A DNA stretch of 43,904 nt, taken from positions 1-43,904 of the forward strand of contig JAKSIC010000026.1 of NCBI GenBank assembly GCA_024399015.1, written 5' to 3'. This document shows, piece by piece, positions 1 to 43,904 of the stretch. How positions within the stretch are numbered: the stretch's first letter is position 1; every line of letters starts with the position of its first letter. The translations under genes were made by a program, and so were the position numbers. This DNA comes from Fibrobacter sp. Lineage in GTDB: Bacteria; Fibrobacterota; Fibrobacteria; Fibrobacterales; Fibrobacteraceae. The notes under the pieces were generated by a model that did no database searches, was not told the DNA's origin, and saw nothing but the letters and a program-made list of their open reading frames with translations.

Positions 1-136
1 AGCTTTCGCCGGCTTCTTCCACCAGCTTCTTGCCGATACCGTGAGCACCCTTCTTGAAGAGTTCAGTGGTGCTCTTGCCTTCGGGCATGGTTCTCTTGCG
101 CTCGCAAACCAGCGCGTAGATTTCTTCAAACGTCAT
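1..136 (-). CDS. hisE: Phosphoribosyl-ATP pyrophosphatase (HisE-like), 5' part only
   Basis: Only the first 45 codons are present; the gene runs off the left edge. The peptide begins MTFEEIYALVCERK and contains PEGKSTTELFKKG followed by GKKLVEEAGE. These match the HisE family pattern (PxxSxTxxLFxxG, then KxxEEAxE, whose acidic residues bind metal). HisE hydrolyses phosphoribosyl-ATP to phosphoribosyl-AMP, the second step of histidine synthesis, in the cytoplasm. The absence of an upstream HisI part suggests a stand-alone HisE. The ATG at 136 follows an AGAGGTC ribosome-binding sequence. The gene is divergent from the next one, with about 130 bp of shared upstream region. The rest of the protein cannot be seen, so the call rests on the N-terminal motif. 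Confidence 0.75.
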   Translation of the reverse strand, partial: MTFEEIYALVCERKRTMPEGKSTTELFKKGAHGIGKKLVEEAGES

Positions 137-254
137 GATTGACCTCTTTTTGATATTTCTTTACGAGGTACAAGATAGAAAATTCAAAAAAGTCCACTTA
201 TGCATTTTGAATGTTCAATAAGGTTTAACGTCCTATTTTGCGGAACATCTATTT

Positions 255-260
255 TATATT
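255..260 (+). promoter_or_regulatory. -10 box placed for a leaderless transcript
   Basis: TATATT lies exactly 7 nt before the ATG at 268, so transcription should begin at or next to the start codon. No Shine-Dalgarno sequence is visible in between. No good -35 box was found. The same arrangement occurs before recC. Confidence 0.4.
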
Positions 261-267
261 TGGAAAT

Positions 268-1323
268 ATGAAGTCTTTCGTGAAAGTTCTTGTTGCTGTG
301 GCTCTTGTGTTGGTGTTGGGCGTGTCACTTTACCAGTTTATCAGTTCTCGTGAAAAGGGGATTGCCCCGCAAAAATTGAGTTTCCCTGAAGCCCTTGAAA
401 AAGCGGACCGAATGGAAGTGACTGCGGCGGGCCTTGGTAAAATTGAACGTAGCAAGATAATTGATGGTCGGTTGTACCAGAACTTTGTACAGATACTCCG
501 TGTCGGTCTTCTTTATGAACATCCGCAGGATACTCTCGAATCTGACTGTAAAGAGGGTGCCTATATTACTTTGTATCGCGGTGCGGATTCCCTGGACAGA
601 TTCCGTTTTACCACTGCGTTTAACCGAGAAGGTTCGGTGGGATACTGGAGTACTCCCAGATTGCATAAGATTAATAAATTCCTGAAGGATGTGGGCGTTC
701 CCTTTAGAGGTTGCAAAATCGAATCTGACATGGTTACTGAAAAATCTGAAAAGACCGAAGTAATGACTGTTCCCAAATTCAAGAAAAGACATGGGAAACG
801 GGATGCTGATTTTTCTGAGATCCAGTATGAAGTAGACAGAGACGGTAACGTGTTTGAGTTGGGCGATTCTGTAAAAAAACAGGTTGCCGTAACGATGGAA
901 CTTTTGAACGAACTGATTTTCCCGGCCGATACGGCTCTTGGAACACCGCTTAGTGAACTTGTACGAGACTGCAACCGGGCCGAAGTGATTTTTAACTGCA
1001 ATGAGGATTGTAAGAAAGAGGTTCGCGTAGCTTCTAAGAAGGTGGTGCTTGATTCTGTGCAGCTGGCGGAATTCAAAAAAATGTTGCTGAACCCCACGTT
1101 TGAAACTTTTGCTGGTTCTACTGTGTCTCGTGCCGAAACGGTTATTACTTTGTATAAAGATTCCGCCGAAGTTCTAGAACTTTGGACTATTGGCTCAGGC
1201 TTCGGAAATATTGACAAGCATCAGCGGGACAAGGATTTTGATAGAGGTGGCGCCTGGTATAAGAAAGAGCCCAAGGATTTGGATGCCTTCTTCGCCCCAA
1301 TCAAGGCTGCCGCATTTGAATAG
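268..1323 (+). CDS. Membrane-anchored or exported protein of unknown function, 351 aa
   Basis: The family was not recognised. The ATG at 268 gives MKSFVKVLVAVALVLVLGVS, a basic start followed by one hydrophobic segment, so the protein is probably anchored in or exported across the inner membrane. A TTG ten codons upstream would be a poorer start. The remainder is charged and soluble-looking, with scattered cysteines (for example CNEDCKK near residue 250). Two stretches look related in pattern: each has an acidic or cysteine segment, then an ITLYxxxxxxLxxxxxxxxF run, then a tryptophan (YITLYRGADSLDRFRF early, VITLYKDSAEVLELW late). This suggests an internal duplication. It lies 50 bp upstream of a lipoprotein gene on the same strand and may be co-expressed with it. 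Confidence 0.7.
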   Translation: MKSFVKVLVAVALVLVLGVSLYQFISSREKGIAPQKLSFPEALEKADRMEVTAAGLGKIERSKIIDGRLYQNFVQILRVGLLYEHPQDTLESDCKEGAYITLYRGADSLDRFRFTTAFNREGSVGYWSTPRLHKINKFLKDVGVPFRGCKIESDMVTEKSEKTEVMTVPKFKKRHGKRDADFSEIQYEVDRDGNVFELGDSVKKQVAVTMELLNELIFPADTALGTPLSELVRDCNRAEVIFNCNEDCKKEVRVASKKVVLDSVQLAEFKKMLLNPTFETFAGSTVSRAETVITLYKDSAEVLELWTIGSGFGNIDKHQRDKDFDRGGAWYKKEPKDLDAFFAPIKAAAFE

Positions 1324-1373
1324 ACATCCCGTTATTTCTATATTTGCCACCGATTTTTTTAAGGTGGAAGAAA

Positions 1374-2600
1374 ATGAACAAGTTTGCAAAGAGTATTTGT
1401 GCTTTGTCCGCTGTGGCCGTGACGGGTGCCGCACTGATGGCATGTGCCGGCGGTTTCAAGGTCAAGGATCCGGAGTCCTTCAAGAATAAGTCCGGCGTGA
1501 TTGGCGTGTTTCGCCAGGCCGCTTTTTATTGCAGCGATGTGAATCCCCAATACATGACTTTGGGCGACAAGCGAATCCTGGTAAAATCCGGTTGGAGCAG
1601 CGAACAGGACAACCTGTTTGTGAACGAAATGAATCCCGGCGTTGCAACTCTTTATTCCTACGAATATACTTGCGGTGAAAACGATAACAAGCTGGTTCTG
1701 GATACTGCCGATAATGGCAAGCGTCCGTTCCCTATTGCCGTAAAGATTCCGGATGACGGCTTCTGCAAGATTGTGATTTCCTTCCTGGAAAATGACAATC
1801 TGTTCTCTCACAATGACGCCCTGTTGCAGGAACAGTTTGAGAAGGAGAAGGTGGCCCTGAATCCAGATAATGTTCCTTACTGCGATATTATCGATACCAA
1901 GGGTAACGTGGTCTCCTTCGTCAATCGCGACTCTTTGATTGATGCCCAATATGAAGCAGCACTGAAGAGCGCTCCCAAGTTGACTAGCGATGACATTCAG
2001 CCCCTGGTGAACCTGGACCAGAATTCCAGCGTCGCTACCTTGAGCGGCGACAACACTCAGGTGATGTTGGTGACCTGGCACAATGATCCGGACCAGTTCA
2101 AGGATGGTCAGATCATGACCTTGAAGAAGGACTTCGTGTGGGCCTTTACCGACAAGGAATTCATGAAGTGGTTCAACGAAAATAAGGATGGCGTGAACAA
2201 CTGGACTTTGCGCCTGAAGCAGCTCCTGGGCAAGGCTCCTGACTTTGACGGAACTTACTTTACCGTATTCTGGGTCCCCGTGAAGGATGTGTTCCGTCCG
2301 GCATTTGTTCCCGATCCCACCAATGACGTGATGAACGTGGCGTTCCCCAGCTCTTTCGAAGAAGACCGTAGCGAAAGCGCCATGTGGTTCAAGAAGTGGT
2401 TCGACAAGACTCGCTCTCAGGCCTATAGGCGCGAAGGCGGTTTCCCCTGGACACGTCTGGGCTATACATACGACTGGGGTCGTACCGATGGCGGCAAGTA
2501 TGGCCTTACCGAATTCATTGTTAGGGAAGGTGCCGAAATCGAAGTGAAGTTTACCCGTGGAACCAAGGGTTTCCTGGCCTGGACTAGGGACCGTAAATAA
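1374..2600 (+). CDS. Lipoprotein of unknown function, 408 aa
   Basis: The start at 1374 is set by AAGGTGGAAG five to ten bases upstream. The N-terminus, MNKFAKSICALSAVAVTGAA then LMAC, is a lipoprotein signal with lipidation at Cys21, so the product should sit in the inner or outer membrane. The mature part is rich in aromatic and acidic residues (FDGTYFTVFWVPVKDVFRP, WFKKWFDKTRSQAYRREGG) and has no motif that was recognised. A TATATTTG box lies about 27 bp upstream of the start, suggesting its own promoter. A strong hairpin terminator follows 40 bp after the stop codon. Function unknown. Confidence 0.75.
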   Translation: MNKFAKSICALSAVAVTGAALMACAGGFKVKDPESFKNKSGVIGVFRQAAFYCSDVNPQYMTLGDKRILVKSGWSSEQDNLFVNEMNPGVATLYSYEYTCGENDNKLVLDTADNGKRPFPIAVKIPDDGFCKIVISFLENDNLFSHNDALLQEQFEKEKVALNPDNVPYCDIIDTKGNVVSFVNRDSLIDAQYEAALKSAPKLTSDDIQPLVNLDQNSSVATLSGDNTQVMLVTWHNDPDQFKDGQIMTLKKDFVWAFTDKEFMKWFNENKDGVNNWTLRLKQLLGKAPDFDGTYFTVFWVPVKDVFRPAFVPDPTNDVMNVAFPSSFEEDRSESAMWFKKWFDKTRSQAYRREGGFPWTRLGYTYDWGRTDGGKYGLTEFIVREGAEIEVKFTRGTKGFLAWTRDRK

Positions 2601-2636
2601 TAGGGTTCTGCAGGTCTAGTACCGCTAACTTTTAAA

Positions 2637-2674
2637 AAGAGCGGGTTCACCATTTGAGTGAACCCGCTTTTCTT
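2637..2674. terminator. Bidirectional intrinsic terminator
   Basis: An 11-bp perfect inverted repeat (2640-2650 with 2658-2668, 7-nt loop) is flanked by A-rich sequence on the left and TTTCTTT on the right. It can end the rightward lipoprotein transcript and the leftward trmB transcript, which converge here. Confidence 0.85.
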
Positions 2675-2693
2675 TGAACTCAATTTGGGAATT

Positions 2694-3431
2694 CTATTTG
2701 CGGACTAGAGTTCGCCAGAGTTGCTGGCCTGCTTCCTTGAATTTTCGCTCGAATGCCGTTTCCGGATTTTCGGGATTGAAGGACTCGCAAACGACAGTGG
2801 CTGAAGTGTTCACGATGCGGGCTGCTTCTGCAAATTCCTGTGCGTAGATGTCCCAGTTGGTACGAAGTTCCGTAACGGGACTCAGGGACAGCAGCGTAGG
2901 AAAGATGGGGTGCAGATGGAATCGTCTGCCGGCTTCGCTTTCCTTGGGCCAGGGGTTGGGGTAGAACACGGCGTGATGTTCGATGATCCAGTTGCCTGCA
3001 AGAACTTCTTCCTGGGCTAGACGCCAGAAATCCAGAAGTTCGGCTCGGATCCAGAACGCGTTGGCGGGCTGGTCTGTGCCTGCGGCCTGTTGCTGGTGCT
3101 CGTTACCGGCCTTGTTCAGGCGAACTGCAGACTTGTCCACTCCGATGACAGGAATGCCTGGAAAACGTCGGGCCAGATGTAGCGTGCTTTCACCTGCGCC
3201 ACAGCCCGAATCCAGAACGATGCGGAACCCTTCGGCGTTGCCAGAGACCTTGTTCCCATTCTTCTCGTAAAAAGATTTGACGTAGTCCTTTGCGACCCCA
3301 AAAGCCTCGCGGGTATGGTCGGCTATAGGACGCAAAAAACGGGTCGCAATATACTTGCGAACCGTTTCGTCTAGATTTTTGTAAAGACCGTCTTGATTAG
3401 ATGTTACCGCATGAACTGCGTTGTCTGTCAT
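2694..3431 (-). CDS. trmB: tRNA (guanine-N7-)-methyltransferase, TrmB-like
   Basis: A class I SAM-dependent methyltransferase: VLDSGCGAGESTLHLARRFP is the SAM-binding motif I and PVIGVDKS the acidic end of strand 2. HHAVFYPNPWPKESEAGRRF corresponds to the TrmB signature (NFPDPWPKxRHxKRR), and HPIFPTLLS matches the segment that follows it. TrmB methylates G46 in the variable loop of tRNAs. At 245 aa the length is normal. The ATG at 3431 shares its A with the TAA of the upstream lipoprotein gene (TAATG), so translation is probably coupled. It is the last gene of a leftward operon with a TIGR02147 regulator and a lipoprotein. Confidence 0.85.
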   Translation of the reverse strand: MTDNAVHAVTSNQDGLYKNLDETVRKYIATRFLRPIADHTREAFGVAKDYVKSFYEKNGNKVSGNAEGFRIVLDSGCGAGESTLHLARRFPGIPVIGVDKSAVRLNKAGNEHQQQAAGTDQPANAFWIRAELLDFWRLAQEEVLAGNWIIEHHAVFYPNPWPKESEAGRRFHLHPIFPTLLSLSPVTELRTNWDIYAQEFAEAARIVNTSATVVCESFNPENPETAFERKFKEAGQQLWRTLVRK

Positions 3432-4681
3432 TACTTTTCCCAAATGCTCTGTCTGTCGCCACCAATCAGTTTGACATCATCCATCCAGAAGTCAACCGTA
3501 TTAGTGAACTGCCAGGTCAAGATGGTGACGCAGCTGAGGCTACCCTTGGTTTCGTCGACGATGTCGGCGGTCGCCACGGTAACAGTTTCCCACTCGTCAG
3601 AAAGTTCCTTAAATCCGTAGGACTTGTTTTCGACGGTGATGGAACCGTTTCCGTCGGTAGGCTTCTTGTGTGCTTCGTCTTCGATGATGAAGTAATAGCT
3701 GCCAGTACCTCTAACCTTAAAGCTAATGGAATCGACGGAAGAAAGGTTGTAACAGATAGACTTGTCGTTACTGCCGATGCCGACGCCCACATTAGCCCAG
3801 GGGTAGACCAGCAGGGCGCCCTTGTCGTCGGTGTTCGTGTCGCGCAAGGTGTCGAAATTGAAGGTGACGTGCAACAGACGCTGTTCACCGTCGTCGTACA
3901 TCTTCAGGTATTCGCTGGTATCGCCTTTTGCAACGACAATCTCGGTACCTGCATCGATGATGACATTGGAATGATGAGACTGGAACCACCAGCCGCCATC
4001 ACTGGGACCAAAATACTTGGGACCAAAACGATGCTGGTTGTTGCCGTCTTCGAAGTCGTCCAAAAGCAAGGCTTGGCGTTCGTTGGCAAAAGTGCTAGTG
4101 GAGGATTCCTTACCTGCATCAATCTTCAGGTATGTGCTGGTGGTATCCTTTGCCTTTTCGTTGGGAATGTACACCAGGTCGAAATGACCGGCGGGCAGGG
4201 AATCCAGAACGAATTCGCCGTTGACAACTTTTGCGGAATGGTCGAGGCCGCGAACCTTGATGGTTCCTTCATCGATGTAACCCAGGAAACCGTTGATGGT
4301 TGCCATATCGGCCAGGTTCACTGTTCCAAGATCTACTCCGGCGTCAGAAACCTTGACCTTTGTCTGGATGGCCTTGCCCTCGAGGGAGGCTTCCAGAATG
4401 TAGCTGCCGCTGGCAACGCCTTCAACAACTACCTGACCGTTCTTATCGGTTTCGGCGGTGTAGGCATCCTTGGAACCTTCGAGGCTTGCGCTTTCTACAA
4501 GCTTAACCTTGGCTCTTGCGGCAGGAGTCTTGTCGGCTGTTAAAATCTGTGCGGTAATGGCGTTTCCGGCTTCGGTGCCAGAGGGGCCGCCGCCTGCAAC
4601 CTTGTCGTCAGAACATGCAGAAAGACCGAGGCCAAAGCCAAGGACTGCTGTAACTGCCAATGTTCTATAGGACTTGCTCAT
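3431..4681 (-). CDS. Lipoprotein with carboxypeptidase-regulatory-like and CBM-like domains, 416 aa
   Basis: MSKSYRTLAVTAVLGFGLG then LSAC is a lipoprotein signal. Residues about 35-100 (AGNAITAQILTADKTPAARA ... TDKNGQVVVEGVASGSYILE) fit a carboxypeptidase-regulatory/CNA-B-like beta-sandwich. A second small beta-domain follows to about residue 185. The C-terminal 200 residues start LLDDFEDGNNQHRFG and end in an FWMDDVKLI pattern, like galactose-binding-fold carbohydrate-binding modules (CBM11-like). A cell-surface, sugar-binding role is inferred. Start choice is uncertain: an ATG at 4717 overlaps the upstream stop codon (TGATG) and sits just after AAGGAGGG. The ATG at 4681 gives the textbook signal peptide and was preferred. 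Confidence 0.75.
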   Translation of the reverse strand: MSKSYRTLAVTAVLGFGLGLSACSDDKVAGGGPSGTEAGNAITAQILTADKTPAARAKVKLVESASLEGSKDAYTAETDKNGQVVVEGVASGSYILEASLEGKAIQTKVKVSDAGVDLGTVNLADMATINGFLGYIDEGTIKVRGLDHSAKVVNGEFVLDSLPAGHFDLVYIPNEKAKDTTSTYLKIDAGKESSTSTFANERQALLLDDFEDGNNQHRFGPKYFGPSDGGWWFQSHHSNVIIDAGTEIVVAKGDTSEYLKMYDDGEQRLLHVTFNFDTLRDTNTDDKGALLVYPWANVGVGIGSNDKSICYNLSSVDSISFKVRGTGSYYFIIEDEAHKKPTDGNGSITVENKSYGFKELSDEWETVTVATADIVDETKGSLSCVTILTWQFTNTVDFWMDDVKLIGGDRQSIWEK

Positions 4682-4716
4682 ACCCAAAAAATAAAAATTT
4701 TTTCCGAATAGTTCCA

Positions 4717-5580
4717 TCATCCCTCCTTCTTTGGCGGCTCGGAACCCGTGCAAGGGTCATCCACTTTGTTGGAGAGGGGGAACATGGCGATATTCAGTGC
4801 GTAAACTCGGTCGGCGCGTTCACTCTTGCGGGCGAACTGCAGAAGTCCGCGGCGGAATTCCTCGATGCGGTGGCGGATTTCCGGCAGATCGGACTCGTCT
4901 GCGGTAAATACCACGCTGGAAATGTCTCGGTCTTCGGGCTTGTGGCGGTCGATAGATTCCAGGGCCAGTTCCATGGTATGTCTATGGAAGTCGCGGACAG
5001 CGGTGCTTTTGACTTCGCCGCCGGTACTGATAATCTGGTCGGTAATGTTCCATCCGCCGTTGCCGTCGGGTACCACCAGGCCCAGCTGCTTCATGACGCC
5101 CAACGCGTTGCGGGCTTCATCCTGGGAAATGGCGGGGTTCAGGTTGGATGCCAGCTTGTTGATGTCGCTGGTGTCCTTGGTAATGCCGATAAGGGCGCGT
5201 AGAGCTGCGCATGCCCAGCTGCCGAAGTAGGAAAGTTCCGGTGTAGAGAGCACTCGGGTTTCCAGGGAGCGCAATTCCATAAGGCGGTAGTACAGTTCGG
5301 AAAGAGCCTGCTTTGCCTTGGTCTTGTTAAAGCGGTAAAGTGTCTTGAAATATTCCGCACGGCGGTCGTCGAGTCCGCAAAGGCGGATGAACACCGGCAA
5401 GGTGCTTTCGTTCAGGTGTCCCTCTTTCTGGAACACGCGAACAAGCCAGGCCGGGTCAACGCCGGTCTTCTGGCCAAGATAGCGGTATGAGGTGAAAGGA
5501 TTGTCTTTTTTCGTTTCGACAAACCAATCTCTCAAAAACTCACGATACTCTAGATACTCTAATACTTCGGGCATGTTCAT
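4717..5580 (-). CDS. TIGR02147 family protein (DUF4423), probable transcriptional regulator
   Basis: A 287-aa protein matching the TIGR02147 family, multicopy in Fibrobacter. Family traits visible are the N-terminal VLEYLEYREFLRDWFVETKK, then SYRYLGQKTGVDPAWLVRVF (helix-turn-helix-like, 'S.R.la...G.....l..v..'), a central YFGSWACAALRALIG segment, DEARNALGVMKQLGLV (winged-helix-like, DUF4423), and the C-terminal DISSVVFTADESDLPEIRHR. No signal peptide, so cytoplasmic. A DNA-binding role is inferred from these helices. The ATG at 5580 was chosen; an in-frame TTG lies four codons upstream. The stop codon touches the downstream lipoprotein gene, suggesting it controls or is co-expressed with that envelope protein. 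Confidence 0.85.
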   Translation of the reverse strand: MNMPEVLEYLEYREFLRDWFVETKKDNPFTSYRYLGQKTGVDPAWLVRVFQKEGHLNESTLPVFIRLCGLDDRRAEYFKTLYRFNKTKAKQALSELYYRLMELRSLETRVLSTPELSYFGSWACAALRALIGITKDTSDINKLASNLNPAISQDEARNALGVMKQLGLVVPDGNGGWNITDQIISTGGEVKSTAVRDFHRHTMELALESIDRHKPEDRDISSVVFTADESDLPEIRHRIEEFRRGLLQFARKSERADRVYALNIAMFPLSNKVDDPCTGSEPPKKEG

Positions 5581-5688
5581 AAATTTAAACAAAAGTAGTT
5601 ACATAATGCCACTCTGGAAACCGGGTGTTGAGAAATGCCGTTGAAAAAAATACAACGAAGTGTAAAAATGCCCTTTTTTTGGAAAAAA

Positions 5689-7806
5689 CTACAACTCAAT
5701 CCCTGTTTCGCGTTCGGTGACCGTGCAACAAGCCGCCTTGAAGGTCTCGGGGGAGGCTATTATGGTTACAGATTCCTTGGCGCGGGTAATGCCCGTATAC
5801 AGAATTTGGTTCGTTAATAGGGGGTGGCCCTTCTGCTTTGGGAGGAACATGGTTACATGTTTGTATTCGGATCCCTGGGATTTATGGATGGTGATGGCGA
5901 AGGCGCTTTCAATGGCTTCTTCTGGCAAAACCGCAATGGGATAGAATACATAGTTGTCCCTTTGGATGTTGGAATCCTGAGGTGGCGCTTTTTTTAACAT
6001 CAGGTAGGGAGTATGCCCATCAAAAACTACAATACCGGTATCACCATTGTACAACTTGTACATTTCTTGGTTCTGGGTGATAATCAAAAGTTGACCGGGG
6101 AAATATCCGGAATCCTGAATGGCTATAGTTTCGGTGGGTTCTGTTTCTCGCGCAGTCTGTTTGGATTTCTTCCAGAGGCTGCGGAGTTTACTGCAAGCTT
6201 TCTTGTTCAGGTTTTCAACACCGCGGGGGCCGCGACGTTCTGCCGAAAGCATGCGCTGGGTGAGGCTCAAGTTCCAGAGTTCATCACGGAGTTCTGTTTC
6301 GCCAGTGGCCTTGTTCGGGTGAACCTGTTCTGCTAACTGGGAAAGTTTGCTGAAGTTGCTGACCCAGGCATTTACGATTTTTTCGATGCGTTTTTCCTCG
6401 ATCTTTTTGGCGGTCTTACATTCGCTTTCGGATTCCAGTCGGTAATATGAAACCAAGTCCTTCATCTTTTCGGAACCGTTGTCTGCACTAGACATTGTAT
6501 CGCCTTCGGAACAGAGGGCCGGATGCAACAGGAAATTATGGGGCTTGAAGTTGCCGATGTCCTTGGTTTCGGCTACAGTCTTGATCTCGTGAGCCAGGCG
6601 TCCGATGAGGGAATCATCGGTAAAACGGTTTGATATTTCTAGTTTGACAGTAAAGTTGCGAGCGCTGTTTTTGGCCTTTAGGATTTCTCCCAGAACTGCT
6701 CCCGAATCCACAGAGGGCAACTGGTACGGATCACCAAGAATAAAGAGGCGTGCACCTTCGGGAATGGCCTGCAACAGGGCGGCGAACATTTCAATATCGA
6801 TCATGCTGGCTTCGTCAATGACGAAGATGGAATTTTTGGAAAACTGTTCATTCTTGTTGTAATGAAAGTCGCCTTTTTCTCGGGAGAATTTCAGCAAACG
6901 GTGAATAGTGCTGCTTTCCAGATCCTTCAGCTTCTTGAATATGGGAGCGCCTTCTTCGCTTTCACGGATTTCGTCGTTGATGGCGGAAAGACCATCAGAA
7001 AGGCTTTCTCGCATACGGTCTGCAGCCTTGCCGCTGGGGGCTGCCAAATAGATAGACCAGTCCAGCATATCGCTGTTAGATTGCAATAGCTTCCACAGGA
7101 TGTAGAGAACCACGGTGGTTTTACCCGTACCCGGGCCACCTGTAATAATCAAATTCTCAGAAAGTCCGCGAAGGATTGCCGTTGCCTGTTGTTCATTGAC
7201 CAGGAATGGTTTACCGTTTATAGGCTTTCTAATTTTTGAAATTTCATCAATGCATTTCTTGATTGATGTAGCAGAAGGGTTGCTGCCGTTCTTGAACAGA
7301 AGTGCTGCCGACTTTTCAATGAGACATTTTGCATTGAAATGCTTGGCAAAATAAAGGTAGGGCGTTACGCCGGTGGTGATGATAAATGGCTTAGAATAGT
7401 TATCATTGTCAATGGCTTCGTTTACCAGGCGTCCTTCTACGATTTCAGAAAATTTTAGGCTCTTGAATTCGGAGATTCCCGCGTCTATAATGTCCAAAAA
7501 TTCCTGCGGTGCGTGGAAGTTGTTTTCGTCTATTTCTGTTTCAGAAGCGCTGATGCTCAATTGCACAAGGCCTTGCCACTTCTTGGACCACATTTCAAAA
7601 AATTCTTCGGCGATAAGAGGCAGGCGGGTATTGCCATCGTCCAGCAACGAAAAGCAGAGAGCGAGAAACTTCTGTACCTTCAGGCTGATATCCGGCTGAA
7701 TGTCAAACAGCAAAGAGAGAAGGTGCTTGTCGATGGCGGAAATCCCACGCATTTCCTTTAATGCGTTGTAGAAATCTTCAAAGTTTTCTGTTTCAATAAA
7801 GTTCAT
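5689..7806 (-). CDS. recD: Exodeoxyribonuclease V alpha subunit RecD
   Basis: A superfamily 1B helicase of 705 aa. Walker A is GGPGTGKT at residues 223-230. Motif Ia is APSGKAADRM (about 256), STIHRLLKF follows at about 299, Walker B is VIDEASMID (329-337), and motif III is GDPYQLPSVDSG (358-369). The C-terminal motifs are FAITIHKSQGSEY and LYTGITRAKESVTI. This is the 5'-3' motor of RecBCD, which resects double-strand breaks and destroys linear foreign DNA. The start is preceded by TAGGAGGCAACATA, where TAG is the recB stop codon. It is the last gene of recC-recB-recD. Nothing appears truncated or mutated in the helicase motifs. Confidence 0.95.
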   Translation of the reverse strand: MNFIETENFEDFYNALKEMRGISAIDKHLLSLLFDIQPDISLKVQKFLALCFSLLDDGNTRLPLIAEEFFEMWSKKWQGLVQLSISASETEIDENNFHAPQEFLDIIDAGISEFKSLKFSEIVEGRLVNEAIDNDNYSKPFIITTGVTPYLYFAKHFNAKCLIEKSAALLFKNGSNPSATSIKKCIDEISKIRKPINGKPFLVNEQQATAILRGLSENLIITGGPGTGKTTVVLYILWKLLQSNSDMLDWSIYLAAPSGKAADRMRESLSDGLSAINDEIRESEEGAPIFKKLKDLESSTIHRLLKFSREKGDFHYNKNEQFSKNSIFVIDEASMIDIEMFAALLQAIPEGARLFILGDPYQLPSVDSGAVLGEILKAKNSARNFTVKLEISNRFTDDSLIGRLAHEIKTVAETKDIGNFKPHNFLLHPALCSEGDTMSSADNGSEKMKDLVSYYRLESESECKTAKKIEEKRIEKIVNAWVSNFSKLSQLAEQVHPNKATGETELRDELWNLSLTQRMLSAERRGPRGVENLNKKACSKLRSLWKKSKQTARETEPTETIAIQDSGYFPGQLLIITQNQEMYKLYNGDTGIVVFDGHTPYLMLKKAPPQDSNIQRDNYVFYPIAVLPEEAIESAFAITIHKSQGSEYKHVTMFLPKQKGHPLLTNQILYTGITRAKESVTIIASPETFKAACCTVTERETGIEL

Positions 7807-7817
7807 TATGTTGCCTC

Positions 7818-10800
7818 CTACTTGCTCATCAATTTTTTGATTTCGCCATAGGCATTTTTAAGATCGTCATAACATTTCCAGGTCTGGGCGTAAATTCCCT
7901 TGCCTGTTCCGCCCTGGGTGCCGCGGACAAATGCGTAGTAGATGCCGCCGAAATGCTTGTTGAAGATTTCTTCTTCAGTCAGGTTTTCTGCAGTACCTTC
8001 TCCATAGAACTGTTTCAGCCATTGAATAAGGCAGTAGCTGTATAGCACTCGTTGAATGGAATAGTCTGCATCAACGCGTTCCTTTAAGGCTTCTGGCGTA
8101 TAGCGATTTTCCTCCAGAACGTCGGATTTCCAGTCCAGAATGCTGTAGAGGTTGTTGCCCTGGGCATCAGTTCGCACGAACATCAAATCGATAAAACCCT
8201 TGCAGAATCTGCGGAGCTCTTCGGAGGTTCCTGCATTCAGGTTGAACTGCATTTCTGCCTTATGATTTTCCAGAGGAATTTCTGTTAGGGTGAAAAATTC
8301 TCCTGTAGCGCAATTTCCTGCGATGGCGGGTAGTTTTGCATTCAGTGTATTCCACAAGTAGGCAATGGCGATGTCAGTCCATTCCTTCTTGTGATTCCAA
8401 ATAGGCAATGCCTCGTTCTTGAATTCTTCTTCGACGACATTTATGCATTTGGAATCTGCCAAGGCACTTTCTAGAGTAGGGAGCTGTTGTCCGATTTCAA
8501 AGAACTTGGCTCGTTCAAAGACATGGTGGATGGCGTTACCCAATTTGCTTCCGCGAGGGAACTTCTTTAGATTTTCTTCGTAGTGGCTCTGATAATCGCG
8601 AGATTCCTCGTAGGCAAGGGTACAATCTAGTGCATTGACATCAATACTCTTGATGGAGACCTTGTTCTTGCCTGCAACATCAGCCACAGAAGATTCTTCG
8701 TTGCCGTCTTGATCGATGGGAGTATCGTCTTCGTTGCTGATGCCGTTGTCGGCCTTGCCCGAAAGGGATGAGTAGGAATACTGCATAATGCAGGCCTGAG
8801 GCACATGCTTCTGCAGGTCTTCCATGATGCCTTTTTGTTCCTGAATCAGCTCTTCGATATTGTCTGTGGATTCCGCAGAGGAACTGTTTTTGCTTAATGG
8901 CTGCAGAATATATTCCCGTACGAGTTTTTTCTTTTCGGCAATGCTCCAATCGCTGTCTGTTTTTAGAATTGTGTAGCAGGGATATTCAAAAACGCTGTTT
9001 TCAGCATTTTCGATACATACGGCATTTTCACAAAATTCCTTATGGGAATCATGTAGAAACTTGAATTCTGGTTTAACAGAAATAATGGCTCCGCTCTTGT
9101 CCTTTTTGGTCCAGTTTTCGTAGCGAGGTAGCATTAGAATAGATGATGCTCGTGTAAAGTCCACGTAGAACAAACGCTTCCATTCTTCCAGTTCTTCTGC
9201 CTTGCGAATTTCCTTGGCGTCGCTGCCTAAGCCCAAATGGATTCCATTGTCGTCATGATACAGGAAGGGACCTCTAGAAAGATTATTCACGCCCTTGAAT
9301 CCTGCCACAGAAATTACCACGGGGAATTCCAACCCCTTGGAGGCGTGAATGGTCATGACCTGAACGGCATCGTAGTCGGTTCCCTTTTCAACGAGGCTTC
9401 CGTCTTCATCGTCGGCGTCATCACGGAATGCAGCCAGTCCTTCCAAGTGACGGACTAGATCTTCCAGGGAACAGTTGTGGCTATAAAGGAATTCTACGGC
9501 GTAGTTTCCGATCTGACGGAGCTTCGCCAAATTTTGCAACTTGGAAATATCCATTAGACGTTGCTCAATCTGGGTGTCGCTATAAATACGCTCCAGCATT
9601 TCGGCGTATCGACGCTTAAGAGCCAAGTCTCGCCAGACATTCAGCAGTTTGCGTTCCCTATTATTGGGGTCGTCAAAAACCTTGCTGTCAACATAATGAA
9701 GTTCATCCATGCTGTGATCTTCAGAAGAATTGTCTTTTTTGGTAAAGACCGTCTTAAAGAAATCGGTAATGAGAACTTCACTTAAAAGTTTACGGTTCCA
9801 TGCAGAAAAATCCGGAGCATTCAAGGCACGGAACAGGGCTATCCATTCGGCACATTCACGGCTGTTAAACAGGTTGTTGTCTTTGTAACGACTGAAAGGG
9901 ATGCCTGCGTGTCGCAGTGAATCTTCCATGACCTCCATTTCGCTGCGAGTACGGGCCAGTACGGCAAAGTCCTTGAAGGAAACGTTGCGGTATTTGCGAC
10001 AATCTTTCTTGTCGAAAACCTGGAGCTTGGTCTTTCCGTTTTCGAAGGAACACCAGTCTACGATTTTTGCCACAGCGGAACGTGCGAAATTCAGACTGGA
10101 AATTTCGTTTTCGCTAATCCAGATCGGTGCAACTTCCTTGCCGCTTATCATAGGCGGAACTTTAACTTGGCTTTCGTTGGTAGGAGCACCAGATGGTTGG
10201 AATTTTACCAGTTCGGGAGAGCTTTCTGCAGGAGTAAAGAAACTTCCCTTGAACAGTTCGTTGCAACCTTCAATGATTCCCGTTGTAGAACGGAAGTTGT
10301 TGTTGAGAGAAGTTCCGTTGTTGATTTCCAGGATCGCTTCCTTATAGACGTTTACGTCGGCTCCCTGGAAACTATAGATGGATTGTTTTGGATCGCCTAC
10401 CACAAAAATGGAATGACCTTCGACGGCCTTGCCCTGATCTTTCAAAAAGATTGTGCGGAAAATATCCCATTGCAGTTTATTGGTATCCTGGAATTCATCA
10501 ATGATGGCGAAGTTGAACTGCTGACGCAACTTTTCCTTGAGATTGTCACTTTCGGTGATAGCCTTATGCACCGAAAGAATCATGTCGTTAAAGGATTGCC
10601 TTTTGTCATCCTTCTTTGCTTTTTGCCACTTGTCAAAAAGTATGGGAATCTGCTTGCAGAGAAATTCCTCGTACTGGGCGCGATAAAGGTGTTTTGGGGC
10701 GCTCTTGATCAGTTCCTTGATTTCCTTGATTGCATTGAAATGGGGAAGGGTTGTCTCGGAGAATGATTTTGTTGTGAATGAGTGGCCGTTAAAAAGAAGG

Positions 10801-11603
10801 TCCTGACTTTCGTTGGTCCATGACTTGATTTTTTCGGTGAACTCCGTGGCTCTTTTTTCTGTATTAGAAACGCTGTCGAAAAAAGTCAGCTCATCTTCAA
10901 AACCGGGAATACACTTCAAATCGTTATAACAGGTGGCTTTAGAAATTTTTTCAAGAGCGCTTAGGGGGACCTCCTGACCATTGATTTTCGGAAGACTGGG
11001 CCCGTCTAACGGAATGATTTCGCCTTTTTTACAACAGCCTTTATAGTTGTTGATGGCGCTGACAATGGTTTCCGTTAACTGGTTGGTCAAGGATTCTGTT
11101 TTTTCAGATGCGAGAAGTTTCTGGAATTTTTCGTCATTGACCCACTGGTCGCGAATATACTGTTCTACCAAGGTGGTAACCGCGGCATCATCGATCATAC
11201 CCATATCAAAGGGGCGGCCCGCGTCGTAGGCGTATTCCTTCAAGGCCTTCTGACAGAAGGAGTGGATGGTGAAGATCGCTGCGTTGTCAACATCCTGGTT
11301 TGCCTTGGCAAAAAGGGACAATACGTCCTTGGAAAGTTCCGGTTCGTCAGAGTCATCCTTGTTGATTTTTTTGAATTCAAGGACTTCGTTAATCTTTTTG
11401 CGGATACGGTCCTTTAACTCACCCGCAGCTTTTTCGGTGTAGGTGACGATAAGAATCTTTTTGAGAGGCGTGCCTTGACTAATCAGCTTGGATACCATGA
11501 GCTGAATGGTATAGGTTTTGCCTGTTCCTGCTGACGCTTCGATAAAGAGGCTGTGTTTCGGATCAAAATTTTTCAGATTGAAACTTTTCAATGTGTCGCT
11601 CAC
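7818..11603 (-). CDS. recB: Exodeoxyribonuclease V beta subunit RecB
   Basis: A 1,261-aa UvrD-type helicase plus nuclease. Walker A is ASAGTGKT (residues 23-30). The DEXQD motif is IIDEFQDTNKLQWDIF, and VVGDPKQSIYSFQGAD and VMTIHASKGLEFPVV are further helicase motifs. The C-terminal PD-(D/E)XK nuclease is intact: GNAIHHVFE (GxxxHxxxE), ILDWKSDVL (catalytic D and K) and DYSIQRVLYSYC (QxxxY). RecB is the 3'-5' motor and the nuclease of RecBCD. Translation starts at GTG 11603, one base after the recC stop codon, so the two are tightly coupled. The length is slightly above the E. coli protein and all parts are present. Confidence 0.95.
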   Translation of the reverse strand: MSDTLKSFNLKNFDPKHSLFIEASAGTGKTYTIQLMVSKLISQGTPLKKILIVTYTEKAAGELKDRIRKKINEVLEFKKINKDDSDEPELSKDVLSLFAKANQDVDNAAIFTIHSFCQKALKEYAYDAGRPFDMGMIDDAAVTTLVEQYIRDQWVNDEKFQKLLASEKTESLTNQLTETIVSAINNYKGCCKKGEIIPLDGPSLPKINGQEVPLSALEKISKATCYNDLKCIPGFEDELTFFDSVSNTEKRATEFTEKIKSWTNESQDLLFNGHSFTTKSFSETTLPHFNAIKEIKELIKSAPKHLYRAQYEEFLCKQIPILFDKWQKAKKDDKRQSFNDMILSVHKAITESDNLKEKLRQQFNFAIIDEFQDTNKLQWDIFRTIFLKDQGKAVEGHSIFVVGDPKQSIYSFQGADVNVYKEAILEINNGTSLNNNFRSTTGIIEGCNELFKGSFFTPAESSPELVKFQPSGAPTNESQVKVPPMISGKEVAPIWISENEISSLNFARSAVAKIVDWCSFENGKTKLQVFDKKDCRKYRNVSFKDFAVLARTRSEMEVMEDSLRHAGIPFSRYKDNNLFNSRECAEWIALFRALNAPDFSAWNRKLLSEVLITDFFKTVFTKKDNSSEDHSMDELHYVDSKVFDDPNNRERKLLNVWRDLALKRRYAEMLERIYSDTQIEQRLMDISKLQNLAKLRQIGNYAVEFLYSHNCSLEDLVRHLEGLAAFRDDADDEDGSLVEKGTDYDAVQVMTIHASKGLEFPVVISVAGFKGVNNLSRGPFLYHDDNGIHLGLGSDAKEIRKAEELEEWKRLFYVDFTRASSILMLPRYENWTKKDKSGAIISVKPEFKFLHDSHKEFCENAVCIENAENSVFEYPCYTILKTDSDWSIAEKKKLVREYILQPLSKNSSSAESTDNIEELIQEQKGIMEDLQKHVPQACIMQYSYSSLSGKADNGISNEDDTPIDQDGNEESSVADVAGKNKVSIKSIDVNALDCTLAYEESRDYQSHYEENLKKFPRGSKLGNAIHHVFERAKFFEIGQQLPTLESALADSKCINVVEEEFKNEALPIWNHKKEWTDIAIAYLWNTLNAKLPAIAGNCATGEFFTLTEIPLENHKAEMQFNLNAGTSEELRRFCKGFIDLMFVRTDAQGNNLYSILDWKSDVLEENRYTPEALKERVDADYSIQRVLYSYCLIQWLKQFYGEGTAENLTEEEIFNKHFGGIYYAFVRGTQGGTGKGIYAQTWKCYDDLKNAYGEIKKLMSK

Positions 11604-11604
11604 C

Positions 11605-14600
11605 TTATGCCCCCTTCTTCGTTGCGGATTTTGTTCCCTTTGCTGTTTTAGCAGGTTTTTCCGGTTTTTCGTAGGCCTTGATTTCCATAAGGGACTTCAT
11701 CTTGGCCTTCGCTTCTGCCCACTGCTCCTTGAAATTTTCGGAATCGAATCCCACATCCTTTACCGGATCGAAAAGTGCTTTCTTGCCGAAGTAGGACCAT
11801 GGACCATCCAATAGTTTTCCTCTGTACTCATATATATCGTCGCTTTCCTTGATTGTGTCAAGAAGGTCTGCGGGGACAGCCTTACTGTAAGGCATCTTCC
11901 TTGTCTTTTCGCAACCGTAGGCTTCGCTGTATATACGTTCCAGCATTTCCCTAGCTTGAACGGGTGACATTTTTACAGATGTTGTTGCAGGGCCACCGAT
12001 ATTCTCGTCGCAAGAATAAATGGAAATGCCAATGGTCTGTTCCTTATTTGCCGAGTCCGGATGCTTTTCGCATTTAAGGGCGAGAAGGGCCAAGGCCTTG
12101 ATATACGGGCTTAAGTATTTACTGAAATTGATTTTATCGGCAGTGCTGTTAGATGTTGTTATAGAAATGATTTCTGTAACATCTCCCAGTTCCTTGTTGT
12201 TGCACCAGTCCATGGTTCCGGAAAGGTTCCACTTGGTTCCGTCACCACGCAATAATTGCAGATCTTGCAAACGGTCTTTATACGTCCAGCCGTTGCGGAG
12301 TTCCTGAATTTTTTCTTCGCCCATCTGGCAAAGAATAAGGTTCTTTTTTACGTTCAGGTCTTTCCAGATTTTTTCACTGAAAATCTGGTCGGGCATCTTG
12401 CCCTTCAGCTGACTATCCCTCTTGAATTTTTCCAGTTCGTCTTCCTTGCCCGAAAGTTCTGCTGCCAGCATCATTTTCAGTAAGTTGCTTTCTTCCAACT
12501 TGTTAAAGAAAATCGGTTCAAAAAATTCTTTTTCGGGATCGTCATCATCTTGCTCCATCATCATCAGGCCGATTCGGAATTCAAATGGGTCTTCCAGGAA
12601 TTTGCACAACTGGAACAGAGAAACTCGTTCGGGAATCTTGATGGCAATGTTCTTGATGTCAGTAGATTCGTCACCTCGAACTTTTATGTTGGTGCGGGCC
12701 TTGGCATTTCCGTCGTGGACCATGTCTACGTAAGCCTTTTTGTTACGGAGGCTTCTGGGCGTAAACAGTTCTGTAGTGTCGCGGGTCTCGTCCAGCGAGA
12801 TTGATTTTTTATTCCATGCGATGCCATTCTTCAAAAGAAATTTCTGGATGTCATTGACGACGGACGTGGGGTAAAGTTCCGCATCCTTTTTAATGTCCTG
12901 GTCGACAAAGCTAATATGGAAGCTTTCGCTTACGCTCATGAGCTGACAGAGGAAGGCGTAGCGTCGCTTGGAGATAGGGGAGCCATCACCGGGCCAGGGG
13001 CGGCAGGATTTACGTAAGTCCAAAGTGTTCTGCTGCTTGGCTCCAGGGAAGTTGATGGAATCTCCACCAATAAAGAACAGGTGCTTTACAGGAATGATTC
13101 GGTTAGGGATGAATTTCATGAAGGTTATGCCATTCACGAACAGGTTACCGCAACTATATGCGGATCCCTGGGCTGCCGTAATCAGACTCTGCTCGATAAT
13201 TTTCCATGAAATGGCCTCAATGCCGGTATCCAGCTGGTAGTGAAGATTTTCCACGGATTCCGTCACTCGCTTGAAGATGATGGATTCTCCTCCAAGACCT
13301 TCGGGAGCGCCAGTCATGGCGAGCCATCCGTTTAGGTGATCGTTCAGCTTATTAAGATCCGCAATTTTTCCTTGGGAACCGAAGGCAATCCAGTCTCTTA
13401 AATCGTTAATGGCTTCTACAAAGCGGCAAAGGCTGGCGTTGTTGCTGGTGGCCATATCGGAGTATGGTTTTAGCGAGTCTTCCTCGCCAGAGAACTTCAC
13501 CAGATTTTTTGTCATCTTGGCCAAAAGCAGTCGGCGGACTCCGTCGAGCCAGTCCTGTTTCTTTGAACTGCGGTCGCGATAAACATTGGTTTCTTCAATC
13601 CAGGTTTCCCAATCGTTAACTTCCTCTTCCTTGATGCCGCGGGTTTGCTGCACTACAGGATTGCGCATCAAGCTAAAGAACTGGGGACGTCCAATGGAGT
13701 TTCCCTCTAAAATAGAGAACAGATCCTGTAGGGCGGTTTCGGTTAAAGAGCTGTGGGCCGGTGAATCAACAATGGAAAATGGAATATGAAGGTAGCCGGA
13801 ATTGTTATGGCCTGCCACGTCAGAAACCTTTCGGTCGGGAGTCTGGTCGAATACGGTCTTGATGGCTGTGCGGTAACTATCCAAGTCTGGTGAAACTACC
13901 AGAATGTCATTGATGCGGGCTCCGCTCTGCAGAAGTTTGCAGATGCTGGAATGCAAAGCTTCCACTTCACGAATTTTTGTGGGAGCTGCCGTTAATGTTA
14001 GGCTGTTCTCTTCTGTTGCCCCTTCGCCGATAATGTTGGTTCGGTTGGCGATAGCGTACTGCAATTTATGCAATAGGGTGTCCTGGGGCAAGTCGCTTGC
14101 CGATGAAGCACTCCCATTGCTTGCGTCAAAATCGAAATCGTAATTTGCGGCCTGACACCACAACTTGATGTTGTCGCGGCCGGATCTTCCCCAGGTGCAG
14201 AGCAGTGTGTTTTCGGACTCCTCTTCGGCGAGATTCTGATATTCCGGGATGTCGTCTGGATCGGTCGCACTGACTTCTGCAACGCTATTTCCCGCTTCGC
14301 CAAGATTTACATCCATGCGGCGTTTAACGCTGTTCAGTTCGTTGCCATTTTCATCATTCCAGGAACCGTTAGATGCAACCCACCTGCGAACAATCTTATC
14401 GTTGGCAATATCTTCCCAGAATTCCATACAGGGATTCTGGATGTAGGCAAAAACGTCGTGCTCCTCGGCAAACTTATGAAGAATCACCCGGTAGAACTGC
14501 CCCATACCAGATAGACCGAAAATGAACAGGGGCTGGTCCTTGATTTTTTCCAGATGGAATTTGGCGATGCCGTTTTCATCGAAGCAACTGTAGTAAAGGA

Positions 14601-15303
14601 AAGGGATGGTCAGATAGGTAATCTGGTCATCATTCTTGCGTTCTGCCTCTTTCTTAAAAACGCGGGTGAGAAGGGAGTCCTTGTTACCGTGCTGGTGAAA
14701 AATGGCGGAGTACAATTTCTGCTGCCATTTTTCGCGGACCGCCACGTCTCCATTGCGGTTGCCTGTAAAGAAAGGTTGTAAATCTCCCTGTTTCCACTTA
14801 TCGAGAATCCCATCGGCTGCACTGCCATCGGCGTTCTTCACAAAATCTCTGGGACGGCTCGTCTCGTATTCCAAAAACAATGTGGCGATTTTCTGTGCGA
14901 AATCAAAAAGATGGGTCTCGTCCAGTTTGCCCTTGCCGTCTGCGTCTTCCACAATCAAGTACCGACGGACTTCGTCGCCCAGCTTTTCGTAATTGTAGGA
15001 TCCACCTTCTTCCATTTTCAGATAGGCGAGAATCACATTGCACAGCATATCTGCCGTCAGCTTCTTTTTGCTGTTGTCGTCACCCACCAGAATTTCCATG
15101 AGGAATCGGTCGATCATCATGGTGCTGAGGCCAGCCAGAGCGCCCTTCTTCTGAATCCAGCGGAGCCTGAACCACTGTTCCAGTTTTGGATCCGGAAACA
15201 CGACTATTGGACATACGAAAGGGTTCTTCCAACTGGTGGAAATGGCGTCGATCATTTCGTCGGCGAGGTTCTCGAGATTCAGTGCGAATTTTAAGTGAAG
15301 CAT
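11605..15303 (-). CDS. recC: Exodeoxyribonuclease V gamma subunit RecC
   Basis: A 1,232-aa protein. The N-terminal FALNLENLADEM ... FVCPIVVFPDPKLEQWFRLR matches the RecC start (usually PxxxxxVQSxGMxxWL). Further RecC-like stretches are FIFGLSGMGQFYRVILHKFA, DILVVSPDLDSYRTAIKTVF and VKHLFFIGGDSINFPG. RecC is the scaffold and chi-scanning subunit, a helicase-like fold without ATPase motifs, and none is seen here. The C-terminal tail is Lys/Ala-rich (AKTAKGTKSATKKGA). The ATG at 15303 was chosen over a TTG three codons upstream. It is the first gene of the operon; a TATATT box 7 nt upstream of the ATG suggests a leaderless mRNA. Confidence 0.9.
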   Translation of the reverse strand: MLHLKFALNLENLADEMIDAISTSWKNPFVCPIVVFPDPKLEQWFRLRWIQKKGALAGLSTMMIDRFLMEILVGDDNSKKKLTADMLCNVILAYLKMEEGGSYNYEKLGDEVRRYLIVEDADGKGKLDETHLFDFAQKIATLFLEYETSRPRDFVKNADGSAADGILDKWKQGDLQPFFTGNRNGDVAVREKWQQKLYSAIFHQHGNKDSLLTRVFKKEAERKNDDQITYLTIPFLYYSCFDENGIAKFHLEKIKDQPLFIFGLSGMGQFYRVILHKFAEEHDVFAYIQNPCMEFWEDIANDKIVRRWVASNGSWNDENGNELNSVKRRMDVNLGEAGNSVAEVSATDPDDIPEYQNLAEEESENTLLCTWGRSGRDNIKLWCQAANYDFDFDASNGSASSASDLPQDTLLHKLQYAIANRTNIIGEGATEENSLTLTAAPTKIREVEALHSSICKLLQSGARINDILVVSPDLDSYRTAIKTVFDQTPDRKVSDVAGHNNSGYLHIPFSIVDSPAHSSLTETALQDLFSILEGNSIGRPQFFSLMRNPVVQQTRGIKEEEVNDWETWIEETNVYRDRSSKKQDWLDGVRRLLLAKMTKNLVKFSGEEDSLKPYSDMATSNNASLCRFVEAINDLRDWIAFGSQGKIADLNKLNDHLNGWLAMTGAPEGLGGESIIFKRVTESVENLHYQLDTGIEAISWKIIEQSLITAAQGSAYSCGNLFVNGITFMKFIPNRIIPVKHLFFIGGDSINFPGAKQQNTLDLRKSCRPWPGDGSPISKRRYAFLCQLMSVSESFHISFVDQDIKKDAELYPTSVVNDIQKFLLKNGIAWNKKSISLDETRDTTELFTPRSLRNKKAYVDMVHDGNAKARTNIKVRGDESTDIKNIAIKIPERVSLFQLCKFLEDPFEFRIGLMMMEQDDDDPEKEFFEPIFFNKLEESNLLKMMLAAELSGKEDELEKFKRDSQLKGKMPDQIFSEKIWKDLNVKKNLILCQMGEEKIQELRNGWTYKDRLQDLQLLRGDGTKWNLSGTMDWCNNKELGDVTEIISITTSNSTADKINFSKYLSPYIKALALLALKCEKHPDSANKEQTIGISIYSCDENIGGPATTSVKMSPVQAREMLERIYSEAYGCEKTRKMPYSKAVPADLLDTIKESDDIYEYRGKLLDGPWSYFGKKALFDPVKDVGFDSENFKEQWAEAKAKMKSLMEIKAYEKPEKPAKTAKGTKSATKKGA

Positions 15304-15310
15304 AGTGGGC

Positions 15311-15316
15311 AATATA
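15311..15316 (-). promoter_or_regulatory. recC: -10 box of the recCBD operon
   Basis: On the minus strand TATATT is followed by 7 nt and then the recC ATG, with no ribosome-binding site between. This predicts transcription starting at the A of the start codon. No convincing -35 element was found at 16-18 bp. Confidence 0.4.
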
Positions 15317-15434
15317 TTTTATAAAAAAAGGATTGTTCTATTTGATTATCGTTTTCAGCCCCGATTTTGTCAAATGATTTGGGAATCTGCAGGTAAGGAA
15401 TGCTAATTTTTAGCGAGAAAAAAGGAGTTTGCCC

Positions 15435-16766
15435 ATGAGGAACGCTCGTGTACCTTTTATTTATGTCACATCACTTCTTGCGATGTTCTTTTTTGCCTGC
15501 GAGGATTCCACCAGTGCGTCCGGTTCTCAGGATGAACAGAGTCGTGTAGATACTGTCTATGTAAGAGACACCGTCAACATAAAAGGTGATACCATTCGCG
15601 TAAAAGGTGATACGGTCGTTGTAACCAAACAGGATACCGTTATCAAAAATGGCGATACCGTAGTGGTCTCCAAGAAAGATACCTTGGTCGTGAAGGGCGA
15701 TACCGTTGTGGTGACCAAGAAAGACACCTTGGTTTTAGATGGTGATACCGTAGTTGTCCGTGATACACTTTATCTTCGTGATACGGTTTACGCCCGTGAC
15801 ACGATTTTAGATACTCTTTACCTTGCGGAAGAAAAAATTCTTCAGGAATGCGCCAATCATAAGTTTGATGAAAAGTCCCAATTCTGTTATATGGGTAACG
15901 TATATCCCCTGTGCGGAGGCAAAACCTATAATCCCGATAGTGCGACCTGCGTGAATGATGTGGCGGTCCTTGCCTGCGGCGGTACTGTATACGACAAGGC
16001 CAAGAAGATCTGTTATAAGAACAAACTTCACGATCGCTACGTCCGTATGGGTAAATTCAATTACGAATATTTTGTGGATGATCGTGACGATCAGTTCTAT
16101 CGCAGCATCCCCATCGGTAATCAAACCTGGATGGCTCAAAATTTAAACTACGCCGTTGATAGCAGCTGGTGTGCTGGCGGTATCGCCACGAGTCCCGATG
16201 ACTTTACTCAGGGCGATTGTGAAAAGTACGGCCGTGTGTACAGATGGGCTAGTGCCATGAATATCCCTGATGAGTATAATGAGATTAGTGCCGTAGGAAC
16301 CGTGGTGGATACAACCAAGGAATATCAGGGAGCTTGCCCCAACGGCTGGCACGTTCCCAATCACCATGAATGGTATGCCCTCGAAGATTACATTTATACC
16401 AACATAGACCCCGATTCTTCGCATTCTATATCCGAACACCTGAAGTCTGATAGCTTGTGGGTCGATGGCTATGGTTGGATGGGGTCTGGCGATGACCGTG
16501 TGAAAGTTGAAATTCCGAAGGGAATTAACTCTGTAGGGCTGAATATACTGCCTGTAGGAAGTTTCATTTATTACGATTCAAAAGTTTACCCTTCGTATTT
16601 TGGCCAGGATTCCCGCCTTTGGAGTGTTAACGAAACGTACAATACCGGAGTCTATGTGGTGTTCTTTAGCTATTCCACCGATTACAAGACCCTGAAGTAT
16701 TATAAGGGCTCTGCGGCTTTCAAGAATTGGGCTTGGTCTCTCCGCTGTTTAAAGAACAATAATTAA
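15435..16766 (+). CDS. FISUMP-domain lipoprotein with a DTVVV-repeat stalk, 443 aa
   Basis: AAAGGAG nine bases upstream fixes the ATG at 15435. The signal ends in AMFFFAC, so Cys19 is lipidated. Residues about 36-135 are a low-complexity stalk of repeats of about 14-15 residues (KGDTVVVTKKDTLVV and variants, ending RDTLYLRDTVYARDT). A cysteine-containing linker follows (CANHKFDEKSQFCYMGNVYP, then a related CGGTVYDKAKKICYKNK). The C-terminal half is a FISUMP domain: YRSIPIGNQTWMAQNLNYAV, YGRVYRWASAM, ACPNGWHVPNHHEWYALEDY and WSLRCLKNN. These are surface proteins of unknown ligand in Fibrobacter. The gene diverges from recC with 131 bp between. Confidence 0.85.
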   Translation: MRNARVPFIYVTSLLAMFFFACEDSTSASGSQDEQSRVDTVYVRDTVNIKGDTIRVKGDTVVVTKQDTVIKNGDTVVVSKKDTLVVKGDTVVVTKKDTLVLDGDTVVVRDTLYLRDTVYARDTILDTLYLAEEKILQECANHKFDEKSQFCYMGNVYPLCGGKTYNPDSATCVNDVAVLACGGTVYDKAKKICYKNKLHDRYVRMGKFNYEYFVDDRDDQFYRSIPIGNQTWMAQNLNYAVDSSWCAGGIATSPDDFTQGDCEKYGRVYRWASAMNIPDEYNEISAVGTVVDTTKEYQGACPNGWHVPNHHEWYALEDYIYTNIDPDSSHSISEHLKSDSLWVDGYGWMGSGDDRVKVEIPKGINSVGLNILPVGSFIYYDSKVYPSYFGQDSRLWSVNETYNTGVYVVFFSYSTDYKTLKYYKGSAAFKNWAWSLRCLKNNN

Positions 16767-16886
16767 GAACGTAGGGCCCAAAAACAGCTATTTATAAGGG
16801 AAAATTTTATTCGTTAAACATGGAACGTCTAATCTTATACTAGATTAAAAGGCGTAAATTATTTACCGTAAACTCGGAGTTTTATT

Positions 16887-17954
16887 ATGGAAATTAAATG
16901 GCGTAATCCTGATGCAAAGTTTGATCGTCTGGTTTTGGCTGGCGATATCGGCGGTACCAACACCAACCTTGGCGTTGTTGGCTACAAGGATGGAAAGTTC
17001 ACCTTGATTCTCGAAACCGTATGTCCCTCCAAAGACATTGACGGTCTGGATGCTCCCATCCGCGAAACCCTTAAGCTGGCTGCAGAAGCTCGCGCTGACC
17101 TTAAGGTGAGCCACATCTGCATTAGCGCTGCCGGTCCTGTTGCCAATAACAAGTGCGTCATGACCAACCTCCCTTGGTCTGTGGATGGCGATGCCATCTC
17201 TGCTGCAACGGGCATTCCCACTCTCGTGATCAATGACTTCATGGCTATCAGCTACGGTATCCCCACTCTGGACGTGGACGATCCGGAACAGATCCACAAG
17301 CTGGTCCACACCGACGGATCCACTCCCGCTCCCCAGGCAGCAACCAAGGCTGTGATTGGTCCGGGTACCGGCATGGGCGTTGGCTTCCTGGCATTCGACG
17401 GTCAGAAGTACATTCCCGCTTCTTCTGAAGGTGGCCACTCTACTTTCGCACCTTTCGACAAGGACTCCCAGGAATTCCACGATTACATGGAAAAGAAGCT
17501 TGGCGTTGTTCCCGGTGTAGAACCTCTGGTTTCCGGTATGGGTCTTCGCAACATGTACGAATGGTGGAAGGAAACCCGCGGCGTTCCGAACAACGAATAC
17601 TTCCAGAAGATCGAAGAGACCGAACCCAACGATCGCCCCAAGTACATTTCCCGCGCCAGCGACAACGATCCGGTGGCCGCCGAAATGATGCGCCTGTTCG
17701 TAAAGATGCTGGCCCGCTTTGCTAGCGACGCTGCAACCCTGTTCCTCCCGCTGGGTGGCTTCTACCTGGCTGGCGGTACCGTACAGAAGGATCTGCGCTG
17801 GCTGGAACGCGATAACCTGTTCATGCAGTACTTCGAAAAGAACTATAACCCCAACATCCGCCCGCTTCTGAACAAGATTCCGGTGTACGTGATCAAGGAT
17901 TATAGCATCAGCCTTTACGGCGCTGCAAACGCAAGCCTGAATCTGCAGAAGTAA
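16887..17954 (+). CDS. glk: Glucokinase
   Basis: A 355-aa protein of the Glk family (ATP-dependent glucokinase). Motifs in order are LAGDIGGTNTNLGVV (phosphate 1), ISAAGPVANN, MTNLPWSVDGDAIS, LVINDFMAISYGI (catalytic Asp in NDF), AVIGPGTGMGVGFL (phosphate 2), SEGGHSTFAPFD and LFLPLGGFYLAGGT. It phosphorylates glucose to glucose-6-phosphate in the cytoplasm, the entry step for a cell living on cellulose-derived sugar. TCGGAG lies ten bases upstream of the ATG. It appears monocistronic, with a terminator about 60 bp after the stop codon. Codon usage is of the highly expressed type (many AAG, GGT/GGC, CTG). It is slightly longer than the roughly 320-aa E. coli enzyme. Confidence 0.93.
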   Translation: MEIKWRNPDAKFDRLVLAGDIGGTNTNLGVVGYKDGKFTLILETVCPSKDIDGLDAPIRETLKLAAEARADLKVSHICISAAGPVANNKCVMTNLPWSVDGDAISAATGIPTLVINDFMAISYGIPTLDVDDPEQIHKLVHTDGSTPAPQAATKAVIGPGTGMGVGFLAFDGQKYIPASSEGGHSTFAPFDKDSQEFHDYMEKKLGVVPGVEPLVSGMGLRNMYEWWKETRGVPNNEYFQKIEETEPNDRPKYISRASDNDPVAAEMMRLFVKMLARFASDAATLFLPLGGFYLAGGTVQKDLRWLERDNLFMQYFEKNYNPNIRPLLNKIPVYVIKDYSISLYGAANASLNLQK

Positions 17955-17971
17955 GCGGTCACGCGCAGCGT

Positions 17972-18000
17972 GTCATCCTGAGCCCGTAGGGCGAAGGATC
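17972..18000. repeat. REP-like palindrome (GTCATCCTGA...GAAGGATC)
   Basis: GTCATCCTGA and GAAGGATC flank a small internal palindrome (GCCCGTAGGGC). The inverted form of the same ends (GGATCCTTC ... TCAGGATGAC) recurs at 28574 and 42342, so this is a dispersed intergenic repeat family found after stop codons. Confidence 0.6.
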
Positions 18001-18011
18001 TAGCTAAAAAG

Positions 18012-18036
18012 TCCCCGATCAATCGGGGATTTTTTT
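18012..18036 (+). terminator. Intrinsic terminator of glk
   Basis: An 8-bp stem (TCCCCGAT / ATCGGGGA) with a very short loop is followed by seven T residues. Confidence 0.9.
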
Positions 18037-18137
18037 ATACAAATTGCGATTTGTTTATGCTATTTGTATAAAGTCCGTTCGGTCTCAAGATTTTTTGTTT
18101 AAATTGAAAATAAAGAACTTCAAAAAAGGAATGAATT

Positions 18138-18542
18138 ATGGCTGTAAAAAAGTCCGCTGCTAAATCTGCTCCCAAGAAAGCTCCTGCAAAAACTGCAGCA
18201 AAGAAAGTTGCCGCAAAGCCCGCAGCAAAGAAGGCTTCTCCGAAGGCTGCTGCAAAGCCTGCTGCAGCTGAAGAATCCGAAGGCTTTGACATTGAACTGA
18301 ATGCAAACCCGGCCATGGGTGCCATTGTTGTCGAAGCTCTAAAGAGCGAATACTTCGAAAATGCCGCCGACGAAATGGAAGCTTTCTTCTCCAAGGAAGA
18401 AGTGAGCGATGTGGATGTTCAGTCCCTGCTGTTCAAGGTGTTTATCCAGGGAACTATCGCTGGTGCCGCTATTGCCGCTGACGAAGCCCAGAAAGGCTTT
18501 GAAGACGTCAATAAACTGCTGAAGAAACTGTCCAAGAAGTAA
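18138..18542 (+). CDS. Histone-H1-like Lys/Ala-rich protein, 134 aa
   Basis: Residues 1-50 are an Ala/Lys/Pro tail (KKAPAKTAAKKVAAKPAAKK and similar) like the tails of bacterial histone H1-like proteins, which bind DNA non-specifically. Residues 50-134 form a separate acidic, mostly alpha-helical part (GFDIELNANPAMGAIVVEAL ... FKVFIQGTIAGAAIAADEA) ending KKLLKKLSKK-like in NKLLKKLSKK. That part was not recognised. AAAAGGAATG precedes the ATG. The gene has its own terminator and appears monocistronic. A nucleoid-associated role is inferred from composition only; a ribosome- or RNA-binding role is equally possible. Confidence 0.75.
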   Translation: MAVKKSAAKSAPKKAPAKTAAKKVAAKPAAKKASPKAAAKPAAAEESEGFDIELNANPAMGAIVVEALKSEYFENAADEMEAFFSKEEVSDVDVQSLLFKVFIQGTIAGAAIAADEAQKGFEDVNKLLKKLSKK

Positions 18543-18560
18543 CTGCTCAAAGTAACTAAA

Positions 18561-18596
18561 AAAGGCATTCCGTTTTATCGCGGAATGCCTTTTTGC
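18561..18596. terminator. Bidirectional intrinsic terminator
   Basis: A 12-bp perfect stem (AAAGGCATTCCG / CGGAATGCCTTT) with an 8-nt loop, flanked by A and T runs. It separates the converging H1-like gene and the leftward lipoprotein gene. Confidence 0.9.
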
Positions 18597-18598
18597 TT

Positions 18599-19387
18599 TT
18601 AGTAAAGTTTTGCTTCCCAGGTTATGGCGTAATCGTCGTTATCTTCGTCATCTAGGAACGTTTCCGTATCCTTGATGTATCCGATATCCTTTGCTGACAT
18701 GCATCGGCCAGAACTGACGATTTCGTCTTCTTCGTCATCGCCTGTCTGGCTGATAACGACGGGGCAAATCCTGATTTCGTCAATGCCGCGGACAACCGAA
18801 ATGGGGTCAAAGGAAGTCGTATCGCGCCATTTCTTTTCTTCAAGTTCTAGGGGTAGCACTCCCGTTGAAAGGGTGTTCGCCTTGACGCTGTCGCTGTACA
18901 GTTCAACCTTGAAACGAACCATCGGGTTGCTGGCCTTGTCTGACTTCTGCTTAAAGGACTTCAGCGTGATGCTGATGTTCTTGTTTTCCTGCAGGTAGTA
19001 GACTTCCACAACGGTATCCTTGGGGGTCACGTTGCTAGTATCTTGCGGCGTGACGTTGCCCGTAGTGTCCTTTGAACCATCGTTGTAGGTGTATTCGCCC
19101 TTGTCGTTGTAGTACGGATTGGAAATCTGCGGACAGTCGTAGGAACCGAATTTCTTGTAGAAATTGGAGCAGCGTTCCTTGCTGTAGGCTGCCAGGCAGT
19201 TATACAGATCTACGCGGCCCAAGTTGGCTTCCAAGGAATCCAGGAGACCTTTTTTAGGACCCTTGTGTTCGCTAAGAATTTCATTTTCGGCCTCGATAAC
19301 ACTTGTTTCGCTACAGGCGGAAAAAATAACGGCGGTAGATGCAATTGCAGATGCTACAAGAAGTTTTTTGATAAAATTAAATCTCAT
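18599..19387 (-). CDS. Lipoprotein of unknown function, 262 aa
   Basis: MRFNFIKKLLVASAIASTA then VIFSAC is a lipoprotein signal with lipidation at Cys25. The mature part has a cysteine-containing segment (YNCLAAYSKERCSNFYKKFG), a Thr/Asp-rich linker (KDTTGNVTPQDTSNVTPKDT) and a beta-rich C-terminus with RGIDEIRICPVVIS. No family was recognised. Start ATG 19387 follows AAGGAGGAATT. It begins 9 bp after the outer-membrane-like gene upstream, so the two form an operon and probably act together in the envelope. Confidence 0.75.
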   Translation of the reverse strand: MRFNFIKKLLVASAIASTAVIFSACSETSVIEAENEILSEHKGPKKGLLDSLEANLGRVDLYNCLAAYSKERCSNFYKKFGSYDCPQISNPYYNDKGEYTYNDGSKDTTGNVTPQDTSNVTPKDTVVEVYYLQENKNISITLKSFKQKSDKASNPMVRFKVELYSDSVKANTLSTGVLPLELEEKKWRDTTSFDPISVVRGIDEIRICPVVISQTGDDEEDEIVSSGRCMSAKDIGYIKDTETFLDDEDNDDYAITWEAKLY

Positions 19388-19396
19388 AATTCCTCC

Positions 19397-20812
19397 TTAC
19401 TTTAGACTCAAATCCACCATTACGCGCCATGAGGGCATGCCACCATGGTTAATGGCGTGGAATCTATGATTGTCTTTGGTGGAACCAGCAGCGAGGAGTA
19501 CCTGGTATTCGACAGAGATGTATTTGCAGTCGATGCCTGCGCCGGCCCAACTGCTGAACTCCCAGTCGTCTGCGTAGAAATTACCTTCAACAGTGTAGTT
19601 TTCGTAGGCCGGATAAAGTCCTTTACTTTCAAGAACGGCCAGGTCTTTCTTCAGTTCCTTGGACGGATGCTTTACGGTATATTCGCGAGTTGTATTGATC
19701 TGGTCGAAAATGGACTTTGTGATATCCCCTGCAAGGCTGAGGAAAATGAACGTTGTGTGGCCGGTGTGAGCTCCGAGTTTCAGTGTAAGAGGAGCGTCAA
19801 CGGCGATGTCATGATAGTCTACGGTAAGCTTGTTGTTGACGTCAAATTGGGTTTCCTTGTATGTGATTCCGTCCTTGATTTCGTCATTCTTTGTGAATCT
19901 TGCATAACGGTATATGGCGCCAAGGCGTCCCTGCAAGGCAAAGAAACTGGTAAAGTAGTATCGATAGAAAAGATATACGCCAAAGTTTCCGTCCCAGTCG
20001 CTGTTTTCTTCGAGATTGCCCAAACGCTTGTCCTTGGCTCTTCCTCCGATAAAGGAAAGACCGAAGTTGTAGGTGATCGAGGCGATGCTGTCTCTGATGG
20101 CGTTCTGGGTGCTGTCGTATTCGGCAACACTCTTTTTCTTGCGCATGGCCTTGAATCTATTGACGTAGCTTCTCTTGGGGGTGTCGACACTGTCTGCAGA
20201 ACTGGATGCAGATGTGTCTGCAACTGCTGCAGTGGTCGACTGTGTCGAGGTGCCTCTCAGGATAAATGTCTGCTGACCGGGCTTCGTGTTCAGTACCGCC
20301 GGATTAACTGTAGTTGCCTTGGCTGCCGGCTGTGCTGATGCTTGTGTTGCGGGCTGTGCAGCCGGTTGAGGGACGGGCTGTGCTGCGGGCTTGGCCTCAG
20401 GTTGCGGAGTCGGTTCTGCAACAGGTTGAAGTGCGGATTCTGCCGGGGGAGTGGGTGCTTGTTCCGGTGCGGCACTGGACTGCACTTCCTCAAATGCACT
20501 TTCAAGGTCAGACTGTTCTTCCTGCGGAACTTCGGCCTCGGCGGTCTGTTCTTCGGCGTTATCTTCAACGGCTTCTGTAGAAGATTCTGCTGCGGATTCT
20601 TCTTCAGCAGTCTCGACAACCTGTTCTGCCTGTTCTTTTTTCTTTTTCTTCTTCTTGGATTTCTTTGCCTTTTTGGCACTCTTTGAGGTCTTGGACTTTG
20701 CCTGTAGAACCTTCTGTGTCTTCTCCACAGATGTTGCCGGCATAGATGGCGCTGCCAAGACGACCGCAGCCATGAAGGCCAAGAATGTCAGTATTTTTCG
20801 AATTAAAGCCAT
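19397..20812 (-). CDS. Outer-membrane barrel-like protein with a long charged/Pro-Ala linker, 471 aa
   Basis: MALIRKILTFLAFMAAVVLA is a signal peptide. It is followed by a very basic stretch (KAKKSKKKKKKKEQ), an acidic Glu/Ala segment, and about 60 residues of Pro/Ala/Gln repeats (PQPEAKPAAQPVPQPAAQPA). The last 220 residues alternate aromatic and polar residues in amphipathic strands (FGVYLFYRYYFTSFFALQGR, AIYRYARF, WAGAGIDCKYISVEYQVLLA) and resemble a small outer-membrane beta-barrel. The linker could cross the periplasm or bind peptidoglycan (inference). The ATG at 20812 is preceded by GGGAG nine bases upstream. It is the first gene of a two-gene leftward operon with a lipoprotein. Confidence 0.75.
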   Translation of the reverse strand: MALIRKILTFLAFMAAVVLAAPSMPATSVEKTQKVLQAKSKTSKSAKKAKKSKKKKKKKEQAEQVVETAEEESAAESSTEAVEDNAEEQTAEAEVPQEEQSDLESAFEEVQSSAAPEQAPTPPAESALQPVAEPTPQPEAKPAAQPVPQPAAQPATQASAQPAAKATTVNPAVLNTKPGQQTFILRGTSTQSTTAAVADTSASSSADSVDTPKRSYVNRFKAMRKKKSVAEYDSTQNAIRDSIASITYNFGLSFIGGRAKDKRLGNLEENSDWDGNFGVYLFYRYYFTSFFALQGRLGAIYRYARFTKNDEIKDGITYKETQFDVNNKLTVDYHDIAVDAPLTLKLGAHTGHTTFIFLSLAGDITKSIFDQINTTREYTVKHPSKELKKDLAVLESKGLYPAYENYTVEGNFYADDWEFSSWAGAGIDCKYISVEYQVLLAAGSTKDNHRFHAINHGGMPSWRVMVDLSLK

Positions 20813-20985
20813 TTGAAAAAACTCCCGAGATAAGCAAAAACTACCACTAAACTTACGCAATGTTGGCTTGTCGTGCAAATGTTTTTTCGAGAAAAAGTCC
20901 TTTTTTCCGCATTTTATCCATTATTTTTGATGAATTTGACTCGTTTATTCCAAATTGGAGTGCTTCTTGGGTGTCATTGGTCACA

Positions 20986-20991
20986 TATAAT
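20986..20991 (+). promoter_or_regulatory. Candidate -10 box for the 1,917-aa surface protein gene
   Basis: A perfect TATAAT lies about 64 bp upstream of the ATG at 21055. No clear TTGACA was found at 17 bp. The leader carries AATGGAGG as the ribosome-binding site, nine bases before the ATG. The 242-bp gap between 20812 and 21055 is a divergent promoter region; nothing else was seen in it. Confidence 0.4.
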
Positions 20992-21054
20992 GGGAGACTG
21001 CTCCCTATTTTGGGGGTAAATGCCTATTTTTAACGTAAATGGAGGCGCTTTTTT

Positions 21055-24000
21055 ATGAAATCGCTTAATTGTGTTTTTTTGTCTGTTTTGTTTGTCCTGC
21101 TGTTGGTAGGTCAGTCTTTTGCTGCGCTTAAAGATACCACGGTCAGTAGTAAAACGTACAAGGTCATTGCAACGTGCGAAAACTTGGTGGAATTTTCCCG
21201 TTTGGTAAACACGGTTGTTTGCCCGTCTGGTTATGACTATGTGTATGGCGACAATAAATGCCAGAAAAAAGGCTCCCTTATAATAAAATCTGAGGCGTCC
21301 TTCCCCAATGCCGGGCTTAATGCGATTGTGACTGGTCCTATTGATATGACCTGTACCGAAAACTTTGAGCCGATGGGTTATGAAAATAGTGGTCGTCAGT
21401 ATGTTGGTAATTTTAATGGCCAGGGATATCCTATCCGTAATTTGAAAATCGATAGTGATGATCAGAATGTGGCCCTGTTCGGTGTGATAACGACAGAAGC
21501 TGTGATTGAAAATGTGGTTCTTGAAAATGTGGAAATTAAGGCTACGGGTATACAGGAAAGAGGAGGAAGCCGCCCCATTAGTGTGGGTACTATTGTCGCA
21601 TGGCAGGAAGATGGTACGGTCAGTGGATGTTATGCCTCCGGCTCTATTGTTACAGATGGTTTGGCTCAGAGTGTTGGTGGTATAACAGGCTATGCAACAG
21701 CTGGTACGATAAAGGATTGCTTGAGTTCTGTTGAAATTCATAACTTGAGTAACGCAAGCTTTGTGGGCGGTGTTGCAGGTACCCTTAGCAATGCAAAAAT
21801 TGAACGTTGCGTGTATGGGGGCAATGGCGTTTACAATGCTGGCGATGGTACGTTGGGCGGCCTTGTGGGGCAGAAAATCGTGAGTACAGGATCGATTGCG
21901 AACAGCTACTATGACAATAAGACTGTTGATAAACCTGTCGGAAACGAAAATAACGGTTCCGGTAGCGGTGTAGGTCTTCCTGATGTAAATACGTCAGAAA
22001 CCGTTGAAAATTTGAATGAAGGGTGTGGCGAAAAATGTATTTGGTCTAACGGATCGGACAATATCACCAATACCGGTATTTCCAACGATAATGTTGACAA
22101 TACTGTGTACACGATCTATTTCGCTGCCGGTACAGGTTGTGCATTCCCGTCAGGTGCCATTACTTCCAAGGCTTTGAGGTTTGATAGTCCGATTACATCT
22201 ACCGGTATTACGGAACCTGTTTGCGACGAGAAGAAGTTTCTCGGTTGGTCTTTGAATGCTTCTGCTACAAAACCGGATGAAAGTCTGGGCAAGGTGTCTG
22301 GCTCTAGCACGGTGTATGCCGTGTGGGAAGACTATGTAACCGTGACCTTCCATTCTAATGGTGGTAAGTTTGCTGGTGACAAGACTGAACTGGCTAAGAA
22401 AGTTGCCAAACAGTCTGTGATTGTCTCTTCTGATATTGAAATTCCCTCTAGAGCTCCTGAAGGCACCGGAGAAGATACGAAGTATTTCTCATTCAAGGGC
22501 TGGGCTTTGACAAGTGATGCTGTTGATGTTCAGAGCCTTGGTGCGGCTGAGGGTGATGTTAATGTTTATGCTGTTTGGGAAGAGACGAAGATAGTTTATT
22601 ACTCCGTCATCTATGATGTGAATGGACATGGTGAAACTCCGGCTATTGATCGTGTGAAGGAACATTCAACGGCTTTTAGACCCGAAGATCCAATTGCTGA
22701 TGGTTATAAGTTTGATGGTTGGTACACCTCTGCCGATGGCAAGGGCTTGCCTTATGATTTCGAAAAAACGGTTTTGAATGATTTGAAATTGTATGCAAAG
22801 TGGGTTCCCGTCAGCTACGCCATTCTTTATGAATTGGGTGAAAATGGCGTGAATAATATTGCTAATCCTGTGTCCTATACGATTGAATCTGCAAACATTA
22901 TTTTGCAGAATCCGTCCAGGGATGGTTATGATTTTATTGGCTGGTATGACAATGCTGACTTTAATGGCGAAGCCATTAAGACGATTCTTACCGGTTCCTT
23001 TGGTGATAAGAAATTCTATGCCAAGTGGAGTGTGAAATCCTACTACGTCTACTATGCCGAAGGTACTGATGGCGTCGGTGAAGTTCCTGCCGCACAATTG
23101 GTGAATCACGGGGATTCCGTTAAGTTGGCTGGAAAAGTCTTCACGAGAAATGTCTACAAATGTGATAAGGATGGTAAAAATTGCTCTGTACAAACGACAG
23201 TCAATCAAATTGGTTGGTCTCTTTCTGATGGTGGTAAAAAGTTCTATGATCTTGAAAGCTACTATAAGGGAAATGCATCTGTTACGTTGTATCCTGCCTG
23301 GGATGAAAGCGCTTTGACGTTGTATGCCGTTACTTTCAAGATTGTTGGCGCTGCGTCGACTGACGCTGCTGAATATCTGGAAGCTAGGTACCTAGATGTG
23401 TCTAGCGCTTCCGATGTGAATGTCAAGTATCCCGCAATGTTGATTCATGATGGATATGAAATTACTAAAGTGTCTTCCAGTGATGTGGCGTTAGATACGA
23501 AGACGACAAGTTTTGTGATGCCGAAGAAGAATGTTGTGGTGACAATTGATGTTGCTCCCAAGAAGTATAAATTGGCTTGGAATCTTGAAGGTGGCAGTGT
23601 TGCAACGGCAGGAACTGCAGCTGGTGAAGTTTCATATGGAACTTCCTTGAATGCTCCGGTTGTTGAAAAGGAACATTATACTTTCTCTGGTTGGAATCCG
23701 AGTGTCCCGGAAACGATGCCTGCAGAAAATGTTTCCTATACGGCTGTGTGGACCGAGAAAACGATTGATGTGACGGTTAATCTCGGAGGAAATAAGATTA
23801 CGGTCACTGTAAGTGAAGATGCTTCAAAGGATGAAATTGAAGAAAAGATTAACGAACTGCTCCGTGATCCGAATTCTGACTTGAAGGTTCCCGAAAAACC
23901 TTCCGATGATGATTTCGTTTATGAATTCAATGGTCATTGGAAGGAAGATGGTGGCGAATATGTTCCCGAATACGATGCCATTTCTCGTGAAGACCAGAAT

Positions 24001-26808
24001 ATTCATGTTGTAGTGGGTGGTTCTCAAGTTGATGTTACCGTCAGAAAGGATGATTCTAAGGAAACCGTTAATCAGAAAATTAACGATGCTGTGAAGGATG
24101 CCGGAATTGTAGTTCCCGCCAAGGATGGCGATGGTTATAAGTTCAATGGCGAATGGGAACAGGATAAGGACGGTAATTATGTTCCTGTTTATGATGTTGT
24201 AACAATCAAGGTGGTTGTTGCTGGTAAGGAAATCGATATTGATATCAAGAAGGGTGATAGCGCCGATGACATCAGCGATAAGATTAATGATGCTTTAGCT
24301 GAGGCCGCCAAGACTGATCCTGCCGTTGTTGTTCCTGCCAAGGATGAAGCTGGTCGTGATTTCAACGGCAAGTGGGAAGACGCCGATGGCGACGACAAGT
24401 ACACTCCGGTGTATGTTGTACCTGATGACAGCAAGGTCATTGAAGTTGTTGTTGGCAAGGATACCATTGAAGTTGTTGTTCCCAAGGATGCTTCTGACGA
24501 AGAAGTTGAACAGAAGATTAGCGAAGTCGTAACCAAGCCTGTCGTTGGCGACAAGGATGAAGATGGCTACCAGTTCAATGGCGAATGGGAACAGAATAAG
24601 GATGGCGCTTACGAACCCGTCTACGAAAAGACTGTCCAGGCTGAAGTTGCTGGCAAGGATATTCCTGTTGATATCAAGAAGGGCGATAGCGCCGATGACA
24701 TCAGCGATAAGATTAATGATGCTTTAGCTGAGGCTGCCAAGACTGATCCTGCCGTTGTTGTTCCTGCCAAGGATGAAGCTGGTCGTGATTTCAACGGCAA
24801 GTGGGAAGACGCCGATGGCGACGACAAGTACACTCCGGTGTATGTTGTACCTGATGACAGCAAGGTCATTGAAGTTGTTGTTGGCAAGGATACCATTGAA
24901 GTTGTTGTTCCCAAGGATGCTTCTGACGAAGAAGTTGAACAGAAGATTAACGAAGTCGTGACCAAGCCTGTCGTTGGCGACAAGGATGAAGACGGCTACC
25001 AGTTCAATGGCGAATGGGAACAGGACAAGGATGGCAATTACGAACCTGTCTACGAAAAGACTGTCCAGGCTGAAGTTGCAGGCAAGGACATCCCCGTTGA
25101 CATCAAGAAGGGTGATAGCGCCGATGACATCAGCGATAAGATTAATGACGCTGTAGCTGAGGTCGCCAAGACTGATCCTGCCGTTGTTGTTCCTGCCAAG
25201 GATGAAGCTGGTCGTGATTTCAACGGCAAGTGGGAAGACGCCGATGGCGACGACAAGTACACTCCGGTGTATGTTGTACCTGATGACAGCAAGGTCATTG
25301 AAGTTGTTGTTGGCAAGGATACCATTGAAGTTGTTGTTCCCAAGGATGCTTCTGACGAAGAAATTAAGCAGAAGATTAACGAAGTCGTGACCAAGCCTGT
25401 CGTTGGCGACAAGGATGAAGACGGCTACCAGTTCAATGGCGAATGGGAACAGGACAAGGATGGCAATTACGAACCTGTCTACGAAAAGACTGTCCAGGCT
25501 GAAGTTGCAGGCAAGGACATCCCCGTTGACATCAAGAAGGGTGATAGCGCCGATGACATCAGCGATAAGATTAATGACGCTGTAGCTGAGGCTGCCAAGA
25601 CTGATCCTGCCGTTGTTGTTCCTGCCAAGGATGAAGCTGGTCGTGATTTCAACGGCAAGTGGGAAGACGCCGATGGCGACGACAAGTACACTCCGGTGTA
25701 TGTTGTACCTGATGACAGCAAGGTCATTGAAGTTGTTGTTGGCAAGGATACCATTGAAGTTGTTGTTCCCAAGGATGCTTCTGACGAAGAAATTGAACAG
25801 AAGATTGAAGAAACCTTGAATAATCATGATCCCAAGATTGAAGTTCCTGAATCTGAAGATGGTTTCGAATTCAATGGCGAATGGAAGAAGGATGATGATG
25901 GCAATTATGTTCCTGTTTACGAAAAGGAGATTGTCGTAGTCATTGGAAACACTACTATCAGCGTTGTTATCGACAAGGATGATTCTGATGATGATGTCAA
26001 TCAGAAGATTAACGATGCTGTGGCCGAAATTTCCAAGAAGGATTCTAGCATTGTCGTTCCTGTCGTTGGCGACAAGGATTCTGTTGGTAATGAATTTGAT
26101 GGTAAGTGGGAAAAAGATGAATACGGCAATTATGTGCCTGTTTATTCAAAGGCATACAAGATTGTCTATGTGATGCCTTCAAATGCGGTTCTTTCCAGCG
26201 ACGTTTCAAAGTACGTTCTTGGTAAAGGTGTGCAGCTCCCGTCTGCTTCCATCAAGGATGATGAATCCTGGAAGTTTATGGGTTGGTATGAAACTGAGGA
26301 TTACGCTGGTCTCAGGGTAAAGTTTGTCGGTGCCGAAGCCAAGGGCCGAAAGACTTTCTATGCCCTGTTCCAGAAGACTGTCCATTATAAGGCTGGCGAT
26401 GTATCCGGAAAAATGGAAGTGGTGTTCAACTACGACGTAGAAAATTCGGATGAGGTCGTTCAGCGTGCCTTGATGGGTGTTGCTCCCGAAGGCTACACCA
26501 AGAAGGGTGTGGACTACGTCTTTGACAAGTGGGTTCTTTCTGACGGTGTGTATGTGGCCAAGTTTGTGGATGCTTCCACTGGCATGAAGAACATTGCTGT
26601 GGCACGTCACTTTGGTGTCTCTGTTTGCGGTCGCACTCTGAACATTGTTGGCGCTAAGCAGGGCGACAAGATGCTCGTTGTTGATATGAAGGGCAAGATT
26701 GTGGCCCAGGACAGAATCAGCGGTGTAAACCACATTGTTGAACTGACTTCCGCAGGGAACTATTTGGTTCGCGTCAATGGAGTTTCTACTCGTGTGATGG
26801 TGCGATAA
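21055..26808 (+). CDS. Giant secreted repeat protein (GLUG-like, InlB B-repeats, 11 acidic repeats, T9SS-like C-terminus), 1,917 aa
   Basis: MKSLNCVFLSVLFVLLLVGQ ending SFA is a signal peptide. Residues about 100-300 carry GLUG-like repeats (YVGNFNGQGYPIRNLKI, VGGITGYATAGTIKDC, LGGLVGQ). Residues about 345-900 contain Listeria-Bacteroides (InlB B) repeats ending in [YF]AxW after a GW motif, such as GYKFDGWYTSADG ... LKLYAKW. Residues about 903-1700 hold 11 acidic repeats of about 72 residues (pattern xIxVxVxKdxSxdeIxxKIN ... GYxFNGEWExDxDGNYxPVY), eight arranged as four near-identical 143-aa pairs. The last 60 residues (KMLVVDMKGKIVAQDRI ... AGNYLVRVNG) resemble a type IX secretion sorting domain. 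A surface or adhesive role is inferred. Confidence 0.88.
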   Translation: MKSLNCVFLSVLFVLLLVGQSFAALKDTTVSSKTYKVIATCENLVEFSRLVNTVVCPSGYDYVYGDNKCQKKGSLIIKSEASFPNAGLNAIVTGPIDMTCTENFEPMGYENSGRQYVGNFNGQGYPIRNLKIDSDDQNVALFGVITTEAVIENVVLENVEIKATGIQERGGSRPISVGTIVAWQEDGTVSGCYASGSIVTDGLAQSVGGITGYATAGTIKDCLSSVEIHNLSNASFVGGVAGTLSNAKIERCVYGGNGVYNAGDGTLGGLVGQKIVSTGSIANSYYDNKTVDKPVGNENNGSGSGVGLPDVNTSETVENLNEGCGEKCIWSNGSDNITNTGISNDNVDNTVYTIYFAAGTGCAFPSGAITSKALRFDSPITSTGITEPVCDEKKFLGWSLNASATKPDESLGKVSGSSTVYAVWEDYVTVTFHSNGGKFAGDKTELAKKVAKQSVIVSSDIEIPSRAPEGTGEDTKYFSFKGWALTSDAVDVQSLGAAEGDVNVYAVWEETKIVYYSVIYDVNGHGETPAIDRVKEHSTAFRPEDPIADGYKFDGWYTSADGKGLPYDFEKTVLNDLKLYAKWVPVSYAILYELGENGVNNIANPVSYTIESANIILQNPSRDGYDFIGWYDNADFNGEAIKTILTGSFGDKKFYAKWSVKSYYVYYAEGTDGVGEVPAAQLVNHGDSVKLAGKVFTRNVYKCDKDGKNCSVQTTVNQIGWSLSDGGKKFYDLESYYKGNASVTLYPAWDESALTLYAVTFKIVGAASTDAAEYLEARYLDVSSASDVNVKYPAMLIHDGYEITKVSSSDVALDTKTTSFVMPKKNVVVTIDVAPKKYKLAWNLEGGSVATAGTAAGEVSYGTSLNAPVVEKEHYTFSGWNPSVPETMPAENVSYTAVWTEKTIDVTVNLGGNKITVTVSEDASKDEIEEKINELLRDPNSDLKVPEKPSDDDFVYEFNGHWKEDGGEYVPEYDAISREDQNIHVVVGGSQVDVTVRKDDSKETVNQKINDAVKDAGIVVPAKDGDGYKFNGEWEQDKDGNYVPVYDVVTIKVVVAGKEIDIDIKKGDSADDISDKINDALAEAAKTDPAVVVPAKDEAGRDFNGKWEDADGDDKYTPVYVVPDDSKVIEVVVGKDTIEVVVPKDASDEEVEQKISEVVTKPVVGDKDEDGYQFNGEWEQNKDGAYEPVYEKTVQAEVAGKDIPVDIKKGDSADDISDKINDALAEAAKTDPAVVVPAKDEAGRDFNGKWEDADGDDKYTPVYVVPDDSKVIEVVVGKDTIEVVVPKDASDEEVEQKINEVVTKPVVGDKDEDGYQFNGEWEQDKDGNYEPVYEKTVQAEVAGKDIPVDIKKGDSADDISDKINDAVAEVAKTDPAVVVPAKDEAGRDFNGKWEDADGDDKYTPVYVVPDDSKVIEVVVGKDTIEVVVPKDASDEEIKQKINEVVTKPVVGDKDEDGYQFNGEWEQDKDGNYEPVYEKTVQAEVAGKDIPVDIKKGDSADDISDKINDAVAEAAKTDPAVVVPAKDEAGRDFNGKWEDADGDDKYTPVYVVPDDSKVIEVVVGKDTIEVVVPKDASDEEIEQKIEETLNNHDPKIEVPESEDGFEFNGEWKKDDDGNYVPVYEKEIVVVIGNTTISVVIDKDDSDDDVNQKINDAVAEISKKDSSIVVPVVGDKDSVGNEFDGKWEKDEYGNYVPVYSKAYKIVYVMPSNAVLSSDVSKYVLGKGVQLPSASIKDDESWKFMGWYETEDYAGLRVKFVGAEAKGRKTFYALFQKTVHYKAGDVSGKMEVVFNYDVENSDEVVQRALMGVAPEGYTKKGVDYVFDKWVLSDGVYVAKFVDASTGMKNIAVARHFGVSVCGRTLNIVGAKQGDKMLVVDMKGKIVAQDRISGVNHIVELTSAGNYLVRVNGVSTRVMVR
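24220..25935 (+). repeat. Four tandem 429-bp repeats inside the giant surface gene
   Basis: The period is exactly 429 bp (143 codons), with the same phase point (the Ala codon of AGK[ED]I) at 24220, 24649, 25078 and 25507. Copies are nearly identical over long stretches; the second half of the fourth copy diverges. Each unit is itself two related halves. Such repeats favour copy-number change by recombination or slippage. Confidence 0.9.
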
Positions 26809-26848
26809 GATATAGGTTGGACTTCAAATTTCTACATTTGACTTTAAT

Positions 26849-28444
26849 ATGAAATTTGAAGAACTTCCTTTGGCAAATCCGCTGCAGCGTGCTGTTCGCA
26901 CTGTAGGCTACGAAACCCCCACTCCCATTCAGGAACAGTCCATCTCCAGTTTGCTGGAGGGTAAGGACCTGCTGGGTATCGCCCAGACGGGAACGGGCAA
27001 AACCGCAGCCTTTGCGCTCCCTATTCTGCAGCGCTTACTGGACTCTGGTAAGTTCCGTCAGCCTAAAACTTGTCGCGCCCTGATTTTGCTGCCCACTCGT
27101 GAATTGGCAATTCAGGTGGAGGAATGCTTTAAGCAGTATGCCCAGTATACTGCTATTTCTACTGCCTGCATTTTCGGTGGCGTTAGCGATGTGAAGCAGA
27201 AGAACGTTCTTGTTCGCGGTGTAGATGTTCTGGTGGCAACTCCGGGCCGCTTGCTGGATTTGATTGGCCAACATGCCGTGACCCTCAAGAATGTGGAATT
27301 TTTCGTTTTGGATGAAGCTGACCGTATGCTGGATATGGGCTTCATTCACGACATTCGCAAGGTGGTGGGCATGCTTCCGGGCAAGCGTCAGAACTTGTTC
27401 TTCAGCGCCACCATGCCTAAGGAAATTTCTGACCTGGCTGCAACGATCCTCAGTGCAAATCCGGTTCGTGTGGAAGTGGCTCCCCAGAGCACTCCCATTG
27501 AACGAATTCGCCAGGAACTGTACCGCATTGATAAGCGTCGCAAGGGCGCCCTGTTGAAGGAACTTCTTGCTTCTCATGAAGAGATGAAGAAGGTGCTGGT
27601 GTTTACCCGCACCAAGCATGGCGCAGATAAAATTGTACGCGTGCTGGAAAAGGCTGGTGTCAAGTGCGCCGCCATTCACGGCAACAAGAGCCAGAATCGT
27701 CGTCAGGAAGCTCTTGGCAATTTCAAGGATGAACGTATCCGCGTGCTGGTGGCAACAGATATTGCTGCTCGCGGTATTGATGTGGATGATGTGACCCACG
27801 TCTTCAATTATGACCTGCCCAACGAACCGGAAACTTTTGTGCATCGCATTGGCCGTACGGCTCGCGCTGGCAAGGAAGGCGTTGCCATTTCTTTCTGCGC
27901 ACCGGACGAAGAATCTGACTTGCGCGGAATCGAGAAGCTCACCCGCGTGAAGATTCCCGAAGGTGATGTTAGCGTGTTCGAAAAACTGCCGCCGCCGCAG
28001 AAGGAAACTCCTGAAAGCGAAATGCGCAATGCTCGCGGACGTTTACCTCGTGGTCAGAAGGGCGACCGTCGCGAAGAAAATCGCGGCGAAGGCCAACAGC
28101 CCGCAAAGTTCGACTGGCGTAAGCACCAGGCCGACAAGCGTAACGCCCGCGCTGCAGAACAGGCCCGCGAAAATGGTGAACAGCCTCGTCAGTCTCGAGA
28201 AGAGCGCCGTGGCAATCGTGCGGAAAAATTCGGTCGCAAGCCGGAACAGGTTCGAGGCGCCTCCAACCCGCAGAACCGTCCCAGTTCTCAAAATGGTTCC
28301 GTTCCGCAGAATGGTTTCGAAGGCGACAACCTGAACCGCCGTACCATCGGCAAGAATCGCCCCGGCTCCCGTGCCCGTAAGCGTATGCGTGAGGCTGCCG
28401 CCGCCAGCGCCGCCGCTCAAGCTCTCCTAAGTAAAGTGAAGTAG
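26849..28444 (+). CDS. rhlE: DEAD-box RNA helicase, RhlE type
   Basis: A 531-aa protein with all DEAD-box motifs in order: the Q motif (TPIQEQSI), motif I AQTGTGKT, Ia PTRELAIQ, GG, Ib TPGRLLD, II DEAD (VLDEADRMLDMGF), III SAT, IV VLVFTRTKHGAD, V ATDIAARGIDVDDV and VI HRIGRTARAG. The C-terminal 150 residues are a disordered Arg/Gly/Asn/Gln-rich basic tail (for example RGNRAEKFGRKPEQVRG), typical of RhlE paralogues acting on rRNA or in the degradosome and cold adaptation. The ATG at 26849 has no clear Shine-Dalgarno; TACATTTGAC lies shortly upstream. A terminator follows 84 bp after the stop codon. It marks the end of the core-like region. Confidence 0.92.
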   Translation: MKFEELPLANPLQRAVRTVGYETPTPIQEQSISSLLEGKDLLGIAQTGTGKTAAFALPILQRLLDSGKFRQPKTCRALILLPTRELAIQVEECFKQYAQYTAISTACIFGGVSDVKQKNVLVRGVDVLVATPGRLLDLIGQHAVTLKNVEFFVLDEADRMLDMGFIHDIRKVVGMLPGKRQNLFFSATMPKEISDLAATILSANPVRVEVAPQSTPIERIRQELYRIDKRRKGALLKELLASHEEMKKVLVFTRTKHGADKIVRVLEKAGVKCAAIHGNKSQNRRQEALGNFKDERIRVLVATDIAARGIDVDDVTHVFNYDLPNEPETFVHRIGRTARAGKEGVAISFCAPDEESDLRGIEKLTRVKIPEGDVSVFEKLPPPQKETPESEMRNARGRLPRGQKGDRREENRGEGQQPAKFDWRKHQADKRNARAAEQARENGEQPRQSREERRGNRAEKFGRKPEQVRGASNPQNRPSSQNGSVPQNGFEGDNLNRRTIGKNRPGSRARKRMREAAAASAAAQALLSKVK

Positions 28445-28527
28445 CGCTGTTAATCAACTCATTCTACCTAAAATAGATGAACTATTTTGGGCAGCTTGTT
28501 ATGAAACCGTATTCATCATCAAGATGC

Positions 28528-28565
28528 AAAAAGGGCCCCGACTCATTCGAGTCGAGGTCTTTTAA
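28528..28565. terminator. GACCCCG/CGAGGTC-type terminator (module A)
   Basis: GGCCCCGACTC and GAGTCGAGGTC form a stem flanked by A and T runs. The same outer sequence recurs at 34141, 35641 and 42305. It can end the rhlE transcript and the leftward transcript of the dehydrogenase relic. Confidence 0.75.
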
Positions 28566-28573
28566 GTTTTGCT

Positions 28574-28616
28574 GGATCCTTCATTTCGTCGCTTTCGCGA
28601 CTTCATTCAGGATGAC
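28574..28616. repeat. REP-like palindrome, module A
   Basis: GGATCCTTCATTTCGTCGCT ... TCAGGATGAC contains the inner palindrome GTCGCTTTCGCGAC. It is identical in the shared part to 42342-42384 (module C). Confidence 0.7.
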
Positions 28617-28661
28617 GTGCTGAACCGCGCGGCGCTATGTCCGCGCAATCCCAATCAGCGA

Positions 28662-29199
28662 TTAAGCCTTCTTATAATCAGCGATCTGTTCTGCAGTCAG
28701 GTTCATGATGAAGTTGGAGTGCTTCATCACTTCTGCTTCAGCAAGGTTCAGGTAAACCTTGGCGCTCTTGCCGAACAGTTCTGCGTTTGCAGAAGCGTCG
28801 CGGATGAGGAGCTGAGCCATGACGCAGTTACCGGCCATTTCGTACAGGCGGCGGCTGCAGAGGTCCAGGAACTCGTTGTTTTCAGCGGCCTTGACGTAGT
28901 CGATGGCTGCCTTGAACTTGTCGTCCATAGCCTTTGCGCGGGCCTTGAGGCTTTCGAATTCCGGTGCAACAGCGGCTGCTTCCAGTTCGTCGAGCATGGA
29001 AGTGTAGGTGCCGGTGGTGATGTGCGGAAGGGCGGCAACAACCTGGAGCTGGGTAGTACCTTCGTAGATGGAGGTAATACGAGCGTCGCGGTAGAGGCGC
29101 TGGCAAGCGTATTCCAGCATGTAGCCGGAACCGCCGTGAACCTGGATGCTGTCGTAGCTGTTGATGTTGGAGTATTCGGCATTCATGCCCTTGGTGAGC
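28662..29199 (-). pseudogene. 3'-terminal relic of an acyl-CoA dehydrogenase gene, copy A
   Basis: The protein reads [20 protein letters not shown] then [20 protein letters not shown] and [14 protein letters not shown], the classic C-terminal acyl-CoA dehydrogenase motif (QVxGGxGY ... RDARIxxIYEGTxxIQ), followed by a C-terminal extension ending [11 protein letters not shown]. All of the FAD-binding N-terminal and middle domains (about 350-400 residues) are missing. An in-frame ATG at 29258 inside the GC-rich element could give a 198-aa fusion, but it has no domain sense. It is shorter at its 5' end than copies B and C and nearly identical to them where they overlap. It is judged a non-functional duplicated fragment. 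Confidence 0.85.
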
Positions 29200-29208
29200 T
29201 TATGATGG

Positions 29209-29354
29209 TGGGGGAGGTTTCCCCCTCGCTGCAGCCCCGGCCCCGCCCTTACAATCATTCCCTACGGGAATAAAGTTCCGAAACCCACCCGGCCGGGTCT
29301 TCCGCTACCCCCTCTGCGGAGCTCAGTCGCCGCCCCGCAATGCCCTGCTTGTCC
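29209..29354. repeat. GC-rich hairpin-rich 'G-element', copy A
   Basis: About 145 bp shared with copies at 36524 and 43190. Successive inverted repeats are GGGGGA/TCCCCC, ATTCCC/GGGAAT, ACCCGGCCGGGT and GCGGAGC/GCCCCGC (one mismatch here). It abuts the dehydrogenase relic on the left. Similarity ends on the right after CCCTGCTTGTCC. No protein or known RNA family was recognised. Confidence 0.7.
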
Positions 29355-29480
29355 GTATTCTTGAGATTATCATATTGTCTGAAAAACGTTTTTTGAAACG
29401 TTTTGGTCCAGGTTCCCAAAAAAAGAATGCATTTGTAAACTTTTTGTGCGAAAACTACTTTTTTAATTTATTTTTGTGGA

Positions 29481-29731
29481 AAATAGAGTTTTGCTCTTGT
29501 TCTCTAAACGAAATCTCGACCATTTCCTTAGACGAGAATAAGGCGAACGCTCACGCAAGCATACCGCTTTTTGCTGTATGTTTCAGTTTGTCGTGCCGGC
29601 TTTTTAAGCGGGTCTTTGGTCGTATGACCATGGGCAACAGCCCTTTTGGGGCGTGGGTCGTTTGTGTTTGTCGTCTAAAGGCTGTCGAGAGCCTCGTTTA
29701 GGCAAATGCATCGACCTGCGTCCTTTTTTAT
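29481..29731 (+). ncRNA. Structured RNA element, copy A (sRNA or 5' leader)
   Basis: About 250 nt are clearly homologous to 36801-37053 yet differ at many positions. Helices kept in both include GAAAT/ATTTC, CATACCGC/GCTGTATG (one mismatch), GGTC(29618)/GACC(29626), GCCC/GGGGC, the long stem 29652-29660 with 29712-29720, TTTGTC(29667)/GGCAAA(29701) and AGGCT/AGCCT. The last long stem is followed by TCCTTTTTTA, like an intrinsic terminator. G-U pairs kept on the + strand point to + strand transcription. It lies 70 nt upstream of the 106-aa gene. The Rfam family, if any, is not known to me. Confidence 0.6.
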
Positions 29732-29801
29732 TTCCTGAAAATTGATGTGGCTCTTTGATGAATGAGGGTGAACTTCATAGGTGTATACAATGGAGGTTTC
29801 T

Positions 29802-30122
29802 GTGGCTGAAGAAAAAAAAGAAATCGAAAATTTACGAGAGAAAATTCGTCAAACATTTCAGGATGTTGCGAATGAAAAGGGGTATGGTTTTGACGATAGT
29901 CGTAAGTCTTTCAGTATTTATTCGAAACGGTGGCATTCTGTAGAGTTTAGGTTTCAATGGATAAAAAATCACTATGTCGTAAAGTTTGTTGGTTACGATT
30001 CCGAGGGGAAATGGAAAGCTAGTCAAGCTATTGTTTCCATTTGGACTTATGCAGATGCAATTGAATTTCTGGCAGCATTCAAAATTCTTTTTGACATGCC
30101 TGCAAAACGAAAGATTAAATGA
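29802..30122 (+). CDS. Small protein of unknown function, 106 aa
   Basis: No family was recognised. The GTG at 29802 was chosen because GGAGG (29792-29796) lies five bases upstream. The same TGGAGG is conserved at the homologous place before the gene at 37125. In-frame ATG 29790 and GTG 29781 overlap or precede that site. The product begins VAEEKKEIENLREKIRQTFQ (charged helix), then SFSIYSKRWHSVEFRFQWIK and NHYVVKFVGY (beta-rich), then a helix EFLAAFKILFDM and a basic end. It has no signal peptide, so it is cytoplasmic. The stop codon overlaps an ATG of the next frame (ATGA) and the following FISUMP gene starts 17 bp later, so it is the first gene of an operon. Confidence 0.65.
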   Translation: MAEEKKEIENLREKIRQTFQDVANEKGYGFDDSRKSFSIYSKRWHSVEFRFQWIKNHYVVKFVGYDSEGKWKASQAIVSIWTYADAIEFLAAFKILFDMPAKRKIK

Positions 30123-30139
30123 ATTTCAAAGGAGAATAT

Positions 30140-31816
30140 ATGATGAATAAAATAATTTCAATTTGTTCTTTGTCTTTTGTTGCTTTTACATTTGCAGAAG
30201 TTGTTTCTGCTCCGAATTTAGATGATCCAAGAGATGGTAAAACATATAAAACTATTCGGATAGAGAATCAAGTTTGGATGGCGGAAAATTTGAACTTTGA
30301 TACTCACAATAGTTTCTGTTATCATAATGATGACAAAGAGTGTGCGAAACTAGGCCGGTTTTATACATGGCGTGCAGCTTTAAATGCATGTCCACAAGGA
30401 TGGAGATTGCCGTCGCGTAGTGATTGGATGACTCTTAAAACACTTGTAAAAAATGAGGATAGGTTATATTTGTGGGATGATGATGTTCCCGAAATAGGTT
30501 ATCAGGTATCCGCTCCAAATTTTAATGCTTACACAGTTGGATTTAGGGATCCTTATGGAAATTTCGATAAGGAAGGGATATCGTATTATTGGACATCGTC
30601 AAAAGAATCGAGTGATGATCAGGGTAACGCCTTGTGTACCACAATAGATGACTTAGATCCTCAAAAAACAAAATGTGCAAAATCTCGTTATTTTGGAATG
30701 ACAGTTCGTTGCATTCAAGGAGAAGAATCATCTCCAACAAGTAAAGAAAAGTACTCTGTGATACAAGGTAAATTTGTAGACAGCAGAGACAAAAAAGAAT
30801 ACAAAACTGTACAAATAAATCAACAAACATGGCTTGCGGAGAACCTAAACTTTGAAACAAAAAATAGTTATTGTCACAATAATGATCCTTTGGAGTGTGA
30901 GAAATATGGCAGGCTATATAAGTGGGAAGATGCCGAAAAGGCATGCCCTGCTGGGTGGCATCTTCCTTCTCGTTATGAAATAAAACGGTTGCTTTGGGCT
31001 GTTGGAGATGATAGCGGTGAAAAATTGAAGAGTAGAAGTGGGTGGGAGAGTAATAATGGATGGGATGAACTAGGTTTTAATGTGCTTCCTGTTGGTAATG
31101 CTCAATTATCTGAGAATAAAATTGACCGATTTGATCCGAATGGACATGCTGTTGCATTTTGGACATCTACACATAATGAAAAATACTATTATAAATGGTT
31201 CTTTTTCAATGATAACTGGGTAAGCAGACTTGATGAAACCCAGGCGGATTGGGTTGCTGAACCAATTCGTTGTATGAAAAACTATGAAATTGATGCTGTT
31301 GCTGTAGGAACCTTTAAAGATAAACGTGATAAAAAGGTGTATAAAACAGTGACCATAGGAAATCAAAAATGGATGGCTGAAAATTTGGCGTATAACGAAA
31401 AAGGAAGTTCTTGCTATGCAAACGATAAAAGAAATTGTAAGGAGTATGGAAGGCTTTATTCTTGGAATCAAATCAAAGATCTTTGTCCAATGGGTTGGCA
31501 TATCCCATCAAAAGATGAGTGGAGAGTACTATTTGCTTATGTTGACAACAATGCTAGTATTTTGAAATCAAAAACTAATTGGCCTAAGAAAAATGGCTTG
31601 GATGAATTAGGGTTCAATGCTCTGCCTTCTGGTTCAACAGTAAAAAATGATTTTGGGAAATCGGCCTATTTTTGGACGACAGATTCAAGGAACGATAAAG
31701 CTGAAGCAATGGAATTGCTTGATTATTTGGATGTTGCTTCTTTTGGGAGGCACACATTTAATGATGGTTTATCAGTTCGTTGTCTTGCTGATTCAGAAAA
31801 AAAGGGGAATAATTAA
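30140..31816 (+). CDS. Secreted protein with three tandem FISUMP domains, 558 aa
   Basis: AAAGGAG five bases upstream supports ATG 30140 rather than the ATG at 30119. MMNKIISICSLSFVAFTFAE is a signal peptide with no lipobox, so the protein is exported. Three FISUMP domains follow at about residues 30-200, 212-385 and 393-550. Each has YKT[IV]xIxxQxWxAENLNF, then GR[FL]Y[TKS]W, then CPxGWxxPS, then a final RC. Domain 1 has RLPSRSDW and domains 2 and 3 WHLPSRYE and WHIPSKDE. The gene is distinctly AT-rich compared with the core genes, suggesting transfer or relaxed codon use. Its TAA overlaps the ATG of the GIY-YIG-like gene. Ligand unknown. Confidence 0.85.
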   Translation: MMNKIISICSLSFVAFTFAEVVSAPNLDDPRDGKTYKTIRIENQVWMAENLNFDTHNSFCYHNDDKECAKLGRFYTWRAALNACPQGWRLPSRSDWMTLKTLVKNEDRLYLWDDDVPEIGYQVSAPNFNAYTVGFRDPYGNFDKEGISYYWTSSKESSDDQGNALCTTIDDLDPQKTKCAKSRYFGMTVRCIQGEESSPTSKEKYSVIQGKFVDSRDKKEYKTVQINQQTWLAENLNFETKNSYCHNNDPLECEKYGRLYKWEDAEKACPAGWHLPSRYEIKRLLWAVGDDSGEKLKSRSGWESNNGWDELGFNVLPVGNAQLSENKIDRFDPNGHAVAFWTSTHNEKYYYKWFFFNDNWVSRLDETQADWVAEPIRCMKNYEIDAVAVGTFKDKRDKKVYKTVTIGNQKWMAENLAYNEKGSSCYANDKRNCKEYGRLYSWNQIKDLCPMGWHIPSKDEWRVLFAYVDNNASILKSKTNWPKKNGLDELGFNALPSGSTVKNDFGKSAYFWTTDSRNDKAEAMELLDYLDVASFGRHTFNDGLSVRCLADSEKKGNN

Positions 31817-32337
31817 TGTCAGTGAAATTCACCATTCATGGTCCTATCCCTGTTCCCACTGCTCCAAAGAAAATTAAGGGAGGCTCGGTATCAATTTCTC
31901 AGTTGAAAGATGTTAATGCCGCATTATGGAGATCAGCACCTTTCTCTGAGTATGCTAATAAGAAAGGCTGCTATGTTTTTGCAAATGCCGTGACTCGGGG
32001 CTCTACTCCGATTTATGTTGGCAAGACGAATACTTCCTTCAAAGATGAATGTTTCTCGATACGCAAGAAAGCTATGCTCAACGACTTTCTTGCTTGTGCA
32101 ACGAAAACAGGGCTGCAAATCTATTTTGTTGTGTTGAACAATCGGAAAAGTTGCCCAGAAGAAATAGATTCTTGCGAAACTTTGCTTATACAAAAGTGTA
32201 AGGACGCCAACAAAAATTTATTGAATGTAAGGAAACTATCAACAACATTTTCCATTGAAGGAATCCACGGAGACAAAAAGCCGGGAAAGCCAACAGAAGA
32301 TGTTTCCAATTTCAAAAAATGTCTCAACATTAAATAA
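31816..32337 (+). CDS. GIY-YIG-like domain protein, 173 aa
   Basis: The middle of the protein has the GIY-YIG layout. GCYVFA stands for the GIY strand, TPIYVGKTNT for the YIG strand, and CFSIRKK supplies the Arg-containing helix. SCETLLIQKCKDANKNLLN matches the ExxLI...xxN metal-binding end. GIY-YIG nucleases cut one or two DNA strands. The first 45 residues (HGPIPVPTAPKKIKGGSVSI) are not part of the domain. There is no signal peptide. ATG 31816 shares its A with the TAA of the secreted FISUMP gene (TAATG), so translation is coupled. A secreted protein next to an intracellular nuclease-like protein is an odd pair. Whether it is an active nuclease is not clear. Confidence 0.6.
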   Translation: MSVKFTIHGPIPVPTAPKKIKGGSVSISQLKDVNAALWRSAPFSEYANKKGCYVFANAVTRGSTPIYVGKTNTSFKDECFSIRKKAMLNDFLACATKTGLQIYFVVLNNRKSCPEEIDSCETLLIQKCKDANKNLLNVRKLSTTFSIEGIHGDKKPGKPTEDVSNFKKCLNIK

Positions 32338-32432
32338 GATCTATTTCTAAAAAGGCTCCTGGAAGTTGCAACTTTGAACTCGCTTCCAGGGGCTTGTTTA
32401 ACTAATTCTTTGGTGACTAAAGGGTGCTGAGT

Positions 32433-34052
32433 ATGTTTGTAAAACGACTATTGGTGTCATTACTCTTTTGGGGTGTTACTTGTTCAATTGCAGGAACTCT
32501 TGTTGATAATCGCGATGGTAGGAAGTATAAAACCATTAAAATCGGAGAATACACGTGGATGGCAGAAAATCTTAAGTACAAGGCATCTCCATCCTACTGT
32601 TTTGGCGGTAAGGAAAGTAATTGCCAAAAGTTTGGTCGAATGTATCCGTGGCATACCGCAATGAAACTACCTGCAAAAAAAGCATATGATGACGAAAATG
32701 TTAATGATTATGTAAAGCGAATGCATCAGGGGATTTGCCCAAGTGGATGGCATGTTCCCACAGTTGCTGAATTTGATTCCCTTAGCGAATTTGCCTATAA
32801 TGAAGGCGAACGTTTTGAAACTTCTAAAATGTTCGGATTGAAATATGGCGGTCAATTGATGATTCTTGGTGCCGAATATTATAGGGGGTATGTAGAGGAT
32901 GACCCAACAGCGGCGGCGCGTTTTTTTAAAACAGGAAAAAGAGGAGAGTTCCCTCTAAGGTATCTATATAAGGATTTTAAACATATTGAGACGTTCTCTA
33001 CCACAGAGGCTGAGGATGCCTCTGTAGTGTATTATTCTGCATATAGAGATCGGTATAATTTTGAAATAGGTCCGGTTCGTGTGTATCGAGGAGCCTCTGC
33101 AAATTATTTGCGCTGCGTGAAAAATTATAATGTTGATGAAAATGGTAACATGGTGCAAAACTGTGAGAAGGGATTTTTCTATCAGGATGGAGAATGTCGT
33201 AAGCCTTATGATTGTGATGAATTTGAATATGCTGTAGATAAGTGGACTTGTGCAGAACTTCCTGAAAATGCAAAGAAGAACAAGGGTGTGGGTTTTACTT
33301 GTAAAAAGGGATTTGACAAAGTAAAACTTTACGAAGATTATGATTGCATAAAACCCTATGACTGTGGTGAAGATGAGTTTTATGTCAGTAAATATGAATG
33401 TCAGGGGCTTCCCAAAAATGCTCGTCGAAAGAAGAATAAGAAGATCGGATTTGAATGCGATGATGGCTTTGACAAAGTCGAGATTAACGAAATCCCGTAT
33501 TGCAGAAAGCCATATATTTGTGAAGATGCAGAATACTCTGTAGCACAATATGAATGTGCATCCTTGCCGAAAAATGCTCATCGACTTGACTCTATTGGAT
33601 ATGCATGTGATGACGGTTTTGATAATGTACAAATCGGAAATTTTAGATATTGCAGGAAACCTTATGACTGCAGTGAAAAAGAGTATTCAGTAAATCAATA
33701 TGAGTGTGCGAATTTGCCTGCAAATTCTCACAAAAATGAATCGCAGGGATTTGACTGTGATGAGGGGTATTATAAGAAAAATCAAAAAGAATGTGAAAAC
33801 TTGCCAGCGAATGCCCATAAAAATAATTTGCAGGGATTTGACTGTGAGGAAGGCTTTTATAAGAAGAATGGAAGTGAATGTATAATATTCCCGATGAATG
33901 CTCACGCAATTGGCTCTAATGAATTTGAATGCGATGAAGAATTTTTTAAGAAAGAAATTGGCGGAGAGGTTATTTGTCTGGAAGAAGGTTATGAGTGTGA
34001 ATATGTGGGAGATGAGTGGGAGTGTACGCTGTCGCCGAGTTATGTAAAGTGA
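32433..34052 (+). CDS. Secreted FISUMP protein with cysteine-rich C-terminal repeats, 539 aa
   Basis: ATG 32433 follows AAAGGGTG; a GTG at 32424 is less likely. MFVKRLLVSLLFWGVTCSIA is a signal peptide. The FISUMP domain covers about residues 20-230 (YKTIKIGEYTWMAENLKYKA, FGRMYPWHTAM, CPSGWHVPTVAEF, YLRCVKN). The C-terminal 300 residues are a run of seven to eight repeats with paired cysteines. The longer type is CRKPYDCxExEYxVxxYECAxLPxNA ... GFxCDDGFDKV. Near the end they shrink to about 24 residues (CENLPANAHKNNLQGFDCEE). These resemble disulfide-rich EGF/knottin-like modules, but no named family was recognised. AT-rich like its neighbours. An adhesin role is inferred. Confidence 0.82.
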   Translation: MFVKRLLVSLLFWGVTCSIAGTLVDNRDGRKYKTIKIGEYTWMAENLKYKASPSYCFGGKESNCQKFGRMYPWHTAMKLPAKKAYDDENVNDYVKRMHQGICPSGWHVPTVAEFDSLSEFAYNEGERFETSKMFGLKYGGQLMILGAEYYRGYVEDDPTAAARFFKTGKRGEFPLRYLYKDFKHIETFSTTEAEDASVVYYSAYRDRYNFEIGPVRVYRGASANYLRCVKNYNVDENGNMVQNCEKGFFYQDGECRKPYDCDEFEYAVDKWTCAELPENAKKNKGVGFTCKKGFDKVKLYEDYDCIKPYDCGEDEFYVSKYECQGLPKNARRKKNKKIGFECDDGFDKVEINEIPYCRKPYICEDAEYSVAQYECASLPKNAHRLDSIGYACDDGFDNVQIGNFRYCRKPYDCSEKEYSVNQYECANLPANSHKNESQGFDCDEGYYKKNQKECENLPANAHKNNLQGFDCEEGFYKKNGSECIIFPMNAHAIGSNEFECDEEFFKKEIGGEVICLEEGYECEYVGDEWECTLSPSYVK

Positions 34053-34136
34053 CGTGAAAAAATGGGATTTACATGCGGTGAAAAAGTTATAAGGAAGAAT
34101 GTCGTTTCAATTACCAGTAGAATAAAGAACTCGTGG

Positions 34137-34170
34137 AAAAGACCCCGGCATTTCTGCCGAGGTCTTTTCT
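34137..34170. terminator. GACCCCG/CGAGGTC-type terminator between convergent genes
   Basis: GACCCCGGCA and TGCCGAGGTC (34141-34164) form a stem with A residues before and TTTTCT after. It separates the rightward FISUMP gene from the leftward abiEii-like gene. The stem-loop sequence is identical to that at 35641-35664. Confidence 0.85.
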
Positions 34171-34186
34171 CGTTCGCTCGATAAAC

Positions 34187-34987
34187 TTACAGCGTACGCA
34201 AAAATTCAATTAGACCGTCACAAGCCATGTCGTCATCAATGTCGAGCCAATTCTTTTTTGAACGGACAACTTGTCTTCTAAAGTTTTTGTCTCCATAAAC
34301 CTTTTCGATTCTCTTGATGACATCACTCGTTGAGTTTTCTTTCATTCCCGCATCGGAAAAGATGAATTCATTCATGCAGTTTCGCAATTTTTCTTTGTTG
34401 ATGTTTCTGGATAGCCAGAACAAATCAAATACATCCTTGTAACGTGTAGAATGAATGCCGAACTTTAACGAGGAACGTAATTTCTCGGAGAACATCTGCT
34501 CCTTTGAATTTATTAAAAGGCTTACGCAATCATTTTGCAAAGCAATGTCGAAACAGAACTCTTCTTGCGAAATGTCAATGTGCTTATGAACTCCAATGTC
34601 GACTTTACTAGTTACTTCAAAGCCAAATGAATCGGATAATTTCAAGAACACCCGTTTGCCGTGGTAATCCTGTTGCTTCAAATCTTCCATCTGGCCTACC
34701 AAAGAAACAGATACGCCATCAATATTGTTCAATGTCTTGATAAATGATCTTATGGAATCTTCCTCGAGGGAGTAACGAATGAAATCAATGTCAATATCCT
34801 GCGTGGCTCGGCGGTTGTTGTGCGACAATTCTCTCATTACGACGCCACCTTTGACGGTTATACTTTCACTCAGGTGGCTTCGGCTTATTGCGTACAGAAT
34901 GACATCTTGCCCTACTTTAGCAATGGCTTGTTCTTCTGCAAAGCCTTGGCTTACGCACTTCTGAATTTCTTCCTCAAGACTGATCAT
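34187..34987 (-). CDS. abiEii: Nucleotidyltransferase AbiEii/AbiGii family toxin
   Basis: A 266-aa protein of the AbiEii family, the toxin of AbiE-type (type IV) toxin-antitoxin systems first known as phage abortive infection. VKGGVVMRELSH then ATQDIDIDF is the nucleotidyltransferase GG...DxD motif. KEQMFSEKLRSSLKFG then RYKDVFDLFWL is the conserved K..EKL....R.KDxxDL part. Its catalytic aspartates appear intact. ATG 34987 overlaps the antitoxin stop codon (TGATG) and sits eight bases after GGAGG; an upstream TTG is less likely. It lies downstream of the antitoxin, the usual order. Confidence 0.9.
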   Translation of the reverse strand: MISLEEEIQKCVSQGFAEEQAIAKVGQDVILYAISRSHLSESITVKGGVVMRELSHNNRRATQDIDIDFIRYSLEEDSIRSFIKTLNNIDGVSVSLVGQMEDLKQQDYHGKRVFLKLSDSFGFEVTSKVDIGVHKHIDISQEEFCFDIALQNDCVSLLINSKEQMFSEKLRSSLKFGIHSTRYKDVFDLFWLSRNINKEKLRNCMNEFIFSDAGMKENSTSDVIKRIEKVYGDKNFRRQVVRSKKNWLDIDDDMACDGLIEFLRTL

Positions 34988-35529
34988 CAAAAAACCTCCA
35001 ACCTAATCGCATTCATAATTTTCTTTGATCCCGGAAATTTAGGAACATTGTCCTCGAACCATTCCTCGTCAAGTTCAAAAATTTTATTCCTGTAGTTGCC
35101 CATGATTTCTTTGTAGTAGTCAAAAGGCAACTTGTTTGAACGACGTATTAGTTCGATTAGCAGTCGCTCTTTTGTGTGGATTTTTATTGAAACTCCGTTA
35201 ACCTCTTTTTCTTCGACGCCGAGCATTAGAAGATTGTCTGGAAAAAAATACTGGTGTACTCTTTGGTCTCGGATTTTTGTGAAATCGCGATCGGTTCCTA
35301 AAGTGTAGTGTTCTGGAACGACGTCGGTTAAACCGTGATAATAAAATGCACTCTCCATAGTGAAGACTGCGTCTTTGTTTTTGAAGGCTACCAGGGCTAA
35401 TTCCCGCCATGTGGAAGAGTCCGAATAAATCCCGTTTTCTACTTTAAACAACTTGCCGTTACGAAGCGCTTTCTCAAGAAAGTGGTTGGAACCGTAATTG
35501 GATATGCAATCTTCGTAACTGTAGAACAT
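34987..35529 (-). CDS. abiEi: AbiEi-type antitoxin/transcriptional repressor
   Basis: A 180-aa protein with the N-terminal winged-helix part of AbiEi-like antitoxins (NHFLEKALRNGKLFKVENGI with YSDSSTW), then ALVAFKNKDAVFTMESAFYY HGLTDVVPEHYTLGT-like strands and KERLLIELIRRSNKLPFDYY. It neutralises the AbiEii toxin and represses its own promoter. That fits the inverted repeat at 35577-35618 overlapping the -35 box. ATG 35529 is preceded by AGGTAAGG. It is shorter than some AbiEi proteins but has both domains. Confidence 0.85.
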   Translation of the reverse strand: MFYSYEDCISNYGSNHFLEKALRNGKLFKVENGIYSDSSTWRELALVAFKNKDAVFTMESAFYYHGLTDVVPEHYTLGTDRDFTKIRDQRVHQYFFPDNLLMLGVEEKEVNGVSIKIHTKERLLIELIRRSNKLPFDYYKEIMGNYRNKIFELDEEWFEDNVPKFPGSKKIMNAIRLEVF

Positions 35530-35549
35530 GTGAACCTTACCTGTGAGAA

Positions 35550-35578
35550 AATATACCTGATTTTATTATTTTTGTCAA
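35550..35578 (-). promoter_or_regulatory. abiEi: Consensus promoter of the abiE operon
   Basis: On the minus strand TTGACA (35573-35578) and TATATT (35550-35555) are separated by exactly 17 bp, a textbook housekeeping promoter. The start codon lies 20 bp downstream of the -10 box. Confidence 0.85.
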
Positions 35579-35618
35579 GTAAACGTCCGCAAATTAAATT
35601 AGTTGCGGATATTTACTT
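35577..35618. promoter_or_regulatory. Operator-like inverted repeat upstream of abiE
   Basis: Arms of 16 bp (35577-35592 and 35603-35618) match at 14 positions around a 10-bp AT-rich centre. The right arm, read on the minus strand, ends at the -35 box. AbiEi proteins repress by binding such repeats, so this is the likely autoregulatory site. Confidence 0.7.
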
Positions 35619-35636
35619 AAGTATGCGGCGTACAAA

Positions 35637-35670
35637 AAAAGACCCCGGCATTTCTGCCGAGGTCTTTTAA
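35637..35670. terminator. GACCCCG/CGAGGTC-type terminator (module B)
   Basis: The stem-loop at 35641-35664 is identical to the one at 34141-34164, with an A run before and TTTT after. It stops leftward transcription from the dehydrogenase relic before the abiE promoter. Confidence 0.8.
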
Positions 35671-35677
35671 GTTTTGC

Positions 35678-35704
35678 GAGATCCCCGCCTTCGCGGGGAT
35701 GACT
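35678..35704. repeat. REP-like hairpin, module B
   Basis: ATCCCCGC-CTTC-GCGGGGAT is an 8-bp stem followed by GAC. It takes the place of the longer GGATCCTTC...GGATGAC repeat in modules A and C. Confidence 0.55.
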
Positions 35705-35715
35705 CCTAGACGTGA

Positions 35716-36512
35716 TTATGCCTTCTTATAATCAGCGATCTGATCTGCAGTCAGGTTCATGATGAAGTTGGAGTGCTTCATCACTTCTGCTTCGGCGAGG
35801 TTCAGGTAAACCTTGGCGCTCTTGCCGAACAGTTCTGCGTTTGCAGAAGCGTCGCGGATGAGGAGCTGAGCCATGACGCAGTTACCGGCCATTTCGTACA
35901 GGCGGCGGCTGCAGAGGTCCAGGAACTCGTTGTTTTCAGCGGCCTTGACGTAGTCGATGGCTGCCTTGAACTTGTCGTCCATAGCCTTTGCGCGGGCCTT
36001 GAGGCTTTCGAATTCCGGTGCAACAGCGGCTGCTTCCAGTTCGTCGAGCATGGAAGTGTAGGTGCCGGTGGTGATGTGCGGAAGGGCGGCAACAACCTGG
36101 AGCTGGGTAGTACCTTCGTAGATGGAGGTAATACGAGCGTCGCGGTAGAGGCGCTGGCAAGCGTATTCCAGCATGTAGCCGGAACCGCCGTGAACCTGGA
36201 TGCTGTCGTAGCTGTTGATGTTGGAGTATTCGGCGTTCATGCCCTTGGTGAGCGGAGTGCCGGCAGATGCCAACTTGTTGTACAGCTTCAGTTCAGCCTT
36301 TTCTTCGTCAGTGAGCTTGCGGGTGCGTTCGATATCTTCAAGGGACTTGTAGATGTCAACGTAGCGAGCTGTCTGGTAAAGGAGGGCGCGACCTGCGTCA
36401 ACGCGAGCCTTCATGTTGGAAAGCATTTCGTAGACGCCGGGGACCTATAAAATCCGAACTTGCGACGGCCGCAGAGTTCTGCCTTAGCGTTCTTGTAAAC
36501 CAGTTCGCAGGT
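35716..36512 (-). pseudogene. 3'-terminal relic of an acyl-CoA dehydrogenase gene, copy B
   Basis: The intact reading frame (236 aa from ATG 36426) runs EMLSNMKARVDAGRALLYQT ... [20 protein letters not shown] ... [11 protein letters not shown]. Upstream in another frame is TCELVYKNAKAELCG-RRKFGF, recognisable as the middle of the same enzyme family (usually followed by the MALMNGARLGIA region). The roughly 100 residues that should lie between are missing. The junction (around 36439-36442, a run of four G) shifts the frame. So this is a 5'-truncated, internally deleted, frameshifted pseudogene. It shares the same deletion with copy C, so both descend from one damaged copy. Confidence 0.85.
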
Positions 36513-36523
36513 GGTGGGTGTGT

Positions 36524-36669
36524 GGGGGGAGGTTTCCCCCTCGCTGCAGCCCCGGCCCCGCCCTTATAATCATTCCCTTCTGGAATAAAGTTTCGAAACC
36601 CACCCGACCGGGTCTTCCGCTACCCCCTCTGCGGGGCTCAGTCGCCGCCCCGCAACGCCCTGCTTGTCC
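36524..36669. repeat. G-element, copy B
   Basis: Shares GGGGGAGGTTTCCCCC and the following hairpins with copies A and C. Here the second hairpin is ATTCC-CTTCT-GGAAT, the third is ACCCGACCGGGT, and the last is a perfect GCGGGGC/GCCCCGC. Similarity to copy A ends after CCCTGCTTGTCC. The next 130 bp to the RNA element hold nothing recognisable. Confidence 0.7.
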
Positions 36670-36800
36670 TCCCGCACCAAAGTAGTGCCGTTATTAACCC
36701 GCTTTCTGTTTCCAAAGTAGCCCGCGTAAAACATGTACGAAAACGGAAGTATTTGTAATATTTATTGTACATAAACCGCACATTTTAAGTTATCTTTATG

Positions 36801-37053
36801 AAAAATAGAGTTTTTGCTCTTGTTCTCTAAGTGAAATCTGCAAATTTCAAAAGAACGGGGACAAGGCAAGCGCTCACGCAAGCATACTGCTTTTTTGCAG
36901 TATGTTTCAGTTTGTCGTACCGGCTTTTTCAAGCTGGTCTTTTGGCTGTACAAGCCATGGACAACAGCCCTTTCGGGGCGTGGGTCGTTTGCGTTTATCG
37001 TTCTTAGGCTTTGCAGAGCCTCACTTAGGTAAATGTCGCGACCCACGTCCTTT
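36801..37053 (+). ncRNA. Structured RNA element, copy B (sRNA or 5' leader)
   Basis: Homologue of 29481-29731. Helices are TGAAAT/ATTTCA, CATACTGC/GCAGTATG, ACCGGCTT/AAGCTGGT, GGCT(36944)/AGCC(36953), GCCC/GGGGC, the long stem CGTGGGTCG (36979)/CGACCCACG (37039), TTTATC(36994)/GGTAAA(37028) and AGGCT/AGCCT. Compared with copy A, two pairs in the GGYY hairpin and one in the TTTRTC helix change on both sides. The end is followed by TCCTTTCTA. The gene at 37125 starts about 70 nt downstream, after a second conserved patch (GAACTCCATAGG ... CAATGGAGG). Confidence 0.6.
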
Positions 37054-37124
37054 CTATACGAATTGACGCACTACATTGTTGAACAAGACTGAACTCCATA
37101 GGATTTTAATCAATGGAGGCTGTT

Positions 37125-40115
37125 ATGGCTTGGAAAAAGAATGCGAAAATGAAGCGTGTCGTAACGAACTTGCTGAAAGTAGGTACCGTCATTTTGAGTG
37201 CTGCGACTTTGTTCGCTTGCGGTGATGATTCTGGCAACTCGTCAAAGGCGGATAATGAGGATAATGGTCGCGAAGTGGCTACTCTTGTTGAAATGGGGCG
37301 TTGTACTAGCGAGCGCGAAGGCGATACCGTTTATGTAGCCGAAAAACTGACAGACTACCTTTGCAGAAACGGTTCCTGGATCGACCTCTCCGAATCGGAT
37401 GATTCTGATGACAATCCGAGATCCAGTAGTTCCGCAGTTCCCGGTTCCTCAAGTGTCATTCCGGGTGAAAGCGAAAAATCTAGCAGTTCATTCAACAAGG
37501 ACAAATATACAGACGAAAATCTTGTGGTCAAGAAACGTTCCATCCTGGGTGTGGCTCAGAAGGGCCCCTTCAAGTTTGGCTCTCCGGTTTATCTGAGGGA
37601 ACTTTCCGAAGAAACTCTGGACCCGACTGGAATGGTTTACGAAGACGAAATCAGCAGTAACAAGGGCGACTTCGTTATTCCCAATGTGAACTTGATTTCT
37701 CCCTATGCCGGCGTGGAAGTTCGTGGCCAGTACAGGAATGAGGTCACTGGCGAATACTCCAAGGATTCCATCAGTTTGTTCGTTCTCACCGATTTGAAAA
37801 CGGATTCTCGCACCAAGGTGAATATAAACCTGTTGACTCACCTGGAATACAAGCGCGCTATGTATCTGGTCCGTAAGGGTTATAGTGTTTATGCCGCAAA
37901 GAAACAGGCTGATCAGGAAATCATGACCGCCTTTGAAGTGCCCACCACAGTCAAGTATAGCGAAGATCTAAGTGTATTTGAGGATAGTGAAGATGATAAT
38001 GTAGATTATGCTAATGCAAGCCTCATGATGTTGAACTTGCTGTTTTTGGGCAATCGTTCCGATACGGAAATCAAAATTGCCATAGATCGTTTTGTTGCGG
38101 ATATTGAAAAGGACGGTTCCTGGGAAGATGATTCTACCAAGGCCGTGATGGCTGACTTTGCTACCGAAATTGATGGCGATGAAATCCGCGCCAATGTGAA
38201 GTCCTGGAATATTCTGGATGTTCCGAGGTTTGAGGCGCAAGTGGAAATGTTCTGGAACAATGTGTACGGTCTGGGCGGCTGCACCAGTGTCCGCTCCGGA
38301 GTCATCGCTCAGAACAAAAATAAGCACAGCAAGAATGTCAATAGCTATTACCTCTGCAAATCTTCAAGTTGGAAAAAGATTACGAATCTGGAGGCCGATA
38401 CTTACGGCTGGGACGCAGGCGAAACCGGTGAAGTCAAGAAGGGTGCCTATACGGATGCCAAGTATGTGTATCGTGGCGGAGCCTGGACCGAGGTAAATCC
38501 CGTCGAGGATGCCTTGGGCTCCTGCACGGCATCAAAATCTGGAACCGTGGACAAGACGGGCAATGTATATTACATCTGCAAATCTAACATTTGGGAAAAA
38601 GCAACGACTATAGAGTATGACACCTATGGCTGGTCTGCTGGAGCTGTCGGCGAGGTGAAGAAGGGCGATGTTTCAGATGCTTTGTATGTATACCGTGACG
38701 GAGCCTGGACCGAGGCCGATGCTGTTGAAAGTGCGCTGGGTTCCTGCACGGCAAGTGATGTTAAGACAATTAAAAATAACCAAGGCACCTATTATGTATG
38801 TGAAGATACCCAGTGGAAAATCCTGACCACTTTGGAAGCTGATACCTACGGTTGGACCGCTGGAACTGTCGGCGAAGTTAAGAAAGGTAACGTTACTGAC
38901 GCCAAGTATGTATACAGGAACGGCAAGTGGAATGCTGCTAGTACCGTAGAAAGTACTTTAGGATCTTGTACTGCAAGTAATGCCAAGACAATTGTAAATG
39001 AGCAGGGCTCCTATTATGTATGTGAAAGCACCCAATGGAAAATCCTGACCACCTTGGAGGCGGATACTTACGGCTGGTCATCGGGAACTACCGGCGAAGT
39101 TAAGAAAGGTAACGTTACTGACGCCAAGTATGTATACAGGAACAGCAAGTGGAATGCCGCTAGCACCGTAGAAAGTACTTTAGGATCTTGTACAACGAAG
39201 AATGCTGGAACTGTATCGGAAACAGGAAATGTCTATTATATCTGTAAGTCTAGCTCTTGGACAAGGGCTACCGCATTGGAATACGATACCTATGGTTCCA
39301 CTTGCTCTAAGGATGGATCAATTGTTAGCGGGGCTGTAAATGCCAATAACAAGTATGTCTGTGATGACGGTTCCTTTAGAACGGCAACGGCTACTGAAAT
39401 TAACCTGGAATTAGGTTGTACAAGTTATACGCAAGGAAAAATAATTACAACACTATCTAACGCATCTGTAGAAGAACGATGGGTATGTTTGGATAGATGG
39501 AAATACCAACGATTTGTTTATATGAAGGATTCTCGAGATAATAAAACTTATAGAACAGTGACCATTGGGGATCAAACCTGGATGGCCGAGAACTTGAACT
39601 ATGATTATAACGAGGGAACTGCCAAAAGTTATTGCTACCTCAATAAAGCGGACTCTTGTGCCAAGTATGGCCGTCTGTATACTTGGGCTGCGGCAATGGA
39701 TTCGGCGGCGGTATTCTCTACTGCAGGAAAAGGATGTGGCTTTGGTAAAGCTTGTAGTGTTAGTGGGACTGTTCGCGGCGTATGTCCTGAGGGCTGGCAC
39801 TTACCAAGTCGAGCTGAATTTAATACTCTAATGAATTCGGTTGGCGGTTCCGGAGTTGCAGCAACTAAATTGAAATCAACTGATGGCTGGAGAAATGGGA
39901 ATGGAACAGACGATTACGGTTTCTCTGCGCTCCCTGCTGGCTACTACTACAGTGGCGGCTTCAGCAGTGTTGGCTCCTACGCTGCCTTCTGGAGTGCTAC
40001 TGATGACGATAGCAGTAACGCCAACAACTGTTACTTGAATGCGAGCCGTGCGGACCTCTACTACAACTACAAGGTCTACGGGTTCGGTATTCGTTGCCTC
40101 CAGGACCAGAATTGA
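37125..40115 (+). CDS. FISUMP lipoprotein with 74-aa tandem repeats, 996 aa
   Basis: ATG 37125 lies five bases after GGAGG; ATG 37113 overlaps that site. The signal ends in LSAATLFAC, so it is a lipoprotein. A Ser/Asp-rich linker (SSSSAVPGSSS) follows. Next comes a domain seen in other Bacteroidota-type lipoproteins (LGVAQKGPFKFGSPVYLREL ... VNINLLTHLEYKRAMYLVRK ... ADQEIMTAFEV). Residues about 385-720 are tandem 74-aa repeats (LGSCTAS ... YYVCESTQWK ... TYGWxAGTVGEVKKGNVTDA). Residues about 800-996 are a FISUMP domain (YRTVTIGDQTWMAENLNYDY, YGRLYTWAAAMDSA, CPEGWHLPSRAEF, FGIRCLQD). The last 50 codons are unusually rich in TAC, AAC and other NNC codons, like a diversity-generating retroelement target. 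A surface role is inferred. Confidence 0.87.
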   Translation: MAWKKNAKMKRVVTNLLKVGTVILSAATLFACGDDSGNSSKADNEDNGREVATLVEMGRCTSEREGDTVYVAEKLTDYLCRNGSWIDLSESDDSDDNPRSSSSAVPGSSSVIPGESEKSSSSFNKDKYTDENLVVKKRSILGVAQKGPFKFGSPVYLRELSEETLDPTGMVYEDEISSNKGDFVIPNVNLISPYAGVEVRGQYRNEVTGEYSKDSISLFVLTDLKTDSRTKVNINLLTHLEYKRAMYLVRKGYSVYAAKKQADQEIMTAFEVPTTVKYSEDLSVFEDSEDDNVDYANASLMMLNLLFLGNRSDTEIKIAIDRFVADIEKDGSWEDDSTKAVMADFATEIDGDEIRANVKSWNILDVPRFEAQVEMFWNNVYGLGGCTSVRSGVIAQNKNKHSKNVNSYYLCKSSSWKKITNLEADTYGWDAGETGEVKKGAYTDAKYVYRGGAWTEVNPVEDALGSCTASKSGTVDKTGNVYYICKSNIWEKATTIEYDTYGWSAGAVGEVKKGDVSDALYVYRDGAWTEADAVESALGSCTASDVKTIKNNQGTYYVCEDTQWKILTTLEADTYGWTAGTVGEVKKGNVTDAKYVYRNGKWNAASTVESTLGSCTASNAKTIVNEQGSYYVCESTQWKILTTLEADTYGWSSGTTGEVKKGNVTDAKYVYRNSKWNAASTVESTLGSCTTKNAGTVSETGNVYYICKSSSWTRATALEYDTYGSTCSKDGSIVSGAVNANNKYVCDDGSFRTATATEINLELGCTSYTQGKIITTLSNASVEERWVCLDRWKYQRFVYMKDSRDNKTYRTVTIGDQTWMAENLNYDYNEGTAKSYCYLNKADSCAKYGRLYTWAAAMDSAAVFSTAGKGCGFGKACSVSGTVRGVCPEGWHLPSRAEFNTLMNSVGGSGVAATKLKSTDGWRNGNGTDDYGFSALPAGYYYSGGFSSVGSYAAFWSATDDDSSNANNCYLNASRADLYYNYKVYGFGIRCLQDQN
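38276..39290 (+). repeat. Tandem 222-bp (74-codon) repeats in the FISUMP lipoprotein gene
   Basis: The phase point GG[CT]GA[AG]GT of the GEVKKG motif occurs at 38427, 38649, 38871 and 39093, exactly 222 bp apart. The copies at 38871 and 39093 are the most alike. A partial, more divergent copy flanks each end. Confidence 0.88.
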
Positions 40116-40142
40116 ATTGGGGGTGGGGCCCCAATCCAATTC
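40109..40142. other. Strong hairpin overlapping the stop codon of the FISUMP gene
   Basis: Arms GAATTGAATTGGGG (40109-40122) and CCCCAATCCAATTC (40129-40142) pair with one mismatch around a 6-nt loop; the TGA stop codon is inside the left arm. No T-run follows, so it is not a standard terminator. A second hairpin (GCGGGG/CCCCGC, 40144-40166) and a third (GCCGC/GCGGC, about 40184-40200) follow. The interval 40116-40238 has no gene. Confidence 0.65.
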
Positions 40143-40238
40143 CGCGGGGCTGCGTAGCGTCCCCGCCCAAAAACGTCGCCAAGCCGCAAGGCCAGGCGGC
40201 CCTGTCTAAAACAATCATAATAAGGAAATACGATCCAA

Positions 40239-41351
40239 ATGCCTAATACCAACAAAGAAGATTTCCTTTCAAAAAGGGATTTCTATGAACAGTATTGGAA
40301 ATGCCGTGATTTTGAACTGAAGACTTTATGGCAAAGATCCATATTTCTTGGTTCATTCCTTATTCTTTGTTTTACCGGCTATGGTTCCTTTTTTGGAAAG
40401 GCTTTCATTTCTGAGAACACCTGTTTAGTTTTTGGCTCTTGTAGCAATCTGTTTGAAAAAATTTTTGAACATGTTATTGCTGATGTACTTGCTTTGATAG
40501 GGATGGTTTTCTCTATGCTTTGGATTGCCATGGCGAAAGGTTCTAAAGCCTGGTACGAACGATACGAAAAAGCGATTGAATCCATTGAAAAAGAGATGCA
40601 GTCGTTTTCTTCGACATACGAGCAAGGTGCATGTGCCTTTGGATACAATAATCGTTTGTTTTACCATAATCCAGACCTGGACGAAAATATTCTTTCTGGG
40701 AAGGGAGGCCCATTTTCTCCATCCAAAATCAATATTGCTTTAGGCCAGGTGTCTCTTGTTATTTGGATTGCTGTTTTCTGCTTTCATATATTTTTTATTC
40801 TGGGCCAAATTTTTAATGGCCAATTGTGTTCGAAACTATTTGCCGAAACATCCATATTCTCAATTTTATTTTGCTTGGTTTTATTGACTTTTCTGACCGT
40901 GTTTTTAGCCGCAGGTTTACCTAAGGTAATTGGAATTTTTGATATAAAGTCAAAAACCTTAAAATCTAGCGATGAAAGTAATGAATATTCAAAGCATGCT
41001 AATAATCTGCAATGCTTGGAGAAAATTCGTAGAATCATTTCATCGGAAATAGGGACCCTGCAAACTGAAATTGTGAAAGAATCGACTGTATATTTGGTTA
41101 TTCCTATTATGGGTAAAGCTGGTTACAAGTTGGATGTGTCCTTAAAGAATGGAATAATTAGTGCGTGTTTTAAACGGTTTGATAATAAGTCTTTTTCAGA
41201 TGAAGATGTTGCTCTTCTCAAAAAATGGATTCCTGAAATTGAAACAAACCAAAACGAAATTTATGTCGGGAATACTAACGAACGCGATATGGAAAAACGA
41301 ATCGCTGAAATTGTTGGTTTACTGAAGAAAATGCTGCACAACGTTTTCTAA
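40239..41351 (+). CDS. Four-helix membrane protein of unknown function (possibly RipA-like), 370 aa
   Basis: Four hydrophobic segments are seen, in two pairs: LWQRSIFLGSFLILCFTGYG (about 28-47), a second about 80-100 (ALIGMVFSMLWIAMAKGS), then IALGQVSLVIWIAVFCFHIF (about 167-190) and ILFCLVLLTFLTVFLAAGLP (about 208-228). Between the pairs is a charged loop with GSKAWYERYEKAIESIEKEM and KGGPFSPSKINIALG. The last 140 residues are cytoplasmic-looking and charged. The pattern recalls RipA-family octameric membrane proteins, but this is from memory and weak. ATG 40239 has AAGGAAAT about 11 bases upstream, which is distant. No gene partner is obvious. Confidence 0.7.
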   Translation: MPNTNKEDFLSKRDFYEQYWKCRDFELKTLWQRSIFLGSFLILCFTGYGSFFGKAFISENTCLVFGSCSNLFEKIFEHVIADVLALIGMVFSMLWIAMAKGSKAWYERYEKAIESIEKEMQSFSSTYEQGACAFGYNNRLFYHNPDLDENILSGKGGPFSPSKINIALGQVSLVIWIAVFCFHIFFILGQIFNGQLCSKLFAETSIFSILFCLVLLTFLTVFLAAGLPKVIGIFDIKSKTLKSSDESNEYSKHANNLQCLEKIRRIISSEIGTLQTEIVKESTVYLVIPIMGKAGYKLDVSLKNGIISACFKRFDNKSFSDEDVALLKKWIPEIETNQNEIYVGNTNERDMEKRIAEIVGLLKKMLHNVF

Positions 41352-41514
41352 AGCTCTCTATGGACGATCCTCGCAGCGCTGAAGAAATCATAACACACAA
41401 AAATCACACCGGCCTTATCGCCTCCAAAGAGTTTCCGCTATTATCGGCAACAAGGAATGCGTGCGTCTTGCGCTGTGTTCGATAATATTGTATATTGAAT
41501 GGTGAGGTATTTCT

Positions 41515-41802
41515 ATGGAAATGACAACTGTTCAGCTTCAGGTTCCCGTGGCGATGGAACCGTATATTACGAGCGAGTCGGGTGATGGACTTGTTCAGTT
41601 AGCGATGATGTTGCATCCGTTTATAAAGAACCTTACCATATCCCATGGTCGAGCAGCCGAAATTCTTGGCATCACAAAGTGGGAACTTATTGAACTGTAC
41701 GCCAAGGAAGGTATTCCTTATATTGATATGGCCTGGAGCGAGGTTGAGGAAGATGTTGCCACATACGAGCGCCTTGTTGCAAAAGAGGCCGCTCAAGTAT
41801 GA
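41515..41802 (+). CDS. UPF0175 family antitoxin
   Basis: A 95-aa protein with VQLQVPVAMEPYITSES at the start, then AAEILGITKWELIELYAKEG and IPYIDMAWSEVEED, the helix-turn-helix-like UPF0175 pattern (AAxxLGxxxxEFxxLLxxxGIPY). UPF0175 proteins are the usual partner of DUF3368 PIN toxins and bind both the toxin and their own promoter. The ATG at 41515 follows GGTGAGG by about eight bases; a second ATG two codons on is possible. The last four bases overlap the toxin gene (ATGA). The 163 bp upstream contain TATATT at about 41490 but no clear operator. Confidence 0.88.
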   Translation: MEMTTVQLQVPVAMEPYITSESGDGLVQLAMMLHPFIKNLTISHGRAAEILGITKWELIELYAKEGIPYIDMAWSEVEEDVATYERLVAKEAAQV

Positions 41803-42284
41803 TAGTTGTATCTGATACGACTCCTCTTATAACGCTTCTTAAAATCAACCGATTAGATTTGCTTCAAAAACTTTTTGGGGTTGTTTATATCCCTCAAGGT
41901 GTATTTGCTGAGCTAACGAGTAATTCCGATTTTTATGAAGAAGCGAATGAAGTCCGGGGCTGTGAATTCATTCGAATTCAGGATGTTAATCCGGATGAGG
42001 TTTCTCTTTTTAGACGTACTACAGGACTTGATCTCGGTGAAAGCGAAGCCTTGATTCTTACGGATCGAATAAAGGCTGACCTTGTGCTTCTTGATGAAGT
42101 TCGTGCTCGGCAAATTGCAAAAAATATCGGCTTCAACATAATGGGTACAATCGGTATATTTCGCGCAGCCTACAAAAAGAGTTTTATTTCTGCAGATGAA
42201 ATCCGCGGTGTTGTAGATGCTCTGCGTTCTAGCGGACGACATATTGGCGAACAGCTTTTTAATGATTTGCTTGATTCGTTATAA
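41799..42284 (+). CDS. PIN-domain toxin (DUF3368 family)
   Basis: A 161-aa protein. MIVVSDTTPLITLLKINRLD gives the first acidic residue (Asp6) of the PIN site. Then VYIPQGVFAELT, GLDLGESEALILTDRI (Glu of the site), DLVLLDEVRARQIAKNIG (second Asp/Glu) and NIMGTIGIFRAAY are all typical of DUF3368. PIN toxins are Mg-dependent RNases, held inactive by the partner antitoxin. All acidic residues appear present. It overlaps the antitoxin gene by four bases and ends just before a terminator. Confidence 0.92.
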   Translation: MIVVSDTTPLITLLKINRLDLLQKLFGVVYIPQGVFAELTSNSDFYEEANEVRGCEFIRIQDVNPDEVSLFRRTTGLDLGESEALILTDRIKADLVLLDEVRARQIAKNIGFNIMGTIGIFRAAYKKSFISADEIRGVVDALRSSGRHIGEQLFNDLLDSL

Positions 42285-42300
42285 CTAACTATCTATCGAA

Positions 42301-42335
42301 AAAAGACCCCGACTCATGTGAGTCGAGGTCTTTTA
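42301..42335. terminator. GACCCCG/CGAGGTC-type terminator (module C)
   Basis: GACCCCGACTC and GAGTCGAGGTC (42305-42330) form a stem with AAAA before and TTTTAAA after. It differs from the module A copy only in the loop and one outer base. Confidence 0.85.
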
Positions 42336-42341
42336 AATGCT

Positions 42342-42384
42342 GGATCCTTCATTTCGTCGCTTTCGCGACTTCATTCAGGATGAC
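42342..42384. repeat. REP-like palindrome, module C
   Basis: The same GGATCCTTC...TCAGGATGAC element as in module A, including the inner GTCGCTTTCGCGAC. Confidence 0.7.
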
Positions 42385-42393
42385 ATCTAGCGA

Positions 42394-43189
42394 TTAAGCC
42401 TGCTTGTAATCAGCGATCTGATCTGCAGTCAGGTTCATGATGAAGTTGGAGTGCTTCATCACTTCTGCTTCGGCGAGGTTCAGGTAAACCTTGGCGCTCT
42501 TGCCGAACAGTTCTGCGTTTGCAGAAGCGTCGCGGATGAGGAGCTGAGCCATGACGCAGTTACCGGCCATTTCGTACAGGCGGCGGCTGCAGAGGTCCAG
42601 GAACTCGTTGTTTTCAGCGGCCTTGACGTAGTCGATGGCTGCCTTGAACTTGTCGTCCATAGCCTTTGCGCGGGCCTTGAGGCTTTCGAATTCCGGTGCA
42701 ACAGCGGCTGCTTCCAGTTCGTCGAGCATGGAAGTGTAGGTGCCGGTGGTGATGTGCGGAAGGGCGGCAACAACCTGGAGCTGGGTAGTACCTTCGTAGA
42801 TGGAGGTAATACGAGCGTCGCGGTAGAGGCGCTGGCAAGCGTATTCCAGCATGTAGCCGGAACCGCCGTGAACCTGGATGCTGTCGTAGCTGTTGATGTT
42901 GGAGTATTCGGCATTCATGCCCTTGGTGAGCGGAGTGCCGGCAGATGCCAACTTGTTGTACAGCTTCAGTTCAGCCTTTTCTTCGTCAGTAAGCTTGCGG
43001 GTGCGTTCGATATCTTCAAGAGACTTGTAGATGTCCACGTAGCGAGCTGTCTGGTAAAGGAGGGCGCGACCAGCGTCAACGCGAGCCTTCATGTTGGAAA
43101 GCATTTCGTAGACGCCGGGACCTATAAAATCCGAACTTGCGACGGCCGCAGAGTTCTGCCTTGGCGTTCTTGTAAACCAGTTCGCAGGT
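42394..43189 (-). pseudogene. 3'-terminal relic of an acyl-CoA dehydrogenase gene, copy C
   Basis: Almost identical to copy B. The intact frame is 236 aa from ATG 43104, ending TADQIADYKQA, and TCELVYKNAKAELCG again lies upstream in a different frame. At the deletion junction (43117-43119) copy C has three G where copy B has four, so the two copies are shifted into different frames. Neither can restore an enzyme, because the FAD-binding N-terminus and the middle helical domain are missing. Confidence 0.85.
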
Positions 43190-43328
43190 GGGGGGGAGGT
43201 TTCCCCCTCGCTGCAGCCCCGGCCCCGCCCTTACAATCATTCCCTTCGGGAATAAAGTTCCGAAACCCACTCGGCCGGGTCTTCCGCTACCCCCTCTGCG
43301 GGGCTCAAACGCCGCCCCGCAACGCCCG
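43190..43328. repeat. G-element, copy C
   Basis: Starts at the G-run before GAGGTTTCCCCC. It has ATTCCC-TTC-GGGAAT, ACTCGGCCGGGT and GCGGGGC/GCCCCGC. Similarity to the other copies ends about ten bases earlier than between A and B (after AACGCCC), where the coding stump of an HNH gene begins. Confidence 0.7.
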
Positions 43329-43605
43329 GCTCATCAAGGACGACGACGTGACCAACAAGAAGGTAATTTATCCGTACCTGTTGACGCATGACGAACGCAA
43401 CCTTTCCATTCGTGCGTTTACGGATAACCAAAAGATAAAGGCCTACGAGCGACAACAAGGAGCTTGTCCGATTTGCAGACAACATTTTGAACTGTCGCAA
43501 ATGGAAGCTGACCATATAACGCCCTGGTGCGAAGGCGACCCGGCAATCGATACAAACTGTCAATTGCTGTGCAGGGATTGCAACAGAAGAAAAAGTGACA
43601 AGTAG
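43329..43605 (+). pseudogene. C-terminal stump of an HNH endonuclease (GmrSD/DUF262-like)
   Basis: The frame from about 43329 reads RLIKDDDVTNKKVIYPYLLT, then LSIRAFTDNQKIKAYERQQG, then CPICRQHF, MEADHITPWCEG, NCQLLCRDCNRRKS and a stop codon. This is a complete HNH module: zinc cysteines CPIC and CRDC, catalytic ADHI, and the N of NCQ. It is of the kind found at the end of DUF262/GmrSD-type restriction proteins, which cut modified phage DNA. The several hundred residues that should precede it are absent; the frame runs into the G-element instead. No start codon or ribosome-binding site is evident. Truncated, probably inactive. Confidence 0.8.
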
Positions 43606-43867
43606 GGATTAGAACAGGAGAGATTCGCTATAAGCAAAGGGATTGGTTAGGGTAAAAATCTGACATTTGGTAGGGATGGGTGCCTGTCGGCTGACGGGGG
43701 CCGTTGGGAAGCGTGTCCCCAGTTTATTTGCGACTTGCTGAATTTGAAGAAGTTGCAAGGCCGTACTCTTAATTTTGTACAAAATATAGAGTATATTTGT
43801 GTGTGATTGGTATCACAAACCCCCGAACCGTTCTTGGTTTTGGATTGTTGCAAAGGAGGGTTCCTTT
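43606..43867. other. Intergenic region with a candidate promoter
   Basis: No gene was seen in these 262 bp. There is a perfect palindrome TTTTGTACAAAA (43773-43784) and a TATATT box (43792-43797) about 70 bp before the next start codon. A GC-rich stretch around 43690-43720 may fold weakly (GGGG ... CCCC). Confidence 0.4.
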
Positions 43868-43904
43868 ATGATGGTTGAAATTAAAAGACTGATTGTGGCT
43901 GCTC
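43868..43904 (+). CDS. Start of an unidentified gene, cut by the right edge
   Basis: AAAGGAGGGTTCCTTT directly precedes ATGATG. The peptide so far is MMVEIKRLIVAA, too short to identify. The spacing from the strong ribosome-binding sequence makes a real start likely. Confidence 0.55.
   Translation, partial: MMVEIKRLIVAA

Follow-up and report, generated by a model that had tools for sequence, protein, structure and literature searches.

The acidic tandem repeats of a giant Fibrobacter surface protein are likely to be beta-grasp domains that together form an elongated stalk, resembling those of Periscope Proteins and exported by type IX secretion. The gene lies in the stretch of Fibrobacter DNA analyzed here (the window; 43,904 nucleotides), which is contig 19 of a 3.34-Mb genome. 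Members of Fibrobacter degrade plant fibre in the gut of herbivores. An earlier, sequence-only reading of the same DNA had suggested a calcium-stiffened stalk whose length varies; we retain the stalk, and calcium is probably not what stiffens it.

Repeats and domain layout of the giant protein

A search with an iterated profile returned 11 domains at aa 904–1699, each with E ≤ 6.6e-15, in agreement with the eleven acidic, cysteine-free repeats counted in the sequence-only reading. No cysteine is present between aa 711 and 1857. Aspartate and glutamate make up 26.1% of the repeats, whose net charge is −14.3 per 100 residues (−114 over the 796 aa of the array) and whose pI is 4.14; the corresponding pI values are 4.53 and 4.82 in the two parts before the array and 9.20 after it. 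The protein has 12 matches to the core pattern F[ND]G-(x)-W, one at aa 553 in an InlB-type domain and the other 11 at aa 958–1681.

Eight of the repeats had been described as four near-identical 429-bp units. The array of eight repeats with a period of 429 bp was recovered (Table 1), but in unit 4 the near identity ends after ~330 bases, the second half (r10) being diverged. Within the first 330 bases, the units differ from one another by 8–27 bases. A 12th, diverged copy, unremarked until now, precedes the probable type IX tail. With a wider profile its E value was 2.2e-14, a figure that holds by construction because that profile included the 12th copy.

From the N terminus, the protein consists of a probable signal peptide, a GLUG module, several Flg_new domains, the 11 repeats, a Flg_new-like stretch, the 12th repeat and a sorting-like tail. 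The Flg_new-like stretch between the 11-repeat array and the 12th copy was recognized by eye and carries F-M-G-W. In a Pfam scan of the whole protein, cut-offs were exceeded by Flg_new (114.5 bits) and by Glug (22.4 bits); Lipase_GDSL_2, MDMPI_N and the other rows below cut-off were taken as chance. One InlB-type domain of the protein matched the InlB B-repeat structure 2y5p (phmmer, E 1.8e-4). A 367-aa minus-strand ORF (24724–25827) was taken as a shadow of the repeats.

Table 1. Features of the giant gene and of its divergent neighbours, in window positions
Feature	Position	Strand	Basis
Possible lipoprotein, divergent neighbour	18599..19387	-	lipobox-like start (sequence reading); neighbourhood
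Possible outer-membrane barrel, divergent neighbour	19397..20878	-	OMP_b-brl_2 E 0.0039, below cut-off; neighbourhood
Giant surface protein gene, 1917 aa	21055..26808	+	ORF; Pfam Flg_new and Glug over cut-off
Probable signal peptide, aa 1-24, hydrophobic, ends SFAA	21055..21126	+	sequence reading
Best GLUG-motif match, aa 205-222, N-terminal module	21667..21720	+	PF07581 over cut-off (whole protein)
Best Flg_new / InlB B-repeat domain before the array, aa 516-582	22600..22800	+	PF09479 58.2 bits
Repeat r1, aa 904-975	23764..23979	+	iterated profile
Repeat r2, aa 983-1048; single-domain model, pLDDT 88.2	24001..24198	+	iterated profile, model
Repeat r3, type A, unit 1	24205..24417	+	profile, unit comparison
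429-bp tandem array, 3.7 copies, 97% matches	24239..25806	+	Tandem Repeats Finder
Repeat r4, type B, DKDEDG, unit 1	24439..24630	+	profile, motif, unit comparison
Repeat r5, type A, unit 2	24634..24846	+	profile, unit comparison
Repeat r6, type B, DKDEDG, unit 2	24868..25059	+	profile, motif, unit comparison
Repeat r7, type A, unit 3	25063..25275	+	profile, unit comparison
Repeat r8, type B, DKDEDG, unit 3; first domain of two-repeat model	25297..25488	+	profile, motif, model
Repeat r9, type A, unit 4; second domain of two-repeat model	25492..25704	+	profile, model
Repeat r10, type B, diverged second half, ESEDG, unit 4	25726..25926	+	profile, unit comparison
Repeat r11, aa 1626-1699	25930..26151	+	iterated profile
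12th, diverged copy, aa 1775-1839	26377..26571	+	iterated profile E 3.3e-4
C-terminal stretch like type IX sorting domain (type A)	26650..26805	+	TIGR04183 22.1 bits

The repeat family in relatives

None of the five window repeats scanned singly attained a Pfam gathering score, consistent with the earlier remark that the repeat is no named domain. No model for it was found in the Pfam and NCBIfam scans made, nor any description of it in the one open-access library searched. A profile of the 11 repeats matched 13 of 100 genomes, all of the same genus and the window's own included. The wider profile, applied to 167 genomes of the phylum, matched 23; of these, 21 belong to the genus, again counting the window's own, and two other genera contributed one partial match each (E 3.9e-4 and 8.2e-4). 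Taken together, the repeats constitute an apparently undescribed family found mainly in Fibrobacter.

The iterated profile collected 115 copies, 12 from the window and 103 from relatives, spread over 19 proteins of the genus; the proteins came from 17 stretches fetched from the matches of the 100-genome search. Counting terminal ones, each protein holds 2 to 15 copies, some proteins being cut by contig or fetch ends. Many relatives likewise have a diverged copy close to the C-terminus, ahead of the tail, and 13 such terminal copies aligned with the core repeats at a profile–profile probability of 96 (a cut copy of 26 residues, from L052, was counted as core). Many relatives read Y-x-F-x-G-W ... 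Y-x-P-x-F in place of the Y-x-F-N-G-E-W ... Y-x-P-V-Y of the window. A pattern scan of genome contigs gave 457 matches, none of which was confirmed, and a second scan led to three loci.

Predicted fold of the repeats

We modelled r2 with a 22-row alignment in AlphaFold2 (pLDDT 88.2, pTM 0.70). The predicted domain has strands at residues 2–9, 12–19, 51–58 and 63–69 and a helix at 24–38, in the order b-b-a-b-b. The tandem r8+r9 was predicted with a pLDDT of 90.1 and a pTM of 0.77, and in this model a single unbroken strand (62–74) ends r8 and begins r9. As both predicted models have the b-b-a-b-b order of the beta-grasp fold, each modelled repeat is predicted to be a beta-grasp (ubiquitin-like) domain. 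The strand shared at the B-to-A joint would make that joint stiff without any metal.

Structural comparison of the models gave weak matches, for the most part to ubiquitin-like domains. Foldseek gave no match at E ≤ 0.001 for r2 or r8+r9; its best rows for the single repeat were mostly ubiquitin-like domains together with protein G B1, and for two repeats the best row was the talin head (F0–F1, a double ubiquitin-like domain; E 9.0e-3, probability 0.99). In VIA, the single repeat was closest to 7b9s chain 5, residues 19–109 (Z 5.9, rmsd 2.6, 67 aligned), a range that corresponds to the EccD5 ubiquitin-like domain in 7b7j, and two repeats were closest to the talin head 3ivf (Z 6.6, rmsd 6.0, 117 aligned). 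For both models the structural rows were mostly ubiquitin-like at Z 4.7–6.6, and in small domains a Z below 8 can reflect merely a common arrangement. We take the plexin RBD, the PI3K adaptor-binding domain, talin F0/F1 and the toluene monooxygenase subunit to be ubiquitin-like. Rows of other kinds were also listed, namely leucyl-tRNA synthetase domains (VIA, both models) and TSST-1 and AvrB (Foldseek, two repeats, E 0.5 and worse).

At the level of sequence, the wider profile showed a weak likeness to ubiquitin (E 0.058) and to the plexin RBD (E 0.11). An E value of 1e-7 to ubiquitin in the first PDB profile search was rejected as a sign of homology, since it was the sum of nine copies at 4.7–4.8 bits each, and the wider profile reached E 0.058 at best. 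The Pfam ubiquitin model stayed below its cut-off (best E 0.085–0.11; 12.7 bits vs 25.4). The C-terminal Gly-Gly of ubiquitin modifiers is absent, and the repeats end in Y-x-P-x-Y followed by a linker. Flagellin_IN (PF07196) was set aside as a partial likeness, confined to positions 2–35 of 55; the whole protein scored 25.4 bits against its cut-off of 22.7, and a lone type A repeat, 22.3 bits, fell below it.

Possible kinship to InlB B-repeats

The repeats might instead be diverged InlB B-repeats (Flg_new), of one family with the domains before the array and not a separate beta-grasp family. We regard this as doubtful. The InlB B-repeat is said to have been described as a beta-grasp fold by Ebbes et al. 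in 2011. Many relatives have Y-x-F-x-G-W at the position of FNGEW, and Flg_new-like domains and repeats are neighbours in the window and also, on a reading of the sequence, in L056. Profile–profile comparison of all copies with Flg_new gave a probability of 47.6 (score 22.4, 16 columns), which rose to 71.2 over 25 columns (score 24.9) when trimmed core copies were used, 100 column shuffles yielding 13.5 at most, and to 71.8 with the cut 26-residue copy counted as core; 2 of 28 members matched PF09479 (best E 0.0047). By contrast, global profile alignment gave a probability of only 3.6, the terminal copies compared with Flg_new gave 8.5, and an iterated Flg_new profile collected 140 copies, none of which overlapped a repeat by more than 20 residues. 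Moreover, the first half of the repeat (G-x-x-I-x-V... S-x-x-x-I-x-x-K-I) resembles ubiquitin and is unlike InlB. PF09479 was unlisted at E ≤ 10 for the five window repeats scanned singly. InlB is absent among the 50 rows listed in each of four structure comparisons, an absence that is uninformative. On these profile comparisons, kinship of the repeats to InlB B-repeats is possible.

Acidic loops and calcium

According to the sequence-only reading, most repeats carry DKDEDGY or DKDGNY before the FNGEWE core. Counting did not support this: DKDEDGY is present in 3 of the 11 repeats (r4, r6 and r8), DKDGNY in 3 (r2, r6 and r8) and either motif in 4, and DKDGNY stands after FNGEWE. DxDxDG itself is confined to three of the 11 repeats (three of 12 with the 12th copy), all of them copies of one unit. 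Of 2000 composition shuffles, one produced three or more occurrences (mean 0.23); the three copies are duplicates of one and therefore count as one event. In the predicted structure, the two acidic loops lie at opposite ends of strand b3, the second, DKDGN, being the b3–b4 turn.

In relatives, the site corresponding to the DxDxDG of the window often reads D-S-T-Y or similar. Among the 103 copies from relatives, 7 have DxDxDG and 8 a motif of the DxDxDGxx[DE] type, in another loop, the b1–b2 hairpin. Hairpins of the DxDxDGxxD type are confined to L040, L046 and L047, from the two genomes G031 and G041. One of 28 family members scanned matched FG-GAP, an integrin-type family (E 0.006).

In RTX adhesins, calcium bound in linkers confers stiffness (PMC7493085, in excerpt), and the acidic loops might similarly bind calcium and rigidify the array, as in those adhesins and in cadherins. 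We consider this very unlikely. The loop DKDEDGYQFNGE of r4, r6 and r8 does present D, D, D, G and E at EF-loop positions 1, 3, 5, 6 and 12, and both the hairpin motifs of relatives and the FG-GAP match of one family member speak for calcium. However, the motif is missing from 8 of the 11 window repeats; in the three that carry it, position 9 is non-acidic, position 8 holds Q in place of the I, L or V of EF loops (PMC3123361, in excerpt), and position 12 (E53 of the model) falls in the middle of the predicted strand 49–56, inside b3. In addition, the motif of the relatives lies in a different loop and comes from two genomes only, and the domains and the B-to-A joint are predicted at high confidence without metal. 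On counts, conservation and position, the idea that the array in general carries calcium loops was rejected. Since DxDxDG sites in helix–loop–strand settings bind calcium elsewhere (PMC3123361, in excerpt), a local site in r4, r6 and r8 is possible. Judging by their b1–b2 hairpin loops, some relatives may make use of calcium, though at another site.

Probable variation in stalk length

The suggestion of a stalk of varying length gained support from a closely related genome, G139, whose orthologue has two units against four in the window (both draft assemblies), and from the models, which predict a tandem of folded domains between the N-terminal module and the type IX-like tail. In G139 (L067), the 1642-aa frame contains 7 repeats and the terminal copy. 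Its DNA is 98.8% identical to the window over 8153 bp and 97.6% over 4536 bp, including the flanks and the rest of the gene. Of the two G139 units, one corresponds to window unit 1 (6 differences in 429 bp) and the other to unit 4 (4 differences), indicating that the two extra units of the window are the middle ones. In another relative, G005, a gene encodes two repeats and the terminal copy; it lies near a homologue of the same DEAD-box gene, with the cassette on that gene's other side.

The difference of two units between the window and G139 could be an assembly artefact: the units are alike enough for short reads to collapse, and G139 retains exactly the first and the last unit, as a collapse would leave. 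On the other side, the window units differ by 8–27 bases in the first 330, and other relatives have 2 to 15 copies. We judge an artefact to be unlikely, though well within reach, and favour a genuine difference in length.

Probable export and neighbouring genes

The C-terminal stretch of the giant protein scored 22.1 bits against TIGR04183, 0.9 bit under the cut-off of 23, and 14.1–15.6 bits against PF18962 (cut-off 27). The tails of four relatives scored 24.0, 28.6, 25.3 and 18.8 bits against TIGR04183, three of the four exceeding the cut-off. The window genome has 44 sorting-tail matches, 33 of them over cut-off, and the window tail is not among the 44 listed; the type IX translocon gene SprA is present in the genome (1098.5 bits). 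Type IX secretion in Fibrobacter has been published (PMC6851124, in excerpt). We read the tail of the giant protein as a probable type IX sorting domain.

Two divergent genes precede the giant gene in the window (Table 1). A homologue of the possible barrel gene stands beside the giant gene at 15 of 24 loci, which represent 13 distinct places (two places being represented twice); it is divergent and upstream at 12 places, and downstream on the same strand at one. At the nine other loci, the 5′ end of the giant gene is missing or has less than 1.4 kb upstream, except for the downstream member of a tandem pair of giant genes in L047, which no barrel gene separates from the first. The possible lipoprotein gene matched no Pfam family at E ≤ 1. 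Its homologue was found at 11 of 24 loci and is often kept with the barrel gene.

Discussion

We propose that the giant protein would be exported by the Sec pathway and then by type IX secretion, and anchored by its C-terminus, so that the array would hold the N-terminal GLUG/InlB-type module off the cell. Both kinds of joint in the array would be stiff, the B-to-A joint through domains that abut by a shared strand (EPVYEKTVQ) and the A-to-B joint through a short proline linker (VVPDDSK), and like charge may add to the extension. Calcium would be unneeded for stiffness in the array as a whole. Recombination between the near-identical 429-bp units would shift the length in steps of two domains.

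A different role for the repeats would be that of a binding surface, perhaps multivalent, for a plant polymer, mucin or cations, for example, and not merely a spacer. The array is strongly acidic compared with the rest of the protein, and other beta-grasp surface domains resemble immunoglobulin- or mucus-binding ones (PMC4047093, in excerpt), both of which would suit such a role; its charged loops are variable among relatives, however, and its location near the anchored end suits a spacer. We consider binding by the repeats improbable and prefer the stalk.

A bolder version, which we offer tentatively and with a slight lean towards doubt, is that undescribed extracellular ubiquitin-fold repeats, found mainly in Fibrobacter, build 'polyubiquitin-like', strand-continuous rods that are exported and anchored by the type IX system and tuned in length by 429-bp recombination, and that some relatives gained true DxDxDGxxD calcium loops in the hairpin. 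Neither the domain family nor its occurrence in type IX cargo turned up in the libraries and papers searched, and both look new; the fold and the principle of length tuning are already known. The likely source of stiffness has moved from calcium to strand-linked domains. The case suggests that tuning of surface-stalk length, known from Gram-positive bacteria and autotransporters, may extend to type IX cargo.

Each of several known systems shares some features with the repeats. Like ubiquitin-like domains, which also occur in tandem, as in talin F0–F1, they have the predicted b-b-a-b-b order, give their best structural rows there and show a local sequence likeness in the first hairpin and helix. 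Unlike ubiquitin, they have no C-terminal Gly-Gly, are non-modifiers and would be extracellular, and their second half carries FNG-x-W and Y-x-P-V-Y. With the InlB B-repeat, or Listeria–Bacteroides repeat (PF09479, TIGR02543), they share the same protein, the F-x-G-W motif and a weak profile likeness, but they differ in having a helix and an acidic first half, and the five scanned singly gave no PF09479 match. The hairpin and helix of the type A repeats resemble the flagellin hook IN motif (PF07196), although the likeness covers only positions 2–35 of its 55. In SraP of S. aureus, a beta-grasp module likewise forms part of a rod-like stem, but as a single copy, and the calcium of SraP is in its cadherin-like modules and not in the beta-grasp one (PMC4047093, in excerpt).

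The closest parallel is with Periscope Proteins such as SasG, Rib and Sgo_0707/SHIRT, a class defined by near-identical tandem domains, a rod shape and variation in domain number, with beta-grasp folds listed among the stalks (PMC9704523, PMC8201768, both in excerpt). Near-identical tandem domains are present in the window (period 429, 97% matches), and unit number appears to differ between relatives, four against two in two draft genomes. Short or proline-bearing linkers and terminal anchoring at the surface are further likenesses to the class (same sources, in excerpt), the anchor here being a presumed one. Unlike Periscope Proteins, the giant protein belongs to a Gram-negative host and has a type IX-like tail, neither a sortase signal nor an autotransporter, and its unit is made of two unlike copies (A+B) of another domain family. 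If the proposed reading is true, it would be a Periscope Protein of the type IX world.

Genes adjoining the giant gene

Next to the giant surface-protein gene are genes for a possible lipoprotein and a possible outer-membrane barrel. Among the 24 loci compared, a barrel homologue was found at 15 (13 distinct places) and a lipoprotein homologue at 11; the loci with this neighbourhood are L037-L041, L044, L048-L050, L054-L056, and L067-L069. The two genes are possible candidates for a secretion or anchoring partner of the giant protein.

Variation among repeat genes of relatives

Repeats of the same family occur at L043 (G009 contig 5) in an open frame that is 6399 aa long, and L047 (G031 contig 136) has a tandem pair of giant genes, both with these repeats, whose frames span 2358 aa and 1361 aa, the second truncated by the contig end.

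A DxDxDGxxD/E-type loop occupies the first (b1-b2) hairpin in 8 of the 103 copies from relatives, at L040, L046, and L047. At least two cysteines are present in 13 of all 115 copies, carried by repeats of L042-L046, and in several of these multi-cysteine copies they flank the b3-b4 turn on both sides. Such paired cysteines possibly form a cross-strand disulfide.

Features of the window and of a related protein
Feature	Location	Remark
Repeat copies with DxDxDGxxD/E-type hairpin loop (examples)	L040 protein, aa 1106-1183, 1805-1881, 2110-2194	
Possible lipoprotein gene and outer-membrane barrel gene	window 18599-20878	adjoin giant gene
Putative acyl-CoA dehydrogenase 3' gene part, three copies	window 28654-29354, 35697-36669, 42378-43331	label by translation
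Tandem repeat, 87-bp period	window 33692-33901	inside neighbouring ORF
Tandem repeat, 222-bp period	window 38751-39193	inside neighbouring ORF
ORF	window 42451-43605	adjoins third acyl-CoA dehydrogenase-like fragment

Acyl-CoA dehydrogenase-like fragments

The C-terminal end of the last ORF tabulated is presumably HNH-endonuclease-like. Aligned pieces of the three acyl-CoA dehydrogenase-like copies are 94-99% identical (91% for one short piece), and different genes separate the copies. Contig 1 of the genome to which the window belongs carries five additional copies inside 26 kb. Together, the copies resemble a gene end that was duplicated serially, with cargo in between.
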